Below, one piece after another: positions 1 to 64,000 of a DNA stretch of 64,000 bases (position 1 is its first letter; every line of letters begins with the position of its first letter). The DNA comes from Aquificota bacterium (GTDB lineage: Bacteria; Aquificota; Aquificia; Aquificales; Aquificaceae), in NCBI GenBank assembly GCA_018771605.1, contig CP076324.1, positions 1,589,700-1,653,699 on the forward strand, in the 5' to 3' direction. Both the position numbers and the translations under genes were made by a program. The notes under the pieces are model-generated. The model saw nothing but the letters and a program-made list of their open reading frames with translations, ran no database searches and was not told where the DNA came from.

Positions 1-519
1 CTCGGGGAAGTTATCCACAAGCTTTATTTTTTTGCTAAAACCCTCTATAAGAGACTCCATATTCTCACCCTTTAGGTCAAGTCTATTAAGTTCAAAGTCA
101 TAACCACAGGCGGATTCCACTATCTTTTGAGCCACATCCCTTGAAACCCCCCTGTTTATAAGTTTGTTCATAAGGTGCAAAGCTCTTATGGAGTATTCCG
201 ATTCCAAGTCATCCTTTTTTGGCTCTTCCTTTTCCAACTTTTGTTTTTTTACAAGGTCCATAACCTCCTTTAGGTTTTCCTTTAGTCTGTTTATCTCTTG
301 GTATAAACTCTCTTCTTTTTTTAACTCTGTGGCAAAGTCTTCCTTATCTGGTATGCCAACGGTTATCTCCAGCTTTGAACTTTTTGGAAAAGGTAAAAAG
401 GGTATAAGCTTTTGTTTTACAACCCTTGTGGACAGAATAACCGCCTCAGACCCATATAAAGCCCTTACCTCCTCCACTGCCTCCTGAAGGGAATCCACCA
501 CCAGCTTTTTAATCTTCAT
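1..519 (-). CDS. flhF: Flagellar biosynthesis GTPase FlhF, N-terminal part (runs off the window)
   Basis: SRP-family GTPase that helps place and assemble flagella at the cell pole. Only the first 173 codons are present; the GTPase domain lies beyond the left edge. The ATG at 519 opens a protein starting [20 protein letters not shown], followed by [13 protein letters not shown], the usual FlhF N-terminal (B domain) pattern. Next comes a charged, probably helical stretch and the start of the N domain. The start overlaps the end of flhA by 11 nt, so the two are probably translationally coupled. The order flhA-flhF is conserved in many flagellated bacteria. Confidence 0.85.
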
Positions 520-2545
520 CTACCACACCTATAACCTTAAGGTTTAGCTGTCTATCAAGTTCATTATAAGACAGCACAGTAAGGTTTGGCATGTAATTTT
601 CAAGCACCTTCCTTACATGCCTCCTTATGCTTCCAGAGGTGATGATAAGTGGTATAGCTTGGTATTGGTTAAACTTAACAATCTCCTGCGATAGCTTGGG
701 ATATACCTTATTAACCAAAAGGTCCAAAAATTCATCTTCTTTACCTTCCTGAACATATGCGGTTAGCTTGGCTTCAAGCTTGGGAGATATTATCATGGCG
801 TACAATGTTCCGTTAGTGCTATACAACCTTGTTATTCTTTTAGAAAGCCTTTGCCTTACAAACTCTGTAAGCAGGTCTGGGTCCTTTGTCTGTTCTATGT
901 AATCTGCAAGAGTTTCAAGTATGGTAAGAAGGTCGTTTATGGGTATGCCTTCCCTCAAAAGGTTTTGGAGCACTCTATGTAGTATGGATATGGGTACTAC
1001 ATCTGGCACAAGGCCCTGCACCGCCTTTGGATATTTTTTAGATAGGTTCTCCACAAGTTCCATAACCTCTGCCCTTCCCAGTATTTCATAAAGGTTTCTC
1101 TTTATGGTTTCACTCAAATGGGTAATTATCACTGTAGATATATCCACCACCATATAGCCAAGCCTTTGGGCCTTATCTTTTAGTTCTTCCCTTATCCAAT
1201 AGGCTTTTAACTTAAAGGATGGATCCTTTGTTTCTATACCTTGAAGGGGTTCTCTTGCATTGCCAAGGTCTATGGCGAGCCAATGTCCTGGGAAAACTTC
1301 AAAGGAATCTACTTCTATGCCTCTTACCAATATTCTGTACTGGTGGGGCTTTAGCCTAAGGTTATCCCTAATATGCACAAGGGGTATTATCACACCGTAA
1401 TCATTTGCCAGCTGTCTCCTTATGGACTTTATCCTATCTGGAATGTCTCCACCCTGCGACTCATCCACGTAGGGTATAAGACCATAACCTATTTCAAGGG
1501 CTATAGCTTCAGGCTGTGTGAAAAACTCTTCCTCTTTCTTTTCCAAAGCGGGCTTTTTCTGTTCTTTCAATACCTCTTCAAGCTTTCTAAGTTCCTCTTG
1601 CTTTAGGGCTTTGTTTAGTGTGTAATAGAGGCCTCCAAGGAGACCAGCCAACAGGAAAAAGGGCAACTTGGGAAAGCCCGGTATAAGGCCTATAAAGAGT
1701 AAAAGGCCAGAGGAAAATAGGAATACTCTTGGCTCCTTTGAAAACTCTTCTAAAAGGGCCCTTCCAAGCCTATCCTTTGAAGAAGACTTTGTCACGACCA
1801 CGCCAGCGGCCGTGGAAAGCATCAAAGCAGGTATCTGGCTGGCAAGCCCCTCCCCTACTGTGAGCAAAGAATAGGTTCTTATGGCATCAAGAAAGCCCAT
1901 ACCCTTGAAGACCAATCCCACCACAAGGCCACCCACAAGGCTCAAAAAGAGTATGATGAGGGCTGCGATGGCATCACCCCTTATAAACTTACTGGCACCG
2001 TCCATGGCTCCATAAAAGCTTGCCTCCTGTTCAAGCTGTGCCCTCCTTCTTTTGGCTTCTTCCTCCGTTATAAGGCCTGCGTTTAGGTCTGCGTCTATGC
2101 TCATCTGCTTTCCTGGCATGGCATCCAAGGTAAAGCGTGCCGCCACTTCTGAGACCCTCTCCGCACCCCTTGTTATCACTATGAAGTTTATAACTATAAA
2201 GATTAGAAAGACTATAAGACCCACCACAACGTCTCCACCTACCACAAAAGTGCCAAAGCCTTCTATTATATGTCCCGCCGCATCCGTTCCCTCATGCCCA
2301 TGGAGAAGGATCCTTCTGGCGGCGGCAATATTAAGGGAAAGCCTCAAAAGGGTCCCCAAAAGCAATATGCTTGGAAATACAGAAAGCTCAAGTGGTTCCT
2401 TTATGAAGGTGGTAAGCACAAGCACAGTCAAAGAAAAGGTAATGCTAAGAGCCAATAAAAGGTCCAAAAGAAAGGCTGGAATAGGAAGGATTATGGCGCT
2501 TAGTATGACTATAAAGGCTATGATTATCCACCCTTCCCTCAGCAT
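509..2545 (-). CDS. flhA: Flagellar type III export apparatus protein FlhA
   Basis: Inner-membrane subunit of the flagellar export gate, which couples proton flow to secretion of rod, hook and filament proteins. 678 aa, a normal family length. The N-terminal half is a polytopic membrane domain; the FHIPEP-family signature follows at about residues 126-150 ([20 protein letters not shown]). A conserved Asp sits in the loop at about residue 191 ([10 protein letters not shown]). The C-terminal ~330 residues form the cytoplasmic chaperone-substrate docking domain. The ATG at 2545 has no Shine-Dalgarno sequence and lies 7 nt after a TATATT hexamer. Divergent from proS; flhF overlaps its end. Confidence 0.97.
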
Positions 2546-2552
2546 AGACTAT

Positions 2553-2558
2553 AATATA
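2553..2558 (-). promoter_or_regulatory. -10-like hexamer of flhA
   Basis: On the minus strand TATATT lies 7 nt before the flhA ATG, with no Shine-Dalgarno sequence between. The spacing predicts a leaderless or near-leaderless mRNA. No clear -35 was found. Confidence 0.4.
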
Positions 2559-2594
2559 CTCTATTAACTTAGGCTATTTCAAAGAGCTAAATGA

Positions 2595-2600
2595 TATAAT
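2595..2600 (+). promoter_or_regulatory. -10 box of proS, predicting a leaderless transcript
   Basis: A perfect TATAAT ends 7 nt before the proS ATG at 2608. The intervening GGAATAA is no ribosome-binding site at that spacing. Transcription would start at or next to the start codon. The -35 is weak. Confidence 0.5.
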
Positions 2601-2607
2601 GGAATAA

Positions 2608-4320
2608 ATGCGTTGGAGTAAGTATTTTTGGTATACATCTAAGGAAGACCCTGCCGATGCAGAAGCTCCTTCTCACAAGCTTCTTATAAAAGGTGGCTTT
2701 ATAAAGCAGGTTTCTGCTGGCATATACGAGCTTACTCCTCCCGGTGTAAGGGTCCTAAGGAAGATAGAAAACATAGTGCGTAAAGAGATGGACAGAAGTG
2801 GCGCCCAAGAGGTCTTGCTTACCGTTTTGAACCCAGCAGAACTTTGGAGAGAAACGGGAAGATGGGACCTGTATGGAAGGGAGCTTTTTACTCTAAAAGA
2901 CAGGAACGGAAGGGAATACTGCCTTGGACCTACCCACGAGGAGGAGATAACAGACCTTGTAAGAAGCTACGTAAACTCCTACAGACAGCTTCCTTTAATC
3001 CTTTATCAAATACAGGTAAAGTTTAGGGATGAAAAAAGGCCACGCTTTGGCCTTATAAGGGGAAGGGAGTTTATTATGAAGGATGCTTATTCTTTTGATG
3101 CGGACGAGATGTCCGCCATGATCTCTTACGAGAGCATGAAGTTTGCCTACCATAGGATCTTTAAAAAGCTCAGGATAGACACCCTTATGGTGGAGGCGAG
3201 CGTAGGTACCATAGGTGGTATAAGCTCCCATGAGTTTGTGGTGCTTACCGATTATGGGGAGGCAAGGGTAGCTTACTGCGAAAACTGTGGCTATGCGGCC
3301 AATGCGGAGATAGTAAAGCTTCCAAAGCCGGAAGAGGAAAGAGAGGAAGAAAGGCCCTTGCAAGAAGTGGCCACACCCGGCACAGATACCATAGAAAAGC
3401 TCTCTTCCTACCTTGGTGTGCCTGCAAGAAAGATCATAAAGGCTGTGCTTTACGTGGTGGATGGAAAAGATTTTGTAATGTTTATGATAAGGGGAGACAG
3501 AAATGTGGATGAGAACAAGGTGGAGGCCGTTTTGGGAACGGAAAACTTCAGGCTTGCAGAGGATAAGGAGGTTTGGGACCTTTTGAAAACAAAGAAGGGC
3601 TTTATAGGACCTTTTAACCTTCCACCTTCCATAAGGGTCTATTGGGACAACTCCACCTACGGCATAAAGAACGCAGTCATAGCCTTCAACAAGCCAGACT
3701 ATCACTACATAAACGCAAACCCCGGAAGGGACTTTTCTTATGGTGATTTTGTGGATGTGTGCCAGGTGGAAGAAGGAGACCCATGCCCTAAATGTGGGTC
3801 TTCTTTGAAGGTAAGAAGAGGCTTGGAGCTTGGACATATATTCCTTTTAGGCACAAGGTATTCGGAGCCTATGAAGGCATACTATAAGGACCCACAGGGT
3901 CAAGAGAGGCCCATAATTATGGGCTGTTATGGCATTGGTATATCAAGGTGCATATCCGCCATAGTGGAGCAGTACCACGATGAGAAGGGTATAAAGTGGC
4001 CCACGCCAGTGGCACCCTTTGAGCTAAATATCATATGTGTAAACCCTTCAGACCCAGAACAAAGAGATGTGGCAGAAAGGCTATATATGCTTGCCCAAGA
4101 GTATGGCATAGAGACCATTTACGATGATAGAGACGAAAGCCCGGGCTTTAAGTTTGCGGACGCAGACCTTTGTGGATTTCCCTATAGGATAGTGGTAGGC
4201 AAAAAGGTAAAAGAGGGTAAGGTGGAGCTTCAAAGTAGGCACACGGGCGAAAGGTGGGATGTGGATATAGATAAGGCGGTAGAAGAGGTAAAAAGGCTAA
4301 TAGAGGAAGATAAAAAGTAA
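2608..4320 (+). CDS. proS: Prolyl-tRNA synthetase, bacterial type with editing insertion
   Basis: Class II aminoacyl-tRNA synthetase charging tRNA-Pro. 570 aa, the length of bacterial ProRS with the INS editing domain. Motif 2 lies near residues 139-160 (FRDEKRPRFGLIRGREFIMK without gaps), motif 3 near 438-447 (GCYGIGISRC), and the YbaK-like editing insertion lies between them. Two small Cys groups, YCENCGYAANAE and CPKCGSSL, flank the insertion and could bind zinc. The C-terminal anticodon-binding domain contains YDDRDESPGFKFADADL. Monocistronic by position, divergent from flhA. Confidence 0.97.
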   Translation: MRWSKYFWYTSKEDPADAEAPSHKLLIKGGFIKQVSAGIYELTPPGVRVLRKIENIVRKEMDRSGAQEVLLTVLNPAELWRETGRWDLYGRELFTLKDRNGREYCLGPTHEEEITDLVRSYVNSYRQLPLILYQIQVKFRDEKRPRFGLIRGREFIMKDAYSFDADEMSAMISYESMKFAYHRIFKKLRIDTLMVEASVGTIGGISSHEFVVLTDYGEARVAYCENCGYAANAEIVKLPKPEEEREEERPLQEVATPGTDTIEKLSSYLGVPARKIIKAVLYVVDGKDFVMFMIRGDRNVDENKVEAVLGTENFRLAEDKEVWDLLKTKKGFIGPFNLPPSIRVYWDNSTYGIKNAVIAFNKPDYHYINANPGRDFSYGDFVDVCQVEEGDPCPKCGSSLKVRRGLELGHIFLLGTRYSEPMKAYYKDPQGQERPIIMGCYGIGISRCISAIVEQYHDEKGIKWPTPVAPFELNIICVNPSDPEQRDVAERLYMLAQEYGIETIYDDRDESPGFKFADADLCGFPYRIVVGKKVKEGKVELQSRHTGERWDVDIDKAVEEVKRLIEEDKK

Positions 4321-4393
4321 GTTTGTCTAAGTTTATTTTTATCCATGTGTTCTGCAATTATTCAGGGAGTTCTCACTTTGCCTTTGTATATGT

Positions 4394-4399
4394 TAAGAT
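4394..4399 (+). promoter_or_regulatory. -10-like hexamer of hemE
   Basis: TAAGAT lies 7 nt before the hemE ATG, with no Shine-Dalgarno sequence between. The rest of the 86-nt gap from proS is AT-rich and shows no hairpin terminator. Confidence 0.35.
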
Positions 4400-4406
4400 A
4401 ATTTAA

Positions 4407-5411
4407 ATGCTCCTTCTTGATAGTCTAAAGGGAGAAAGGATACCGCGCTTCCCCGTTTGGCTTATGCGCCAGGCTGGCAGATACATGCCACAGTATAGGG
4501 AACTAAGGGAAAAGGAAAGGGACTTTTTAAGCTTTTGCAAAAAGGTGGACCTTGCGGTAAGGGCAAGCCTACTTCCCTTGGAACTCCTTGGCGTGGATGC
4601 TATCATCATCTTTTCAGACATCCTTGTGCCTCTTGAACCTATGGGTGTAGAGGTAAGGTTTGAGGAGGGAGAAGGGCCAGTGCTTTCTTGGGATGGCAAT
4701 GTTTCTTCTTTAAAAAGGATAAGCTTTTCTCAGGTGGAGTTTGTGGGTGAGATAATAAGGGGAGTAAAAGGGCAAGTCAAAGAGGTGCCAGTTATAGGCT
4801 TTTGTGGCGCTCCCTTTACCTTAATGGCCTATATGGTGGAGGGTGGGTCCAACAGGGACTTTAGAAAGACAAAGCTTTTTATGTGGACAAGAAAGGAAGA
4901 ATACAAAAGGCTTATGAGTTTGCTTGTGGAGAACCTTTTGGAGTATTTGAAAGGGCAGATCAAAGCTGGTGCGGACCTACTTCAGGTCTTTGACAGCTGG
5001 GCCATGTATATGCCCTATGAGGACTTTGAGGAATACGCTCAGAGCTATTTAAAAGTTCTTTTTGAAGAGTTAAAAAAGCATTCAGACACACCCATCATAT
5101 ACTTCTACAGAGGCTCCGGCTCCTTTTTGAAAGCCCTTGAAGGCCTCCCAGTGGATGCCGTCTCTGTAGACTGGACTGTGGATATGATTGATGCCATGAG
5201 GAATAGCTCTAAGGCCTTTCAGGGGAACTTGGACCCTACGGTGCTTTATGCAGATGAGGAGACTATAGTAAGGAAGGCGTTGGAGCTTTTGAGATGTATT
5301 CCAAGGAGGTCTAAGTATATATTCAACTTGGGCCATGGGCTTATGCCCGATATGGACCTAAATAAAGTAAGGCTTTTGGTGGATACGGTAAAGGGCTACA
5401 GGCTCACATGA
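4407..5411 (+). CDS. hemE: Uroporphyrinogen decarboxylase
   Basis: Decarboxylates the four acetate side chains of uroporphyrinogen III to give coproporphyrinogen III, a cytoplasmic step of haem synthesis. 334 aa, normal length. The N-terminal family signature (FPVWLMRQAGRYMPQYRELR) lies near residues 15-34, with the substrate-binding arginines of the PxWxMRQAGR motif. The following FSDILVPLEPMG carries the catalytic Asp region. GFCGAPFTLMAYMVEG and the C-terminal NLGHGLMPD are also typical. The stop overlaps the trm1 start by 4 nt (ATGA), so the genes form a coupled operon. Confidence 0.97.
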   Translation: MLLLDSLKGERIPRFPVWLMRQAGRYMPQYRELREKERDFLSFCKKVDLAVRASLLPLELLGVDAIIIFSDILVPLEPMGVEVRFEEGEGPVLSWDGNVSSLKRISFSQVEFVGEIIRGVKGQVKEVPVIGFCGAPFTLMAYMVEGGSNRDFRKTKLFMWTRKEEYKRLMSLLVENLLEYLKGQIKAGADLLQVFDSWAMYMPYEDFEEYAQSYLKVLFEELKKHSDTPIIYFYRGSGSFLKALEGLPVDAVSVDWTVDMIDAMRNSSKAFQGNLDPTVLYADEETIVRKALELLRCIPRRSKYIFNLGHGLMPDMDLNKVRLLVDTVKGYRLT

Positions 5412-6529
5412 TAAGGGAAGGGAAGGTGCTTTTGGACCTTGAGCTTCCAGAGGTAGTATCTTCTCAGATGGAAGTCTTTTACAACCCCCATATGAGGGAA
5501 AACAGAGATATAAGCCTTTTGATGCTTTTGAGCCTACCATACCAAGATATGAGGATTTGCGACCCCATGGGAGCAAGCGGTGTAAGGCTTCTTAGGATGC
5601 TTTTGGAGACAAACAAGGTAAAGCTGGCAGTTTATAACGATATAAGCCCAAAGGCTGTGGAGTTCTTTAAAGGGCTTATAAAAAGCCATGGCCTTGAAGA
5701 AGATAAGGTGGAGATATACCAAGAGGATGCCTGTTTGCTTTTAAGAAAGTTAAGAAATTTTCACTATGTGGATATTGACCCCTTTGGTTCTCCTGTGCCT
5801 TTTTTGGAAAGCGGTATACTACCAGTGGCAAGGCGTGGTATCCTGGCCATAACGGCCACAGACACCTCAGTCCTTTCTGGCACCTACCCCAGCACATGCA
5901 TAAGGAGGTATGCTTCCAAGCCTTTGCTTTCCGCCGAGTTCTACCATGAGGTAGGCATAAGGATACTCATAAAGAAGGTTGTAGAAGAGGGAGCAAAGCT
6001 TGACTATGCCCTGAGGCCCATATTCTCTTACTCTTATAGGCACTATTTTAGAGTCTTTTTCCAAAAGGACATAGGGCCAAAAAGGGCAGACGAGCTTTTA
6101 AAAAGCGTAGGCTATCTTCTTTACTGTGATAGTTGCCTATACAGAGAAGGTGTGAGCCTTGAATCTTTAAGGGATAGCTGTCCACATTGTGGTAATAGGC
6201 TCCTTTGGGCTGGCCCTCTCTGGCTTGGAAAACTCTGGGACAAGGACCTTGTGGAAAGCCTGTGGCAGATAAGGGGAATGGTGGAGATATCCAAGGAAAC
6301 AAACAAACTTCTTAAGCTGATAAGGGAGGAGTCAAAAATAAATAGCCTTGGCTTTTATACCATATCATCCATGGCAAGGGCCTTTAAAATTGGCCAACCA
6401 CCACCCATAGGGAAGTTCCTAAAAGTTTTTGAAGGCGTGAGGACCCATTACACGGGAGAGGGCTTTAGGACAGAGCTCTCCCATGAGGAAGTTCTAAGGA
6501 GAGTCCATGAGCTACTACAGAGAGCTTAA
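5408..6529 (+). CDS. trm1: tRNA (guanine-N2)-dimethyltransferase Trm1
   Basis: SAM-dependent enzyme making m2,2G in tRNA. Trm1 is typical of archaea and eukaryotes but is known in Aquifex aeolicus, where it modifies G26 and also G27. 373 aa. The SAM-binding motif is DPMGASGVR (residues 52-60) and the catalytic motif IV is DIDPFGSPV (122-130). A four-cysteine zinc site is formed by C240, C243, C258 and C261. It starts inside the hemE stop and its end overlaps the next orphan gene by 23 nt. The family call is secure; the exact target bases are taken from the A. aeolicus enzyme. Confidence 0.92.
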   Translation: MIREGKVLLDLELPEVVSSQMEVFYNPHMRENRDISLLMLLSLPYQDMRICDPMGASGVRLLRMLLETNKVKLAVYNDISPKAVEFFKGLIKSHGLEEDKVEIYQEDACLLLRKLRNFHYVDIDPFGSPVPFLESGILPVARRGILAITATDTSVLSGTYPSTCIRRYASKPLLSAEFYHEVGIRILIKKVVEEGAKLDYALRPIFSYSYRHYFRVFFQKDIGPKRADELLKSVGYLLYCDSCLYREGVSLESLRDSCPHCGNRLLWAGPLWLGKLWDKDLVESLWQIRGMVEISKETNKLLKLIREESKINSLGFYTISSMARAFKIGQPPPIGKFLKVFEGVRTHYTGEGFRTELSHEEVLRRVHELLQRA

Positions 6530-7040
6530 GGATTTTATCTTGGAGATAAAGGGAGATTTTTTCCTTTCACCAAGGGATGCATGGTTTTTGAAGTTTTTGG
6601 AGGAAGAAGGCTATCCATTGCCGGTGGTAAAGGAGGGAATAAAAAGGTTTTTCCTTTATTATCCTCCAGAAAAGAGGACAAAGCTTCCCCTTTTCATGAG
6701 CTTTGAAGAGATAAAAAAGAAAAGGCAAAGGGCCGTAAAAAAAACTGCGCCAGACTGGAAAGAAAAATTCTACCAGAGGCTTGAGGTAGCCAAAAGGTTT
6801 TTGGGAGAAGAATTGACCTATCCAGAACCAAAGGACCAAGCGCAGGCTGAGGAAATACTCATAAGCTTGGAAAATGAGATAGCTCAAAGGCTTTATGATG
6901 CTTTAAGTAAGGAAGAAAAGATAAGCCTTATGAAAAAGTTTTCAGTTTTTAAAGAAAACAAAGAGCTTTTAAAGGCTATGGTAAAGAGAGAATTATTTAA
7001 AAGGGTGGGTCTAAAGGGCCTCTCCCTATTCTTGGACTAA
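6507..7040 (+). CDS. Hypothetical protein, coupled to trm1
   Basis: Not recognised. 177 aa, lysine-rich and predicted mostly helical, with no signal peptide, membrane segment or Cys/His cluster. The N-terminus (YYRELKDFILEIKGDFFLSPRDAWFLKFLE, shown in part by SPRDAWFLKFLEEEGYP) resembles a small DNA- or RNA-binding helical fold in which an EEGYPLPVVKEGIKRF stretch could be a recognition helix, but this is only an impression. It overlaps trm1 by 23 nt and its end overlaps the convergent trpE by 15 nt. Its place in the hemE-trm1 operon is the only functional hint. Confidence 0.7.
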   Translation: MSYYRELKDFILEIKGDFFLSPRDAWFLKFLEEEGYPLPVVKEGIKRFFLYYPPEKRTKLPLFMSFEEIKKKRQRAVKKTAPDWKEKFYQRLEVAKRFLGEELTYPEPKDQAQAEEILISLENEIAQRLYDALSKEEKISLMKKFSVFKENKELLKAMVKRELFKRVGLKGLSLFLD

Positions 7041-8507
7041 TTCCGCCATGCTTATGGCCTTCATGAGGGCCTTTGCCTTGTTTACCGTCTCCCACCACTC
7101 TTTTTCTGGGTCCGAGTCAGCCACAATGCCAGCTCCAGCTTGCACAAAGACTTCATTTCCAAGGACCAGTGCAGTCCTTATGGCTATGGCCATGTCCATA
7201 TTTCCATCAAAGGATATGTAGCCCACCGCACCCGCATATATGCCCCTTCTTTGATTTTCAAGTTCCTCTATTATCTGCATGGCTCTTACTTTTGGAGCTC
7301 CAGAGACGGTGCCAGCAGGGAAAAGAGCCTTTAGCACATCCACAGCAGAAAGCCCCTCCTTTAGCTCACCCACCACATCGCTCACTATATGCATTACATG
7401 GGAGTACCTTTCCACCCTCATAAAGCCCTCCACCTTTACGCTCCCGGGCTTGCTAACCCTTCCCACATCGTTCCTTGCAAGGTCCACAAGCATAAGATGC
7501 TCCGCTCTTTCTTTTTCATCCTTTAATAGGTCCCTTTCAAGCTCCAAATCTTCTTCTTCTGTGAGACCCCTCTTCCTTGTGCCAGCTATAGGCCTTGTCT
7601 CAATCCTTTTTTCTTCAAGCCTTACAAGCACCTCCGGAGAAGAGCCTATCACCTTTATGTCTCCAAGGTCCATGTAATACATGTAAGGTGAAGGGTTTAA
7701 ATACCTCAAGGACCTGTATATACCCTCTGGCTTTCCAAAAAAGTCCTTTTTAAAGCTTTGGGATAGCACTACCTGCACCACATCACCTTGGGCTATGTAT
7801 TCCTTTGCCCTTTTGACTATGTTTAAAAATTCTTCCTTTGTAAAGTTGGACCTCCACTCCCTTAAATCTGGGTCTCTGTGTGGGAAGTGTATGGGATAAA
7901 CACAGCTTTTGAATATTTTCTCTTTTATACCTTCCATTATTCTCCTTGCCCTTTCATACTCTTCTCTTATGTTCCTCTCCGTATTAAGTGGCACTATTAT
8001 GCGTAGGCTACCGCTCAAGTTGTCATGCACCACCACTATATCGCTCATAAGCATAAAAAGGTCAAAGACCTTCAAAGGGTCTGGATTTTTGTCCTCTATA
8101 GGCTCATAATACTTAATTATGTCGTAACCCACATAGCCCACCATACCACCCCAGAACCTTGGAAGTCTTGGATCCTTGTATGGTTTAAAGGCTTTTAGGA
8201 TATCTTCAATGGGTTTCAAAGGGTTTTTCTCTTCAAAAAGCTTTACCCTTCCCCTGTCGTATATGCAACCTATGCCCTTTTTCCATGCATAATAGAAGCC
8301 AGAGGAAAGCACTATAAAGGAATACCTTCCCCACTTTATACCCCCCTCTGCACTCTCAAGGAGAAGGCTATACTTCCATCCACCCTTTAACTTAAGGTAG
8401 AGGGATAGGGGAGTTTCTGTGTCTGCCATAAACTCTGCAAAGACTGGTATGAGGTTGTAATCCTTTGAAAGGGCTTCTACTTCTTCTATGCTAAGGCTCA
8501 TCTGCAT
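7026..8507 (-). CDS. trpE: Anthranilate synthase component I
   Basis: Converts chorismate to anthranilate, the first committed step of tryptophan synthesis, using ammonia from a TrpG glutaminase encoded elsewhere. 493 aa. The N-terminal regulatory domain is followed by the chorismate-binding domain with RPIAGTRKRG, MLVDLARNDVGRV and the C-terminal QAGAGIVADSDPEKEWWET motif. SPEVLVRLEE and GTVSGAPKVRAMQIIEELE also match. The ATG at 8507 has no Shine-Dalgarno sequence; an AT-rich CATAAT lies just upstream. No Trp-codon leader peptide was found, so attenuation by that route is unlikely. Confidence 0.95.
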   Translation of the reverse strand: MQMSLSIEEVEALSKDYNLIPVFAEFMADTETPLSLYLKLKGGWKYSLLLESAEGGIKWGRYSFIVLSSGFYYAWKKGIGCIYDRGRVKLFEEKNPLKPIEDILKAFKPYKDPRLPRFWGGMVGYVGYDIIKYYEPIEDKNPDPLKVFDLFMLMSDIVVVHDNLSGSLRIIVPLNTERNIREEYERARRIMEGIKEKIFKSCVYPIHFPHRDPDLREWRSNFTKEEFLNIVKRAKEYIAQGDVVQVVLSQSFKKDFFGKPEGIYRSLRYLNPSPYMYYMDLGDIKVIGSSPEVLVRLEEKRIETRPIAGTRKRGLTEEEDLELERDLLKDEKERAEHLMLVDLARNDVGRVSKPGSVKVEGFMRVERYSHVMHIVSDVVGELKEGLSAVDVLKALFPAGTVSGAPKVRAMQIIEELENQRRGIYAGAVGYISFDGNMDMAIAIRTALVLGNEVFVQAGAGIVADSDPEKEWWETVNKAKALMKAISMAELVQE

Positions 8508-8540
8508 GCTATATTATGTTAGCACAGTGAAGTTAAAAAG

Positions 8541-8567
8541 GGCGGGCTTTGCCCGCCGAGTTTTTTT
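8541..8567. terminator. Bidirectional intrinsic terminator between trpE and rubrerythrin
   Basis: Perfect 7-bp GC stem GGCGGGC-TTT-GCCCGCC (8541-8557), followed on the plus strand by GAG and seven T, and on the minus strand by CTTTTT. It can stop RNA polymerase from either side. Both flanking genes read away from it, so it looks like an insulator. Confidence 0.7.
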
Positions 8568-8574
8568 ATACCCC

Positions 8575-8603
8575 TTGACAAATGAAAAAAATTTTCATAT
8601 AAT
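8575..8603 (+). promoter_or_regulatory. Consensus sigma70 promoter of rubrerythrin
   Basis: TTGACA at 8575-8580 and TATAAT at 8598-8603, separated by exactly 17 bp: a perfect consensus housekeeping promoter and the strongest in the window. The spacer is filled by a palindrome that probably binds a repressor. Confidence 0.85.
8581..8599. promoter_or_regulatory. Putative operator in the rubrerythrin promoter
   Basis: AATGAAAAAAATTTTCATA contains the 7-3-7 inverted repeat ATGAAAA/TTTTCAT and sits between -35 and -10. By eye, 14 of 19 positions match a palindrome in the peroxiredoxin promoter at 46931-46949. A Fur/PerR-family regulator is the natural candidate. Confidence 0.5.
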
Positions 8604-8638
8604 ATATATAACCAAAAACCTAAAAGGAGGTGGCAACC

Positions 8639-9073
8639 ATGAGCAAGAGCTTACAAGGAACCAAGACCCTTGAGAACCTTATGCATGCCTTTGCTGGCGA
8701 GTCCCAAGCCAACAGAAGGTATCTCTACTTTGCCAGAAAGGCAGACATTGAGGGCTATCCAGACATAGCCAACATATTCAGGGAAACGGCAGAAGGCGAG
8801 ACTGGACACGCCTTTGGACACTTGGAATTCCTTGAGAAGTATGGCGGTGGAGACCCTGCCACCAAGATGCCCATAGGAACCATGGAACAGAACCTTGAAG
8901 CTGCCATAGCTGGTGAAACCTACGAGTACACCGAAATGTACCCAGGTTTTGCAAGGGTAGCAAGGGAAGAAGGTTTTGATGACATAGCCGAGTGGTTTGA
9001 GACCCTTGCCAGGGCAGAAAAGTCCCACGCTGGAAGGTTCCAAAAGGCTTTGGAATCTCTTAAGAACGGCTAA
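8639..9073 (+). CDS. Rubrerythrin lacking the rubredoxin domain (erythrin/sulerythrin type)
   Basis: Di-iron four-helix-bundle peroxidase that reduces hydrogen peroxide to water in anaerobes and microaerophiles. 144 aa from the ATG at 8639, chosen over the in-frame GTG at 8630 because AGGAGG at 8625-8630 is then well spaced. Iron ligands match the family: E21, E54 with H57 (ETGH), E93/E96 (GETYE) and E127 with H130 (EKSH). The C-terminal CxxC rubredoxin domain of classical rubrerythrin is absent, so a separate electron donor is needed. The CCG-domain Fe-S protein downstream could be part of that route (inference). Confidence 0.93.
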
Positions 9074-9085
9074 TTTAATATCCTT

Positions 9086-9100
9086 GGGGGCCTTGCCCCC
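9086..9100 (+). other. Short GC hairpin between rubrerythrin and the Fe-S protein gene
   Basis: GGGGGC-CTT-GCCCCC, a 6-bp stem just after the rubrerythrin stop, with no following T-run. It is more likely a processing or partial attenuation site than a full terminator, letting rubrerythrin be made in excess of the downstream gene. Confidence 0.4.
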
Positions 9101-9126
9101 ACCCTTAATTAAAAAAGGAGGGAATT

Positions 9127-10416
9127 ATGAACGAACTTGCTATCGGTGGTGTGAAAGATTTTGAATTTAATATAAAGGATCCCAATTTTTTAAACGAACA
9201 AGCCCTATGGGAAGAGGCAAAGAGGGTATTTTCCAAATGCAAAGACTGTAGGATGTGCGTTACCTACTGTCCTTCTTTCCCAGCCCTCTTTGATGCAGTA
9301 GACAGACATAATGATGATATTGAAAAGCTTTCAAAGGAAGAGCTTGCCCTTCCCTTAGAGCTATGCTTTCATTGCAAACAGTGCTATTTTAAATGCCCTT
9401 ACACACCACCCCATGAGTGGAAGATAGACTTTCCCCACCTTTCTCTGAGGTATAAAGTGTGGAAATTCAAAAACAAAGGAGCAAAAATAACGGATAAATT
9501 TATGCTAAATACAGACTTGGTAGGCAAACTCTCCGTTCCCTTTGCTCCCATTGTGAATAAGCTAAACAATACACCCACCTTCCGGGTGATTATGGAAAAC
9601 TTTATGGGTATTGACAGAAGGGCAAAGCTCCCACCCATTAACTCGGAGACCTTTGCAAGTTGGTTTAGAAAGAACAGAAAGCCGGTAAAGGGTGAGAATG
9701 GTAAGGTGGCCCTCTTTTACACATGCCTTCTAAATTACAACTACCTTGAGAGGGGAAAGGCCCTCTTGAAGGTCTTTGAGAAGAATGACATATACATAGA
9801 GCTTCCAGAACAGCAGTGCTGTGGCATACCTTCTTTTGATATAGGAGATATAGATACGGCCATAGAGAAGGCAAAGTATAACGTGGAAAGGCTAAAGGAG
9901 TATGTAAAGGCAGGCTTTGATATTGTGGTGCCAGTACCTACCTGCGCCCTTCAGATAAAGTATGAATATCCCCTTTTATTACCCGATGACCCAGACGTTA
10001 AACTTGTCTCCGAAAAGGTTTACGATGTGCATGAGTACCTTTTCAAGCTTCATCAGGAAAAGAGGTTCAACAAGGACTTTAAGCGTTCCCTTGGAAGCAT
10101 AGCCTACCATATACCTTGCCACCTTAAATCCCTAAACGTAGGCTATAGGGCTGTGGCACTTATGAGGTTAATACCAAACACAAAAATTCAAATAATAGAA
10201 AGATGCTCTGGACATGATGGCACCTTTGGAGTACGAAAGGAAACCTTTGATATGTCTATAAAAGTAGGCTCAAAGCTTTTTGAAGATATGAAAAACTCCA
10301 ACGCAGACCTCTTTGTGTCCGACTGTCCCCTCTCGGGCAACCATATAGAAATGGCAACGGGCAAAAAGGTTTACCATCCACTTGAGGTGCTGGCAATGGC
10401 CTATGGAGAGGATTGA
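9127..10416 (+). CDS. Iron-sulfur oxidoreductase with two 4Fe-4S clusters and CCG domains (GlpC/HdrD-like)
   Basis: Electron-transfer protein related to the GlpC subunit of anaerobic glycerol-3-phosphate dehydrogenase and to heterodisulfide reductase HdrD/B. 429 aa. Two ferredoxin-type clusters are bound by C38, C41, C44, C48 and C80, C83, C86, C90. Two cysteine-rich CCG modules follow (CCGIPSFDIGD; later HIPCHLKS and CSGHDGT). No membrane segment or signal peptide. A good AAGGAGG ribosome site precedes the ATG. No glpA or glpB partner is nearby; pairing with rubrerythrin suggests a role in electron supply for peroxide reduction, which is inference. Confidence 0.85.
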   Translation: MNELAIGGVKDFEFNIKDPNFLNEQALWEEAKRVFSKCKDCRMCVTYCPSFPALFDAVDRHNDDIEKLSKEELALPLELCFHCKQCYFKCPYTPPHEWKIDFPHLSLRYKVWKFKNKGAKITDKFMLNTDLVGKLSVPFAPIVNKLNNTPTFRVIMENFMGIDRRAKLPPINSETFASWFRKNRKPVKGENGKVALFYTCLLNYNYLERGKALLKVFEKNDIYIELPEQQCCGIPSFDIGDIDTAIEKAKYNVERLKEYVKAGFDIVVPVPTCALQIKYEYPLLLPDDPDVKLVSEKVYDVHEYLFKLHQEKRFNKDFKRSLGSIAYHIPCHLKSLNVGYRAVALMRLIPNTKIQIIERCSGHDGTFGVRKETFDMSIKVGSKLFEDMKNSNADLFVSDCPLSGNHIEMATGKKVYHPLEVLAMAYGED

Positions 10417-10421
10417 GGGTA

Positions 10422-10793
10422 TTATTTAATAAGACCAAATAGCTTTGCGATAAACTCTAAAGCCTCTTTGTTTAGGAAAATAGTGGTAAAAAGCAAGATA
10501 AGAAATAGGATGGTAAACTTTCTATCAAGCCTTAGTATTTCCTTTTCTATTTCTAACTTCACAGCTTGCATCTCTTGACGTAGGGCTCTTATTTCTCCAT
10601 AAAATTCGGCTTTAGTGATAAGCTCTTTTGTTAACTCTTCTTTTAGTTCAAGCTTTTTCTGTAAGGCTAAGTCTTCAGCCTTTTCCTCAACGCTTTTCAA
10701 TGCTTCTTAAATAACCTCCGCTACCTTTTTTGCTTCCTCCTTACCGAGCCTTTCCTCTAAAAGCTGCAATATATCAATGGTAAGATATGGCAT
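10422..10793 (-). pseudogene. DUF1640-like coiled-coil membrane protein gene interrupted by an in-frame stop
   Basis: Two segments lie in one reading frame: an ATG at 10793 gives MPYLTIDILQLLEERLGKEE and on to VAEVI, then a TAA at 10709-10707, then EALKSVEEKAEDLALQKKLE and on. The whole has the architecture of DUF1640/CCDC90-type proteins: short N-terminal domain, coiled coil (about residues 30-90), one C-terminal membrane segment (FTILFLILLFTTIFL). Read alone, the downstream part could start at a TTG (10700) and give 92 aa. A single substitution to TAA, or a sequencing error, explains the break. Role unknown. It lies beside the insertion-sequence region. Confidence 0.65.
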
Positions 10794-10816
10794 AGTTATT
10801 ATTATATGCTTTTAAA

Positions 10817-10833
10817 CGCCGGGTGAGAAATTA
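10817..10833 (+). repeat. Terminal inverted repeat, outer left copy
   Basis: CGCCGGGTGAGAAATTA is the exact reverse complement of 11994-12010. It marks the left edge of a MITE-like segment or of an older element of 1194 bp. Confidence 0.8.
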
Positions 10834-10885
10834 ATTAAGCAAAGGTGATGCCATTATACCTTTTGTTAAAAATAAATGAGACAAG

Positions 10886-10913
10886 AAATGTAGAAGCACG
10901 GCATGCCGTGCAA
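10886..10913. repeat. Palindrome around GCACGGCATGCCGTGC
   Basis: Perfect 16-bp palindrome at 10892-10907, extended by GTAG/CTAC arms across an AA/AA mismatch. Could form a strong hairpin or cruciform. Confidence 0.7.
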
Positions 10914-10934
10914 CTACTAATAAAAAATCCAAAA

Positions 10935-10998
10935 GTAGTGGCGGGTCTTGGACCAGCCAGAGGTTTTATAATCTGGTAGGTTTAAAACCTGCCATTAC
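10935..10998. repeat. Large imperfect inverted repeat
   Basis: GTAGTGGCGGGT (10935-10946) pairs with ACCTGCCATTAC (10987-10998) using only Watson-Crick and two G-U pairs. Inside, CCAGCCAGA (10953-10961) pairs with TCTGGTAGG (10972-10980) with one mismatch. Alternatively each half folds into its own hairpin. Confidence 0.6.
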
Positions 10999-11020
10999 AA
11001 AGGACGAATTTCCCACTCCA

Positions 11021-11046
11021 CGTATAAATTTTAATAAGAGCACCAT
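11021..11046 (+). repeat. 26-bp direct repeat, left copy
   Basis: Identical to 12009-12034, where it forms the region just before and including the first bases of the selB start codon. The two copies flank the insertion sequence, so they could be an unusually long target-site duplication. Confidence 0.85.
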
Positions 11047-11103
11047 ACGCCGAGTGAGAAATTCCCTTTAAGCTAAACCTTCCATATCAATAAAAAGACA
11101 GCA

Positions 11104-11124
11104 GGGCTACTATAATAGTAGCCC
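11104..11124 (+). other. Hairpin in the transposase leader
   Basis: GGGCTACTA-TAA-TAGTAGCCC, a perfect 9-bp stem 24 nt upstream of the transposase ATG (11149). Such hairpins in IS leaders commonly limit transposase expression from external transcripts. Confidence 0.55.
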
Positions 11125-11148
11125 TAAAAATCATCGGAGGTTTTTATC

Positions 11149-11996
11149 ATGGAAATTATACCACCTTACCTACGCATCTACCAACAAATCCTCAAAGACC
11201 TTGAAAATGCCTTTCCATTCCTTAATGTGCCAAAAGCTAAAGCAGGCAGAAAGCCTAAACTCACAGACACACACATAGCAGCCATCTTTATACTCTCCTA
11301 CATAACCAATACAAAAGTTCTTACATTAGCCCAATTACTTATTGACCCATCCATACAATCATGGCATATCTTCAGAAGATACAGACTCAAGAGAGTATAC
11401 AGGATATTGAGAGAATACAAGCTTCACAAGCTGAGGCTTATGATTTTAGCAAGGCTTTTGTATGGTAAGAAGATAGAACTTGTAATAGATGGAACCATAG
11501 TGGACATAGCCAATGTAAACAGAGCGAGGACACAGAAGATAAGGAGGGTAAGAGGGAAGGTATGGTGGGCAAAGAGGAGAAGGAAGATAGTTCGGAGAGA
11601 CAATGGAAAGGTGGTGGAGTTTGAGGAGGTAAGATATGGTATGTTGATGATGGTGTTATGTGATAGGGAGGGAGAGTTTATGATGTGTGGATAACTTTTG
11701 GAAGCGTGCATGAAGTTAGGGCATTCAGAGAGAGAAAGAAAAGGAGTTTATGGTTTAGGGGGCTTGTGGAGAATTGTGTGGTGTATGGTGATAGGGGTTA
11801 TAGGGGCTGTGAAGGTGTTATTGTGTGTGATAGTAGGGAGATGAGGGCAAAAAGGCAGGTGGTGGAGGGTGTTATAAGTCAGATAAAACTTTTCAATGCT
11901 GGTAGTGGGTGGAGGACTTTAACTTGTGTGCTTGTTTATACATATGCTTATGCTATTGGATATAGCTATTACAGGAGGGGTGAACTTGAGGCCTAA
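11149..11996 (+). pseudogene. DDE transposase, split by a -1 frameshift
   Basis: Two frames encode one transposase. The first (11149-11694, 181 aa) has a CGGAGG ribosome site, the N-terminal DNA-binding part and the first catalytic Asp in VIDGTIVDIANV. The second (from about 11676 to 11996) has the second Asp in YGDRGYRG, the likely Glu in VVEGVISQIKLF, and the RTLTCVLVYTYAYAIGYSYY tail. Reading GAG TTT and then slipping back one base gives EFYDVWITFGS, which joins the halves smoothly, so one T is missing from a short T-run. No classical slippery heptamer in the right phase was seen, so decay or sequencing error is likelier than programmed frameshifting. Confidence 0.75.
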
Positions 11997-12008
11997 TTTC
12001 TCACCCGG

Positions 12009-12034
12009 CGTATAAATTTTAATAAGAGCACCAT
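12009..12034 (+). repeat. 26-bp direct repeat, right copy, reaching the selB start
   Basis: Same 26 bp as 11021-11046. It includes TATAAA, which could serve as a -10 box, and ends with the AT of the selB ATG. The insertion therefore left the proximal selB leader intact but removed everything farther upstream. Confidence 0.85.
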
Positions 12035-13745
12035 GAAATACTTCCCTCTGGGCATTGCTGGGCATGTGGACCACGGAAAGACAAGCCTTGTAAAGGCCCT
12101 AACCTCCATAGACACAGATAGGCTTCCAGAAGAGAAAAGGAGGAGCATGAGCATAGACATAGGCTTTGCCTTTCTGGACTTCCCAGAGGAGAGCCTGAGG
12201 GTGGAGATAATAGATATCCCTGGGCATGAGAGGTTTATAAAGAATGCCATATGTGGCCTTGCTCCCGTGTGGGGACTTATGCTGGTGGTGGACGCAGGAG
12301 AAGGCGTTATGCCCCAGACAGTGGAACATTTAAGGATAGCTAAAAGCTTTGGCATCAAAAAAGTTCTCCTTGTTCTTACAAAGATAGACAGGGTGGACCA
12401 ATCTACTGTGGAGCTTGCTTCAGAGGAGGCCTCAGACCTTATAAAAAAAGAAGGCCTTGACCTCTTTGGTGTTTACGGTGTCTCTTCTATCACAGGAGAG
12501 GGCATGGAAGGCCTAAGGCTTGGCATAAAGGAGTATGCCAAGGAGAATATAAGGGACAGAGAAAATTGGCTCTTTAGGTTTTACATTGACTCGGCCTTTA
12601 GCGTAAAGGGCTATGGAACGGTGGTGAGGGGTAGCTGTGTGTTTGGCAAAGTAGAAGAGGGGGACCTTCTTACCCTTGAGCCTTTGGGCCTTTTTTGCAG
12701 AGTAAAAAGGCTTCAGAATCATGGAAGGTTTGTAAAGGAAGGAAAGGCGGGAGAGAGGCTTGCCCTAAACATTCCAGAGCTTGAACCAGATAAAGTAGAA
12801 AGGGGCTACTTTTTGGTGAAGGGTATCAAAAGCTCCAAAAGGCTTATAGTGAGGCTTGAGGGCCAAAGGCCAAAGGGCGTAGGCTATGCCTTCTTTGGAA
12901 TGAGGGAGGTGTCCTTTTCCTCTCAGCACATCTTAGAAGACTACTACCTTCTTAAACTTTCCGAGCCTGTGCCTTGTATAAGGTGGGACAAGGGTCCCAT
13001 ACTTGACTCCTCCGGAAGGCTTATGGGCCACTATGAGGTTCTCCATCCTATTCCCACAAGAGCTTCAAAAAGGTTTTTAAGGGAAAACCTCGGCCTTTTG
13101 AAGGAAGACCCTCTTCAATACCTCCTTCTTGAAAGGGGCCTTATGGGCCTTAGCCTCTCAGACCTTTTCTCCTTTTACGGACATGCCATCAACCCACCCA
13201 ACCTCCCAAGGCTAAAAGATACCCTTTACCATCCCAAAAGCCTTGAGGAGCTTGCAAAGAGAGTAAAAGATATTCTTTCCACAAAGGAAGGCATAGTTTC
13301 TTTGCCCGAGCTTCTGTCAAGGCTTGGTGTTTCGGAGGATGTTTTAAAATTAGCCCTAAGTGGCTTGAAGGATGTAAAGGTGGTAGAGGGCTACCTGCTT
13401 GATGCCAAGAGGGCAAGGCTTGAGGACCTAAAAGGTTATAGAGAGCTTATGGGCCTTCTCTCTCAAGGCATAAGGGAAGAGAGGGAGCTTGAGGCTTACA
13501 AGGAATACCTCTCTATGGCTGTCAGAAAAGGGCAGGTTTACAGCCTTGGGGACTACCTTTATATTTCAAAGAAGCTTTTTGAGAGCTACGTGGAGAGGCT
13601 AAAAGCCATAGGGAAAGAGTTTAGCATCGGAGAGGCAAAGGAGGTTCTTGGCCTCACAAGAAAGTATTTAATACCCTTGCTTGAACACATGGACAGGCTT
13701 GGCATCACAAGAAGAGAAGGAGAAAGGAGGGTGTTTTTGAGATGA
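12033..13745 (+). CDS. selB: Selenocysteine-specific elongation factor SelB
   Basis: GTPase that delivers Sec-tRNA(Sec) to UGA codons marked by a SECIS hairpin. 570 aa, slightly short for the family. P-loop GHVDHGKT (residues 10-17), G3 DIPGHERF (61-68), G4 LTKIDRVD. The EF-Tu-like domains run to about residue 350, followed by winged-helix repeats that bind SECIS RNA, including a C-terminal segment resembling SelB WH4. Overlaps selA by 4 nt (ATGA). The start is 22 bp from the end of an insertion sequence. No UGA-interrupted selenoprotein gene was seen in the window. Confidence 0.95.
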   Translation: MKYFPLGIAGHVDHGKTSLVKALTSIDTDRLPEEKRRSMSIDIGFAFLDFPEESLRVEIIDIPGHERFIKNAICGLAPVWGLMLVVDAGEGVMPQTVEHLRIAKSFGIKKVLLVLTKIDRVDQSTVELASEEASDLIKKEGLDLFGVYGVSSITGEGMEGLRLGIKEYAKENIRDRENWLFRFYIDSAFSVKGYGTVVRGSCVFGKVEEGDLLTLEPLGLFCRVKRLQNHGRFVKEGKAGERLALNIPELEPDKVERGYFLVKGIKSSKRLIVRLEGQRPKGVGYAFFGMREVSFSSQHILEDYYLLKLSEPVPCIRWDKGPILDSSGRLMGHYEVLHPIPTRASKRFLRENLGLLKEDPLQYLLLERGLMGLSLSDLFSFYGHAINPPNLPRLKDTLYHPKSLEELAKRVKDILSTKEGIVSLPELLSRLGVSEDVLKLALSGLKDVKVVEGYLLDAKRARLEDLKGYRELMGLLSQGIREERELEAYKEYLSMAVRKGQVYSLGDYLYISKKLFESYVERLKAIGKEFSIGEAKEVLGLTRKYLIPLLEHMDRLGITRREGERRVFLR

Positions 13746-15079
13746 ATCTTTTGAGGCAGATACCGTCCGTTTCAAGGCTTCTTGAGGAGTTCAAGGGCTA
13801 TCCGCAGGAGATTGCCAAGAGGGCCATAAGGGAGGTGCTAAGCAGGGTAAGGGAGGAGATAAAAGAAGGCAAAAGGCAGGACCTCAAGGACCTACACAGG
13901 CTTATTGAATACAAGATTAGAGAGCTTTCTGGCACAAACCTAAAAAGGGTTATAAACGCCACCGGTGTGATAATAAACACGAACCTTGGAAGGGCTCCCA
14001 TCGCAAAGGAGGTGGCCCAGTTTATAAAGGAGATAGCCCAAAGCTACTCCAACCTTGAGTATGACCTTGGGGAAGGGAAAAGGGGGACAAGGCTTAGCCA
14101 TGTGGAGGGCTTGCTAAAGGACCTCACAAAAGCGGAGGCTGTGCATGTGGTAAACAACAATGCGGCGGCTGTCTATCTTGTGCTAAACACACTTGCCTTT
14201 GGAAAGGAGGTGATAGTCTCAAGGGGTGAGCTGGTAGAGATAGGTGGAAGCTTTAGGATACCGGACATAATGAAGGCCTCTGGAGCAAGGCTTGTGGAGG
14301 TTGGGACCACCAATAGAACAAGGCTATCCGATTATGAGAAGGCCATATCGGAAGAGACAGCCCTTTTGATGAAGGTGCATAGAAGCAACTTCTACATGGA
14401 GGGCTTTGTGGAAGAGACAAAGATAGAAGAGCTTTTGAAATTGGGACTTCCCGTCTATTACGATATAGGCAGTGGTGTGCTTATAGACCTTAGGGAGCTT
14501 GGTATAAACACGGAGGAGCCAAGCTTTACCGAATGTATAAAAAAGGGTGTGCATATAGTCTCTGGCAGTGGAGACAAGCTTTTGGGTGGTCCTCAGGCGG
14601 GCATAATCCTTGGCAGGGCAGAGTACATCCAAAGGATGAAGAAGAACCCCATGAGCAGAGCTTTAAGGGTTGACAAGCTTACCCTTGCGGGCCTTGAAGG
14701 CACACTAAGGCTTTACATGAAAGGTGAGTATGAGAATATACCGGTGCTTTCCATGCTTTTACAGAGGCCAGAAGAGCTAAAGAGGAAGGCAAAAAGGCTT
14801 TCAAAAAGGCTAAGGAGTATAAAGGACTTAGAGGTTCATATACTTAGGGAGTTTTCGGCCTGCGGTGGTGGTGCCATGCCAGAGCTACTTTTGGAAACCT
14901 ACTGCGTTGGGATAAGGCACAAAAACCTTAGCACTTCAGAGCTTGAAAGAAGGCTAAGGAATTTGGAGCCACCCATAGTGGCAAGGGTGAAGGAGGACAT
15001 GCTTTTGCTGGATGTGAGGACATTAAGCCATGAGGATATGGAGGATATAGCAAAGGTTATAAGCCAGCTTGCTTTATAA
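13742..15079 (+). CDS. selA: L-seryl-tRNA(Sec) selenium transferase SelA
   Basis: PLP enzyme converting Ser-tRNA(Sec) to Sec-tRNA(Sec) with selenophosphate. 445 aa, normal length. The N-terminal tRNA-binding domain is followed by the PLP fold with INATGVIINTNLGRAP (71-86), VNNNAAAVYLVLN (137-149) and the PLP-binding lysine K279 in SGSGDKLLGGPQAG. Coupled to selB by an ATGA overlap. The pair supplies two of the four selenocysteine functions; selD and the tRNA-Sec gene are not in this window. Confidence 0.96.
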   Translation: MNLLRQIPSVSRLLEEFKGYPQEIAKRAIREVLSRVREEIKEGKRQDLKDLHRLIEYKIRELSGTNLKRVINATGVIINTNLGRAPIAKEVAQFIKEIAQSYSNLEYDLGEGKRGTRLSHVEGLLKDLTKAEAVHVVNNNAAAVYLVLNTLAFGKEVIVSRGELVEIGGSFRIPDIMKASGARLVEVGTTNRTRLSDYEKAISEETALLMKVHRSNFYMEGFVEETKIEELLKLGLPVYYDIGSGVLIDLRELGINTEEPSFTECIKKGVHIVSGSGDKLLGGPQAGIILGRAEYIQRMKKNPMSRALRVDKLTLAGLEGTLRLYMKGEYENIPVLSMLLQRPEELKRKAKRLSKRLRSIKDLEVHILREFSACGGGAMPELLLETYCVGIRHKNLSTSELERRLRNLEPPIVARVKEDMLLLDVRTLSHEDMEDIAKVISQLAL

Positions 15080-15086
15080 TCTTTCT

Positions 15087-16034
15087 GTGTGGGTTTTAGG
15101 TCAGCACGACGAGGCTTACAGAAAGATAAGGAATTCCATACTAAACCTTGTGGGCAACACGCCCTTGGTAAGGCTTAGAAAGGTCATACCACCTTACATA
15201 TCACCCAAAGTGGAAATATACGCCAAGCTTGAGAGCTTTAACCCTGGAGGTTCTGTAAAGGACAGGCCAGCCTTGAGTATGTTCCTTGATGCCATAGAAA
15301 GGGGGCTTATAAAGGAGGGCAAGGTGGTTATTGATGCCACATCGGGCAACACGGGCATAGCCCTTGCCATGGTGGGTGCCTGCCTTGGTGTGCCTGTGGA
15401 GCTTGCCATGCCAGCCAACGTAAGCGAGGAGAGAAAGAGGATAATAAAGGCCTACGGCGCCAAAGTATACTTTACAGACCCCCTTGAAGGCACCGATGGA
15501 GCCATACTCTTTGTGAGGGAAAAGGTGAGCAAAGAGCCGGAAAAGTATGTTTATCTTGACCAGTATAATAACCCGGCCAACTGGAGGGCACATTTTTACT
15601 CAACGGGCATAGAGATATGGAACCAAACGGGTGGAAAGATAACCCATCTTGTGGCTGGCATAGGGACCGGTGGGACCATAATGGGAACGGGCAGAAGGCT
15701 AAAGGTATACAACCCAGATATACAGATAATAGGTGTACAGCCAGCCTATCCCTTTCATGGTATAGAAGGTCTAAAGCACATAGAAAGCTCCATAAAGCCC
15801 GGCATCTTTGATGAGACCTTTTTGGATAGGACCATCTTTGTGGAAACGGAGCCGGCCTACGAGATGACAAAAAGACTGGCAAGGGAGGAAGGAATTTTGG
15901 CAGGCCAATCCAGCGGTGCAGCTTTGCATGCTGCCCTTGAACTGGCAAAGGAACTGGAGGAAGGTGTTATAGTAGTCATATTCCCCGATGGGGGTGAAAA
16001 GTACCTTACCACCTCACCCTACAAGGACCTATAA
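15087..16034 (+). CDS. Cysteine synthase (O-acetylserine sulfhydrylase family)
   Basis: PLP-dependent beta-replacement enzyme forming cysteine from O-acetylserine (or a related serine ester) and sulfide. 315 aa from the GTG at 15087; an upstream in-frame TTG at 15069 inside selA is also possible, and neither has a good ribosome site. PLP lysine K58 in GGSVKDRPA, substrate loop TSGNTG (85-90), phosphate-binding GTGGT. The tail FPDGGEKYLTT is typical. It may be cotranscribed with selBA. CysK, CysM and cystathionine beta-synthase catalytic domains are hard to separate by eye, so no symbol is given. Confidence 0.88.
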   Translation: MWVLGQHDEAYRKIRNSILNLVGNTPLVRLRKVIPPYISPKVEIYAKLESFNPGGSVKDRPALSMFLDAIERGLIKEGKVVIDATSGNTGIALAMVGACLGVPVELAMPANVSEERKRIIKAYGAKVYFTDPLEGTDGAILFVREKVSKEPEKYVYLDQYNNPANWRAHFYSTGIEIWNQTGGKITHLVAGIGTGGTIMGTGRRLKVYNPDIQIIGVQPAYPFHGIEGLKHIESSIKPGIFDETFLDRTIFVETEPAYEMTKRLAREEGILAGQSSGAALHAALELAKELEEGVIVVIFPDGGEKYLTTSPYKDL

Positions 16035-16040
16035 GCATGT

Positions 16041-16046
16041 TAAAAT
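16041..16046 (+). promoter_or_regulatory. -10-like hexamer of pheT
   Basis: TAAAAT ends 6 nt before the pheT ATG (16053), with no Shine-Dalgarno sequence, in the 18-nt gap after the cysteine synthase gene. Confidence 0.35.
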
Positions 16047-16052
16047 ATATCT

Positions 16053-18359
16053 ATGAAAGTTCCCTTCTCCTGGCTCTCCGAGTTTATAGACATACAAGAC
16101 CTTGACCCCTACAAAGTAGCAGAGGAGCTTACCCTAAAAAGCGTAGAAACTTCGGTAAGCAAATGGGACCTTGACCTTGACGGCGTTGTGTATGCAAAGG
16201 TGGTGGAAAAGAAAAAGCATCCCACAAGGGACCTATCTGTCTATAAAGTAAAAGCAGGTGAAGACCTTTACCTTCAGGTAGTATCAGCGGACAAGAGCCT
16301 TGAAGAAGGTAAAGGTGTGCTTTTGGCCTTGCCCAACTCAAGGGTAGGAAGCATGTGCATAAGCGCCAGAGATTTTGATGGCATCACTTCTCAAGGCATG
16401 CTCCTTTCCGCAAAAGAGCTTGGCCTGGAGGACCAATCTGAAGGGGTTTTGGCCTTTGATGAAGATATAAAGCCTGGCACCTCCGCCTACGACCTTTTGG
16501 GCTTTGGTGAATACATCCTTGAGATAGAACCCACACCCAACAGGGGAGACCTCCTCTCTGTAAAGGGCCTTGCAAGGGAAATAGGTGCCCTCTTTGGCCT
16601 AAGGAAGAAAGAAAGAAAATATCCAGAGTATGAGGACTTTGGAGAGCTGGATATAAGGATTGAGTCCAAGGACTGCAAAAGGTATAGGGGAGCCATAATA
16701 GAAGGCATAAAGGTAAAACCCTCTCCCCTCTGGCTAAGAAGGAGGCTCTGGCAGTGTGGCATAAGGGCCATAAACAACGTGGTGGATATAACCAATTACA
16801 TAATGCTTTTGGAGGGCCAGCCTCTCCATGCCTTTGACCTAAAAACTATAAGCTTTCCAGTTTTTGTAAGGGATGCCTATGAGGGAGAGAAGATAAGGAC
16901 CCTAATGGGAACGGAGAAGGACCTAAGACCCATAAACCTCCTTATAGCGGACAGGGAAAAGCCCTTGGCCCTTGCGGGAGTGGTGGGAGGCCTTGAAAGC
17001 TCGGTAAAAGAGGATACAAATTCCATACTCCTTGAATCGGCATACTTTGACCCCTATAGGATAAGAAAGTCTGCCAGGTCCCTTGGACTACAAACAGACA
17101 GCTCTTATAGATTTGAGAGGAATGTGGATATAGAAGGTGTTAAAAGGGCGCAGGACCTTGCCATAGGCCTTTTGCTTGACATAGCCGGCGGAGAGCTTAA
17201 GGCTATAAAGGATGTATACCCAGAACCTTATGAGCCAAAAAAGGTCTTTTTGAGCCTTGAAAAGTACAGAAGATATTCGGGAAGGGACTTTGATAGGGAG
17301 GAGATATCAAGGATTTTAAGCTCTCTTGACATACCCCATCAGACCCTAAGGTGCGGTGTGGAGGTGTATATACCACCCCATAGAAGCTTTGATATGCAAA
17401 GGGATGTGGATGTGATTGAGGAGGTGCTAAGGGTAATAGGCTATGCGGACATAAAGGCTGAACCTTTGAGGATTCCCTCCAGGCCATCAAAGATAGAAAG
17501 CCTTGAAGAAAGGATAAGGGATTTTATGGTATGCAGAGGCTTTTCCGAAGTTATAACCTTCTCCTTTGAAGAAAAGGACCTATACGAGCTTCTTTCTCTC
17601 CCAGAGCCACAGCTGGAGATTTTAAACCCCCTAAACAGGTCCCAAAGGTTTTTGAGGACTTCCCTAATCCCATCCCTTTTAAGGGTTTGCATTGAAAACA
17701 CAAGAAACTACAACTACAATATGGCCATCTTTGAGCTGGGCAAGGTTTTCACAGAGGAAGGCGAGGAAACAAGGCTTGCCTTTCTTATGACTGGAACAAA
17801 AAGGCTATTCCCAGAAGAGGAGTATTCGCCCTATGATGCTATAGGCCTTGTGCAGGACCTTCTAAACCTATACTCGGAAGGTTATACCTCTCAAGCCTCC
17901 AGATTTCCCTTTTTCCATCCCAACCTTCAAAGGCTTTATTTGGTAAAGGACGAGCCCATAGCTTATGTGGGCGTATTGAACCCAATCCTTCAAGAGAAGT
18001 TAGAACTCAAACATAAAGTCATACTGGGTGAGTTAAAGGTAAAAGGCTTAAAGGAAGTAAAAAGGGCTTACAAGCCTCTATCCACCTTCCCACCCGCAAT
18101 CAGGGACATAACCCTCCTTATGGACAAAGAGGTGGATGTGGATAAATTAATATTCCATATCAGGAGTACGGAACTGGTAGAAGAGGTTAAGATGTTTAGC
18201 CTATATACAGACCCAAGGCTTGGGGAAGGCAAGAAAAGCGTTAGCCTTAGATTGGTTTTTAGGAGTAAGGTAGGAACCCTCTCTGACCAAGAGGTGAATG
18301 AAATAGTTAATAAGCTTTTGGTGGATTTGGAAGAAAAGTTTGGGGCAAAGCTGAGATAG
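16053..18359 (+). CDS. pheT: Phenylalanyl-tRNA synthetase beta subunit
   Basis: Large subunit of the (alpha-beta)2 enzyme charging tRNA-Phe. 768 aa, normal length. Domains in order: N-terminal module with tRNA-binding (EMAP-like) fold around residues 40-155; B3/B4 editing domain; B5 domain; inactive catalytic-like core; C-terminal ferredoxin-fold anticodon-binding domain (FPPAIRDITLLMDKEV and on). The PNRGDLLSVKGLAREI motif is characteristic. pheS is not adjacent. Followed without a gap by the 6S RNA candidate. Confidence 0.96.
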   Translation: MKVPFSWLSEFIDIQDLDPYKVAEELTLKSVETSVSKWDLDLDGVVYAKVVEKKKHPTRDLSVYKVKAGEDLYLQVVSADKSLEEGKGVLLALPNSRVGSMCISARDFDGITSQGMLLSAKELGLEDQSEGVLAFDEDIKPGTSAYDLLGFGEYILEIEPTPNRGDLLSVKGLAREIGALFGLRKKERKYPEYEDFGELDIRIESKDCKRYRGAIIEGIKVKPSPLWLRRRLWQCGIRAINNVVDITNYIMLLEGQPLHAFDLKTISFPVFVRDAYEGEKIRTLMGTEKDLRPINLLIADREKPLALAGVVGGLESSVKEDTNSILLESAYFDPYRIRKSARSLGLQTDSSYRFERNVDIEGVKRAQDLAIGLLLDIAGGELKAIKDVYPEPYEPKKVFLSLEKYRRYSGRDFDREEISRILSSLDIPHQTLRCGVEVYIPPHRSFDMQRDVDVIEEVLRVIGYADIKAEPLRIPSRPSKIESLEERIRDFMVCRGFSEVITFSFEEKDLYELLSLPEPQLEILNPLNRSQRFLRTSLIPSLLRVCIENTRNYNYNMAIFELGKVFTEEGEETRLAFLMTGTKRLFPEEEYSPYDAIGLVQDLLNLYSEGYTSQASRFPFFHPNLQRLYLVKDEPIAYVGVLNPILQEKLELKHKVILGELKVKGLKEVKRAYKPLSTFPPAIRDITLLMDKEVDVDKLIFHIRSTELVEEVKMFSLYTDPRLGEGKKSVSLRLVFRSKVGTLSDQEVNEIVNKLLVDLEEKFGAKLR

Positions 18360-18525
18360 GGCCTGCCCTGTGCGTGGTGAAGGGACTTATATTGGGGTCC
18401 ACATGGTGAGCCAATAGGGAGCTCGGCCTCCGGAGGAGCCCAAAGGGACTTCCGGGAGGGCACCCACCTAGTTCTTTTGGGGCCCACCGAAGGTTCCTTC
18501 TTCCACGGCATGGGCGGGTTAATTC
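18360..18525 (+). ncRNA. ssrS: 6S RNA candidate
   Basis: A ~165-nt non-coding, strongly self-complementary region between pheT and the 5-formyl-THF cyclo-ligase gene, the classic neighbour of 6S RNA. The ends pair: CCTGCCC with GGGCGGG, then GCGTGG with CCACGGC across an internal loop. GAAGGGAC pairs with GTTCCTTC farther in, flanking a large asymmetric bubble and a GC-rich terminal arm. This rod with a central bubble mimics an open promoter and would bind sigma70 RNA polymerase. 6S RNA is known in Aquifex aeolicus. The ends are approximate. Confidence 0.75.
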
Positions 18526-18529
18526 TTGC

Positions 18530-18557
18530 CTTCCCCTCCTGGAAAAGGAGGCGGAAG
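18530..18557 (+). promoter_or_regulatory. Hairpin enclosing the ribosome-binding site of the cyclo-ligase gene
   Basis: CTTCCC plus CTCCT pairs with AGGAG and CGGAAG across a GGAAA loop and one bulged C, about 11 bp. The 3' arm contains the AAGGAGG Shine-Dalgarno sequence and ends directly before the ATG at 18558. It would hide the ribosome site unless opened. Confidence 0.55.
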
Positions 18558-19127
18558 ATGAAGTTGCTTACAAAAAAAGAGCTTAGAAAACAATACATAG
18601 AAGAAAGGGAAAGATTACCCAAAGAAGAAAGGGAAAAGCTATCTTCCAAGATAGTAAGCAAGATATTAAACCTACCAAGTATTAAAAAGGCTAAAAATAT
18701 TCTCCTTTTTTGCCCTCATAGAGGAGAACCGGACATAACACCACTTTTCTCTTGGGTTTTTAAAGAAGGTAAAACCTTGGTACTTCCTAAGGTGGAAGGA
18801 GAACACCTAAAACTTATAAGAATTAAAGAGGATACAAACCTAAGTCCTGGAGCCTTTTGCATACTTGAGCCGAGGGATGGAGAAGAAATCAGCCCAGAGG
18901 CGATTGATTTTTCTCTGGTGCCTGGTGTGCTTTTTGATAAGGTAGGATATCGGATAGGTTATGGTAAGGGGTATTACGATAGGCTTCTTACCAAGTTGGG
19001 AGGAATAAAGGTGGGGGTTTGCTATCAGTTTCAAGTGGTGGAGGAGTTGCCAAGGGATAGCTGGGATAAGCCCGTTGACCTTGTGGTCACGGAAGAAAAA
19101 ATCTACGAAGGAGGTAACGAAAGATGA
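18558..19127 (+). CDS. 5-formyltetrahydrofolate cyclo-ligase
   Basis: ATP-dependent enzyme returning 5-formyl-THF to 5,10-methenyl-THF. 189 aa from the ATG at 18558, which has AAGGAGG 6 nt upstream; a longer reading from 18477 would translate the 6S RNA region and is rejected. Matches: N-terminal KKELRKQYIEERERLP, the LFCPHRGEPDITPL segment, and the family signature GYRIGYGKGYYDRLL (ATP/substrate loop) near residues 131-145. Overlaps the RNase Y start by 4 nt. It is the ygfA-type partner expected beside 6S RNA. Confidence 0.92.
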   Translation: MKLLTKKELRKQYIEERERLPKEEREKLSSKIVSKILNLPSIKKAKNILLFCPHRGEPDITPLFSWVFKEGKTLVLPKVEGEHLKLIRIKEDTNLSPGAFCILEPRDGEEISPEAIDFSLVPGVLFDKVGYRIGYGKGYYDRLLTKLGGIKVGVCYQFQVVEELPRDSWDKPVDLVVTEEKIYEGGNER

Positions 19128-20833
19128 GCATGGAGTTGGTTTTATTGGTTGGTTTTATAGCTTTAGTAATTGGTCTTTCTGTGGGTTTTTTCTTAAAAGG
19201 TAAGAAAGTACCTTCGGCGGTTGAACCAAGTCCAGACCTTGAAGAAAAAAGGAAAGAAGCAAACGAAATAATACTCAAGGCAAAGCAGGAAGCCCAAGAG
19301 ATATTGAAAAAGGCCCAAGAGGAAGCAAGGGAGATAAAGCTTGTGGCAGAAAGGGATGCTGAAAAAATAGTAAAATTGGCCCAAGAGGAAGCGGACAGGC
19401 TTAGAAGCACTATAAAGGAAGAGACGGAGAAGATAAGGAAGGATGTGGAAGAGTATATTTCAGAGAAAAAGCAAGAGCTAAATAAGCTTGAACAAGCTCT
19501 ACATCAAAAGGAGTTAAACCTTGAAAGGAGGGTGCAAGCCCTTGAAAGAAGGGAAGAAGAGCTATACAAAAGGGAAAAAGAAATAAGGGAGATGGAAAAG
19601 GAGATAGATAAGGCACAAAGGGATATTCAAACAAGGCTTAAGGAATTAGAAGAAAAGGAAAAGGAGATAGAAGCTCTTAAACACAGGGAGATGCTTGAGC
19701 TTCAAAGAATTGCCAGCATGACCTTGGAAGAAGCAAGAAGCGAGCTTTTCAAAAGGGTTGAGGAGGAAGCAAAGATAGAAGCCATAAGGATTATGAAGCG
19801 CATAGAAGAGGAGGCAAAGGATAGGGCAGAGTTTGAAGCAAAAAAGGTCATAACCACCGCAGTCCAAAGGCTGGCTTCCGAGATAGCCATAAACTACACC
19901 ACTACCACCGTAGAGCTTCCAAGCAACGAGTTTAAGGGAAGGATAATAGGAAGGGAGGGAAGGAATATAAGGACTTTTGAGCTTTTAACAGGTGTGGATC
20001 TCATCATTGACGACACACCAGACATAGTAACCATATCCTCCTTTGACCCCATGAGAAGGGAGCTTGCAAAGGAAGCCCTTGAAAGGCTAATTCAAGATGG
20101 AAGGATACACCCCGCACGCATAGAGGAGGTTGTATTGGAAGTAAAGAAGGAAATGGATGAGAAGATAAGAAAAATGGGAGAGGAAACCTGCATGGAGCTT
20201 GGCCTATACGATATAAACCCTGGCCTTTATTACTACATTGGTAAGCTTTACTACAGGACAAGCTACTCTCAAAACGTGCTTTTGCACTCTAAGGAAGTGG
20301 CTTACATTGCAGGAATGATGGCTGAAGAGCTTGGGCTTGATGCCAAGATAGCAAGAAGGGCTGGACTATTGCACGATATAGGAAAGGCCGTATCTCATGA
20401 GCTTGGAGGGTCCCACACCGACATAGGCATAGAATTGTGCAAACGATATGGTGAGCCAGACCCAGTGTTAAACGCCATAAAGGCCCATCATGAGGAAGAA
20501 CCTGTGAGATATCCAGAAGTGGCCCTTGTTTGCGCAGCCGATGCCCTATCTGCCGCAAGGCCTGGTGCCAGAAGGGAAAGCCTAGAAACCTATCTCAAAA
20601 GACTTGAAAAGCTTGAGGAAATAGTTAAATCCTTTAGTGGGGTTCAAAACGCCTATGCGGTGCAGGCAGGAAGAGAGGTAAGGGTAATAGTAAACCCAGA
20701 GGAGATAAGCGATGAAGAAGCCTACATGCTATCCAAAAACATAGCAAGAAAGATAGAAGAAGAAATGCAGTTTCCAGGTCAGATAAAGGTAGTAGTGATA
20801 AGAGAAACAAGACATGTGGAATACGCAAAATAG
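19124..20833 (+). CDS. rny: Ribonuclease Y
   Basis: Membrane-anchored endoribonuclease that starts mRNA decay. 569 aa. One N-terminal membrane helix (LVLLVGFIALVIGLSVGFFL, residues 4-23), then a long charged coiled coil to about residue 240, a KH RNA-binding domain (GRIIGREGRNIRTFELLTG) and an HD metal-dependent nuclease domain (HDIGKAVSHE; HHEEEP). Length and order are exactly those of the family. ATGA-coupled to the cyclo-ligase. An ATG at 19130 is an alternative start. A tRNA gene follows 22 nt downstream. Confidence 0.96.
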   Translation: MSMELVLLVGFIALVIGLSVGFFLKGKKVPSAVEPSPDLEEKRKEANEIILKAKQEAQEILKKAQEEAREIKLVAERDAEKIVKLAQEEADRLRSTIKEETEKIRKDVEEYISEKKQELNKLEQALHQKELNLERRVQALERREEELYKREKEIREMEKEIDKAQRDIQTRLKELEEKEKEIEALKHREMLELQRIASMTLEEARSELFKRVEEEAKIEAIRIMKRIEEEAKDRAEFEAKKVITTAVQRLASEIAINYTTTTVELPSNEFKGRIIGREGRNIRTFELLTGVDLIIDDTPDIVTISSFDPMRRELAKEALERLIQDGRIHPARIEEVVLEVKKEMDEKIRKMGEETCMELGLYDINPGLYYYIGKLYYRTSYSQNVLLHSKEVAYIAGMMAEELGLDAKIARRAGLLHDIGKAVSHELGGSHTDIGIELCKRYGEPDPVLNAIKAHHEEEPVRYPEVALVCAADALSAARPGARRESLETYLKRLEKLEEIVKSFSGVQNAYAVQAGREVRVIVNPEEISDEEAYMLSKNIARKIEEEMQFPGQIKVVVIRETRHVEYAK

Positions 20834-20855
20834 TTTTATAATATATATTACCTGC

Positions 20856-20929
20856 GGCGGCGTAGCTCAGCTGGTTAGAGCGGAGATCTCATAAGTCTCA
20901 GGTCGGAGGTTCGAGTCCTCCCGCCGCCA
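20856..20929 (+). tRNA. tRNA-Met (anticodon CAT), elongator type
   Basis: Cloverleaf: acceptor GGCGGCG/CGCCGCC, T8 A9, D-stem GCTC/GAGC, anticodon stem GAGAT/GTCTC with loop CTCATAA (anticodon CAT), T-stem GGAGG/CCTCC with TTCGAGT loop, discriminator A. The CCA end is not encoded. The initiator hallmarks (three G-C pairs next to the anticodon loop) are missing. An Ile2 tRNA read after lysidine modification also has CAT and is not excluded by eye. The gene abuts the convergent DNA ligase stop. Confidence 0.93.
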
Positions 20930-22648
20930 TTATTCTACTGAAACCTTCCTCTGGAGCTCATAAAGCCTTATGATCTCTTCTACTGTGTTGGCATCTTCTG
21001 GGTTTTTGTCCTCCCTTATAAAGCTTACAGCCCTTGGGAAACGCAAAGCATAGCCTGGGCTATCTATGGTTCTTCCAGCAGTGTGTAAAGGAGACCTCGT
21101 TATCTCATCCGCATTTACCGTTATCACATACTTTGGCTCCACCCAAACATCGGCAGAAAGGAGGCTATCCACCCTTGCATGTTTGTGATCAAGCCTTATC
21201 TCATCAAGCATCTTCTTAAGCCTTATCCATTCATCTTCGGTAAAGCCAGAACCTACTTTACTAACCGTTTTAAAGGTATCCGTGGATGGGTCATACACAC
21301 CCACAAGCACACCACCTATACCAAGCTTAGCCCTTGCACCCTTACCATAGTAATAGCCCAAAATCACCACATCTATAGTATCCGCCAAAGCACCCCTGTA
21401 GCTCCTTTTAAGCTTTATCCAGTTGAAGTTCCTTGAGCCAGCCGTGTAAGGAGCGTCAAGCCTCTTTGCCATTATGCCCTCAAGGCCTCTGGTTATGGCC
21501 TCTTCAAAAAACTCTTCCACCTCCTTGGCATTATCTGTGATTATCATCTCGGAGACTCTGAGGGTGTTTGTTTTTGTGAGGAGTCCTTCAAGGGTCTTTC
21601 TTCTTTCAATGAAGGGCTTTACAGTGTAGTCCTCCCCTTCCAGATATAGGAGGTCAAAGCAGAAGAGCTTTAGGGGGTATTCTTTTGAATACTCATGAAT
21701 ACCATACTTTCTCTTCCTTTGTATGGTTATCTGAAAGGGATAGAATTCTCCCGTCTCCTCGTTTATGGCTATGGCCTCACCCTCCAATATTACTTCCTTG
21801 GCAGGGAGGTCTTCCAAGATGGCTTTCACTATATCTGGGAACATCTCCGTCATGCGCTCCAGGTTCCTTGAGTATATTTCAACCTTTTGACTATCCTTAT
21901 GGACTTGCAACCTAAAGCCATCGTACTTGGCTTCCACCGCACACCTTCCAAGCCTGCTTATTATCTCTTGGGCGCTTGATACTCTTTCTGCCAAGGCCAT
22001 CCTTATGGGATAGCCAACCTGTATCTTGAAATCCTTTAGGGCATTTATCCCTTCTTCCTTTAGCTTTCTGGCTACAAGGCCAAGATCAGAACAGAGGTTA
22101 TAGGCCCTCTCTATAAGGGGCTTTAGTTCCCTGCTTTTTGCCATAAGAGCCAGGGCATCTATTATGGTGGCATCGCCCACACCGAGCCTTAGCCTTCCTA
22201 TCACCACTCTTACCGCATACTTGGCCTCAAAGCCAGAAAGGCCTTTTAGGAGGTTTATAAGTCTCATGACCTTGTCCAGAGTGCCCCTTGTCCTTGCAAT
22301 ATCAAATAATTCTTGATAGACCTTAACTAAGCTAAGGCCCCTTCCCTGCCAACTTATAAGCTCTTGCGCCACCTCTCCCAAGTCTCCCCTCTCTTTGTAT
22401 AGGCTCTCCACCTGCTTTACCTTAACACCGCAAGCCTTGGAGATGGCCTCCATCATAAGCTTTTCTGATACACCAAACTCTAAGCCTCTGAAGGCTGGCA
22501 CAAGCTCGCCAAGGGTCAAATAGACTACCTTGTCTATCTCCTCCACATCCGCCTTTTCCAAAAGGTCCCTCAGTATGTCTGCCATCTCAAGCCTGCTTGT
22601 GGTCTGCTCTATCCTTTGGAAGAACTCTGAAAGCTCTCTGAAGGTCAT
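20930..22648 (-). CDS. lig: ATP-dependent DNA ligase, archaeal type
   Basis: Seals DNA nicks through an enzyme-AMP intermediate. 572 aa: N-terminal DNA-binding domain (to about 210), adenylation domain with the AMP-accepting lysine K241 in EAKYDGFR, further nucleotidyltransferase motifs (LEGEAIA, EGIMAKRL, WIKLKRSY), then the OB domain. The architecture is that of archaeal Lig1-type replicative ligases, not bacterial NAD-dependent LigA, and is known in Aquifex. Probably an old acquisition from archaea. The stop touches the tRNA gene; upstream genes on the same strand lie 10 nt away. Confidence 0.95.
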   Translation of the reverse strand: MTFRELSEFFQRIEQTTSRLEMADILRDLLEKADVEEIDKVVYLTLGELVPAFRGLEFGVSEKLMMEAISKACGVKVKQVESLYKERGDLGEVAQELISWQGRGLSLVKVYQELFDIARTRGTLDKVMRLINLLKGLSGFEAKYAVRVVIGRLRLGVGDATIIDALALMAKSRELKPLIERAYNLCSDLGLVARKLKEEGINALKDFKIQVGYPIRMALAERVSSAQEIISRLGRCAVEAKYDGFRLQVHKDSQKVEIYSRNLERMTEMFPDIVKAILEDLPAKEVILEGEAIAINEETGEFYPFQITIQRKRKYGIHEYSKEYPLKLFCFDLLYLEGEDYTVKPFIERRKTLEGLLTKTNTLRVSEMIITDNAKEVEEFFEEAITRGLEGIMAKRLDAPYTAGSRNFNWIKLKRSYRGALADTIDVVILGYYYGKGARAKLGIGGVLVGVYDPSTDTFKTVSKVGSGFTEDEWIRLKKMLDEIRLDHKHARVDSLLSADVWVEPKYVITVNADEITRSPLHTAGRTIDSPGYALRFPRAVSFIREDKNPEDANTVEEIIRLYELQRKVSVE

Positions 22649-22658
22649 AAGAAAGATT

Positions 22659-23408
22659 TTAAGTGAGTTTTAAAAAACCTTCCAGATTTTTTACAAACTG
22701 GCTGGCGCTCCTTCCAGAAAAGCCGTTGCTCATGGACCACTGGAGGGCAAGCCTTTCAAGCTCCTCTTCTTCTATATTTAGGCCCCTTTGGGCCACTATG
22801 TGCCTCACTATGGAAAGGTACTCCTCTTTTCCAAAGGCGAAAAAGCCAAGCCTTATGCCAAAGCGTTCCACAAGGGAGACCCTCTCCCAATAGCTTTCTT
22901 CTGGGAACTTTTCTTCCCCGTTCCTTTCTGGCATAAGGTGCCTCCTGTTTGAGGTGGCGTATATGACCACATTGGCAGGCCTCTCCTCAATGTCTCCATC
23001 CATCAAAGACTTCAAGACCCTTATGCTCTCATCCCCCGGTTCAAAGGAAAGGTCGTCAAAGAAGAGGATAAACTTTTCTTCCCTTTCTCTGAAGAGATCA
23101 TAGAGGTCTGAAAGATGCCAGAGGTCCATCTTGTATATTTGCACAATTCTTAGGCCTTCCTTGGCAAAAAGTCCAAGCATGGACTTGACTAAGGAGGACT
23201 TCCCCGTGCCTCTGTCTCCCCAAAGCAGAGCGTCGTTGGCAGGCAAGCCCTTTACAAGTTGCAGTGTGTTCCTTCTTAGAATCTCTTTTTGGTGGTCTAT
23301 GTGCAAAAGGCTTTCAAAGTCTGGTATGTGGGGATGCTTTATGGGCTGTAGCTGACCATCTTTAAAGCGGAAGGCTATGTACTCTTCAAAGACAGAATTC
23401 ATCCCCAT
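22659..23408 (-). CDS. AAA+ ATPase of the DUF815 family
   Basis: 249 aa. Walker A GDRGTGKSS, Walker B FILFFDDLSFE, sensor-like YATSNRRHLMPE (ATSN after a hydrophobic strand), then a C-terminal lid. This combination is diagnostic of DUF815, a widespread AAA+ family without an established role, sometimes compared to DnaA/DnaC-like loaders. No membrane segment. The start overlaps the end of the NAD kinase gene by 10 nt, so it belongs to a minus-strand operon gmhA-nadK-DUF815-lig. Whether it helps the ligase is unknown. Confidence 0.88.
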   Translation of the reverse strand: MGMNSVFEEYIAFRFKDGQLQPIKHPHIPDFESLLHIDHQKEILRRNTLQLVKGLPANDALLWGDRGTGKSSLVKSMLGLFAKEGLRIVQIYKMDLWHLSDLYDLFREREEKFILFFDDLSFEPGDESIRVLKSLMDGDIEERPANVVIYATSNRRHLMPERNGEEKFPEESYWERVSLVERFGIRLGFFAFGKEEYLSIVRHIVAQRGLNIEEEELERLALQWSMSNGFSGRSASQFVKNLEGFLKLT

Positions 23409-24217
23409 CTTAGCTTCTCCCTTAGTATTCCAAAAAAGCTCCTCTTTGGGTTTGGATACATAAGGCAGTAATGCTTTGACCTCCTTACTATTATAATGTC
23501 TTCTTTGTTTAAGCTTCTGCCCTCTTGGCCGTCAAGGGTTAGGTAGGCCATGCCATCCTGGGAGAGGTTTTTTAGCCTTATCTCAAAGTCTGGTGGGAGG
23601 ACAAGGGGCCTGTTGGAGAGGGTATGAGGGCATATGGGAACAAAGAGGAGGGCCTCCGAAAGGGGGTATATGATGGGGCCTCCTGCGGAGAGGGCATAGG
23701 CGGTAGAACCGGTAGGAGAAGAGACTATCACACCATCTCCATAGACCCTCAGGACAGACTCTTCTCCCACAAATACTTCCACCTCCACCATCCTGGCAAG
23801 GCTTTCCTTTGATATGACCACATCGTTTAGATAATCTCCCATATAGACCTCTTCCGATCCTCTTTTCAAATAGGCGGAGAGCATCATCCTTTTTTGTGGC
23901 TTTATCTCTCCTTTTAAAACCTTTTCTATGACCTCTTCCATGTCCTCCCTTTCCACCTCTGTGAGAAAGCCAAACCTTCCCTCGTTTATGCCAAGGATGG
24001 GTATGGACCTTTGTGCCACCAGCCTGGCACCGGCCAAAAAGGTGCCATCCCCGCCTATCACTACAAGAAGGTCTATACCTTCCAAGCTTGGCCTTTTGGC
24101 TTCTCGTTTGTTTATAAATGTCTCCACGCGAACGCCAAAGGAATGCAAAAGCTCCCTGACCCTTTGGGATGTCTCAAAGGCAGACTTTGTATCCTTTACA
24201 AAAAGGAGGACCTTCAT
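23399..24217 (-). CDS. nadK: NAD kinase
   Basis: Phosphorylates NAD+ to NADP+. 272 aa, normal length. The GGDGTFLAGARL motif lies at residues 55-66, followed by GINEGRFGFLTEVE and the substrate-binding SPTGSTAYALSAGGP. The N-terminal Rossmann-like domain starts MKVLLFVKDTKSA. Starts 4 nt inside the end of gmhA (ATGA-type overlap) and its own end overlaps the DUF815 gene, so expression is coupled. No unusual features. Confidence 0.96.
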   Translation of the reverse strand: MKVLLFVKDTKSAFETSQRVRELLHSFGVRVETFINKREAKRPSLEGIDLLVVIGGDGTFLAGARLVAQRSIPILGINEGRFGFLTEVEREDMEEVIEKVLKGEIKPQKRMMLSAYLKRGSEEVYMGDYLNDVVISKESLARMVEVEVFVGEESVLRVYGDGVIVSSPTGSTAYALSAGGPIIYPLSEALLFVPICPHTLSNRPLVLPPDFEIRLKNLSQDGMAYLTLDGQEGRSLNKEDIIIVRRSKHYCLMYPNPKRSFFGILREKLRWG

Positions 24218-24777
24218 AAAAGCCTGTCAATTATCTCGCAAAGAACATGGCCAAGGGTTATATGGCACTCTTGAATCCTCGCCGTATCGTAGGATGGCAC
24301 AACAAAGCTGTAGTGGGCAATGTCTACCACCTTTCCCCCGTTCCTTCCTGTAAAGGCCACCGTGGTGGCACCAAGGTCATGGGCTTTCATAAGACCCCTT
24401 ATCACGTTGGGAGAGTTGCCAGAGGTGGAAATGCCTATGGCTATGTCTCCGGGCATGCAGAGGGCCTCTATCTGCCTTTCAAAGATGGTTTCAAAGCCAT
24501 AATCGTTTCCAACGGCTGTAAGTATGGAGGTGTCTGTGGTGAGGGCTATGGCAGGAAGGGCCCTCCTTTCCTTTTTGAACCTCCCCACTATCTCCGCCGC
24601 TATGTGCTGGGCATCCGCCGCGCTTCCACCGTTGCCAAAAAGCAGTATTTTATTTCCACTTTTTATTGCCTCAGCCATTATTTGGCCTACTTCCAATATC
24701 CTTTCCGCATAAAGCTCTACAAAGGCAAGCTTTACATCGGCGCTCTCTCTGAAGGAGTTTATCACAAGGTCAAGCAT
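24214..24777 (-). CDS. gmhA: Sedoheptulose-7-phosphate isomerase (phosphoheptose isomerase)
   Basis: First enzyme of ADP-heptose synthesis for the lipopolysaccharide core. 187 aa SIS-domain protein. GNGGSAADAQHIAAEIVGRF binds the sugar phosphate; ALTTDTSILTAVGNDYGFE and ISTSGNSPNVI follow, all hallmark GmhA motifs. The DnaA-binding paralogue DiaA looks similar, but these segments fit GmhA well. The start overlaps the ferritin-like gene end by 8 nt. Indicates an LPS-bearing outer membrane. Confidence 0.92.
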   Translation of the reverse strand: MLDLVINSFRESADVKLAFVELYAERILEVGQIMAEAIKSGNKILLFGNGGSAADAQHIAAEIVGRFKKERRALPAIALTTDTSILTAVGNDYGFETIFERQIEALCMPGDIAIGISTSGNSPNVIRGLMKAHDLGATTVAFTGRNGGKVVDIAHYSFVVPSYDTARIQECHITLGHVLCEIIDRLL

Positions 24778-25660
24778 CCTTCTTTTTTAGGTCTCCCACC
24801 GTAAGCCTGTTCATAAGCTTGAAAAACTCCATAAGCTTTTGCTTGTGATATTCTTCTTGGTTTTCAATAAAGGTAAAGAGCCTCTTTATGCTTGGGTCTT
24901 CCACCATTTTCATCTCTTTTCCATATTCCCCGCTTGTCTCTTGTTCATAGAGTATCTCCGCCTTTACCTGCTCTTGGAGGCTCCTTAGAGGCCTTGGAGA
25001 AAAGTCTATCCTTTCAATCTGTGGCATGCCTCCCATCTCACCTATCTTTTCCCCGAGCTTTCCCATATGCACCATGCTCTCTATGGCAAGGTCAAGCATT
25101 ATGTCTTTGTAATTGCAGTCCTTTGTATGGAAAAACTGGTAAAGGTAGTTGATTATGGTTTGATATTCCTCCTTTAAAAACTTGTTTAGCACCTCTATAG
25201 TTTTTGGGTCAGCCTTTTGCTCTTCCGTTGGCATGCATACAAGCCCCTCTTTTACCTTTTCCATAAGCTCTGAAAACTCCAGTTTGTGGTCCTCCTCGTC
25301 CTTTATGACCCTCTCAAGGAGCCTCTTGACCGAATCATCCTTTACCATCTCAAGCTGTTGGCTGTATATCCTTATGGCTTCCTCCTCTGCCCAAACATCC
25401 TTTGATAGCATATCTGCCCAGTCTGGGCCACCTATCATGATCATGTCTTCTATCCTGTCAAGGACCACCTGCCCTCCCAGCTGGACCACCTTTTGGGCAA
25501 ACCACTTTAGATGTCTCATCTCCTGGCGTGCGATTTCCTCTATCTCGGAAGTGATGTTTCCATCTGTTATGAGGAATATATGGTATAGGTATTGCACTAT
25601 GGCAGAGTGTTCAAGGGCTACATCATAAAGCAATAGCTTTATAGTTTCTCTTTTATCCAT
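24770..25660 (-). CDS. Protein with two ferritin-like di-iron domains
   Basis: 296 aa made of two tandem four-helix ferritin-like domains joined near residue 150. The first carries E17-H18 region ligands, EMRHLKWF and DEEDHKLEF; the second carries ESMVHMGKLGEKI and ENQEEYHKQKLMEF. Each set resembles the ExxH pairs of di-iron bacterioferritin/rubrerythrin relatives. No signal peptide. Likely roles are iron storage or redox chemistry; exact activity unknown. Minus-strand operon with gmhA and nadK; starts 4 nt after the end of the glucan phosphorylase gene. Confidence 0.75.
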   Translation of the reverse strand: MDKRETIKLLLYDVALEHSAIVQYLYHIFLITDGNITSEIEEIARQEMRHLKWFAQKVVQLGGQVVLDRIEDMIMIGGPDWADMLSKDVWAEEEAIRIYSQQLEMVKDDSVKRLLERVIKDEEDHKLEFSELMEKVKEGLVCMPTEEQKADPKTIEVLNKFLKEEYQTIINYLYQFFHTKDCNYKDIMLDLAIESMVHMGKLGEKIGEMGGMPQIERIDFSPRPLRSLQEQVKAEILYEQETSGEYGKEMKMVEDPSIKRLFTFIENQEEYHKQKLMEFFKLMNRLTVGDLKKKDA

Positions 25661-25664
25661 AGCC

Positions 25665-27326
25665 TCACCTCAAGCCTATTTTATACACCTTACTAATATA
25701 GTCGCTTACCATCCTATGTGTGTTAAAGTAGGGACCTATGGTGGCTATGCTATTCTTCATGAGCCTTACCCATTCATCTTTGTGTTTATAATAAGTTGGT
25801 AGTATTATGTGGGCAAGCTTGCCATAAAGGTCTTCAAGGTCTTCTTCATCCAAAGACTCACTCATGTCCTGCCAGCTTGGCCTTGGGCCTATACCCCAAC
25901 CGTTGACACCCTCTACTCCGCCCTCCAGCCACCAGCCATCCCATGTGGAGAAGTTTAAGACCCCATTCATACCAGCCTTCATACCGCTCGTCCCACAAGC
26001 TTCATAAGGCCTTTTAGGGTTATTCAACCACACATCACAGCCAGCTATCAAAAGCTTTGCCATATCTATGCCATAGTTTTCCAAAAAGGTCACCTTAACA
26101 GTCTTGGTCCTCTCCCTTATTATCCTCATAGCCTCAAAGATCCTTTTAATCATATCCTTACCCATGCCATCCTTTGGATGGGCCTTACCAGCAAAAACAA
26201 TCTGAATCTCCCCTACCCTTTCACCAATGTGAATTAGCCTATCTATATCCCTTAAAATCAAGTCGTTCCTCTTATATGGAGTTACCCTTCTTGCTATACC
26301 TACGGTAAACACATCATCGGAAAAGCTTGCATCCGTTTGTTTATTTATAAGGTTTATAAGCTCACTCTTTATCTTGTTGTGGGTTTTAAGAAGAAGTTCT
26401 GAAGGAATGTCATAGACTCTTTGAAGCAGTATGGGGTTTTCATCCCAACCTGGTATGTATTCGTTAAAGACCTCTTGAAGCTCTGGATGTATCCATCTTT
26501 TGTGATATACACCGTTGGTTACATACTCTAGACTTCCTGTAAGTTCTGGAAATATACCCTGAGTAACGTACATATGCCTCTGGGATACAGCGTTTACCTT
26601 GCCAGAATACCTTGAAGCAAGCACAGAAAGGTTTATATAGCCTTCTACAGCTTCCTTTCCCCAATCTATAATATCATAAGCCTTTAGTTCTTCCTTTACC
26701 ATATCCACTGGAAACTTATCATGGCCAGCTGGCACGGGTGTATGCGTGGTAAAAACGCACCTTTTTCTTACTTCATCTGAACTCTTGAATTCTCTTAGTA
26801 GCTCTACCACAAGGAAGGCCGAATGGCTTTCGTTCATATGATAGACATGTATGGGATAGCCCAAGGCCTTCAGAACCCTGTAGCCACCTATACCCAAAAG
26901 GATCTCCTGCCTTAGCCTGTATATGCCATCATCAAAGTAGAGCTTACTGTTTAACTTCCTAATCTCTGGATCGTTGCCTTCCACATCCGCATCAAGGAAA
27001 AGTATCCTCACATCTGCCTTTGATCTAACCCAATACTCCCAACAGGCTACTTTTTGCTTTTTGTCTCCAAATAACACTTCCACCTCAACGTCAAGCTTCC
27101 TTAAATACTTCTTGTAATCCCAAAGGGCGTCAAAGTCCAACTGCATACCATGGGGAGTTATCTTCTGTAGGTTATACCCCCTCTTATATAGCAGTGTGAC
27201 ACAAACTGCAGGAATATCCATATCGGCATAGGAGTATAGGGTATCACCTGCAAGGGTTCCCAGCCCTCCACTGTATATTGGCATATTATCTTCTAGGCCA
27301 AGCTCCATAACAAAGTAAGCTATCAT
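25665..27326 (-). CDS. glgP: Alpha-glucan (glycogen) phosphorylase
   Basis: PLP enzyme releasing glucose-1-phosphate from glycogen or maltodextrin. 553 aa from the ATG at 27326, where the conserved N-terminus MIAYFVMELGLEDNMPIYSG begins; a longer frame upstream crosses into the divergent MFS gene and is rejected. The short bacterial/archaeal type shows GGLGTLAGD, FTTHTPVPAGHDKF, VGIARRVTPYKRNDLI and, near the C-terminus, GTSGMKAGMNGVLNFSTWDG with the PLP lysine. Only 21 bp separate it from the divergent transporter. Confidence 0.93.
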   Translation of the reverse strand: MIAYFVMELGLEDNMPIYSGGLGTLAGDTLYSYADMDIPAVCVTLLYKRGYNLQKITPHGMQLDFDALWDYKKYLRKLDVEVEVLFGDKKQKVACWEYWVRSKADVRILFLDADVEGNDPEIRKLNSKLYFDDGIYRLRQEILLGIGGYRVLKALGYPIHVYHMNESHSAFLVVELLREFKSSDEVRKRCVFTTHTPVPAGHDKFPVDMVKEELKAYDIIDWGKEAVEGYINLSVLASRYSGKVNAVSQRHMYVTQGIFPELTGSLEYVTNGVYHKRWIHPELQEVFNEYIPGWDENPILLQRVYDIPSELLLKTHNKIKSELINLINKQTDASFSDDVFTVGIARRVTPYKRNDLILRDIDRLIHIGERVGEIQIVFAGKAHPKDGMGKDMIKRIFEAMRIIRERTKTVKVTFLENYGIDMAKLLIAGCDVWLNNPKRPYEACGTSGMKAGMNGVLNFSTWDGWWLEGGVEGVNGWGIGPRPSWQDMSESLDEEDLEDLYGKLAHIILPTYYKHKDEWVRLMKNSIATIGPYFNTHRMVSDYISKVYKIGLR

Positions 27327-27347
27327 TGCTTTATATTTTATAGCACA

Positions 27348-28688
27348 ATGAAACTCATAGAGACAGACCTCACCTGCAGGCTTGACAGTCTTCCTTGGAC
27401 ATCCTTCCATACACGCTTTGTCTTTGCCCTAGGCATTACATGGGTTCTGGATGCCTTTGAGGTGGTAATAGTTAGCGCAGTTCTAAAGCCTATGGCAAAG
27501 AGCCTTGAATTTCTGCCCTGGCAGAGTTCTATGATGGTAAGCGGCTTTCTAATCGGAGCCATTTTGGGCTCTTTGATCTTTGGCTACCTTGCGGACAAGT
27601 ATGGAAGGAAGAAGCTCTTTTTGATTACTCTCCTTTTGTATGCTGGTGGCACCTTTTTAACAGGTTTTGCTCAAAGCTTTGAGACGGCTCTTTTATTTAG
27701 AATATTGGCCGGTGCTGGTCTGGGTGGGGAGTTCGCAGCCATTCAGTCTGCCATAGACGAGTTTGTACCATCAAGACATAGGGGCAAGGCGGATGGCACC
27801 ATTACAGCCCTTTGGAACCTGGGTAGTCTAATGGCTTCCTTAAGCGCCATTGGGCTTTTAAAGCTTTTGGACGAAGGCCTTGCCTGGCGTATAGCCTACT
27901 TCTTTGGAGGTCTTATAGCCTTGCTTGTGGTCTTTGTAAGGCTTTATGTGCCAGAGTCTCCAAGATGGCTCCTATCAAAGGGAAAGCTTGAAGAGGCCAA
28001 AAAGATAGTGGAAAGGGTGGAGTTGGAAGCTGGTGGAAAAAGGAGTGATAGCACATGCCATATACCTGTCTTTGAGGGCAGTATCCTTGACGCATCAAAG
28101 ATACTTCTAAAAGAATACAGATGGCGCTTCCTCTTTAGCGCCAGCATGAGCTTTACCATCCTTACCACCTATTATGGCATGATAACCCTACTACCTCTAA
28201 TCCTTTCCGAGGTCTACCACCTTCAGACAAAGGAAATCCCTCAAATACTCACCCTTGGAAGCTTGGGTGGCCTGTTGGGCGGCCTGTTGGTGGCTTATAT
28301 GGTAGACAAAATAGGCAGAGTACCCTTGGGAATACTTATAAGCCTTCTTTCCTCTCTCCTTAGCCTTTCCTTTCTTCTTGGCTTTGACCTTAAGACCACC
28401 TTCTTTGTTTATTCTTTTGTGGCCTTCTCCTTTGCCTCCGTTGCCTACGTGATAGCCACTGAGATCTATCCCTCTTACATAAGGGCCTACGCCATAGGCT
28501 TACTTTCTATAATAGGTAGGCTCTCTGGCGCTTTTGCGCCACTCTTTCTTGTTAGCCTTGCTCAGATAGGCTTTACCTTTGCCATGCTTGGTTTGGCTTG
28601 CCTTTGGCTTGTGGGCTTTTTTGCCTTTGTTCTGTGGGCCTTAAAGGGTATGGAAACAAAGGGCAAACCTTTGGAAGAAATTTCATAA
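27348..28688 (+). CDS. MFS transporter, metabolite:proton symporter type
   Basis: 446 aa with about 12 membrane segments. The MFS loop 2-3 motif appears as GYLADKYGRKKLF and the sugar-porter style PESPRWLLSKGK follows TM6, with a repeat of the loop motif in the second half (VDKIGRVPLG). The sequence groups with sugar/aromatic-acid/sialate-type symporters rather than drug exporters; substrate unknown. No Shine-Dalgarno sequence; TATATT lies 10 nt before the ATG. Divergent from glgP, followed 9 nt later by an SSS symporter gene. Confidence 0.88.
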   Translation: MKLIETDLTCRLDSLPWTSFHTRFVFALGITWVLDAFEVVIVSAVLKPMAKSLEFLPWQSSMMVSGFLIGAILGSLIFGYLADKYGRKKLFLITLLLYAGGTFLTGFAQSFETALLFRILAGAGLGGEFAAIQSAIDEFVPSRHRGKADGTITALWNLGSLMASLSAIGLLKLLDEGLAWRIAYFFGGLIALLVVFVRLYVPESPRWLLSKGKLEEAKKIVERVELEAGGKRSDSTCHIPVFEGSILDASKILLKEYRWRFLFSASMSFTILTTYYGMITLLPLILSEVYHLQTKEIPQILTLGSLGGLLGGLLVAYMVDKIGRVPLGILISLLSSLLSLSFLLGFDLKTTFFVYSFVAFSFASVAYVIATEIYPSYIRAYAIGLLSIIGRLSGAFAPLFLVSLAQIGFTFAMLGLACLWLVGFFAFVLWALKGMETKGKPLEEIS

Positions 28689-28697
28689 AATAATGGC

Positions 28698-30099
28698 ATG
28701 CTTTTAGGGTTCATCCTGCTTTATATGGTAGGTACCCTTCTTATAGGCCTTTTGGCAAGCACCTTTGTAAAAAACTCTAAGGACTTTATACTTGCGGGAA
28801 GAAGCCTTCCCTTGTATATGGCCACCTTTGTAACCTTTGCCACATGGTTTGGTGCGGAGACCGTCCTTGGTGCCTCTTCCACAATGGCAAAGGAGGGACT
28901 CATAGGCGTTATAGAAGACCCCTTTGGCGCAGCCCTATGCCTTATCCTCATAGGCCTCTTCTTTGCCAAGCCCTTATACAGGATGAACCTTCTTACTATG
29001 GGAGACTTCTATAGGGTGGTGTACGGAAGAAAAACGGAGATAGTGGCAAGCCTTATGATGGTTTTTTCTTACTTTGGATGGATAGGAGCCCAATTGGTGG
29101 CCATAGGTGTCATCTTACACTTGGTGATAGGTGTGCCTCAAACTGTGGGCACCTTTATAGGCTTTGGTGTGGTACTTTTTTTACACCTTTTTGGGTGGCA
29201 TGTGGGCAGTCTCTTTGACAGACTTTATCCAAACAATAATGATCATAGTGGGCCTTTTGGCAGTATTGTATGAGGTGTCTTCTGGCTTTTCACAAATAGT
29301 TCCCGTTCTTGCTTCCCAACCTTTGGATTACTACAGGTTTTTGCCAGAGCCTAGCTTAAAGGACATCCTACTTTATATATCTGCTTGGATCACTATAGGC
29401 CTTGGGTCCATCCCTCAACAGGATGTTTTCCAAAGAGTTATGTCCTCAAGGAGCGAAAGGGTGGCCGTACTTTCCACCATAGGCGGTGGCCTTATGTACC
29501 TTACCGTTGCCCTTATTCCTCTCATACTGGCCGTCTTTGCAAGGGTTAAACATCCAGAACTTTTAAACGTTGACCCCCAGCTTATGCTTCCCACCATGAT
29601 AATGGAGCATACAAGCCTGCTTACAAAGGTCTTCTTTTTTGGTGCTTTGCTTTCTGCCATTATGAGCACTGCAAGCGCAGCCGTCCTTGCTCCAGCCTCA
29701 GTTTTGAGTGAAAACCTTATAAGGCCTTACATAAAAAACCTCTCCGACAGGGGCTTTTTGTGGCTCACAAGGCTGTGCGTTGTCCTTGTAGCCCTCATCT
29801 CTTTGGGCTTTGCCCTCTCTGGAGAGAGCATATACCACCTTGTGGGAAGCTCTTCAGCCCTTAGTCTTGTATCTCTATTTGTTCCTCTTGTAGCAGGCCT
29901 ATACTTCAAAGGTTCCAATTCTCTTTCTGCCATTCTTTCTATGCTCTCAGGTTTTTTCAGTTGGGCTGTGCTTGAGTATATCTTCCATAGCGAGTTTGCC
30001 CTTTTGGTAGGCCTTTCCTTTAGCATTATTTCTTACTTGATTTGCAACTTGATCCTTAAGGTAGGTAAGAGAACAAAGCCTTATTTTGAAAAAAGTTAA
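28698..30099 (+). pseudogene. Sodium:solute symporter (SSS family), frameshifted
   Basis: Two overlapping frames make one SSS transporter. The first (28698-29273) covers TM1-5 with GRSLPLYMATFVTFATWFGA; the second (within 29164-30099) resumes with FYTFLGGMWAVSLTDFIQT, the conserved TM6 region, and carries the rest (QQDVFQRVMSSRS, ALLSAIMSTASAAVLAPASV). The switch falls in a run of seven T at 29174-29180; removing one T gives VLFYTFLGGMWAVSLTD in one frame. A recent mutation, homopolymer sequencing error or rescue by transcript slippage are all possible. Substrate unknown. Confidence 0.8.
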
Positions 30100-30114
30100 G
30101 ACATCCAAACAACG

Positions 30115-30120
30115 TATAAT
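30115..30120 (+). promoter_or_regulatory. -10 box of the UDG gene
   Basis: TATAAT ends 8 nt before the ATG at 30129, with no Shine-Dalgarno sequence between. No convincing -35 was found. Confidence 0.45.
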
Positions 30121-30128
30121 TTAAGTTT

Positions 30129-30821
30129 ATGCGTAAGATACAAGCAACCCTTATGGCCCTTTCAGAAATAGGCTTTGATGCACTATACATAGTAGATAAT
30201 AGCTTGTCAGAGAGTAAAGCTCAAGAAGCTCCGGTAAAAGAAGCACCTAAGGAAGATAAGAAAAAGCTCCTTGAAGAGCTTTACAAAAAGATTGAGAAAG
30301 AAAAAACATGCGTTCTGTATGAGGGTGCCAGTGGATACGTTTTTGGAGAGGGAAATCCCTATTCACCCGTTGTCTTTGTGGGCGAAGCCCCGGGAGAAGA
30401 AGAGGACCAACTAAAGCGTCCTTTTGTGGGAAGGGCTGGCAGGTACTTAAACCAAAAGCTTGAAGAGGTGGGTCTAAAGCGGGAAGAAGTTTATATTACA
30501 AACGTGGTAAAGTCAAGGCCACCGGGCAACAGAAAACCTACGCCAAAAGAGATGCAGAGCTGTCTACCCTACCTAAAAAAGGAGATAGAGATAATAAACC
30601 CAAAGCTTATAGTCTGTTTGGGTGCCACAGCCCTTGAGGGCATTTTGGGCAAAAGCCTGCCCATTACCAAACACAGGGGGCAAGTTTTTGATTATCCATA
30701 CAACAGAAAGATTAAAGTTTTGCTTACCTACCACCCAGCCTACATACTGAGAAATCCCGGTGCAGAAAAGGAGTTTGTGGAAGACCTTAAAAAGATAAAG
30801 GAACTTCTTTCAAACCTTTGA
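30129..30821 (+). CDS. Family 4 uracil-DNA glycosylase with altered Fe-S ligands
   Basis: Removes uracil from DNA, important where heat speeds cytosine deamination. 230 aa. Family motifs: GEAPGEEEDQLKRPFVGRAG (residues 85-104), LGATALE (164-170) and the catalytic-loop YHPAYILRNP. Thermophilic family 4 enzymes bind a 4Fe-4S cluster with four Cys (CxxC near the N-terminus, KCRPP, and one before the next helix). Here the equivalents read E58, C61, S129 and C145, so two ligands are gone. The first ~50 residues are a lysine-rich extension. Convergent with the ArsA-like gene, tails overlapping by 12 nt. Confidence 0.88.
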   Translation: MRKIQATLMALSEIGFDALYIVDNSLSESKAQEAPVKEAPKEDKKKLLEELYKKIEKEKTCVLYEGASGYVFGEGNPYSPVVFVGEAPGEEEDQLKRPFVGRAGRYLNQKLEEVGLKREEVYITNVVKSRPPGNRKPTPKEMQSCLPYLKKEIEIINPKLIVCLGATALEGILGKSLPITKHRGQVFDYPYNRKIKVLLTYHPAYILRNPGAEKEFVEDLKKIKELLSNL

Positions 30822-31997
30822 AAGGAATATCTTCAAATATCCATCTTCTATCTTTGCACCTTTTGGCTCATAATCTCTTAATCTTCTTGGTAGAAGCACA
30901 TGGCTCTTAAAGTTTTTCCACCTTACAATTATCTCTCCTTCACTCTTTAGAACGGATAGGCCCTCCTTTGTAAGAAAGGGTGCCTTTAGCTTTATAATGT
31001 AATCTCCATTCTCTTCTATAAACTCATAGGGCTTTTCCTTGTAGAAAACCCTTATGGGGTCCGTATCTCCATAGATCAGGTGAGAAAGTATCTCCAGCCT
31101 TTCTTGTCCTACCACCTCATCCTCCATAAGTGGCACAGTAAATACTGGAACTGGATAAAAGAGGGCGCTTATGTCCTCTATATGCCTTTTTTGGGTAAGA
31201 AGCCACCGAGAAAAATGCTCACAGTTTTCCACAGAAGGTGGAAGCACTTTATTTACAATAACCGCATCCACATTTACACCAAAGAGGTTAAAGTATAAGA
31301 AAGCCCTTTGGCTTTCTTTTAGAACCATCTTCTCCGGGTTTGCCACTATCCTAACAGAGGTTATCTCCGGGTCTATAAGGACCTCATCTACACCTTTTAG
31401 CCTCTCATAAAAGTTCTCAAGAGCCTTAAAGTATTCCTCATCTGGCAGAGGAACATCGGTAAGCCTTCTTGCCACAGGCCTTGCTATCTTCATTATATTT
31501 CTTTCCACGTTGAATATCTTTCTCATATACCACTTTAGGACCGTTGGCATGGAAACAAACCTGAGGGATTCACCGGTAGGTGGAAGGTCAAGCACCAGCA
31601 CGTCAAACTCACCCTCTCTGTAATACTTATTAACATAAAGAAGGCTTGTAACCTCTTCCATACCCGGAAGGATGGCAAGCTCTTCAGAAACCACCTGATC
31701 AAGGCCAGTGGTGTTAAAAAGAAGCTCCAAAAACCTATACACATCTCCCCAATACCTATCCACTTCCTCTTGGATGTCTATCTCTTGAACGTATAGCTTA
31801 TCCGTAACCTTTATAGGCAGTCCCTTGGCCTTTATCTTTTCTTCTTCCGGAAGGTCAAAGGCATCCCCTAAGCTATGGGCTGGGTCAAGAGAAACAACTA
31901 TGGTTTTATAGCCAAGGCTGGAAAGCCTATAGGCTGTGGCCGCAGAGATGGTAGTCTTTCCAACACCGCCCTTTCCAGAAAAAAGAAGAACCCTCAT
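30810..31997 (-). CDS. ArsA/GET3-family ATPase with C-terminal HSP20-like domain
   Basis: 395 aa single-domain member of the anion-transporting ATPase family. P-loop GKGGVGKTT (residues 8-16), signature SLDPAHSLGD, switch II LDLPPTGESLRF. After about residue 300 comes a beta-rich tail (KEKPYEFIEENGDYIIKLKA and on) like the HSP20-type domain of some ArsA proteins. No arsB or arsR is nearby, and no metalloid Cys triad is evident, so arsenite export is doubtful; a membrane-protein targeting or maturation role is equally possible. Confidence 0.8.
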   Translation of the reverse strand: MRVLLFSGKGGVGKTTISAATAYRLSSLGYKTIVVSLDPAHSLGDAFDLPEEEKIKAKGLPIKVTDKLYVQEIDIQEEVDRYWGDVYRFLELLFNTTGLDQVVSEELAILPGMEEVTSLLYVNKYYREGEFDVLVLDLPPTGESLRFVSMPTVLKWYMRKIFNVERNIMKIARPVARRLTDVPLPDEEYFKALENFYERLKGVDEVLIDPEITSVRIVANPEKMVLKESQRAFLYFNLFGVNVDAVIVNKVLPPSVENCEHFSRWLLTQKRHIEDISALFYPVPVFTVPLMEDEVVGQERLEILSHLIYGDTDPIRVFYKEKPYEFIEENGDYIIKLKAPFLTKEGLSVLKSEGEIIVRWKNFKSHVLLPRRLRDYEPKGAKIEDGYLKIFLSKV

Positions 31998-32000
31998 AGA

Positions 32001-32023
32001 AAAAGTATAAAGCTTATACTTTT
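32001..32023 (-). terminator. Terminator after cheY, overlapping the arsA-like promoter
   Basis: Perfect 10-bp stem AAAAGTATAA/TTATACTTTT with a 3-nt loop. On the minus strand it is followed by a short T-run right before the ArsA-like ATG. Its arm contains TATACT (32004-32009), 6 nt before that ATG, so the same bases may act as -10 for the next gene. Confidence 0.5.
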
Positions 32024-32417
32024 ATCCTCCACTTATCTGCTGCCACACTTTATCAAGCTTTTCTTTGAGGATTTCCGCTGTAAAAGGTTTCACTATGTAG
32101 TTGTTTGCACCCGCTTGTATGGCTTGTAAGACATTTTCCTTCTTTGCTTCTGCAGTAACCATAATAACAGGTATACTTTTAAGGTTTGGATCCTTCCTTA
32201 TCTCTTGCAAAAGGGTTATACCATCCATCTCTGGCATGTTCCAATCAAGTAAAACTAAATCGTACTTACCTTGCTTAAGCTTAAAAAAAGCCTCTTTACC
32301 GTTTTCTGCCTCTTCCACATTTGGATAGCCAAGCTGAGCCAATAATCCTTTAACTATTTTTCTCATAGTTGCCATATCATCAACCACTAAAATCCTTATA
32401 TTCTGCGGGAAACCCAT
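32022..32417 (-). CDS. cheY: Chemotaxis response regulator CheY
   Basis: Single receiver domain, 131 aa, that carries phosphate from CheA to the flagellar switch. Acid pocket DD in VVDDMATMRK, phospho-accepting Asp in VLLDWNMPEMDG, Thr in VIMVTAEAKKEN, and Lys in YIVKPFTAE: a complete active site. Last gene of the chemotaxis cluster, 9 nt after cheZ, and followed by an AT-rich hairpin terminator. The AAGGAGGTC-type ribosome site upstream supports the ATG at 32417. Confidence 0.95.
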   Translation of the reverse strand: MGFPQNIRILVVDDMATMRKIVKGLLAQLGYPNVEEAENGKEAFFKLKQGKYDLVLLDWNMPEMDGITLLQEIRKDPNLKSIPVIMVTAEAKKENVLQAIQAGANNYIVKPFTAEILKEKLDKVWQQISGG

Positions 32418-32426
32418 CTTGACCTC

Positions 32427-32984
32427 CTATAACCCAAGTTCTTTTAGTATTTCATCAACCTCTTCTTGAGAGATTCTATTTCCAGATATAAGTTCATGCA
32501 CCTTTCCTACAGCTTGGCTTTTTTTATCCTCGGGAAGCCCTGAGCTTTCAATAGAAAGCTCTATAAGTTCTATAAGTTTCCTTTTCGTTTCTTCAAGCAA
32601 GTTAATAACCTCATATATCTGTTGACTTGACAGATCCTGGAAGGAAAAAAGCTCATAGACTCTTAATAGAAGGCTTAGATTTTCGTCATTTTTGACCTTT
32701 ATAAGGTTAAGCCTCCATTTTACAGAGCTTTCCACATCTAAATTAATCAGATCTTCCACAATATCTTTAATATCATTAGAGTTTTTTGAAATCTTATCAA
32801 TATTATCCAATATCTTTTTCGTACTATCTTCAGAATATCTAATAACCTCTTTCAAACTTTCAGAAATGGTAGGAGTAGCCACCTCACCAGTGTACTTGAT
32901 TGTGGATGTAATGCTTTCTATCTTACTCCCAAGCACCTTGATCTCATCCAAAATGGCACTAATTATTTTCCTCACATCATCCAT
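32427..32984 (-). CDS. cheZ: CheZ-type chemotaxis phosphatase
   Basis: Dephosphorylates CheY-P. 185 aa from the ATG at 32984, preferred because it overlaps the J-domain gene by only 8 nt and sits after AAGGAGG; an upstream in-frame start at 33017 would overlap 41 nt. Mostly a long helical hairpin. FQDLSSQQ in the middle matches the CheZ catalytic FQDLTGQ, with the key Asp and Gln in place. The C-terminus SQEEVDEILKELGL is the amphipathic CheY-docking tail. Overall similarity to enterobacterial CheZ is low, so the call rests on motif, tail and neighbours. Confidence 0.85.
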   Translation of the reverse strand: MDDVRKIISAILDEIKVLGSKIESITSTIKYTGEVATPTISESLKEVIRYSEDSTKKILDNIDKISKNSNDIKDIVEDLINLDVESSVKWRLNLIKVKNDENLSLLLRVYELFSFQDLSSQQIYEVINLLEETKRKLIELIELSIESSGLPEDKKSQAVGKVHELISGNRISQEEVDEILKELGL

Positions 32985-33477
32985 AGCAAGATATGCCCTC
33001 CTTTCTGAATTTTGCAATATAAGCTTTCAAGATCTGATAATAATGATTTACTTCTTTTAGTTTCTCATTTGCCGATCTTTTATCTGAATAGATATCCGGG
33101 TGGTAAATCTTAACTATATCTCTGTATTTTCTCTTAAGCTCCTTCTCGTCTAAATCTTTTAAATCGAAAAAGCTCATAGCAATTTCAATACTGTGAGGCC
33201 TTTTATAAGGATTCAAACAATAAGACCAGTATGCTTTTACATAAGCTCTTATGATATTAGCCTTTTTCCTATAAAACACCTCAAAATCTTCCTTGAACAA
33301 TTCTTCATTAAAATAAGCATTTAGAGTTTTATAAGAATATTCTACAAACCATTCATCTATAAACCTGTCTAAATCTCCACCATACTTTTCAAACAGTTTA
33401 TAAAACATGGCTTGAAAAATATCTATTCTTTTTTCATTAATAAACTCCATAACCTTCTTCAAAAACACACTACCCAT
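32977..33477 (-). CDS. J-domain protein inside the chemotaxis operon
   Basis: 166 aa. The C-terminal ~60 residues form a DnaJ-like J domain: DLDEKELKRKYRDIVKIYHP, the diagnostic HPD, and helix III/IV residues NEKLKEVNHYYQILKAY. The N-terminal ~100 residues (aromatic, helical, with EYSYKTLNAYFNEELFKED) are not recognised. No zinc-finger or Gly/Phe region. It would stimulate an Hsp70 (DnaK) near a specific client. It is 5 nt from cheW and overlaps cheZ, so it is a true operon member. Confidence 0.78.
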   Translation of the reverse strand: MGSVFLKKVMEFINEKRIDIFQAMFYKLFEKYGGDLDRFIDEWFVEYSYKTLNAYFNEELFKEDFEVFYRKKANIIRAYVKAYWSYCLNPYKRPHSIEIAMSFFDLKDLDEKELKRKYRDIVKIYHPDIYSDKRSANEKLKEVNHYYQILKAYIAKFRKEGISCYG

Positions 33478-33482
33478 ACTTC

Positions 33483-33953
33483 TTATATCCTCTCCTGGAA
33501 AACCTTTTCTAAGTCTATTATACTGATAAAACCCTCTTTTATCTGAGCAACGTTTGATATGAATTCACTGTAAATGGCGGTCATTGGGTTGGGTTCTAAC
33601 ATGCCCTCCTCTATTTTAACCACGCCGTATACAGAATCCACTTCCACAGCTACCTTTCCATAGGATGTTTCCAGTATGATTAGCCTTGATGGTTGAGTCT
33701 TTTGAGGTATGCCCATTATTTGCTTAATAGAGATAACAGGTATGATCTCGCCCCTAAGGTTTATCACACCCCTTATATAAGAAGGAGTGAGAGGAACGGG
33801 AAATAGTTCTAACACCTTAGATATTTCAAGCACCTTCCTTAGAGGTATGCCCATAAACTCCTTTTCCAAGTATATGGCTAAAAATTCATGTACCTTTTTT
33901 ACCTCCCTTCCGGCTATGGAAGTATTTTTGTTTTCTATCCTCATAAGCCCCAT
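33483..33953 (-). CDS. cheW: Chemotaxis adaptor CheW
   Basis: 156-aa single CheW domain that bridges receptors and CheA. Landmarks: FLAIYLEKEFMGIPLRKVLE, PLTPSYIRGVINLRGEIIPV (the conserved NLRG turn) and VDSVYGVVKIEEG. The N-terminal ~20 residues are variable. It lies 11 nt after cheA and 5 nt before the J-domain gene, all on the minus strand. A second CheW-like module is present in CheV. Confidence 0.95.
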   Translation of the reverse strand: MGLMRIENKNTSIAGREVKKVHEFLAIYLEKEFMGIPLRKVLEISKVLELFPVPLTPSYIRGVINLRGEIIPVISIKQIMGIPQKTQPSRLIILETSYGKVAVEVDSVYGVVKIEEGMLEPNPMTAIYSEFISNVAQIKEGFISIIDLEKVFQERI

Positions 33954-33964
33954 GTCACCACCTC

Positions 33965-35854
33965 TTATGTTTTTAGATTGCTGTTCTTCAAAAGTTCTAC
34001 AATATCCAAGATAAACACCACCTTCCCATCTCCTGTAATAGTTGCTCCAGAAATACCATGAATATCCCCAAATATGCCTCCAAGTGGCTTTACCACCACC
34101 TCCTCATCTCCAAATAGATCCTCCACTGTAAAGGCCACCCTTTGATTTCCTATTAGGCAGACTATTATATATCCTATATCACATCTTTCCAGTTCAAGCA
34201 AATCATATAGGTTCAAAAGTGGCAAGGCATGATCTCTTAGCAATAGAACGTTTCTACCGGAAAGTAGTTTAATTTCGGCATTCTCCGCAGGTATAATCTC
34301 TGTAACCAAGAAGATAGGGATGGCAAACCTTCTTTTGCTTACCGATACAAGCAAAGACCTAATAATACCAACGGTAAGAGGAAAGGCCATAGATATTTTG
34401 GTACCCTTACCCTTTTCGCTCCAAATATCTATGGTACCTCTAAAGTTTATTACCATGTTCATTACTGTATCCATTCCTACGCCTCTGCCAGACATTTCCG
34501 AAACTTGATCCTTGGTTGAAAAGCCCGGAATAAAAACGAGCCTTAGGATATCCTTTTCTGTCATTTTATCAAGTTGTTCTTTTGTAACCAGTCCCTTCTC
34601 TAGAGCTTTTTGGGCAACCTTCCTAGTATCTATGCCCCTTCCATCATCTTCAACCTCTAAATAAACCCTATCCCCTTGATAGTAGGCTCTAAGATAAAGC
34701 TTGCCAACAGGATTTTTACCAAGTACACGCCTCTCCTCTGGAAACTCTATCCCATGATCAAGGGCATTTCTAATAAGATGCACCATTGGCTCTTCAAGCT
34801 TTTCAAGTATGGATTTATCCATCTCTGTGTCTTCGCCCTGTATAATGAGTTCAACCTGTTTCCCTGTTAGTTGAGAAAGGTCTCTTACAATACGGTTAAA
34901 CTTCTGGAAGAGCCTTCTAACAGGCTGCATTCTAGTTTTCATTACAGCAAGCTGAAGGTCTCCAACAGTTTTGTCTATGGAGGAGGCGATTGATTCTATT
35001 TCTTCTATATACCTGTTGGGTGACATATTTTGTGCCATTTCAGATATGGTTCTTAAGAGCCTATTCCTATCTAAAACAAGCTCTCCTACCAAGTTCATAA
35101 GCGTTTCTATCTTGTTTATATCAATTCTTAAAACCTTTTCTTCTTCCTTTTCTTTTTTAGTTGTTGTATTAATTTCAGATTTCTCAGTTCTGCTTTCGTG
35201 CTCTTTAATTGAAGCTGTTTGTTCCTCAGCGCCTATCTCTTCTTCCACCATTTCTAACATCTTATTGGTTGCTTCTTCATCTATTTTTTGCATTATTCCA
35301 GTATACTCTTGCTGTTCTTCCTGTCCAGAAAGCATACTATCAATAAAATCTATTATCTCCTGCGGTCTTTTGTTTGGCGGCAGTAGTACAAGCTCTTCCA
35401 ATATATCTTCAATTGATTTTCCTTTTAAATGAGAAAAGCCGTACTTATCAAGCAAAGACTCTAAGGAAGAACCTTCCAGCACAGAAGAAAGTTTTGCTAT
35501 TAGGTCTTCAGGAACTGTAACCTCTTCATCATCTTCGTAAAATTTTAGAGCTTCTCTAATAAAATCTACAGCCTTTAGAAGTATGTCTAAGATCTCCTTA
35601 TTTACTGTTAGTTTCCTCTCCTTTAACCTTCCTAGTATATCCTCTGCTCTATGAGCCACTTCCACTATTGCTGTAAGCCCCAAAAAGCCAGCACCGCCCT
35701 TTAAGGTGTGCATGCTCCTAAAGGCTGCATTTATAAGTTCTTCATTGTTTGGATCCTTTTCAAGCTCCAAGAGCTTACTTTCAAGATTTTCTATATGCTC
35801 ATTTGCTTCTACCAAAAACTCATCAAATATTTCTCTTAGCTCATCTGGAATCAT
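33965..35854 (-). CDS. cheA: Chemotaxis histidine kinase CheA
   Basis: 629 aa. The P1 domain carries the phospho-accepting H49 in SMHTLKGGAGFLG. No clear P2 CheY-binding domain is seen; residues ~110-245 are an acidic, low-complexity linker with a second, smaller helical segment. P3 dimerisation (INKIETLMNLVGELVLDRNR), P4 ATP-binding with HLIRNALDHGIE, DDGRGID, GFSTKDQVSEMSGRGVGMD, and the P5 CheW-like regulatory domain complete it. Three nucleotides upstream ends cheV. The whole array kinase is intact. Confidence 0.95.
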   Translation of the reverse strand: MIPDELREIFDEFLVEANEHIENLESKLLELEKDPNNEELINAAFRSMHTLKGGAGFLGLTAIVEVAHRAEDILGRLKERKLTVNKEILDILLKAVDFIREALKFYEDDEEVTVPEDLIAKLSSVLEGSSLESLLDKYGFSHLKGKSIEDILEELVLLPPNKRPQEIIDFIDSMLSGQEEQQEYTGIMQKIDEEATNKMLEMVEEEIGAEEQTASIKEHESRTEKSEINTTTKKEKEEEKVLRIDINKIETLMNLVGELVLDRNRLLRTISEMAQNMSPNRYIEEIESIASSIDKTVGDLQLAVMKTRMQPVRRLFQKFNRIVRDLSQLTGKQVELIIQGEDTEMDKSILEKLEEPMVHLIRNALDHGIEFPEERRVLGKNPVGKLYLRAYYQGDRVYLEVEDDGRGIDTRKVAQKALEKGLVTKEQLDKMTEKDILRLVFIPGFSTKDQVSEMSGRGVGMDTVMNMVINFRGTIDIWSEKGKGTKISMAFPLTVGIIRSLLVSVSKRRFAIPIFLVTEIIPAENAEIKLLSGRNVLLLRDHALPLLNLYDLLELERCDIGYIIVCLIGNQRVAFTVEDLFGDEEVVVKPLGGIFGDIHGISGATITGDGKVVFILDIVELLKNSNLKT

Positions 35855-35856
35855 GG

Positions 35857-36795
35857 CTATCCCCCATACTTTTCAACAAGATCCAGCAGATGTTTTGCAT
35901 CAAACTTTACCAAATAGTCATCCGCTCCAACCATCTTTGCCTTTTCTTTGTTTGCTTCATCCGATAGTGTGGTGTTTATAATAACTGGAAGGTTCAAAAA
36001 GCCAGGTGTCTCTTTAATTAACCTAGTTAGTGTAAGCCCATCCATCTCGGGCATCTCTATATCCGTAATTACTAAATCCACATAATCCCTTATGTTTTTA
36101 CCCTGACTTGCCGCCTCATTAAACATCTCATTAAGCTTTTCCCAAGCTTGTTTACCGCTTTCGGTAGCTATAACCTCATGCCCAGCAGAAGTGAGTATAT
36201 CCGTTATTATCTTCCTTGCTACTGCAGAATCCTCAGCCAAAAGTATTCTACGTTGCTTCTTAGCCTCCACCTCCGCTCTTTTAGTTATGGGATGGAATAC
36301 TTCAAGCAAGTTCATATCATCCAATATACCTTCAAAATCAAGTATTAAAAGCAGTCCATCTTCTATTTCTACCACGCCTGTTATCCTACCGTTTAGCTTG
36401 GCGTTTAATATTTGTGGAGCTGTTTTTATATCCTGCCAAGATATTCTCCTTATCCTGTTTGCTTTATGGATAATGATTCCTATTCTTTGTCTTAAAAACT
36501 CCATAAAGATTAAGTACTTTTTAATATTCTTCGGTTCCCTTATATTAAGCCATTTTGCCAAGTTAACAACTGGTATGAGCTCTCCCCTTATCTCGGCCAT
36601 GCCCTCCACTTCCTTTGGCATGTTGGGAACTTTTGTCAAGGTGGGTAGTACCAAAACCTCCCTAACCTTTGCCACATTTACACCCAAAATCCATTCATAA
36701 ATTCCCTCATCCTTTTCCTCATAAAGCCTAAAGTCTATTATCTCAAGCTCATTTTGCCCCGTCTTTAAAACCTCAGGTAAGCCATGGGCTTCCAT
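35857..36795 (-). CDS. cheV: CheV: CheW-receiver fusion
   Basis: 312 aa. The N-terminal CheW domain (residues ~20-165; VEGMAEIRGELIPVVNLAKW) is followed by a receiver domain (~178-312) with AEDSAVARK, the phospho-acceptor Asp in VDLVITDIEMPEMDG, Thr in INTTLSDE and Lys in YLVKFDAKH. CheV links receptors to CheA and, once phosphorylated, tunes array output; in Bacillus it serves adaptation. With cheR and cheB absent from this cluster, CheV could be the main adaptation device (inference). Confidence 0.94.
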   Translation of the reverse strand: MEAHGLPEVLKTGQNELEIIDFRLYEEKDEGIYEWILGVNVAKVREVLVLPTLTKVPNMPKEVEGMAEIRGELIPVVNLAKWLNIREPKNIKKYLIFMEFLRQRIGIIIHKANRIRRISWQDIKTAPQILNAKLNGRITGVVEIEDGLLLILDFEGILDDMNLLEVFHPITKRAEVEAKKQRRILLAEDSAVARKIITDILTSAGHEVIATESGKQAWEKLNEMFNEAASQGKNIRDYVDLVITDIEMPEMDGLTLTRLIKETPGFLNLPVIINTTLSDEANKEKAKMVGADDYLVKFDAKHLLDLVEKYGG

Positions 36796-36811
36796 AAGTT
36801 TATTCCTCCTT

Positions 36812-37045
36812 TTACTCTATCTTTTCCTTCAATTTATTTATAACCACCTCCATCTCAGATACTATCTTGTTGGTATTTTCCGCAAGCTTTCTAAATTCGC
36901 TCGCAACCACCGAAAAACCTTTGCCAGCTTCACCCACCCTTGCCGCCTCAATGGCTGCATTTAAAGCAAGCAGATTGCTTTGCTTTGCTACCTTTTTAAT
37001 CTGGTCTATCAACTGGACCAAGCTGTCAAGCTCTTCGTACTTCAT
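36812..37045 (-). CDS. Mini-MCP: free-standing chemoreceptor hairpin tip
   Basis: 77 aa consisting of little but the highly conserved receptor signalling tip, with [20 protein letters not shown] at about residues 24-43 and [10 protein letters not shown] after it, i.e. the part that touches CheA and CheW. No membrane segment, HAMP or sensory domain. A GGGGGTG ribosome site precedes its own ATG. It differs in sequence from the adjacent full-length receptor ([16 protein letters not shown] versus [16 protein letters not shown]), so it is not a simple fragment duplication. It lies between the receptor gene and cheV in the same operon. Confidence 0.75.
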
Positions 37046-37056
37046 ATTATCACCCC

Positions 37057-38478
37057 CTATTCTTCCACCATCTCATCCAACTTCTTGAATATTTGCTGGG
37101 ATTGCTCCTCCATGAGTTCAAAAGTATGAACAATTTTTTCCTTATCCTTGGTAGTTAACTCACCGCTTTTCATCTTTTCTATAAGATCTATGGCTATATC
37201 ATGGAAATTCTTATGATACTCTTCTACATCTTTAAAGGCGCTTTTATCTTTGTATTTTAGCGACCTATCAGAATAATACCACTTGCCAAAATCACATTCT
37301 GTATGCCTTTCTAAAGTTACACCCTCATACTTATCATTCACAACCATTGAATAAACCCTGTTTTTAAAGATAATATGGTCTAATTTCTTTGTGGCAAAGA
37401 AGACTTTATCACTAGTTTTAAGCGCAGTGCTCTGTGTTTGTTGTGCCGCCTTTTCAAACTCTGTAATTACGTCTTTGAACTTACCAATTGATTGCGCCGC
37501 CTCTTGTGCCTTTACAACCATCCTTTCAGATTCCTTTTGTGTTTCCTTTGCCTGGCTTTGAAGGTCCATTATAACTTTTGATACTTCATCCGTTGCCTTT
37601 TGTGTTCGTTCTGCCAACTTTCTCACTTCATCCGCAACAACGGCAAAGCCCCTTCCCATCTCTCCAGCCCTTGCTGCCTCAATGGCTGCGTTCAAAGAGA
37701 GTAGATTGGTCTGGTCAGCGATATCCTTTATAAGATTAACTATTTCCGTAATGTTTGCACTTTTTTCTGCCAAAGAAACTATAACCTTATTTGACATTCC
37801 TATCATATCTATTATTTCCCTTAAATCTTTAATTATATTTTCCACCTGCCCAACACCTTCCCTTGAAACCAACAAAGTTCTTTCACTATCGCTCTTTATC
37901 CTCTCCAGAGCTTCTACAACCTTTTCCATATCCTTTGAGATCAGCATAAGGTCTGCAGCTATGCCTCCTCCTATATTGGACAATTCCTCGTTCAGCATTG
38001 CCTTTTGGATAAATCTATCATTTTCCTCTATGGCCCTTAACGGCTTTTCAAGCTTTTGAATAGTAACCTTGTATCCGCCATCAAGACCATGAACATTTGG
38101 TCTTCTCCAATACTTTCTATTGGATACCTTTTCTACAGAATGCACAATCTCAGAAATAAATGTTTGCACTTGATCCAAAAGAAGGTTTAGGTTATAAGCA
38201 AGTTCTTTTAACTCCCCACCTTCCTTTATTTTTACAAGTCTATCCTCCAAATTGCCATGGGCCGCCTTCCTAATTATATTGGAGACATCATTAACAAACC
38301 TTCTTACCTTTATAACGTTCACAAATATAAACCAAGCAAGTAGGAAGTTAAATATGTTTATAGCTCTTATCAGTTCAAAACCGTATTTATAAATTTCCAC
38401 TGCTAAGGCCACAGCAAATACTATAAGAGACAAAATATTCGCTATCTGTATCTTTGTAAGGCTAGATAGTTCTCTCAT
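37057..38478 (-). CDS. Methyl-accepting chemotaxis protein with C-terminal zinc-binding CZB domain
   Basis: 473 aa. Two closely spaced N-terminal membrane helices (within residues 10-60) leave almost no periplasmic domain. HAMP-like region, then the MCP signalling hairpin with [20 protein letters not shown], and a C-terminal CZB domain with [11 protein letters not shown] and further His (EYHKNFHD), the Cys/His zinc site that in known receptors responds to zinc or HOCl. Its ATG overlaps the PAS gene (4 nt), suggesting that the PAS protein and this membrane receptor work as a split redox/aerotaxis sensor. Confidence 0.9.
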
Positions 38479-39002
38479 TGCCCGCCTCCTAAATTATTGA
38501 ATTCCAACTTGAATATAAATTCATTATATTCACTAAAACCCTTTTCTCTTACTAAATTGTTTAAATACTCCACTGCCTTCTCCAAACCAAGGGAGGATTC
38601 AATCTCCCTCAGCTTCCTGTACAAGGGTTCTATAACGCTTGATAACACTTCCCTCTTTTCTACAGCTTTTCTGTCGCTTTGGTATCCACCAGAAACTGGA
38701 TAAACATGAGCAAACACCCAATAGTAGCTACCATCCTTTGCCAGATTTTTTACATAAGCAAATACTTCATCACCACTTTGGATATGATCCCAAAGGATTT
38801 TAAAAATCGTTCTAGGCATATCGGGATGACGCACAATGTTATGTGGGGAGCCTACAAGCTCCTCCTCCGAATATCCAGAAACCTCTATAAACACAGGGTT
38901 GGCATAGGTTATCACTCCTCTTAAATCTGTTTTTGAGACTAAAAGCCCTCCTTGTGGCACTTGCCTTTCCACATTCTTGGGTTGAACTGTAGGTTTCTTC
39001 AT
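38475..39002 (-). CDS. Aer-type PAS sensor protein
   Basis: 175 aa soluble protein. A PAS domain at residues ~25-120 shows the Aer pattern [19 protein letters not shown], then [15 protein letters not shown] and [13 protein letters not shown], the type that binds FAD and senses redox state. The C-terminal ~50 residues are helical. In E. coli Aer this PAS is fused to the receptor; here it is a separate protein translated in overlap with a CZB receptor. A GGAGGG ribosome site precedes the ATG; TATAAT on the same strand upstream may be an internal promoter of the chemotaxis genes. Confidence 0.87.
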
Positions 39003-39044
39003 ATTAACCCTCCTACAGATAAATTATACAAGTTTTTTTTCATC

Positions 39045-40368
<1,324 letters not shown>

Positions 40369-40402
40369 ACACATATAAGAAAACTTAAAGGAGGTGCGAA
40401 CC

Positions 40403-41989
40403 ATGGCACTAAGAGTGAACTTTAACTTTGAGGCGGCAGCCTCACACACGGCCATAGTTAAGAATGAAAGGGACATGAACAAGTCCCTGCTTAGGCTGTC
40501 TACTGGTCTAAGGATTCTAAACGCAGCCGATGACTCCGCAGGACTATTCATTGCAGACCAGCTTTCTGTAGTAAGCTCTGGTCTAGAAGAAGGTAACAAG
40601 AACATTCAAACAGGACTCTCCGCTTTGAGGATAGCAGAAAGCTCAGCAGGTCAGATATTTGATAGGCTAAACGAGATCTACAAAAGGACAGTGCGTGCAG
40701 CAAACGACATCAACGACCCTAACGCAAGGTCAAGCCTACAAAGGGAAATAGACAACTTCATTGATGCCATCAAAAAGATAGGTACAGACACAGAATACAA
40801 CGGCATAAAGCTACTTGATGGTACTTTTGTCCAAAGGTATATCCACTACGGAGCAAGAAAGGATCAAGTATTAGAGGTAAATATCAGCAGTGTTTTGCCA
40901 AACGACATAGGTGCTTACTTAGCCAAAGGCCAAGGAGCAATTTATAACAGTGGTGCATCAGCGGCAACCGATTTTTCTACTCAGCTTGGCCCTACATCCA
41001 ACTGGCTTGTAGACTATGGCGATTATGTGGATGTAGCTGGTATAAGAGCTCTATCTCATGATGGCACACAAAGGTTTGTAGATGCAGCTACCCTTGCTAA
41101 GAATATCAACAGCAATAAAGACCTTCAGGCTCTTGGTATAGAAGCTGTGGCAAAGAATACCAACAAAGCAGACCAAGCCTTTACTGGTTTTGCTAACTTT
41201 TATACTATAAGTGGTAGCGCATCTCTTACTTCCGTAACCCTTAACTTTTACATAGGAAACGCTGACGCTGCTGGTTCTGCCACTTTTACTGTAACCATAA
41301 ATAGTTCAATAACCAGTGTGCAACAGCTTGCAGATGCGATAAATACCCAAGCTTCTGGCGCAAATGCACCCATAAGTGCCAAGGTTGTGAACAATAAGCT
41401 TGTGCTGGAAACCAACAATGGAGAGACAATAGCAGTAAAAGTAGGAATAGATGGAACTATTGGTACTGGTGCTTCTATAACCATTAAACTCAATCAAGTA
41501 CTGGAAGGCGCCCTTAATGTCACCTTTGATGATACAAACAAATACGCCTATTACATAGATGTGGGCACAATAGACATAGCTGGCATAGACACCTACAAGC
41601 TTGACTATAATGGGGTTTCAGCTTCAAACCAAGGCTTTAACTTTAACATCACCAGCGGAAGCTATGCCACTGCAAAGAACCTCTATGCGGTTAATGTGCT
41701 TACCAATGAAAAGGCAGAGGAATCTATGCTAATAGTCAAAAAGGCTCTCCAGCGTGTGGATTCAGTAAGGGCTCAGATAGGTGCAGTGATGAACAACCTC
41801 CAGTCCATATACGATTCCCAAAAGGTGGCGCAGGACAACACAAGGGAAGCTGAGAACGTCATAAGGAACACAGACTACGCAGAGGAGATGACCAACTTTA
41901 CCAAGCTCCAGATAAAGATGCAGTCTTCTATGGCAATGCTTGCACAGGCAAACCAACTACCTCAGCTGGTACTACAACTCCTCAGGTAA
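40403..41989 (+). CDS. fliC: Flagellin
   Basis: Filament subunit, 528 aa from the ATG at 40403 (AAAGGAGG just upstream; the in-frame GTG at 40394 is part of the ribosome site). Conserved D0/D1 N-terminus with RLSTGLRILNAADDSAGLFI and C-terminus NTDYAEEMTNFTKLQIKMQS and QLVLQLLR. The central ~250 residues (about 170-430) are a variable, Thr/Ser/Ala/Asn-rich surface domain, which explains the large size. The N-terminus lacks a signal peptide, as expected for type III export. Sigma28-like promoter upstream. Confidence 0.97.
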   Translation: MALRVNFNFEAAASHTAIVKNERDMNKSLLRLSTGLRILNAADDSAGLFIADQLSVVSSGLEEGNKNIQTGLSALRIAESSAGQIFDRLNEIYKRTVRAANDINDPNARSSLQREIDNFIDAIKKIGTDTEYNGIKLLDGTFVQRYIHYGARKDQVLEVNISSVLPNDIGAYLAKGQGAIYNSGASAATDFSTQLGPTSNWLVDYGDYVDVAGIRALSHDGTQRFVDAATLAKNINSNKDLQALGIEAVAKNTNKADQAFTGFANFYTISGSASLTSVTLNFYIGNADAAGSATFTVTINSSITSVQQLADAINTQASGANAPISAKVVNNKLVLETNNGETIAVKVGIDGTIGTGASITIKLNQVLEGALNVTFDDTNKYAYYIDVGTIDIAGIDTYKLDYNGVSASNQGFNFNITSGSYATAKNLYAVNVLTNEKAEESMLIVKKALQRVDSVRAQIGAVMNNLQSIYDSQKVAQDNTREAENVIRNTDYAEEMTNFTKLQIKMQSSMAMLAQANQLPQLVLQLLR

Positions 41990-41998
41990 TAAATTAAT

Positions 41999-42024
41999 AA
42001 GGGGAGGTTTATCCTCCCCTTTAT
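41999..42024 (+). terminator. Weak terminator after fliC
   Basis: GGGGAGG-TTTAT-CCTCCCC (42001-42019) followed by TTTATT. The short, broken T-run suggests partial termination, giving much flagellin mRNA and less read-through into flaG-fliD-fliS. Confidence 0.6.
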
Positions 42025-42038
42025 TGTGAGGTTTAGCC

Positions 42039-42407
42039 ATGAGGGTAGAGGCAAGGGGTTTGGAAGCTACATCTCCTGATCAGCAGATAATGGTTCAAAA
42101 GCAGGCCCAAGAGGGTGCCCTTGAAAGGATGAAAAGAGAAAGGGAAGAAAGCGTCCATCAAAGCGAGGCAGAAAGAAGGGTAAACTCCCAAGAGCTACAA
42201 AAGCTAATGGAAGAGATCAAAAGGAAATTTGACATGCTAAGTAAGTACTTAAGGATAGATATAGACTCAGAGCTTGAAATACCTGTGGCAAAGATCATAG
42301 AAAAGGATACAAACAGGGTCATAAGGCAGATACCACCCGAATACCTCTTGGACCTGATGAAGAAAATAGACCAGCTGCTGGGTATACTTTTAAACAAGGA
42401 GGCCTAA
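42039..42407 (+). CDS. flaG: FlaG family flagellar protein
   Basis: 122 aa. Flexible, Gln/Glu/Arg-rich N-terminal half, then the conserved FlaG core: LRIDIDSELEIPVAKIIEKD, RVIRQIPPEYLLDLMKKIDQ. FlaG genes lie between flagellin and fliD in many polar flagellates and influence filament length. The ATG follows GTGAGG weakly; the gene starts just after the fliC hairpin. The stop is 1 nt from the fliD GTG start. Confidence 0.9.
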   Translation: MRVEARGLEATSPDQQIMVQKQAQEGALERMKREREESVHQSEAERRVNSQELQKLMEEIKRKFDMLSKYLRIDIDSELEIPVAKIIEKDTNRVIRQIPPEYLLDLMKKIDQLLGILLNKEA

Positions 42408-42408
42408 T

Positions 42409-43731
42409 GTGGCTGGAGAAATATACTTTAACAACCTAACTGGCAAGTTCGACTGGGGCTCTATAATAGACCAAATAATAAGGATAAAGTCCCTTCCTCT
42501 GCAAAGGCTATCCCAAGAAGCTCAGCAGATTCAAGCAAAGCAATCCGCCACGCAGAAGCTCCTTGATGCTGTAAATGGCCTATCCCAAGTTTTTGAAAGC
42601 CTCACAGTGGATGACCTCTTTAAGGGCAAAAGGGCAAATTCATCGGATAGTTCTGTGCTTACAGCCACAGCCTCAGAAAACACACCAAATGTAACATTAA
42701 ACGTGGATGTTCTAAAGCTGGCTCAAAAGGAAGCTTTGGCTACCATAAACGGAGTAAGCGATCCCAACGCCACCATAAGCTGGGATTACTTTAGAATAGC
42801 TTACAACACTGGGTCAGGTTATGAGCGCTTTGAGATAAACCCAGGCAGTGGAACACTCCAGGACCTTGTAAACGCTATAAACAACGTGGCAGGAAGTAGG
42901 ATAGTAGCGAGCATATTCTACGATGGAACTTCTTATAAGCTTATGCTTTCGGAAAAGGATGAAAAGGCTTCTAATGTGGAAACCACTTCCACAAACACAG
43001 TAATATCTTTTGAAGATGCGCTGTATGTAAATGGACAAGCTTGGAACTTGGATGTAAACAATCCACTTCAAAGTGCGCAGAACGCCCAAATAAGGATAGG
43101 AAATACTACCATTACCAGCACATCTAATACCTTTGAGAACCTCATAACTGGGCTAAACGTGGAGGTAAAAAAGGTAGGTAGCGCCACCATAAGCGTAAGC
43201 GATGACTATTCAAAGGTGGTGGACTTCTTTAATAACTTTGTGAAAAACTACAATTCGGTAATATCTCAAGTAAACCAACTTACAGGAAAGGGTGCCCTCT
43301 TTCAAGGGGATTATTCTATAGTGGGTATAAAAACGGAGCTTTCAAGGATGCTGGATGAACTTTTTGCCAACGACCTTGTAAATGTGAAGGAGGATGGTAG
43401 CCTTGAGGCAAACAGCTCCAATATAAGCTCATTGGCAAGCGCAGACCCACAGAAGCTAAAAGACATAATATCCAGGCTAAAGGATACCATAGGGCCATAC
43501 GCTATTGGAACCTCTACAACGCTTCAGAATTTTACTAACGATTTTCAAAGTAGGCTTGATCAGATAAACGCAAGAGCTCAAAAACTGGGAGAGCAGTTAG
43601 CTAAAGAAGAACAAAGATTAAGGATTGAATATGCAAAGGTGGAGACCTTTATAAACAGGTCTCAAGAAATTATGGCAAGGCTACAAAGTTTTATAGTAAG
43701 CCTTTCAGAAATGCAAGGAGGTAAACAATGA
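42409..43731 (+). CDS. fliD: Flagellar filament cap protein FliD
   Basis: 440 aa capping protein that folds flagellin at the growing tip. GTG start at 42409, supported by AAGGAGG a few bases upstream and the adjoining flaG stop. N-terminal IYFNNLTGKFDWGSIIDQII matches the FliD_N pattern (usually ...GLDTDSIVKKLM); the C-terminal coiled coil includes RIEYAKVETFINRSQEIMAR. The middle part forms beta-rich head domains. Overlaps fliS by 4 nt. Confidence 0.93.
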   Translation: MAGEIYFNNLTGKFDWGSIIDQIIRIKSLPLQRLSQEAQQIQAKQSATQKLLDAVNGLSQVFESLTVDDLFKGKRANSSDSSVLTATASENTPNVTLNVDVLKLAQKEALATINGVSDPNATISWDYFRIAYNTGSGYERFEINPGSGTLQDLVNAINNVAGSRIVASIFYDGTSYKLMLSEKDEKASNVETTSTNTVISFEDALYVNGQAWNLDVNNPLQSAQNAQIRIGNTTITSTSNTFENLITGLNVEVKKVGSATISVSDDYSKVVDFFNNFVKNYNSVISQVNQLTGKGALFQGDYSIVGIKTELSRMLDELFANDLVNVKEDGSLEANSSNISSLASADPQKLKDIISRLKDTIGPYAIGTSTTLQNFTNDFQSRLDQINARAQKLGEQLAKEEQRLRIEYAKVETFINRSQEIMARLQSFIVSLSEMQGGKQ

Positions 43732-44138
43732 TGAACGCATATCTTGAAAATATGGTGCTTACGGCAAACCCGGTTATGCAGGTTATCCTTCTTTATGAGA
43801 AGGCTATAACATGCCTTGAGGAGGCAATCGAGATAATGGAAAAAGGTCTACAAGACAGTGATAGTATAAAGTCAAAGTATGAATCCTTAGGTAGGGCTAC
43901 AGAGATATTGACTGTTCTAAAGGCTACCCTCAACATGGAACAAGGTGGTGAAATAGCAAAAAATCTCAGCGAAATCTACCAAGCCCTCCTAAACGACCTT
44001 GTAAGGATAACAGTGGAAGGCGATGACCCAGAAACCATAAGGAAGATGGTAAAAGTGCTAAAGGAATTAAAAGAAAGCTGGGAAGAAGTAGAGAGGAAAG
44101 TCTATGGAAAACCTCAAGAAGCTACTCCTGCAGTGTGA
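43728..44138 (+). CDS. fliS: Flagellin export chaperone FliS
   Basis: 136 aa. FliS binds the C-terminus of flagellin and keeps it unfolded until export. The N-terminal LENMVLTANPVMQVILLYEK is the family signature (usually ...tasPeqLIlmLYdgai), followed by the four-helix core with GRATEILTVLKATLNMEQGG. Coupled to fliD by overlap. Its last 35 nt overlap the next small gene. A second ATG one codon in is an equally good start. Confidence 0.93.
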   Translation: MMNAYLENMVLTANPVMQVILLYEKAITCLEEAIEIMEKGLQDSDSIKSKYESLGRATEILTVLKATLNMEQGGEIAKNLSEIYQALLNDLVRITVEGDDPETIRKMVKVLKELKESWEEVERKVYGKPQEATPAV

Positions 44139-44346
44139 AGTATACCTTCAGCAAGGAGATTGGGACAAGCTTATAGAGGTGCTAAACGGCGTTACGCAAG
44201 AGCATATTGAAAGTCTTGACTTGGAGACGGCACAGGAGTGCTATAGAATACTGGAACATCTTATAAAAGAAAGCCAGCAGATAAGGAACAAGATGGCGGA
44301 AAGCTTGATAAACTTCAAAAAGTTCAAAGAAGGCTACAGCTTCTAA
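44104..44346 (+). CDS. Small helical protein, FliT-like
   Basis: 80 aa, two to three predicted helices, with MENLKKLLLQCEVYLQQGDW at the start. Size, helical make-up and place directly after fliS fit FliT, the FliD chaperone; sequence similarity is too low to prove it. The start lies 35 nt inside fliS (another reading frame), implying coupled translation. The stop overlaps the convergent polyprenyl synthase stop by 4 nt, so no terminator lies between. Confidence 0.65.
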   Translation: MENLKKLLLQCEVYLQQGDWDKLIEVLNGVTQEHIESLDLETAQECYRILEHLIKESQQIRNKMAESLINFKKFKEGYSF

Positions 44347-45242
44347 TACTCTCTATAAACAAGCCTAAGGATAAGGTCCTTAAGATTTTCAGACTCATCA
44401 AAAGATTTGATAAAGGCTAAGACTTTCTTTAATTCACCCTCTGCCTTTTCTTTTGTTTTTTCCACACCTCCAAGCTCAATGACCAACCTTCTTAGCCTTT
44501 CATGCTCGCCGTTGTAGAATAGGTTTTTCTGGTCTTCTGTTAAGCCATCAAGCACAGATATAAGAGGATAAGTACATTTACCCTCTGCCAAGTCTGAGCC
44601 TGTGGGCTTTCCAAGCTTTTCTTCCTTCCCATAATAGTCAAGGGCATCGTCTATGAGCTGAAAGGCTCTTCCTGCCAGCATTCCCATATGATAAAATTCC
44701 CAGTAATCCTCTCTACCAGCCATCAAGGCACCCACAGCCATACAGGCACCAAATAAGGCGCCCGTTTTGTAGTCTATAATCTTTATGTAAGTGTTCTCAT
44801 CAATGATCTTTCCAAGACTTCTCAATTCCAAAAGCTGTCCTTGAGACATTTTCATAACAGCATCGCTCAAAACTTCTATGCTTTGTAGATTGCCATACTG
44901 AGAGTAAAGGGAAAGGGCCTTGGCGTACATATAATCCCCTGCAAGCACACAGGCTTGATTTCCAAAAACAAGGTTGGCACTTTTCTTCCCTCTCCTTGTC
45001 TGCGCTCCATCCACCACATCATCATGAAGCAAGGAAGCTATATGCACATACTCTATACCCACCGCCAAAGGGATCGCCCTTTCCGTATCACCACCAAGAG
45101 ATTCACAAACCATAAGGGTAAGAAGGGGCCTTACCCCCTTCCCACCAGAAGATATAAGATAATAGCCTATATCAAAAACCTCCCTTACTTCAGGGTCAAG
45201 GTAGTGCAGTATTCTTTCCCTTATATCTTCAACGCTTATCAT
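44343..45242 (-). CDS. Polyprenyl diphosphate synthase (trans-type)
   Basis: Chain-lengthening prenyltransferase that makes the side chain of the respiratory quinone or a related polyprenol. 299 aa from the ATG at 45242 (MISVEDIRERILHYLDP); a longer frame crosses the upstream gene boundary and is rejected. First Asp-rich motif LLHDDVVDGAQTRRGK, second QLIDDALDYYG, and GGKGVRPLL for the allylic diphosphate. Octaprenyl- and heptaprenyl-type enzymes look alike by eye, so no symbol is given. Same strand as the two redox genes upstream. Confidence 0.93.
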   Translation of the reverse strand: MISVEDIRERILHYLDPEVREVFDIGYYLISSGGKGVRPLLTLMVCESLGGDTERAIPLAVGIEYVHIASLLHDDVVDGAQTRRGKKSANLVFGNQACVLAGDYMYAKALSLYSQYGNLQSIEVLSDAVMKMSQGQLLELRSLGKIIDENTYIKIIDYKTGALFGACMAVGALMAGREDYWEFYHMGMLAGRAFQLIDDALDYYGKEEKLGKPTGSDLAEGKCTYPLISVLDGLTEDQKNLFYNGEHERLRRLVIELGGVEKTKEKAEGELKKVLAFIKSFDESENLKDLILRLVYREY

Positions 45243-45267
45243 AGGCTCTAAATAGTATAACCTACTC

Positions 45268-46239
45268 CTACCATTGGGATGTAATTTTTGCCTTCTTGTT
45301 AAGATATTTGTCCACCGCAAGAGCAGCTTTTACACCATCCGCAGCGGCTATAACGGCCTGTTTTATATTGTTGCAAAGCACATCCCCAGCAGCAAAAACC
45401 CCCGGCACAGAGGTCATCATTTCCTCATTAACCACTATACAATGCCCGTCTGTCATTTCTACTTGGTTCATTAGGAAATCTACCGAAGGCTTATTACCGC
45501 CCAAGAATATAAAAACACCATCCACTTGAAGGAGCTTCTTTTCTTTTGTGGCGATATTTTGAACCCATAAACCTTCCACAAGGGAGCTTCCTACTATTTC
45601 CATAACTCTATGATGCAATAGAATTTCAACCTTTGGATTAAATTGGATTTCAGAAACCATTTCAGGTGGAGCTTTTATTTTGCTGGAAGGCACAACCAAA
45701 TATATCTTACTGGCAAAACGTGCAATGAACTCTGTCTCTTCAAGGGCATAATCGTCCTCACCGATAACGGCCACAGGCCTATCTTTGAAAAAGGCTGCAT
45801 CACACACTCCGCAGTAAGAAACACCCTTGCCCAAAAATTCTTCTTCACCTTTGTACTTATTAGTCCTCTCCATTGCACCGGAAGCTATTATTACAGCTCT
45901 TCCTTTAAATTCTCTTCCGTCTATGGTATAAACTTTCTTTATCTCTCCCAAAAGGTCTGTGGCTATTACTTTACCCCTTACAAACTCAGCTCCAAAGGCC
46001 TTTGCATGTTCTCTTATTAGTTTTAAAAGCTCATAGCCAGAAATGGGGCCTCTTATACCTGGATAGTTTTCTATCTGCTGTGTCACGCCCAAGGCACCAT
46101 CGGCCTCCGCCCTGTATAGCACCAGTGTAGAAAGCCCAGCCCTTGCAGTGTATATGGCCGCAGAAGAACCAGCAGGACCAGCACCTATTATTATCACATC
46201 ATAAACCTTATCCGTATGAAAATCCAAAGTTAGCTCCAT
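45268..46239 (-). CDS. Thioredoxin reductase-like flavoprotein with degenerate NADPH site
   Basis: 323 aa from the ATG at 46239 with GGAGG 7 nt upstream. FAD-binding IIIGAGPAGSSAAIYTARAG (residues 17-36), redox-active CGVC (143-146) and C-terminal VFAAGDV FAD loop are intact. In the pyridine nucleotide domain, the usual GGGxSAxEEA becomes GEDDYALEE (160-168) and the HRRxxxRA motif becomes VPSSKIK (183-189), so NADPH binding is doubtful; ferredoxin or another donor may be used. Next to a peroxiredoxin gene, with a hairpin between them. Confidence 0.85.
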   Translation of the reverse strand: MELTLDFHTDKVYDVIIIGAGPAGSSAAIYTARAGLSTLVLYRAEADGALGVTQQIENYPGIRGPISGYELLKLIREHAKAFGAEFVRGKVIATDLLGEIKKVYTIDGREFKGRAVIIASGAMERTNKYKGEEEFLGKGVSYCGVCDAAFFKDRPVAVIGEDDYALEETEFIARFASKIYLVVPSSKIKAPPEMVSEIQFNPKVEILLHHRVMEIVGSSLVEGLWVQNIATKEKKLLQVDGVFIFLGGNKPSVDFLMNQVEMTDGHCIVVNEEMMTSVPGVFAAGDVLCNNIKQAVIAAADGVKAALAVDKYLNKKAKITSQW

Positions 46240-46255
46240 CTTTTTACCTCCAACT

Positions 46256-46281
46256 TTAAAAAAATATAACCCCCCAGAGGG
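46256..46281 (-). terminator. Attenuating hairpin between peroxiredoxin and the TrxR-like gene
   Basis: On the minus strand CCCCC-TCT-GGGGG is followed by GTTATATTTTTTT. It probably ends most peroxiredoxin transcripts and lets some continue into the flavoprotein gene 17 nt downstream. Confidence 0.6.
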
Positions 46282-46289
46282 GGAAGTAA

Positions 46290-46886
46290 TCAATCTTTTA
46301 GCGCCTCATAAACCCTACCTACCAACTCCTGAGAAGGCTTTAGCGTCTTTTCTCCTTCCTTCCACTTGGCAGGGCAAGCCTCGTCTGGATGGCTCATAAG
46401 ATAGATATTTGCCTTCATCTTCCTAATAAGTTCCTCTGCATTCCTGCCCACATTGTAGAAGTTTATCTCCGAGCCAACAAGCACGCCATCGGGATTGATT
46501 ATAAAAGTTCCTCTTAAAGCAAGGCCCGTATTCTCATCATAAACTCCAAAGAGCCTTGAAATCTTGCCGGTTGGGTCAGCGCCCATCAAGTATCTAACCT
46601 TTTCAAGAAGCTTTTCTGTCCTCTGCCATGCTAAGTGGGTGTATTTTGTATCGGTGGATACGGAGATCACTTCTACTCCCATGCTTTGAAGCTCCTCATA
46701 GTATTCTGCCAGGTCCGCCAGCTCTGTGGGGCATACAAAGGTAAAGTCCGCCGGGTAGAAGAAAAGCACAACCCATTTGCGTTCCCTGAGAAAATCCTCA
46801 AGGGAAATTTTACCAAAGCTTAGGGTCTTGGGATCATAAACCTCCATCTCAAAGTTTGGGACCCTTTGTCCTACCTTTACTTCCAT
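46290..46886 (-). CDS. Peroxiredoxin, AhpC/Prx1 type (typical 2-Cys)
   Basis: Thiol peroxidase. 198 aa from the ATG at 46886, with AAAGGAGG well placed; an earlier in-frame codon at 46904 overlaps that ribosome site. Peroxidatic C52 in DFTFVCPTELADL and resolving C171 in DEACPAKW. The WQRTEKL and GVYDENTGLALRGTFII segments match AhpC-like enzymes. Reduced thiols could come from the neighbouring TrxR-like flavoprotein. The promoter at 46921-46948 contains a palindromic operator candidate. Confidence 0.95.
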   Translation of the reverse strand: MEVKVGQRVPNFEMEVYDPKTLSFGKISLEDFLRERKWVVLFFYPADFTFVCPTELADLAEYYEELQSMGVEVISVSTDTKYTHLAWQRTEKLLEKVRYLMGADPTGKISRLFGVYDENTGLALRGTFIINPDGVLVGSEINFYNVGRNAEELIRKMKANIYLMSHPDEACPAKWKEGEKTLKPSQELVGRVYEALKD

Positions 46887-46920
46887 GGTTAAACCTCCTT
46901 TCAAAGTTTTGTTATTGAAT

Positions 46921-46948
46921 ATTATAAGTAATTGAAAATAATTTGCAA
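46921..46948 (-). promoter_or_regulatory. Promoter of the peroxiredoxin gene
   Basis: On the minus strand TTGCAA (46943-46948) and TATAAT (46921-46926), separated by 16 bp, about 35 bp before the ATG at 46886. The spacer holds a palindrome described separately. Confidence 0.65.
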
Positions 46949-46949
46949 T
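46931..46949. promoter_or_regulatory. Putative operator in the peroxiredoxin promoter
   Basis: ATTGAAAATAATTTGCAAT is a perfect palindrome except at the three spacer bases: ATTG-n-AAAT-n-ATTT-n-CAAT, the 9-1-9 geometry of Fur/PerR-family boxes. It covers the -35 and spacer. By eye it matches 14 of 19 bases of the site in the rubrerythrin promoter (8581-8599). Confidence 0.55.
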
Positions 46950-47008
46950 ATGATAGAAATCAATGTGATATACTTTTCTAACTTCTACCTTTTTACCAAG
47001 GAGGGGCC

Positions 47009-48856
47009 ATGAAAAGGAATATGGTCATCAAGGTCCTGCTGGTTATAAGTTCAGCCTTCCTCGTTATCCTTTTTACAGCTCTTTACGCCTTTAGGTCCCA
47101 AGGGTTAGAAGAGGCAAAACAAAGGGCTTACATGATATCCGAGCTTGTAAGGGACACCCTTACCTCATACATGATAATGGGCGTGATGGATAGAAGGGAT
47201 GAATTCCTTGGTAGGATAAAAGAGATAAAGGGTGTGGAAGAGATAAGGGTGGTAAGGGGCAGGGCGGTGGTTGAACAGTTTGGTGCTGGCTCAAAGTTTG
47301 AAATGCCAAGAGATGAGATAGAGAAGGCTGTGTTAGAAAGTGGAAAACCAATGGAAGTTTTGGATGAATCTTTAAGAAGTGTAAAATACAGGATAGTTAT
47401 ACCTTATAAGGCAGAGCCTATAAAAGGGATAAACTGCCTTGAATGCCATAAGGCTAAACCTGGGGAAACCCTTGGGGCTATTAGTCTTACCATGGACCTT
47501 TCTCATATAAAAGAAAAGTCATTACATATATTTTTATTGACTACTACAGTATTTTTACTTGCCTTTTTAGGCATTTTCTTTTTCTTTAACTCCTTTATTA
47601 CAAAGGTAAGCAATTTTATTAAAGAAATTGAACTTACAATGAGGTCTGCAAGTGAAGGAAACTTTAAAACTGAAATAAAAACAGACCTGGGCTATGAAAC
47701 ACGTTCTTTGAAAGAAAGCATAGAACAATCCTTTTACAATCTCCAAAACACGCTTACATCTATAGAAGAAAAAGTTAGGACAATGATAGGATACGGTGTT
47801 ATAAAAACTGGAAACGTACTTTCAGATACTTCAAAAATAGTAGATGAATTGCTCAATATATACAAATTTAAAAGAGTTATTGAAAAGGATAAAAGTAAAA
47901 AAGAAGTTTATGAAAGGTTAAGAGAAGTTCTTGAAGATTATATGAGTTTAGAAAACTTCTCCATATACGAAGTGGACCAGAACAAAAACAAAATATCCCC
48001 AGTTTATGTGAAAGGAGCCAAATATTGGTGCAATGAAGTTATTTTTGAAAATGCAGAAGAGTGTAGAGCGGAAAGGACTGGTATGGACGTAGATTCTAGA
48101 GAGTTTCCATGTGTATGTCCAAACTTTATAGACAACGATGTATGTAAACAGGGGAAGATGCACTATTATTGCATACCCGTTTATGTGGGCGGGATGGTAG
48201 GAAACGTGGTGCAGATAGTTTATGAACCGGAAATGGAGCCATTTATAAACCTTATAATCCCTTACATAAAGGGATACCTCAACGAGGCCTCGCCAGTCCT
48301 TGAAGCAAGGACTTACATGGATATGTTGAGGGAACAGTCCCTTAGGGACCAGCTTACAGGCCTGTATAACAGAAGGTTCCTTGATGAGACCATTGACAAG
48401 ATAGCGGCCCAGATAAAAAGAAGGGGAACCACCCTTGGAATCCTTATGGTGGATATAGACTATTTTAAGGAGGTTAACGACACTTACGGGCATGATATGG
48501 GAGATAAGGTTTTAAAAGAAATAGCTAAGGTTTTGGTAAAATCTGTGAGAGAGGCCGATCTGGTTATAAGGTTTGGAGGGGAGGAGTTTTTGGTGCTTTT
48601 GATGGATGTGCAAAGCGGAAAGTCCGTAGAAATAGCGGAAAAGATAAGAAAAGCTGTAGAAAGCCATACCATAGAATCTTTTGGAGTTGTGCTTAGAAAA
48701 ACTGTAAGCATAGGGGTTTCCGAGTTCCCAGAAGATAGCGAAAAAATATGGCAATGCATAAAGTATGCAGACGTAGCACTTTATAAGGCTAAGGAGATGG
48801 GTAGAAATAGGGTGGTTCGCTTCAGGCCAGAGTTTTGGACAGAGAATAACTACTAA
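47009..48856 (+). CDS. Membrane diguanylate cyclase with c-type haem site and Cys-rich GAF-like domain
   Basis: 615 aa. TM1 at residues ~7-28; extracytoplasmic domain with a haem c motif CLECH (C143, C146, H147) near its end; TM2 ~172-196; HAMP-like region; GAF-like domain (~285-440) with a cysteine cluster (WCNEV, EECRAERTG, FPCVCPN, VCKQG, YYCIPV); then a GGDEF domain with GGEEF. An RxxD inhibitory site (READ) lies five residues before GGEEF, so c-di-GMP feedback is likely. It should make c-di-GMP in response to redox state or a haem ligand. Divergent from peroxiredoxin; AAGGAGG ribosome site. Confidence 0.9.
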   Translation: MKRNMVIKVLLVISSAFLVILFTALYAFRSQGLEEAKQRAYMISELVRDTLTSYMIMGVMDRRDEFLGRIKEIKGVEEIRVVRGRAVVEQFGAGSKFEMPRDEIEKAVLESGKPMEVLDESLRSVKYRIVIPYKAEPIKGINCLECHKAKPGETLGAISLTMDLSHIKEKSLHIFLLTTTVFLLAFLGIFFFFNSFITKVSNFIKEIELTMRSASEGNFKTEIKTDLGYETRSLKESIEQSFYNLQNTLTSIEEKVRTMIGYGVIKTGNVLSDTSKIVDELLNIYKFKRVIEKDKSKKEVYERLREVLEDYMSLENFSIYEVDQNKNKISPVYVKGAKYWCNEVIFENAEECRAERTGMDVDSREFPCVCPNFIDNDVCKQGKMHYYCIPVYVGGMVGNVVQIVYEPEMEPFINLIIPYIKGYLNEASPVLEARTYMDMLREQSLRDQLTGLYNRRFLDETIDKIAAQIKRRGTTLGILMVDIDYFKEVNDTYGHDMGDKVLKEIAKVLVKSVREADLVIRFGGEEFLVLLMDVQSGKSVEIAEKIRKAVESHTIESFGVVLRKTVSIGVSEFPEDSEKIWQCIKYADVALYKAKEMGRNRVVRFRPEFWTENNY

Positions 48857-48859
48857 AAT
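48854..48859 (+). promoter_or_regulatory. -10-like hexamer of mutS2
   Basis: TAAAAT ends 8 nt before the mutS2 ATG, with no Shine-Dalgarno sequence in the 11-nt gap after the diguanylate cyclase stop. Confidence 0.3.
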
Positions 48860-48867
48860 ATTTTCTA

Positions 48868-51129
48868 ATGAGGGAAAAAGACTTAATAAAACTTGAGTTT
48901 TTTCAAGTCTTGGACAGATTAAAGGCATACGCCCATTCAAAGGCTACAGAAAGGTTTATTGATCATATAAGGCCCTTTACAGATAGGCAAACCATAGAAG
49001 AAAAGATAAGGCTTGTGGAAGATTTTATGCATATATACGAAGACATAAGCCTCTATCAGTTTGATGATGTGGAGGACCTTATAAAGAGAACATCCATAAA
49101 GGATTATGCCCTATCTGTGGAAGAAGCCTTAAGCCTTTTAAAGGTAATAAGGCTAATCAAGGAAGTTAGAAGGTCCATAGGTGAAAGGGTGCAAGTATAT
49201 AAAAGCCTTACTCAGATTACAAAGGGCCTTTACCTTTTTAGCTCCCTTGAAAACGCCATTGAATCGGTCATAGACCCAAGGGGTTTTGTAAAGGATTCTG
49301 CCAGCGAGGAGTTAAGGGATATAAGACACAAAATAAGGGAGACGGAAAAGGAAATCTTAAAAAGGCTTGAATCTGTCTTTTCAAGGCCAGACGCAGACAA
49401 GGTTTTTTCCGATAAGTTTGTAGCATACAAAAACGGCAGGTATGTGCTTCCTGTAAAAACTACAGAGGTCAAAAAAATAGTGGGTGTGGTGCATGGAACC
49501 TCCTCTTCAGGCTTTACAACCTATGTGGAGCCTCAAAGCGTAATAGAGTTAAACAACAGGCTTACAGTCTTAAGGGATGAGGAAGATGAGGAGGTAAAAA
49601 GGATACTCAGAAGGCTTTCCTCTCTTATAGGAGAACAATCACAAAGGCTCCTTGAGGCTTTTAGGACCCTTGTAAAAGTGGACTATTTATATGCGGTTAT
49701 TAAGTTTTCAAAGGAGTATGAGGGAAAGTTTCCAAGGATAGGTGAGTATGTGGAGCTATCCAACGTAAGGCATCCCCTTTTGGTATTTTTGAAGGAGGAA
49801 GTTGTGCCTGTAGATATTAGAATAAGGGATAAAAGGGGACTACTATTGACTGGCCCAAACACGGGCGGTAAAACGGTGGCACTAAAAACTTTGGGACTTT
49901 GTAGCCTTCTCTTTCAGTCTGGCATTCCCATACCAGTGGAGGATGGAGTTTTGCCGGTTTTTGAGAAGGTTTTTATTGACATAGGAGATGAACAGAGCAT
50001 AGAACAGAGCCTTTCTACCTTTTCTTCTCATATGACCAACATAGCAGACTTTATACCCTCAGTTGATGAAAAAACCCTCGTGCTTCTTGATGAGCTTGGC
50101 GCAGGAACGGACCCTGTGGAGGGTTCAGCCCTTGGAATAGCATTGCTTGAATATCTAAAGGATAAAAGGGCCTTTGTCTTTGCCACCACACACCATACAC
50201 CCATAAAGGTATATGCCTTAAAATCCGATTATTACACACCAGCCAGCACACTCTTTGACAGGGAAAGCCTCAGACCTCTTTATAAGATAATCTACGATGC
50301 GGTAGGCGAAAGCATGGCTCTTACAGTAGCCCAAAGGTGTGGAATTCCGGAGGAAATATTGTTAAAGGCAAAAGAATTTCTTCCTGCAGGCTTTGAAGAA
50401 TACTTCTCCGCAAGGGAAGCCCTTGAAGAATACATAAGGGAATACAGGGAAAGGTTAAAGGAGTTGGAAGAAGAGAAAAATAGGCTTGAAAGCCTTATAA
50501 AAGAACAAGAAAAGATGGCAGAAGAATTGGAAAGGAGGAAAAGGGAAGAGATAAATAGGGTTGTAAAAGAACTAAAGGACAAGTTTGAAGAGTTTCTTTT
50601 GGAAGCAGAAAAATATATAAGAAGTATAAAGGACAAGCAGAGGATAAAAGAACTTTTTAAAGAGAAGGTAGAAAACATATACAAAGAAGAGATAGAAGAA
50701 GCCTTACAGGTGGGTGATTGGGTTGAGTTTTTGGGTTCAAAGGGAAAGATACTTGAGATAAGGGATGACAGAGCCAATGTGCTTTTTGGTGGTGTTAAGG
50801 CATGGGTAAAAACCTCAGAGTTGAAAAAGATAGAGCCTCCACCGGAGGAATCTCCACCAGAAAAGGTCTTTGAATTCAAAAAGGCCACACCTTCAGAGAT
50901 AAACCTTATAGGTTTTAGCGTAGAAGAAGCCCTTACCAAGTTGGAGCTTTTCCTACAAGAGGCTCATAGCATGGGTTTAAAGAGCATAAAAGTAATACAT
51001 GGCCATGGAGTCCTAAAAAAGGCAGTTCAGGATTTTCTTTCCTCTTCTCCCCTTGTGGTCTTCCATAGAGAAGGTTATCCAAAGGAGGGAGGCCCCGGCA
51101 CCTCCCTCGTGTATTTAACAAAAGATTAG
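48868..51129 (+). CDS. mutS2: MutS2 endonuclease/ATPase
   Basis: MutS paralogue acting on recombination intermediates or collided ribosomes. 753 aa. N-terminal clamp/lever domains, ABC-type ATPase with Walker A TGPNTGGKTVALKT (~328-341), Walker B LVLLDELGAGTDPVEGSALG and signature STFSSHMTNI. A charged coiled coil (~510-610) and a KOW-like segment precede the C-terminal Smr nuclease domain (LIGFSVEEALTKLELFLQEA, then VIHGHGVLKKAV). The mismatch-recognition domain of MutS is absent, as is normal. Overlaps the convergent sqr stop by 4 nt. Confidence 0.95.
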   Translation: MREKDLIKLEFFQVLDRLKAYAHSKATERFIDHIRPFTDRQTIEEKIRLVEDFMHIYEDISLYQFDDVEDLIKRTSIKDYALSVEEALSLLKVIRLIKEVRRSIGERVQVYKSLTQITKGLYLFSSLENAIESVIDPRGFVKDSASEELRDIRHKIRETEKEILKRLESVFSRPDADKVFSDKFVAYKNGRYVLPVKTTEVKKIVGVVHGTSSSGFTTYVEPQSVIELNNRLTVLRDEEDEEVKRILRRLSSLIGEQSQRLLEAFRTLVKVDYLYAVIKFSKEYEGKFPRIGEYVELSNVRHPLLVFLKEEVVPVDIRIRDKRGLLLTGPNTGGKTVALKTLGLCSLLFQSGIPIPVEDGVLPVFEKVFIDIGDEQSIEQSLSTFSSHMTNIADFIPSVDEKTLVLLDELGAGTDPVEGSALGIALLEYLKDKRAFVFATTHHTPIKVYALKSDYYTPASTLFDRESLRPLYKIIYDAVGESMALTVAQRCGIPEEILLKAKEFLPAGFEEYFSAREALEEYIREYRERLKELEEEKNRLESLIKEQEKMAEELERRKREEINRVVKELKDKFEEFLLEAEKYIRSIKDKQRIKELFKEKVENIYKEEIEEALQVGDWVEFLGSKGKILEIRDDRANVLFGGVKAWVKTSELKKIEPPPEESPPEKVFEFKKATPSEINLIGFSVEEALTKLELFLQEAHSMGLKSIKVIHGHGVLKKAVQDFLSSSPLVVFHREGYPKEGGPGTSLVYLTKD

Positions 51130-52418
51130 CAAGGCGACCCAGGAGAACCAGAGCAATCGGAGCAGAGGTGTATGGCATGAACCTTCAAAAGGAACTCAAG
51201 CCCCTTCTCTTCAAACCATGGAGATACATCTCCACGCCTTATCTTCCACAAGAAGTACTTTTCAAAGGCGGATTTAAGGTAGTGCATCCAAACAGCCTTT
51301 TTGTATAGAACAGTTGACCTTGGTGGAAGCACAGGAGAGGCAAAGAAGCCCATAGCATCACCACCCATATCCGCTATACACATGGCAGACAGCTCGGGCG
51401 CATACCTGTCTGGATTGTTCCTTACATCGTTAACTATGTTGTGGGCCACAGCCAAGGCCATCTGCTCTATCATCATACCCGTCTTTGGTGCGCCGGTGGG
51501 TATGGGTGTTTGTTCCACCGGTGGTATGGCGGTTACCACTCCAACGCCAAAGATGTTTTTATAGGTGGGGTTTTGGAAGCACCTGTTTACTATAACCATC
51601 TTGTTGGCTGGGTTTGCCACCTTGTCTCCTGCGGAGGCTACCACCTCTGGACCCATAAACCTTGGCATAATCATGGAAAGCTTGCAAGGCGCTTCGTAGG
51701 TTTTGCCTTCCAAGTCTTCATATATTACCTTGTCTGGCTCCACCTTGGTTATCTTAACGTTGGCTACCCACTTTATACTTCTCTCCGCCATAATATCTTC
51801 CATAAGCCTTCTTGAAGGACCAACGCCTCCAAGACCCAAATGCCCCACGTAGGGTTCAGAGGTTATATAAGTTATAGGAACCTTATGTCTTAAGCCTCTT
51901 TTCTTTAGCTCATGGTGAAGCATAAAGGCAAACTCATAAGCTGGTCCAAAACAGCTCACTCCCGGTATGGCACCCACAACCACAGGACCTGGATTTCTAT
52001 AAAACTCTTCAAGCCTTTTGTTTAGTTCAATGGCATGTTCCGCCGTGCATACAGAAGTGGAATTTTGCTCTTGCCCTTCTGCACCAAATACAAGCTTGGG
52101 ACCAGTTGCTATAACAAGGTAGTCATAACCTATTTCTTTTCCACCCTTTGTCTTTACTTTGTTTGCCTCTGGGTCAATGCTTTCTGCATCTTCATTTATA
52201 AAGTCTATACCGTGCTTTGGTAGAAGACCAGCCAATGGTATGCTAATGTCCTCAAACCTTCTCCATCCAAGGGCAAGGTGAGGATAGGAAGGGGTAAAGC
52301 CAAAGTAGGGCCTTCCAGATACTACGGTGACCTTAAGGTCCTTATAAAGCTTTCTCAGGTTGTAGGCGGTAGCTATACCACCCACACCGCCACCTATTAC
52401 CACCACATGCTTACTCAT
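51126..52418 (-). CDS. sqr: Sulfide:quinone oxidoreductase
   Basis: Membrane-bound flavoprotein oxidising sulfide to sulfur/polysulfide and reducing the quinone pool. 430 aa and closely similar, as recalled, to the structurally known A. aeolicus enzyme along its whole length: VVVIGGGVGGIATAYNLR (FAD), RPYFGFTPSYPHLALGWR, NSTSVCTAEHA, IPGVSCFGPAYEF and VNRCFQNPTYKNIFGVG carry the three catalytic cysteines (near 124, 156, 275 to 350 region). The tail with KVHAIHLCSDC includes the amphipathic membrane anchor and a CxxC. Strong AAGGAGGTGAT ribosome site. Divergent from petABC. Confidence 0.97.
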   Translation of the reverse strand: MSKHVVVIGGGVGGIATAYNLRKLYKDLKVTVVSGRPYFGFTPSYPHLALGWRRFEDISIPLAGLLPKHGIDFINEDAESIDPEANKVKTKGGKEIGYDYLVIATGPKLVFGAEGQEQNSTSVCTAEHAIELNKRLEEFYRNPGPVVVGAIPGVSCFGPAYEFAFMLHHELKKRGLRHKVPITYITSEPYVGHLGLGGVGPSRRLMEDIMAERSIKWVANVKITKVEPDKVIYEDLEGKTYEAPCKLSMIMPRFMGPEVVASAGDKVANPANKMVIVNRCFQNPTYKNIFGVGVVTAIPPVEQTPIPTGAPKTGMMIEQMALAVAHNIVNDVRNNPDRYAPELSAMCIADMGGDAMGFFASPVLPPRSTVLYKKAVWMHYLKSAFEKYFLWKIRRGDVSPWFEEKGLEFLLKVHAIHLCSDCSGSPGSPC

Positions 52419-52501
52419 TACATCACCTCCTTAGGAAATTTATCACTTATAATTATATAAGCTATAAGCTATGACTTATAAACCAGGTTTTTGTTAGGGT
52501 G

Positions 52502-52507
52502 TATAAT
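52502..52507 (+). promoter_or_regulatory. -10 box of the petABC operon
   Basis: TATAAT 34 nt before the Rieske ATG at 52541, with a proper leader and a CAGGAGG ribosome site. The 120-bp gap from sqr also has TATAAT facing sqr (52452-52457) and the direct repeat ATAAGCTATAAGCTAT between the two promoters. Confidence 0.5.
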
Positions 52508-52540
52508 GGAAAATTTAGAACTTTATCAGGAGGTACTATT

Positions 52541-53059
52541 ATGGAGACTTCCAGAAGGGACCTAATGGGTCTAGCCATAGGTGGTTTGGGTGCTGTTGGG
52601 GTCCTTGGAGTTCTTTACCCCATAGTTAAAACACTCGCTCCAAGTGCTGCATCACTTGCGGGTGCCACCGTAGAGGTGGATGTAAATTCCATTTCAGAAG
52701 GGCAGGTAAGGGTCGTATCTTGGAAAGGTAAGCCTGTGTTTGTTGTAAGGCTACCCCAAGGCTTTCAGTGGAATGGCAAAACAAAAGAAGATAGGAACAG
52801 GAAACTTTTACAAGGACAAGATGCCTACGCCATGGTTGCAGTATGCACACACCTTGGCTGTGTTCCTCTGTGGAAGCCTCAGGGAGAGGCAGAGTATAAC
52901 TATCCTGTTTTCCACTGTCCATGCCATGGTGGTTTCTATTCACCATGGGGTGATAACATAGCCGGACCACCTCCTAGACCTCTTTACATACCACCACAAA
53001 AAAGAGAAGGAAACAAACTCGTTATAGGTGAACCTGGTTTTATAAAAGAACTAACATAA
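52541..53059 (+). CDS. petA: Rieske iron-sulfur subunit of cytochrome bc1
   Basis: 172 aa from the ATG at 52541 (ribosome site AGGAGG; a frame from 52499 has none). The N-terminus has a twin-arginine-like SRRDLMGLAIGGLGAVGVLG that is both Tat signal and membrane anchor. The 2Fe-2S ligands are in CTHLGC and CPCHGG, with the two Cys also forming the disulfide. It takes electrons from quinol and passes them to cytochrome c1. First gene of petABC. Confidence 0.97.
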   Translation: METSRRDLMGLAIGGLGAVGVLGVLYPIVKTLAPSAASLAGATVEVDVNSISEGQVRVVSWKGKPVFVVRLPQGFQWNGKTKEDRNRKLLQGQDAYAMVAVCTHLGCVPLWKPQGEAEYNYPVFHCPCHGGFYSPWGDNIAGPPPRPLYIPPQKREGNKLVIGEPGFIKELT

Positions 53060-53071
53060 GGAGGTGAAGAG

Positions 53072-54283
53072 ATGCTAAGCAGGATAGGAAGATGGATAGA
53101 TGAAAGGGCGCACCTTTCTGACCTATGGCGCTCTCAAATGGTAGATTATAAAGTGCCTAAAAACCTTACCTTTCCTTATGTCTTTGGAGTTTTTGCCTTA
53201 GTTGCCTTTGCTATACAGATAATCTCGGGTATATTCCTCACCATGTATTATCAGCCCAACGTTCACACCGCCTTTGATAGCGCTAACTACACCATAATGA
53301 AGGAAGTTCCCTTTATGTGGCTTATAAGACATGTGCATGCCGCTGGCGCAAACTTCTTCTTGGCTGTAGTTTATTTACATATCTTTACTGGCATATACTA
53401 CAACGCATACAAAAAACCAAGAGAGCTTACATGGATAGTGGGATGGGTAATATACTTTGTGCTATTGGTTACAGCTCTAACTGGTTATCTACTTCCCTGG
53501 GGTCAGCTTTCCTACTGGGGTATGGTGGTAACGGCAGAAATACCCACCGCCATAGATTCTGCGCCTATAATAGGTAAGCTCAAAATAGGTGAAACAGTTT
53601 CCATATGGATGAAAGGTGGTTATGAAATAGGACAGATAACCCTTGGAAGGTTCTTTGGCTTACACATATGGCTCTTGCCTCTTATACTACTACTGCTTGT
53701 TGGTATACACCTCTACCTTGTACGTGCAGCTGGCATATCAAACCCAGAGGGTAGAGAAATAGACAAAAAGAAGGAAGGTGTGCCCTTCCATCCCTATATG
53801 ACCTTAAAGGAAGGTGCCTATGTAATGGGCTACTTGGCAGTGTTCTTCTTCTTTGTGTTCTTCTACATGCACCACTTTTTACCACCAGACAACTACGACC
53901 CTGCAGACCCATTCAAAACACCGGCTCACATAGCACCAGAATGGTATCTACTTGCATACTACACCATATTTAGGTCCATACCCGATAAGTTCCTCGGCTT
54001 TGTTGCCTTTAACCTTACACTTGTTTTCCTTCTAATACTGCCATTCCTTGACTTTTCACCCATAAAGAGTGCCAGAAATAGGCCTCTATTCTTTGTTATG
54101 TTCATAGTGCTTGTAATATCTTCAATGGCCCTAACCATACTTGGCACCATGCCACCCACACCCACTAACGCCATGCTTGGACTTATATTTACCGCAGGCC
54201 TTTTTGCCTTCTTCCTATCGCTTCCAATCATATCCATAATAGAATGGGGTTGGTACAAGGCTAAAGGAGGTGAAAAGCAATGA
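53072..54283 (+). CDS. petB: Cytochrome b subunit of bc1
   Basis: 403 aa, fused full-length cytochrome b (not split as in b6f). Haem-ligand histidines in RHVHAAGANFFLAVVYLH and GLHIWLLPLILLLLVGIHLY; Qo-site PEWY motif present (APEWYLLAYY). Eight or so membrane helices. Oxidises quinol reduced by SQR or hydrogenase. AAGGAGGTG ribosome site; end overlaps the c1 gene by 4 nt. Confidence 0.97.
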   Translation: MLSRIGRWIDERAHLSDLWRSQMVDYKVPKNLTFPYVFGVFALVAFAIQIISGIFLTMYYQPNVHTAFDSANYTIMKEVPFMWLIRHVHAAGANFFLAVVYLHIFTGIYYNAYKKPRELTWIVGWVIYFVLLVTALTGYLLPWGQLSYWGMVVTAEIPTAIDSAPIIGKLKIGETVSIWMKGGYEIGQITLGRFFGLHIWLLPLILLLLVGIHLYLVRAAGISNPEGREIDKKKEGVPFHPYMTLKEGAYVMGYLAVFFFFVFFYMHHFLPPDNYDPADPFKTPAHIAPEWYLLAYYTIFRSIPDKFLGFVAFNLTLVFLLILPFLDFSPIKSARNRPLFFVMFIVLVISSMALTILGTMPPTPTNAMLGLIFTAGLFAFFLSLPIISIIEWGWYKAKGGEKQ

Positions 54284-54912
54284 TTAAGGCCATCTTTTTC
54301 ACAGTTATAACGGTAGTCTTTTTCTACATCATATGGATAAACAACATCTTTGCTCCCCATGAACATTATGAAATGCCCGCTCAGCATGCCAAGATAGCCG
54401 ATGATGTCAAGAGCTATGCAAAAGAAGGGAAACAGCTCTTTGAGCAAAACTGTCAATCTTGCCACTCTGTAAGGTATGACGCCGTATACATAGCTTCTGT
54501 GCAAGCAAACCCAAAGCTTAAGACTCTTCAAGAAAAATATGGCAAGGTGCTTCCAAGAAATGTGTATGAATCTGTATTCCATGAGGACCTTATGTCTCTC
54601 AAAGAATCCTTTGGTAAAGTACCTCCAGACCTGTCTACCATCTACATAGTAAAAGGTAAAGAATACCTTTACAACTTTATACTTGACCCTCAAAAGGTCC
54701 TGCCCGGCACATCCATGCCAGCTGTTATGGCCGGAAGGCCAGAAGAGACTGCAAAGATCATAGCCTATCTTAAATCTGTAGCTGAACCAAGCCCAGAAGA
54801 AAAGGGCAAAAGGGTGCTTATGGGCGTAGGCACAATAGCCTACCTTATAGTTATGGGCGTGCTTCTTTGGATATATAGGGGTAGAATACTCAAAAGGATG
54901 GGCCTGCACTAA
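54280..54912 (+). CDS. petC: Cytochrome c1 subunit of bc1
   Basis: 210 aa. N-terminal membrane/signal helix (residues ~3-20), one c-type haem site CQSCH near residue 60, Met ligand likely in GTSMPAVM, and a C-terminal membrane anchor (IAYLIVMGVLLWIYRGR). Accepts electrons from the Rieske protein. The final 23 nt overlap the convergent endonuclease III-like gene, and the operon terminator lies inside that gene. Confidence 0.95.
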   Translation: MIKAIFFTVITVVFFYIIWINNIFAPHEHYEMPAQHAKIADDVKSYAKEGKQLFEQNCQSCHSVRYDAVYIASVQANPKLKTLQEKYGKVLPRNVYESVFHEDLMSLKESFGKVPPDLSTIYIVKGKEYLYNFILDPQKVLPGTSMPAVMAGRPEETAKIIAYLKSVAEPSPEEKGKRVLMGVGTIAYLIVMGVLLWIYRGRILKRMGLH

Positions 54913-55540
54913 AGCAAAGCCTTTTTAAAGGGCACTCCCCGCAAAGGGGAGTGCTTTTACAATATCTCTTTGCATGTTCATCTATCAAGGCGTGAAATTC
55001 TTTATAAATTTCTATATCCTTAGGCAGGTTATCCTCAAAAAACTTTTTTAAGCTATCATAATTTCCATCTATATTCATAAACCTACGCATAAACCTTTGA
55101 GTATACTTATCTACGACAAAGCTTAACTTATCTCCGGCGTATAACAGTATGGCATCCGCCGTTTCTTTTCCAATACCGGGCACCTTTAAAAGCTCTTCCC
55201 TACTCACACTTTGTACCTTATCCGTTGGATCTAAAAAGCTGGCCACATCCTTTAGCCTTTTAGCCTTTTGGTTATAAAAACCGGAAGGTCTTATAAGTTC
55301 CTTTAGTTTATCCATATCCGTATATCTAACAAATCTTAAGGAAAGCTCACCATATCTTTTGAGATTTTCCAAAGCTCTTTCCACATTCTTCCAGCTTGTA
55401 TTTTGGGTAAGTATGGCACCTATTATGATTTCTTCCCTTTTGTCCGTTCCCTTTTGCTTATGATAATCTTCATCCACAGGCCACCAGCCCTGCGGGCCGT
55501 AAAGGTCAAACAAAAGCTTGTATAAGTCTTCTAACCTCAT
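54890..55540 (-). CDS. Endonuclease III-like DNA glycosylase, MagIII-related
   Basis: 216 aa from the ATG at 55540 (an ATG at 55555 is possible). HhH-GPD fold: VPGIGKETADAILLY with the helix-hairpin-helix, then the catalytic Asp in FVVDKYTQRF. The Lys used by bifunctional EndoIII is replaced by Glu (GKET instead of RKT), as in Helicobacter MagIII 3-methyladenine glycosylase, suggesting monofunctional base excision. Four C-terminal cysteines (YCKSTPLCGECPLKRLC) bind a 4Fe-4S cluster. Their codons double as the petABC terminator on the other strand. Overlaps the kinase-like gene by 35 nt. Confidence 0.87.
   Translation of the reverse strand: MRLEDLYKLLFDLYGPQGWWPVDEDYHKQKGTDKREEIIIGAILTQNTSWKNVERALENLKRYGELSLRFVRYTDMDKLKELIRPSGFYNQKAKRLKDVASFLDPTDKVQSVSREELLKVPGIGKETADAILLYAGDKLSFVVDKYTQRFMRRFMNIDGNYDSLKKFFEDNLPKDIEIYKEFHALIDEHAKRYCKSTPLCGECPLKRLCFSAGPSF
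54932..54958 (+). terminator. Terminator of petABC, inside the convergent glycosylase gene
   Basis: GCACTCCCC-GCAAA-GGGGAGTGC, a perfect 9-bp stem with a 5-nt loop, followed by TTTT, 20 nt after the petC stop. The same bases encode the STPLCGECP part of the Fe-S cluster loop on the minus strand. Confidence 0.8.
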
Positions 55541-56093
55541 GGTATACCTCTTCACCCTTTGAATAGCTTATGCCAAGTTCCTTAGCCTTTTGTAAAGTAA
55601 GAAAACCCTCTCTTGCAAGCAGTTGTAAAAATTGACTAAGGTTATGCCTCTTCTTGGCTTGCATACTTCCCCTTTCAAAATCTATAAGATAAACCTCAAG
55701 GTCCTTACCTATAAGAGTATTTTTATCAAGCTTATGAAGTTCTTCCTTGTTTACACCAAGCCTATCCAAAAGCTCAATAAGCTCAAGCACTCTAAGATAA
55801 ACAAAAGCCTTTTGACTTCTTGTTAAAGAAGCCTTTTCTATGGGAATACCGTCTATAAACTCATAAACTAAAAAGTCTTCTCCCGCTTCCAAAAGCTGTG
55901 GGAAACCTCTGTATCCTTTTAAAAGCTTTAATATCTCACCTTCCTTTCTTATGGCGTATTCCCTTTCACTATCCTTTGCCACCTTTATGGCTACATCAAT
56001 ACCTTTCCACTTAGCCCTGTATATATAACCTCTCCAACCCTTACTAAAAAGTTGTAAGTCTTTTAAAGATTCTTTGAACTCTTCAAACCTCAC
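55506..56093 (-). CDS. Small protein kinase-like protein
   Basis: 195 aa. N-terminal lobe of the protein-kinase fold: glycine-poor loop GWRGYIYRAKWKGIDVAIKV with the ATP-binding Lys, then Glu in RKEGEILKLLK and hinge VYEFIDGIP. In the C-lobe the catalytic loop reads LHKLDKNTLIG and the metal motif is IDFERG instead of DFG, as in RIO-like and archaeal Ser/Thr kinase families. The usual catalytic Asp is not obvious, so activity is uncertain. It overlaps copZ upstream (11 nt) and the glycosylase downstream. Substrate unknown. Confidence 0.72.
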   Translation of the reverse strand: MRFEEFKESLKDLQLFSKGWRGYIYRAKWKGIDVAIKVAKDSEREYAIRKEGEILKLLKGYRGFPQLLEAGEDFLVYEFIDGIPIEKASLTRSQKAFVYLRVLELIELLDRLGVNKEELHKLDKNTLIGKDLEVYLIDFERGSMQAKKRHNLSQFLQLLAREGFLTLQKAKELGISYSKGEEVYHEVRRLIQAFV

Positions 56094-56295
56094 CTACTAC
56101 TTTATAGCCCCATTCTTCTACGGCGGATTGTAGTAGGCTAAAAGGTATATCCTTTTCCATCCGCACCTTGGCAATTCCCTCTTCTAAGCTAACGTCCACA
56201 TGGGATACTCCTTCCACGGAGTATAAGGCCTTCTTTACTGTTTCTACACAGTGCATACAGGTCATACCTTCAACCTTTAAAGTCTTCTCCACCAT
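56083..56295 (-). CDS. Copper chaperone-like heavy-metal-associated domain protein
   Basis: 70-aa ferredoxin-fold HMA domain with the metal-binding GMTCMHC loop (residues 10-16) and LEEGIAKV in the last strands. CopZ-like proteins carry Cu(I) between transporters and enzymes. No copA gene is in the window. Overlaps the mobA end by 26 nt in another frame and the kinase-like start by 11 nt. Confidence 0.88.
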   Translation of the reverse strand: MVEKTLKVEGMTCMHCVETVKKALYSVEGVSHVDVSLEEGIAKVRMEKDIPFSLLQSAVEEWGYKVVGEV

Positions 56296-56869
56296 AGAGT
56301 TTTATTATAAGTCCTGCATCCTCCTTTGTGTTCATGTTTATAAAGGAAAATAAATCTGGGTCGTAGGGTAATACATCTCTTTCCTCTAAGGCTTTGTAAG
56401 GAAGGCTTAATACAAAATCCATAAGCCTTTCACCCCCAGCCTTTATGTAGTCTTCAAGAGGTTCCAAAAGCTCCCTATAATAAACCGCAAAAAGAGGGTA
56501 GTATTTCCCTCTTACCTTGTAGAGTGTGAGAGGTGGAGAAGAGTTAAGCCAAAGATGTTCCACCACTTCCTTCCTTATAAGAGGCATATCTCCACTTATA
56601 ACAAGAGCCTTTTCGCCATGGAGATTTTTAAGGGCTGTGTAAAGCCCAGCTATGGCATATTGCTTTTTCAAAAGGTCCTTAATAAACTCCACACCTTCCA
56701 AAAAGGAAAACTTATCCACATCCTTTGTGATAACACAAAGCCTATCGCATACTTTTTTTAGAGTTTCTGTTATATGTTCTATGGCCCTTTTATCACCTAT
56801 TTTATAGAGTAGTTTATCCTCACCAAAGCGCCTGCTTTGGCCACCTGCAAGCACAAAGCATTCAATCAT
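56270..56869 (-). CDS. mobA: Molybdenum cofactor guanylyltransferase MobA
   Basis: 199 aa. Joins GMP to molybdopterin to form the bis-MGD cofactor of enzymes such as formate dehydrogenase and nitrate reductase. Nucleotide-binding LAGGQSRRFGEDKLL (residues 7-21), then ISGDMPLIRKEVVEHL with the Mg-binding Asp, and a YYPLFAVYYRELLE segment. Starts 4 nt inside the transglycosylase gene. Together with selAB it points to a Sec-containing Mo/W enzyme elsewhere. Confidence 0.92.
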   Translation of the reverse strand: MIECFVLAGGQSRRFGEDKLLYKIGDKRAIEHITETLKKVCDRLCVITKDVDKFSFLEGVEFIKDLLKKQYAIAGLYTALKNLHGEKALVISGDMPLIRKEVVEHLWLNSSPPLTLYKVRGKYYPLFAVYYRELLEPLEDYIKAGGERLMDFVLSLPYKALEERDVLPYDPDLFSFINMNTKEDAGLIIKLYGGEDFKG

Positions 56870-57822
56870 TCTCTTATAATAAGCTTTGCCCCATTAGGCA
56901 ACCTTTCAACTTTTTCTTTTTCTTTATTCCTTTCCTCCTTTGGCACATAAACAAAGGTGCCAGCGGGTATAACATCCTTCTTTATGTGCGGGTTAAGGTC
57001 CTTAAAAAGGCTTTCTTTGATGCCACTTTTTGCTATAAACTCCTCCGTAGGTGTATCCCTATCCATTGCCTTTTTTGCCACCGATATGCCCTCTACCCTT
57101 ACAGAAAGTCCATATTTTTCTGGATTGTTTGCAAGCAATAAAACGGCAAAAAAGGCAGGCACGTAGTTCCTTGTTTCCTCTGGAAGCAGGGTTTGAGTTG
57201 TCCAAAAGTCCACGCCCCCTGTCCGCCTTGCCACACAGTTCTCACCACAGTTATAGCTTGCAAGGGCAAGCTCCCAGTTCCCAAACATAGAGTATAGGTC
57301 TTTAAGGTATCTCATGGCTGCATCGGTAGCCTTTACCACATCAAACCTTTCATCTACATACTGGTCCACACGAAGGCCATACCTTCTTGCTGTGGATGGT
57401 ATAAACTGCCAAAGGCCGGCTGCGCCAGACCTTGAGACGGCAAAGTTGTTAAACCCACTTTCAATCACAGGAAGAAGGGCAAGCTCCTCTGGAAGGTTGT
57501 ATTTCTGCACTATGGGCCTTATAATGGGCATGTAATAATTGGCCCTTTGCAAAGCCAATTCAAAGGAACGCTTGTTTGAAAGATAATAGTTTATAAACTT
57601 TCTTATTTCTTCTCTGTCTGGTATTGGTATTCCCAAAGCCTGTGCTTCCCTTTGTATAAACCTCTCTTCTTCCTCAGAGAAGTAAAAACTACCCTTTTGC
57701 ACAAAATTTAGCTGATGGTCTGTTTTGGGTAAAATGGCCTGTCTAACCGCTGGAGTACAAGAGGTGAGAAGCATACACGAAAATACTGCTAACCACACTC
57801 CCCTTCTCATAGCTTCCCTCAA
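56866..57822 (-). CDS. Membrane-bound lytic transglycosylase, MltD-like lipoprotein
   Basis: 318 aa. Lipoprotein signal with LLTSC lipobox (Cys near residue 23); ATG at 57822 or four codons later. SLT domain: catalytic Glu in LLPVIESGFNNFAVSRSGAA, then GLWQFIPSTARRYGLRVD and ALASYNCGE. Cleaves peptidoglycan between MurNAc and GlcNAc at the outer-membrane side. The C-terminus is short, with no full LysM repeats. First gene of the overlapping minus-strand operon. Confidence 0.92.
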   Translation of the reverse strand: MREAMRRGVWLAVFSCMLLTSCTPAVRQAILPKTDHQLNFVQKGSFYFSEEEERFIQREAQALGIPIPDREEIRKFINYYLSNKRSFELALQRANYYMPIIRPIVQKYNLPEELALLPVIESGFNNFAVSRSGAAGLWQFIPSTARRYGLRVDQYVDERFDVVKATDAAMRYLKDLYSMFGNWELALASYNCGENCVARRTGGVDFWTTQTLLPEETRNYVPAFFAVLLLANNPEKYGLSVRVEGISVAKKAMDRDTPTEEFIAKSGIKESLFKDLNPHIKKDVIPAGTFVYVPKEERNKEKEKVERLPNGAKLIIRE

Positions 57823-57830
57823 AAATCCAT

Positions 57831-57836
57831 TATACT
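57831..57836 (+). promoter_or_regulatory. -10 box of rlmN
   Basis: TATACT 12 nt before the rlmN ATG at 57849, with no Shine-Dalgarno sequence; leader of about six nucleotides at most. Confidence 0.4.
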
Positions 57837-57848
57837 AAATTTTTAATT

Positions 57849-58892
57849 ATGGAACTTCTAACATCCTACACATTAAAGGAGCTTAGAGCAAGGTTTGAAG
57901 AACTTGGCTTAGAAGCCTACAGAGCCAACCAAGTTATGAACTGGGTATACAAAAGGTTTGAAGATGACTTTCAAAAGATGACAGACCTATCCAAAGGGCA
58001 TAGGGAGCTTCTGTCAAAGCATTTCAAAATCCACAGCCTTGAGCCAATTGATAAAGTTGTTGCAAAGGATTCCATAAAATACCTCTTTAAGACCTTTGAT
58101 GGCCACATCATAGAAACAGTCCTAATATTTGAAAGGGACCATCTTACTCTGTGCCTTTCCTCCCAGATAGGATGCGCCGTAGGGTGCAAGTTCTGCGCCA
58201 CAGCAAAAGATGGACTTTTGAGAAACCTAAGCACGGCTGAGATAATAGACCAGTTTTTATGGGTACAAAAGGATGCAAGCCAAAAGATAAGGAATGTGGT
58301 CTTTATGGGTATGGGTGAGCCCCTTGCCAACTATGAAGCTGTGAGAAAGGCCGTTGAAATATTGATAAGCCCTTGGGGTATAGACCTCTCCAAAAGAAGG
58401 GTTAGCGTATCCACCAGTGGTCTAATATCTCAGATAAGGAAGATGGCACAAGACCCTATGATGAGGGAGATAAACCTTGCAGTCTCCATAAATGCACCAA
58501 ACCAACGGATAAGAGAGGAACTAATGCCCATAAGCAAAACTAACACTCTTGAAGACCTTATAAAAACCCTTGCAGAGTTTCCATATCCACCAGATAGAAG
58601 GATAATGCTTGAGTATGTGATCATAAAGGATGTGAATGACTCTACGGAAGATGCCCACAGGCTTGCCAAAATGCTTAGTCCATACAGGAGAAAGTTTAAG
58701 ATAAACCTTATACCCTACAATCCAGACCCTTCCTTGCCTTTTGAAAGACCACCTCTTGAAAAGGTTTATGCTTTTCAGGAAGTTTTAAGAAGGTATAACC
58801 TTTCTGTTTTTGTAAGGCTTAGCAAGGGTGTTGATGTTTTTGGTGCCTGCGGACAACTTAGGAGCAAAAGGATACAGCTTATGGTAAAATAA
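57849..58892 (+). CDS. rlmN: Dual-specificity RNA methyltransferase RlmN
   Basis: Radical-SAM enzyme methylating C2 of A2503 in 23S rRNA and A37 in some tRNAs. 347 aa. Radical-SAM cluster CAVGCKFCATA (residues ~112-122), MGMGEPLANY, RRVSVSTSGL and the C-terminal catalytic Cys in FGACGQL. The N-terminal HhH-like domain (LEAYRANQVMNWVYKR) binds RNA. Cfr-type resistance enzymes look similar, but as the apparent housekeeping copy RlmN is preferred. lepB follows after 5 nt. Confidence 0.95.
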   Translation: MELLTSYTLKELRARFEELGLEAYRANQVMNWVYKRFEDDFQKMTDLSKGHRELLSKHFKIHSLEPIDKVVAKDSIKYLFKTFDGHIIETVLIFERDHLTLCLSSQIGCAVGCKFCATAKDGLLRNLSTAEIIDQFLWVQKDASQKIRNVVFMGMGEPLANYEAVRKAVEILISPWGIDLSKRRVSVSTSGLISQIRKMAQDPMMREINLAVSINAPNQRIREELMPISKTNTLEDLIKTLAEFPYPPDRRIMLEYVIIKDVNDSTEDAHRLAKMLSPYRRKFKINLIPYNPDPSLPFERPPLEKVYAFQEVLRRYNLSVFVRLSKGVDVFGACGQLRSKRIQLMVK

Positions 58893-58897
58893 GAAGG

Positions 58898-59581
58898 GTG
58901 AAAGAAATACCCAAGTGGTTTAAAGAACTTGTCATAGTTATAATTGTAGTGCTTTTTATTAGGACCTTCCTTGTACAAGCATACAATATACCATCTGGTT
59001 CTATGAAGCCTACTCTTCTTGTGGGAGATTTTATATTGGTTAACAAACTGGTTTACAAACTTTCCGAACCCCAAAGGGGTGATATAGTAGTCTTTAAATG
59101 GCCTGTGAATCCACAAATTGATTTTATAAAAAGAATAATAGGCATGCCAGGAGATACTATTGAGGTAAAAGGTGAAAAAGTATTTATAAATGGCAAAGAA
59201 GTTCCTTTAAGGTTTATAAGTAAAATACAAGAGGATGGAACAGATAAATTGATATATGAAGAAATTTTACCTAATGGTGTAAGACATAAAATTGCCCTAT
59301 ATGAATACCCTTTTATTCCCAGAAAAGACGCCTATTATGCAAAAATACCAGAAGGCTATTACTTTGTTATGGGAGACAACAGAGATAACAGCGAAGATAG
59401 TAGATATTGGGGTTTGCTTCCAAGGGAAAATATAGTAGGAAAGGCCTTTGTTATCTACTTCTCTGGTGATATACCACCATTGGAAAGCACTGATGTAAAC
59501 ATACTAACAGGCTTTAAGCAGTTGTTTTTGGCCATATTAAATCCTCGTTTTGAAAGGATAGGTAAAAGCCTTATATGGTAA
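58898..59581 (+). CDS. lepB: Signal peptidase I
   Basis: Membrane serine protease removing Sec signal peptides. 227 aa, GTG start at 58898. One N-terminal membrane helix (VIVIIVVLFIRTFLV), catalytic S35 in PSGSMKPTL, general-base K78 in DFIKRIIGMPGD, and the box E motif MGDNRDNSEDSRYWG. The ~35-residue insertion KIQEDGTDKLIYEEILPNGV (abridged) is usual in Gram-negative LepB. Tail overlaps the convergent orphan gene by 11 nt. Confidence 0.95.
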   Translation: MKEIPKWFKELVIVIIVVLFIRTFLVQAYNIPSGSMKPTLLVGDFILVNKLVYKLSEPQRGDIVVFKWPVNPQIDFIKRIIGMPGDTIEVKGEKVFINGKEVPLRFISKIQEDGTDKLIYEEILPNGVRHKIALYEYPFIPRKDAYYAKIPEGYYFVMGDNRDNSEDSRYWGLLPRENIVGKAFVIYFSGDIPPLESTDVNILTGFKQLFLAILNPRFERIGKSLIW

Positions 59582-61283
59582 GCTTGATACCAGCCAAGTA
59601 GAAATGTTTTATAGCTTCTTTTATAAGATTAGGTTCAAGATTTTTATTAAACATCAATCCTAACATAAGAGAAGGTAGCCTTTCAATATCCACAAAAACT
59701 TTATGAATTTTTGTATCTTCTATATACATAAATTGGTTGAGTTCCTCAAAAAATGATATAATTTCATCGTTTTCTGGCCTTTTCTTAAGCAATTTCAGTA
59801 AACTTTCACATACTTCTAAGATAACTCCTTCATCAAATTCATGAAAGTTATTCGGAATAGAAGAAAGTTTTGAAAAGGCTTCCTTTATAAGTGATTCGGA
59901 TAGCATGGGATTACCAAACATAGGATAAACACAAGCTATGCTTTCTCTCACTATCTTTTTAAGAGTAAAAGAAAGAACATCCTGCGATGGTACATGTAAG
60001 CTTGTATAAAGAAGAAGGTCTTCTATTTCTGTGTCCGTAAGAGGGTTAAACTCTTCTATTGAACGTAAGGAACTTAAAAACTTACCAGTAAACAGATAGC
60101 CTTTGCTTTCTTCTAAGACCACAAAGCTTCCCGCCTCCGGCAAAAAGGGTGTGGAAATAAACCTTAAAATATCACCAGTAGCCAACTTCAACCTCCCACC
60201 TGGGAAGGTTTCTATGGTCTTAATCCTACTCAAGGGTATTCCCAAAGCTTTTAACTTTTGTGCTATGTTTAAAGAGGTTATTACAAAAGCCCTTTGGCTT
60301 GACTGAAGAAAGTTAACCACTCCAGAAGCTTCATCTAAACCAGACCCCATAAGAATAAGCCCTTTGACAGCATCCACAGTGCCTACAACTTGTTCCAATT
60401 TTGTCCTTATAAGAGCATAGTCCTGATGCGTCCCTACGTTTATTAATATTGGTACCTTTATACTGTCCTTTTCATATATCCTAAGGTACGAGTTCTTTTG
60501 AAACAGGCCTTTGTTGTCTTCCACACCAACCCAGTATAGTCCTTCCTTAAGCTCAATAGCTTGGCTTAGGTCCACCTTATATTTTGGAACAGTTTGTGCT
60601 TCTACTAAAGCAACTTGAGCTTCTTCCTTAATTGTGCTGACTTTGTGTTCAGGAATATGGCTATATATAATACTTGAAATAAAGTCCCAATTGTCCTTAA
60701 ACTTATAAGGTAGCTCTTCTTCTTTATATGGTTCCAGTTTAATTCTAACTTCCTTTGTTATGAGACCCTTAAATTTTTCTATATCACAGCTCGATCCTTT
60801 TATAGCACCTTTTGACAAATATAGACTGCATTTACCTTCCTCATCTTCAATAGTTAGTATTAAGGTTTTACCCAAACGTAAGAATTTTAAAAGAAGATTT
60901 ATAGGACCTAAATATTCTAAATGTGCCTGTTCATATATATCTTTGCTTATACTAACTATTTTTGTAAGCAATTCCATAGGATTGAAAGGAAGAACAACAT
61001 AATTGACATCCCTAAGTCCATATTCTTTTAGTTTATCTGCCTCTTCATACCTATCTATAAAGAATATTGGTGTAATATATTTACCCGATTTGAGTACTTT
61101 AAACCAAAAATCCATATCCTCTATGGATAAAAGTAAAACTTCGGGTGAAGAGACTCTTAAGAATTCAAAGGCCTTTTCTTCTTCCAAAGCTACAAGTAGT
61201 TTATGGCCAGTTACGTTAAATATATCTACCAATAGGGGAAAGTATTGCTTCCTTTTATCTAAAAGCAAGCACAATACACCCAT
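59571..61283 (-). CDS. Orphan fusion: receiver-like, DUF4388-like and degenerate ODP/metallo-beta-lactamase domains
   Basis: 570 aa, function unknown. Residues 1-115 resemble a CheY-like receiver without a clear acid pocket. Residues ~123-185 match the DUF4388/PATAN pattern (LGPINLLLKFLRLGKTLILT, SLYLSKGAIKGSS). Residues ~240-460 follow the oxygen-binding di-iron flavoprotein scaffold: GLYWVGVEDNKG, NSYLRIYEK, LINVG, VPSQDVLSFTLKKI. But the HxExDH-type loop reads MGSGLDEAS (312-320) and other His/Asp ligands are also lost, so it should not bind two metals. Probably a sensory or scaffold protein. The start shares one base with the preceding stop (TAATG). AT-rich codons. Confidence 0.65.
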   Translation of the reverse strand: MGVLCLLLDKRKQYFPLLVDIFNVTGHKLLVALEEEKAFEFLRVSSPEVLLLSIEDMDFWFKVLKSGKYITPIFFIDRYEEADKLKEYGLRDVNYVVLPFNPMELLTKIVSISKDIYEQAHLEYLGPINLLLKFLRLGKTLILTIEDEEGKCSLYLSKGAIKGSSCDIEKFKGLITKEVRIKLEPYKEEELPYKFKDNWDFISSIIYSHIPEHKVSTIKEEAQVALVEAQTVPKYKVDLSQAIELKEGLYWVGVEDNKGLFQKNSYLRIYEKDSIKVPILINVGTHQDYALIRTKLEQVVGTVDAVKGLILMGSGLDEASGVVNFLQSSQRAFVITSLNIAQKLKALGIPLSRIKTIETFPGGRLKLATGDILRFISTPFLPEAGSFVVLEESKGYLFTGKFLSSLRSIEEFNPLTDTEIEDLLLYTSLHVPSQDVLSFTLKKIVRESIACVYPMFGNPMLSESLIKEAFSKLSSIPNNFHEFDEGVILEVCESLLKLLKKRPENDEIISFFEELNQFMYIEDTKIHKVFVDIERLPSLMLGLMFNKNLEPNLIKEAIKHFYLAGIKLTI

Positions 61284-61531
61284 TAGTAAAGCTCCTTCTT
61301 TTCGCTTGCTATTTTTAATAAACTAAGTTGTTCCTTAAGTATGTTTATGGATTGGACAAGCATAAAAAAAGCATGTTCTACTTTTAGAAGAGCAGATTGA
61401 AAAGAAAGGTCATCTTCTAAAAGTCTAAGCTCCCTAAACCTCCTATAGAATTCATCTATATTAGTGCCAAAGGCCAAAAGCTCTTTTATAACCTCCTCAG
61501 AGAGTTTTAAAGCCTCTTCTCTTGTATCCAT
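61283..61531 (-). CDS. Small helical hypothetical protein
   Basis: Not recognised. 82 aa, predicted as two or three amphipathic helices with heptad-like Leu/Ile spacing (SEEVIKELLAFGTNIDEFYR; LKVEHAFFMLVQSINILKEQ), suggesting a small coiled-coil partner protein. No Cys, signal or membrane segment. The start overlaps the preceding gene by 25 nt and the stop shares one base with the start of the receiver-like fusion gene, so the three are made together. Confidence 0.6.
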   Translation of the reverse strand: MDTREEALKLSEEVIKELLAFGTNIDEFYRRFRELRLLEDDLSFQSALLKVEHAFFMLVQSINILKEQLSLLKIASEKKELY

Positions 61532-61911
61532 ACCTTACCTACCTCCTCTCCTTCCGCTCTTGGCATATTATACCTACTAAAAAGGATAGATTCAACCATT
61601 TTTAGTTCATAATCCTGAAGGTTTTCTATTATAAGCCTTGCCCTATCACCTTCGTATTCGGACCTTACCTTTATATCCCCCTCCGAGGATCCACAAGAAA
61701 GGTCCCCACCACCCGCCATAAAACCCACACCCAAAGAAAGAGTAAGGAAGTTTAGCTCATCTATAAGCATAATTGGCCTTTCTAAGTTTTTGTGTATTTT
61801 TAAATACACGCAAAGGGCAAGCCCTACTCTCATAAGGTTTTCTGGAGTAAAAGGATAAAGCCCCAACCTACCAGTTAAATAGTTCTTTTCAAACAACTTC
61901 CCTAATTGCAT
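61507..61911 (-). CDS. Hypothetical protein, N-terminus resembling a phosphohexomutase domain
   Basis: 134 aa. LFEKNYLTGRLGLYPFTPEN followed by LMRVGLALCVYLKI recalls the first domain of phosphomannomutase/phosphoglucomutase (FxxYDIRG...tpexaxxiGxAlxxyl). But the protein is far too short and has no Ser-active loop (TASHNP), so it cannot be that enzyme. GVGFMAGGGDLSCGSSEGD is Gly-rich and unassigned. Overlaps tlyA by 23 nt. Resemblance is weak and by eye only. Confidence 0.55.
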   Translation of the reverse strand: MQLGKLFEKNYLTGRLGLYPFTPENLMRVGLALCVYLKIHKNLERPIMLIDELNFLTLSLGVGFMAGGGDLSCGSSEGDIKVRSEYEGDRARLIIENLQDYELKMVESILFSRYNMPRAEGEEVGKVWIQEKRL

Positions 61912-62665
61912 CTTCTACCACCAAGTTTATATCATCAATATTCTTAAGCTTTTTACCCGCAAGCACAAAAAACTCTTCATTGCCCTTTGTCCCCTTAGGC
62001 TTAGCCTTAATCACACCCCCTATATTCATACCAAAAGACCTTAAAAATTCTATAACGCTAAGTATGGCTTCTTTTTTGAACTCATCCTCTCTTACTATAC
62101 CCTTTTTTACCTTCTTTGGTTCCAGTTCAAACTGAGGCTTTACAAGCACAAGCAATACACCATCCTCCTTTAAAAATCTTAACACATTAGGAAGCACTTT
62201 TCTTGCTGATATAAAGGATACGTCTACGGTTATTAAATCCACAGATTGGGGTATATGTTCCTCTGTTAGCTCCCTTGCATCCGTTTCTTCATATAGGACC
62301 ACTCTTGGGTCATATCTTAACTTTGGGTCCATCTGCCCCCTGCCCACATCTACCGCATAGACCCTTTTTACACCATGCATAAGTAAACACTGGGTAAAGC
62401 CCCCAGTAGAAGAACCCACATCAAGGGCTATCATATCCTTTACATTTAAATTAAACCTCTGCAAGGCCCACTCAAGCTTATAACCAGCCCTTGAAACATA
62501 CTTAGGTGGCTCTTTTACTTCTATTTTTTGACCCTCCTTTACCTTTGTGCCTGGCTTTGTAATTACCCTCCCATCCACAAGAACAAGGCCCGCCATTATC
62601 ATGGCCTGAGCTTTCTCTCTGGTTGGCGCATAGCCCTTTTCTACCAAATAGACATCAAGCCTCAA
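61889..62665 (-). CDS. tlyA: TlyA-family rRNA 2'-O-methyltransferase (S4 + FtsJ fold)
   Basis: 258 aa. S4 RNA-binding domain at residues 1-60 ([20 protein letters not shown]), then a Rossmann methyltransferase with SAM motif ALDVGSSTGGFTQCLL and DLITVDVSFISARKVLP. The K-D-K-E-type catalytic set of FtsJ-fold 2'-O-methyltransferases appears plausible. Mycobacterial TlyA modifies 16S and 23S rRNA. Overlaps yggT by 4 nt; the orphan trio follows. Confidence 0.92.
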   Translation of the reverse strand: MRLDVYLVEKGYAPTREKAQAMIMAGLVLVDGRVITKPGTKVKEGQKIEVKEPPKYVSRAGYKLEWALQRFNLNVKDMIALDVGSSTGGFTQCLLMHGVKRVYAVDVGRGQMDPKLRYDPRVVLYEETDARELTEEHIPQSVDLITVDVSFISARKVLPNVLRFLKEDGVLLVLVKPQFELEPKKVKKGIVREDEFKKEAILSVIEFLRSFGMNIGGVIKAKPKGTKGNEEFFVLAGKKLKNIDDINLVVEDAIREVV

Positions 62666-62901
62666 AGTTTAAAAAGATGTTTTATTAAATAAAGGATAAA
62701 GAGCAAAACAAGGGGAGAGAAATCAAGACCGCTTACCGGTGGAATTACTCTTCTTATAGGGTCAAGTAGGAGTGATATAAACCTGTCAAGAGAAACATAA
62801 AACTTGCTTTCCCTTACCTGTGGTATCCAAGAACCAATAGCATGCAAAAAAACTAATACTATTAAAAGGTTTATAAGTAGGGATAGTATACCCTTAATCA
62901 T
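62662..62901 (-). CDS. YggT family membrane protein
   Basis: 79 aa with two membrane helices ([33 protein letters not shown]) and the conserved middle [20 protein letters not shown]. YggT proteins are small integral membrane proteins, linked in various species to cell division or ion balance; exact role unknown. ATGA-type overlaps on both sides (rplQ and tlyA). Confidence 0.9.
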
Positions 62902-63254
62902 TCTACAAGCTCAAGAATAGCAAGCTCGCATCCATCACCCTTTCTTCTGTCTGGAAGCTTTATTATTCTTGTATATCCACCATTTCTGTTTTCAAACCTT
63001 GGAGCAATTTCTTCAAAAAGCTTTCTAATTGCCTTTTTGTCAGGAAGAAGCTGTAGAGCTAATCTGCGTGCGGTAAGGTCTCCTTTTTTCCCAAGGGTTA
63101 TAAGCCTTTCTACAAAAGGCTTTACTGCTTTTGCCTTTTGAAGAGATGTTTCTATCCTTTCTTCCATTATTATGGCCCTCGCAAGGGACCTATAAAGGGC
63201 CAATCTTTGTTCTTTTGTTCTATCAAAGTGCTTTTTCTTAACCTTGTGCCTCAT
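62898..63254 (-). CDS. rplQ: 50S ribosomal protein L17
   Basis: 118 aa, normal length. [20 protein letters not shown] is the universal L17 start, followed by [20 protein letters not shown] and the [19 protein letters not shown] segment. L17 lines the polypeptide exit side of the large subunit. Directly after rpoA (3 nt), the standard end of the alpha operon. Confidence 0.98.
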
Positions 63255-63257
63255 GTT

Positions 63258-64000
63258 TTACCTCCTGCTTTCTATGTCCATCCCTAAGTATAGGCCCATC
63301 TGTTTTAAGGCTTCCTTTATTTCATTAATCGCCTTTCTGCCCACATTCTTTGTGCTTTTTAGGTCCTCTTCTGTTATCCTTACCAGGTCGCCTATGGTGG
63401 TTATACCCATTCTTTTTATGGAATTAAGCGCCCTTTGAGAAACATCCAATTCCTCTATGGGAAGGCTAAGCTTTTCTATAAACTCATCCACCACAGCAAC
63501 TGGTTCTTCTATAACAGGAACTTCATAAGAGATATTCTCTAAGGCACTAAAGTTTTTGACTATAAGCTGGACAGCTTCCTTTATAACCTCGTCGGGTGTT
63601 TTTGTACCGTCAGTGTATATTTCCATTATAAGCCTATCGTAATCGCTCCTTTTTTCTACTCTGGTCTTTTCTACCCTAAAGGCTACCTGCCTTACTGGAG
63701 AAAAGTCCGCATCTACCAATATCCACCCAACTTCTCCAAGTACTTCCATTTCTTCGGTTGGTACGTATCCGAAGCCACGTTCAATCCTTATTTCCATATT
63801 TATCTCTTTCTCTGGGTCTGTTATCGTTAGTATCTTTTGGTCCGGATTTATAATCTCCACGTTGGGTGGAAGACTTAAATCCTTAGCATAGACCACACCT
63901 TCACCTTTTTTCTTAAGGTATAGTATCTCCACATCTGCATTGTGAAGTTTAAACCTAACCTTTTTTAGGTTGGCTATTATCTCAAGAGTGTCTTCTTGCA
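63258..64000 (-). CDS. rpoA: RNA polymerase alpha subunit (5' end outside the window)
   Basis: The reading frame stays open to position 64000; the internal Met at 63932 is not the start, since family sequence (EDTLEIIANLKKVRFKLHNA) continues upstream of it. Visible parts: the second half of the N-terminal assembly domain (GFGYVPTEEMEVLG; KTRVEKRSDYDRLIMEIYTD), the linker, and the C-terminal domain (LDVSQRALNSIKRMGITTIG; VGRKAINEIKEAL) that contacts UP elements and activators. The alpha operon order rpoA-rplQ is normal; rpsD would be expected beyond the edge. Confidence 0.97.
   Translation of the reverse strand, partial: QEDTLEIIANLKKVRFKLHNADVEILYLKKKGEGVVYAKDLSLPPNVEIINPDQKILTITDPEKEINMEIRIERGFGYVPTEEMEVLGEVGWILVDADFSPVRQVAFRVEKTRVEKRSDYDRLIMEIYTDGTKTPDEVIKEAVQLIVKNFSALENISYEVPVIEEPVAVVDEFIEKLSLPIEELDVSQRALNSIKRMGITTIGDLVRITEEDLKSTKNVGRKAINEIKEALKQMGLYLGMDIESRR

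Follow-up and report, generated by a model that had tools for sequence, protein, structure and literature searches.

The window analysed here, a stretch of 64,000 nucleotides from an Aquificota genome, contains two similar palindromes in front of genes for peroxide removal, which raises the question of whether they are operators of a common regulator and, if so, of which one. The original prediction had read them as 9-1-9 boxes of a PerR/Fur-like regulon with lineage-specific letters.

Two palindromes and the promoters they occupy

Both palindromes were found at the predicted positions, with 14 of 19 bases identical between them, and both overlie promoters of genes for peroxide-removing proteins: rbr (8582-8598) and an ahpC-like peroxiredoxin gene, prx (46932-46948). 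The 9-1-9 geometry proved one step too long; at both outer ends the prevailing base is A (75% and 68%), which is non-palindromic, and the conserved unit is therefore 17 bp rather than 19, an 8-1-8 arrangement with a variable 3-bp centre. Box 1 (ATGAAAAAAATTTTCAT, + strand), delimited by sequence and conservation footprint, fills the 17-bp spacer between the rbr -35 element TTGACA (8575-8580), which is kept in relatives, and the conserved -10 element TATAAT (8598-8603), whose first position is also the last base of the box. Box 2 (TTGCAAATTATTTTCAA, - strand), delimited in the same way, lies over the -35 and spacer of prx, where it covers the -35 element TTGCAA (46943-46948); the -10 element TATAAT follows at 46921-46926, within a conserved TATaATAtT.

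The gene behind box 1, rbr (8639-9073, + strand; 144 aa; Pfam PF02915, E=9.6e-35), encodes an aerobic-type, ferriperoxin-like rubrerythrin without a rubredoxin domain, the type to which the ferriperoxin of H. thermophilus belongs (PMC3317640, PMC5114695). Located 3' of it is the gene for the Fe-S oxidoreductase RFO (9127-10416, + strand; Pfam CCG, E=8.2e-20; GlpC-like by NCBIfam); RFO and DUF3501 have been named as the usual partners of aerobic-type rubrerythrin (PMC5114695). Behind box 2, prx (46290-46886, - strand) encodes an AhpC-type peroxiredoxin of 198 aa (Pfam AhpC-TSA, E=2.7e-38), which matches the AhpC model TIGR03137 with E=1.9e-67, below the cut-off of that model. A thioredoxin reductase gene (45268-46293, - strand; TIGR01292, above cut-off) overlaps the end of prx, with which it probably forms an operon. 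A diguanylate cyclase gene (GGDEF, Mcp-type sensor; 47009-48856) runs divergently from prx and may be co-regulated with it; box 2 lies in the 122 bp of intergenic DNA that the two genes share.

When the window was searched with the pattern WTGMWAANNNTTWKCAW, exactly two matches were obtained, namely the two sites, against 0.09 expected from dinucleotide shuffles; at least two matches occurred in 1 of 100 such shuffles. This figure is optimistic, as the pattern was devised after the sites had been seen, and we therefore place the weight on conservation, on further boxed genes and on specificity across the family.

Conservation of the box across Aquificaceae

By their rubrerythrins, the closest named relatives are Aquificaceae, Thermocrinis and Hydrogenobacter assemblies; the Aquificaceae genera compared are labelled g1 to g11, g1 being the source genome's own genus. 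Orthologous promoters were inspected, as had been proposed, and the palindromes were found to be kept upstream of both rbr and prx orthologues. In the conservation footprint of rbr (21 distinct promoters) the box averaged 1.64 bits per column and the 12 most distal columns 0.31; in that of prx (14 distinct promoters) the two values were 1.50 and 0.23; over the orthologous promoters as a whole, box values were 1.5-1.8 and distal ones 0.2-0.6. The resulting 17-bp consensus is WTGMAAA-NNN-TTTKCAW, or, over 59 distinct boxes of six genes, W-T-G-M-A-A-A-t-n-a-T-T-T-K-C-A-W. T-7, G-6, C+6 and A+7 are conserved in 98-100% of these boxes, while the centre is variable.

Allowing one mismatch at most, a level reached by 0.5% of dinucleotide-shuffled upstream regions, the rbr box was present in 10/11 promoters of g1, 1/1 of g2, 7/7 of g6, 5/5 of g7, 1/1 of g9 and 5/5 of g10; the prx box in 9/10 of g1, 1/1 of g2 and 3/3 of g7; and a box before perR in 12/12 of g1, 1/1 of g2 and 4/5 of g7. 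In g6 and g4 the prx box is displaced or less well matched, and in g3, g5 and g11 it is weak or absent; perR boxes are weak in g6, g9, g10 (1/4), g3 and g4. A further shared element, ATCATA, stands directly upstream of the prx -35 (window 46949-46960) in g1, g2, g6 and g7; g6 retains it despite a box that has shifted to the -10. The rbr promoters of g11 had a TG...CA box in none of five cases; the rbr promoter of one g11 genome has TTAAGAATTATTCTTAA, and g3 has TTATAATAATTATAA in its prx promoter. The canonical PerR box TTATAATNATTATAA is not matched by the family boxes with their TG...CA ends, and was seen only before prx of g3.

The claim of a lineage-specific box was borne out, as none of 65 related rbr promoters from other groups carries it. 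Nine of these 65 carry the palindrome TTTAGAANNNTTCTAAA (0.03 expected), which resembles the Irr box. Another five carry AGGAATnATTCCT (0.1 expected), which resembles Desulfovibrio PerR sites (PMC545781). Given these two palindromes, rubrerythrin operons seem to have come repeatedly under Fur-family palindromes whose letters are specific to the lineage.

Further boxed genes and the divided rubrerythrin trio

In the 1.72 Mb genome the box has six exact matches: before rbr, prx, perR (276406), DUF3501 (132448) and leuA (227556), and at the end of coaE (703751). The expectation that further copies would lie near oxidative-stress and iron genes thus held for the former, and for perR, while the iron genes feoAB have no box, though the fur promoter carries a related site. 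The match at 703751, inside the end of coaE, was rejected as an operator and taken as chance, as was one at 114696 with no gene start nearby. With up to one mismatch, 73 matches were found compared to 39 for a control pattern, and those inspected were mostly intragenic or distant from starts, with the exception of fur. The genome's two other peroxiredoxin genes, bcp-like and located at 932440 and 1463879, had no box nearby among the genome-wide matches listed.

The DUF3501 gene is unlinked from rbr-RFO in g1, and there it has a -35/box/TATAAT promoter of its own in 11/11 genomes (8/11 boxes within one mismatch, 11/11 within two); the single g9 DUF3501 promoter also gave a one-mismatch match. 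From the g1 arrangement a box was predicted before the RFO genes that are separated from rbr in g2, g7 and g10, and it was present in 12/12; this prediction preceded the RFO promoter data, but was set down in writing only together with the outcome. Where RFO or DUF3501 stands in operon position behind rbr, no box of its own was found. A member of the trio that has left the operon thus keeps its own copy of the box on a similar promoter.

A search of 61 genomes for the box combined with a -10 element gave, at one mismatch or less, 73 matches compared to 3 for the reversed pattern. All 36 exact matches lie 26-52 bp upstream of rbr (20), RFO (10) or DUF3501 (6). The one-mismatch extras include two g10 promoters and one g7 promoter of genes for di-haem cytochrome c peroxidase, a further peroxidase, as well as a leuA promoter of g6; the one-mismatch matches of g4 and g11 were inspected in part, and some look like chance. 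Across the family the box precedes the majority of the peroxide-removal genes inspected. Chance likeness of AT-rich promoter DNA could appeal to the 15-mer TGAAAATNATTTTCA, which with three mismatches is no commoner than background (178 genome matches versus 244 for its reversed pattern) and was discarded as too loose a search pattern. The conservation of the box and the result with the separated genes refute this explanation, to which we give practically no credence; the counts for the window pattern and for the box with a -10 also speak against it.

The conserved stretch might also be part of a strong promoter instead of an operator, as in rbr, RFO and DUF3501 it occupies the TTGACA-TATAAT spacer. 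The box is, however, independent of promoter position, lying over the -35 in prx and perR and over the -10 in leuA; moreover, both halves of the palindrome are conserved, and the box with a -10 occurs almost exclusively before functionally linked genes. An extended -10 as the source of conservation was ruled out, since no TGn precedes TATAAT. A purely promoter-based origin is thus very improbable, and the placement of the box over the -35, the spacer or the -10 fits a repressor that excludes RNA polymerase.

The leuA box (227556-227572) was found in 14/14 genomes of g1. This gene, which encodes 2-isopropylmalate synthase, is not a classic PerR target and so counts against a PerR reading; superoxide induces leuA2 more strongly than any other gene in Leptospira (PMC12345160). 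A TnpB-type transposase gene adjoins a boxed promoter in the leuA stretch of the source genome and in one relative. In that relative only fragments of DUF3501 are present, and its boxed promoter points at the TnpB gene.

A probable PerR-type regulator and its place among known systems

The genome encodes two Fur-family proteins, one of PerR type and one of Fur type. The former is encoded outside the window, at about 275960-276385 of the contig (PF01475, E=4.3e-34), and its best PDB match is B. subtilis PerR (2fe3, E=3.9e-32). None of the curated PerR models scored it above cut-off; NF052545, with 127.4 bits against a cut-off of 180, was nonetheless its best hit. The sensing ligands H37, D85, H91, H93 and D104, with Asp and not Glu at 104, are present in 42/42 family PerRs, as is the structural zinc site of four Cys, and positions 85 and 104 are both Glu in 21/21 Fur paralogues. 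In the tree the protein is placed tentatively with B. subtilis PerR and the PerR of g11 (91/76, on long branches). With a PerR-type protein encoded, a box on its own promoter and the same box on peroxide-defence genes, the proposed PerR/Fur-like regulon is supported. Upstream of perR, a divergent DUF192 gene (1501-1878 of the perR stretch) has listed first codons that overlap the perR box; its true start is probably downstream of the listed one.

Judged from sequence, the two palindromes are probably operators of this PerR repressor. In the mechanism we propose, a PerR dimer loaded with Fe(II) or Mn(II) would bind the box within the promoter and keep RNA polymerase off. H2O2 would then oxidise an iron-ligand histidine of PerR and release the protein from the box, upon which rbr-RFO, DUF3501, prx-trxR and perR would be induced jointly.

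In all but one genus the DNA-reading residue of these PerRs is one more usual in Fur, their iron-sensing relative. Residue 61 of PerR is Arg in nine genera, which thus lack the Asn61 of canonical PerR-box readers; Asn was found only in g11. In B. subtilis this residue is reported to separate Fur-box from PerR-box reading, and N61R to turn PerR to the Fur box (Caux-Thang 2015, both as cited in PMC8638851); the Fur-box reading described there for the variant matches the TG...CA boxes of the Aquificaceae. By their residues the Arg61 proteins of the family combine a PerR-type sensor and a Fur-type reader, and Arg61 in the recognition helix offers an explanation of the TG...CA ends. The Asn61 PerR of g11 coincides with rbr promoters without TG...CA; this PerR forms a lineage of its own in the tree, and the change of box may therefore stem from replacement of the regulator and not from residue 61. 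An exception is g3, with TTATAATAATTATAA before prx despite an Arg61 PerR. In Leptospira, LIMLP_18590 combines Arg at this position with the PerR Asp, and its gene is unresponsive to H2O2 (PMC8638851), so that the residues alone are no proof of function. That a natural PerR lineage combines Asp104 for the sensing of peroxide with Arg61 for a Fur-type reading of the box, and in this way runs the peroxide regulon of the Aquificaceae, is a tentative proposal, to which we give slightly less than even chances.

The letters of the box do not by themselves separate PerR from Fur, and the Fur paralogue, an iron repressor, might read it alone or together with PerR, in which case rbr and prx would answer chiefly to iron. 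The Fur of the source genome likewise has Arg61, the related site in the fur promoter (TTGAAAATGATATTCAT) is a one-mismatch match about 20 bp before fur (1524240) that is kept in most g1 genomes, and those boxes of leuA and DUF3501 in which a half reads TGATAAT or ATTATCA resemble classical Fur boxes. In B. subtilis PerR controls fur, and the fur site therefore does not decide between the two regulators. Against a reading by Fur, the targets are peroxide enzymes and perR, and the iron importer genes feoAB have no box in the promoters of 10 genomes; we regard control by Fur as unlikely. Downstream of the -35, the feoAB promoters share a conserved element of their own, approximately TTTTGGGATTGTATATTAATTTCcAAA, to which a different metal regulator may bind.

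PerR boxes that are specific to a lineage and precede perR, rbr and ahpC are already known as a type: Rodionov et al. 2004 (PMC545781) predicted such palindromes for the PerR regulons of metal-reducing deltaproteobacteria. Their sites, like those of the Aquificaceae, stand before these three genes and differ from the B. subtilis box, and one of them overlaps a -10. The letters are different (AwnAGnAAtngTTnCTnwT and others, compared to WTGMAAANNNTTTKCAW in Aquificaceae), several deltaproteobacterial rbr genes adjoin perR, and Table 7 of that study lists no PerR site for RFO, DUF3501 or leuA, which are boxed here. With B. subtilis PerR (2fe3) the Aquificaceae protein shares fold and ligands; its Arg61, paired with Asp104, is natural and nearly family-wide, and the centre of its box is looser. 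Cardenas et al. 2016 (PMC5114695) described the same RBR/RFO/DUF3501 set, with RFO separated in Thermocrinis and H. thermophilus; their main text mentions neither PerR nor promoters, whereas here the separated genes have a common operator. Sato et al. 2012 (PMC3317640) found ferriperoxin of Hydrogenobacter thermophilus, a rubrerythrin of the same type, to be a peroxidase required in aerobic growth, with PerR and regulation unmentioned in the main text. A literature search for PerR in Aquificae or Hydrogenobacter returned nothing relevant; as far as it shows, the box variant, its gene set and its Arg61 reader are new.

This is the first sequence-level peroxide-defence regulon that we could find for the Aquificaceae, a family in which ferriperoxin, the rubrerythrin, is investigated as an early aerobic adaptation. 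DUF3501, to which no function is assigned, and the Fe-S protein RFO would be linked with rubrerythrin not just as gene neighbours but also through common regulation, including where the genes are separated, and the Aquificaceae offer a natural test of a single residue, 61, setting the box specificity of a Fur-family regulator.
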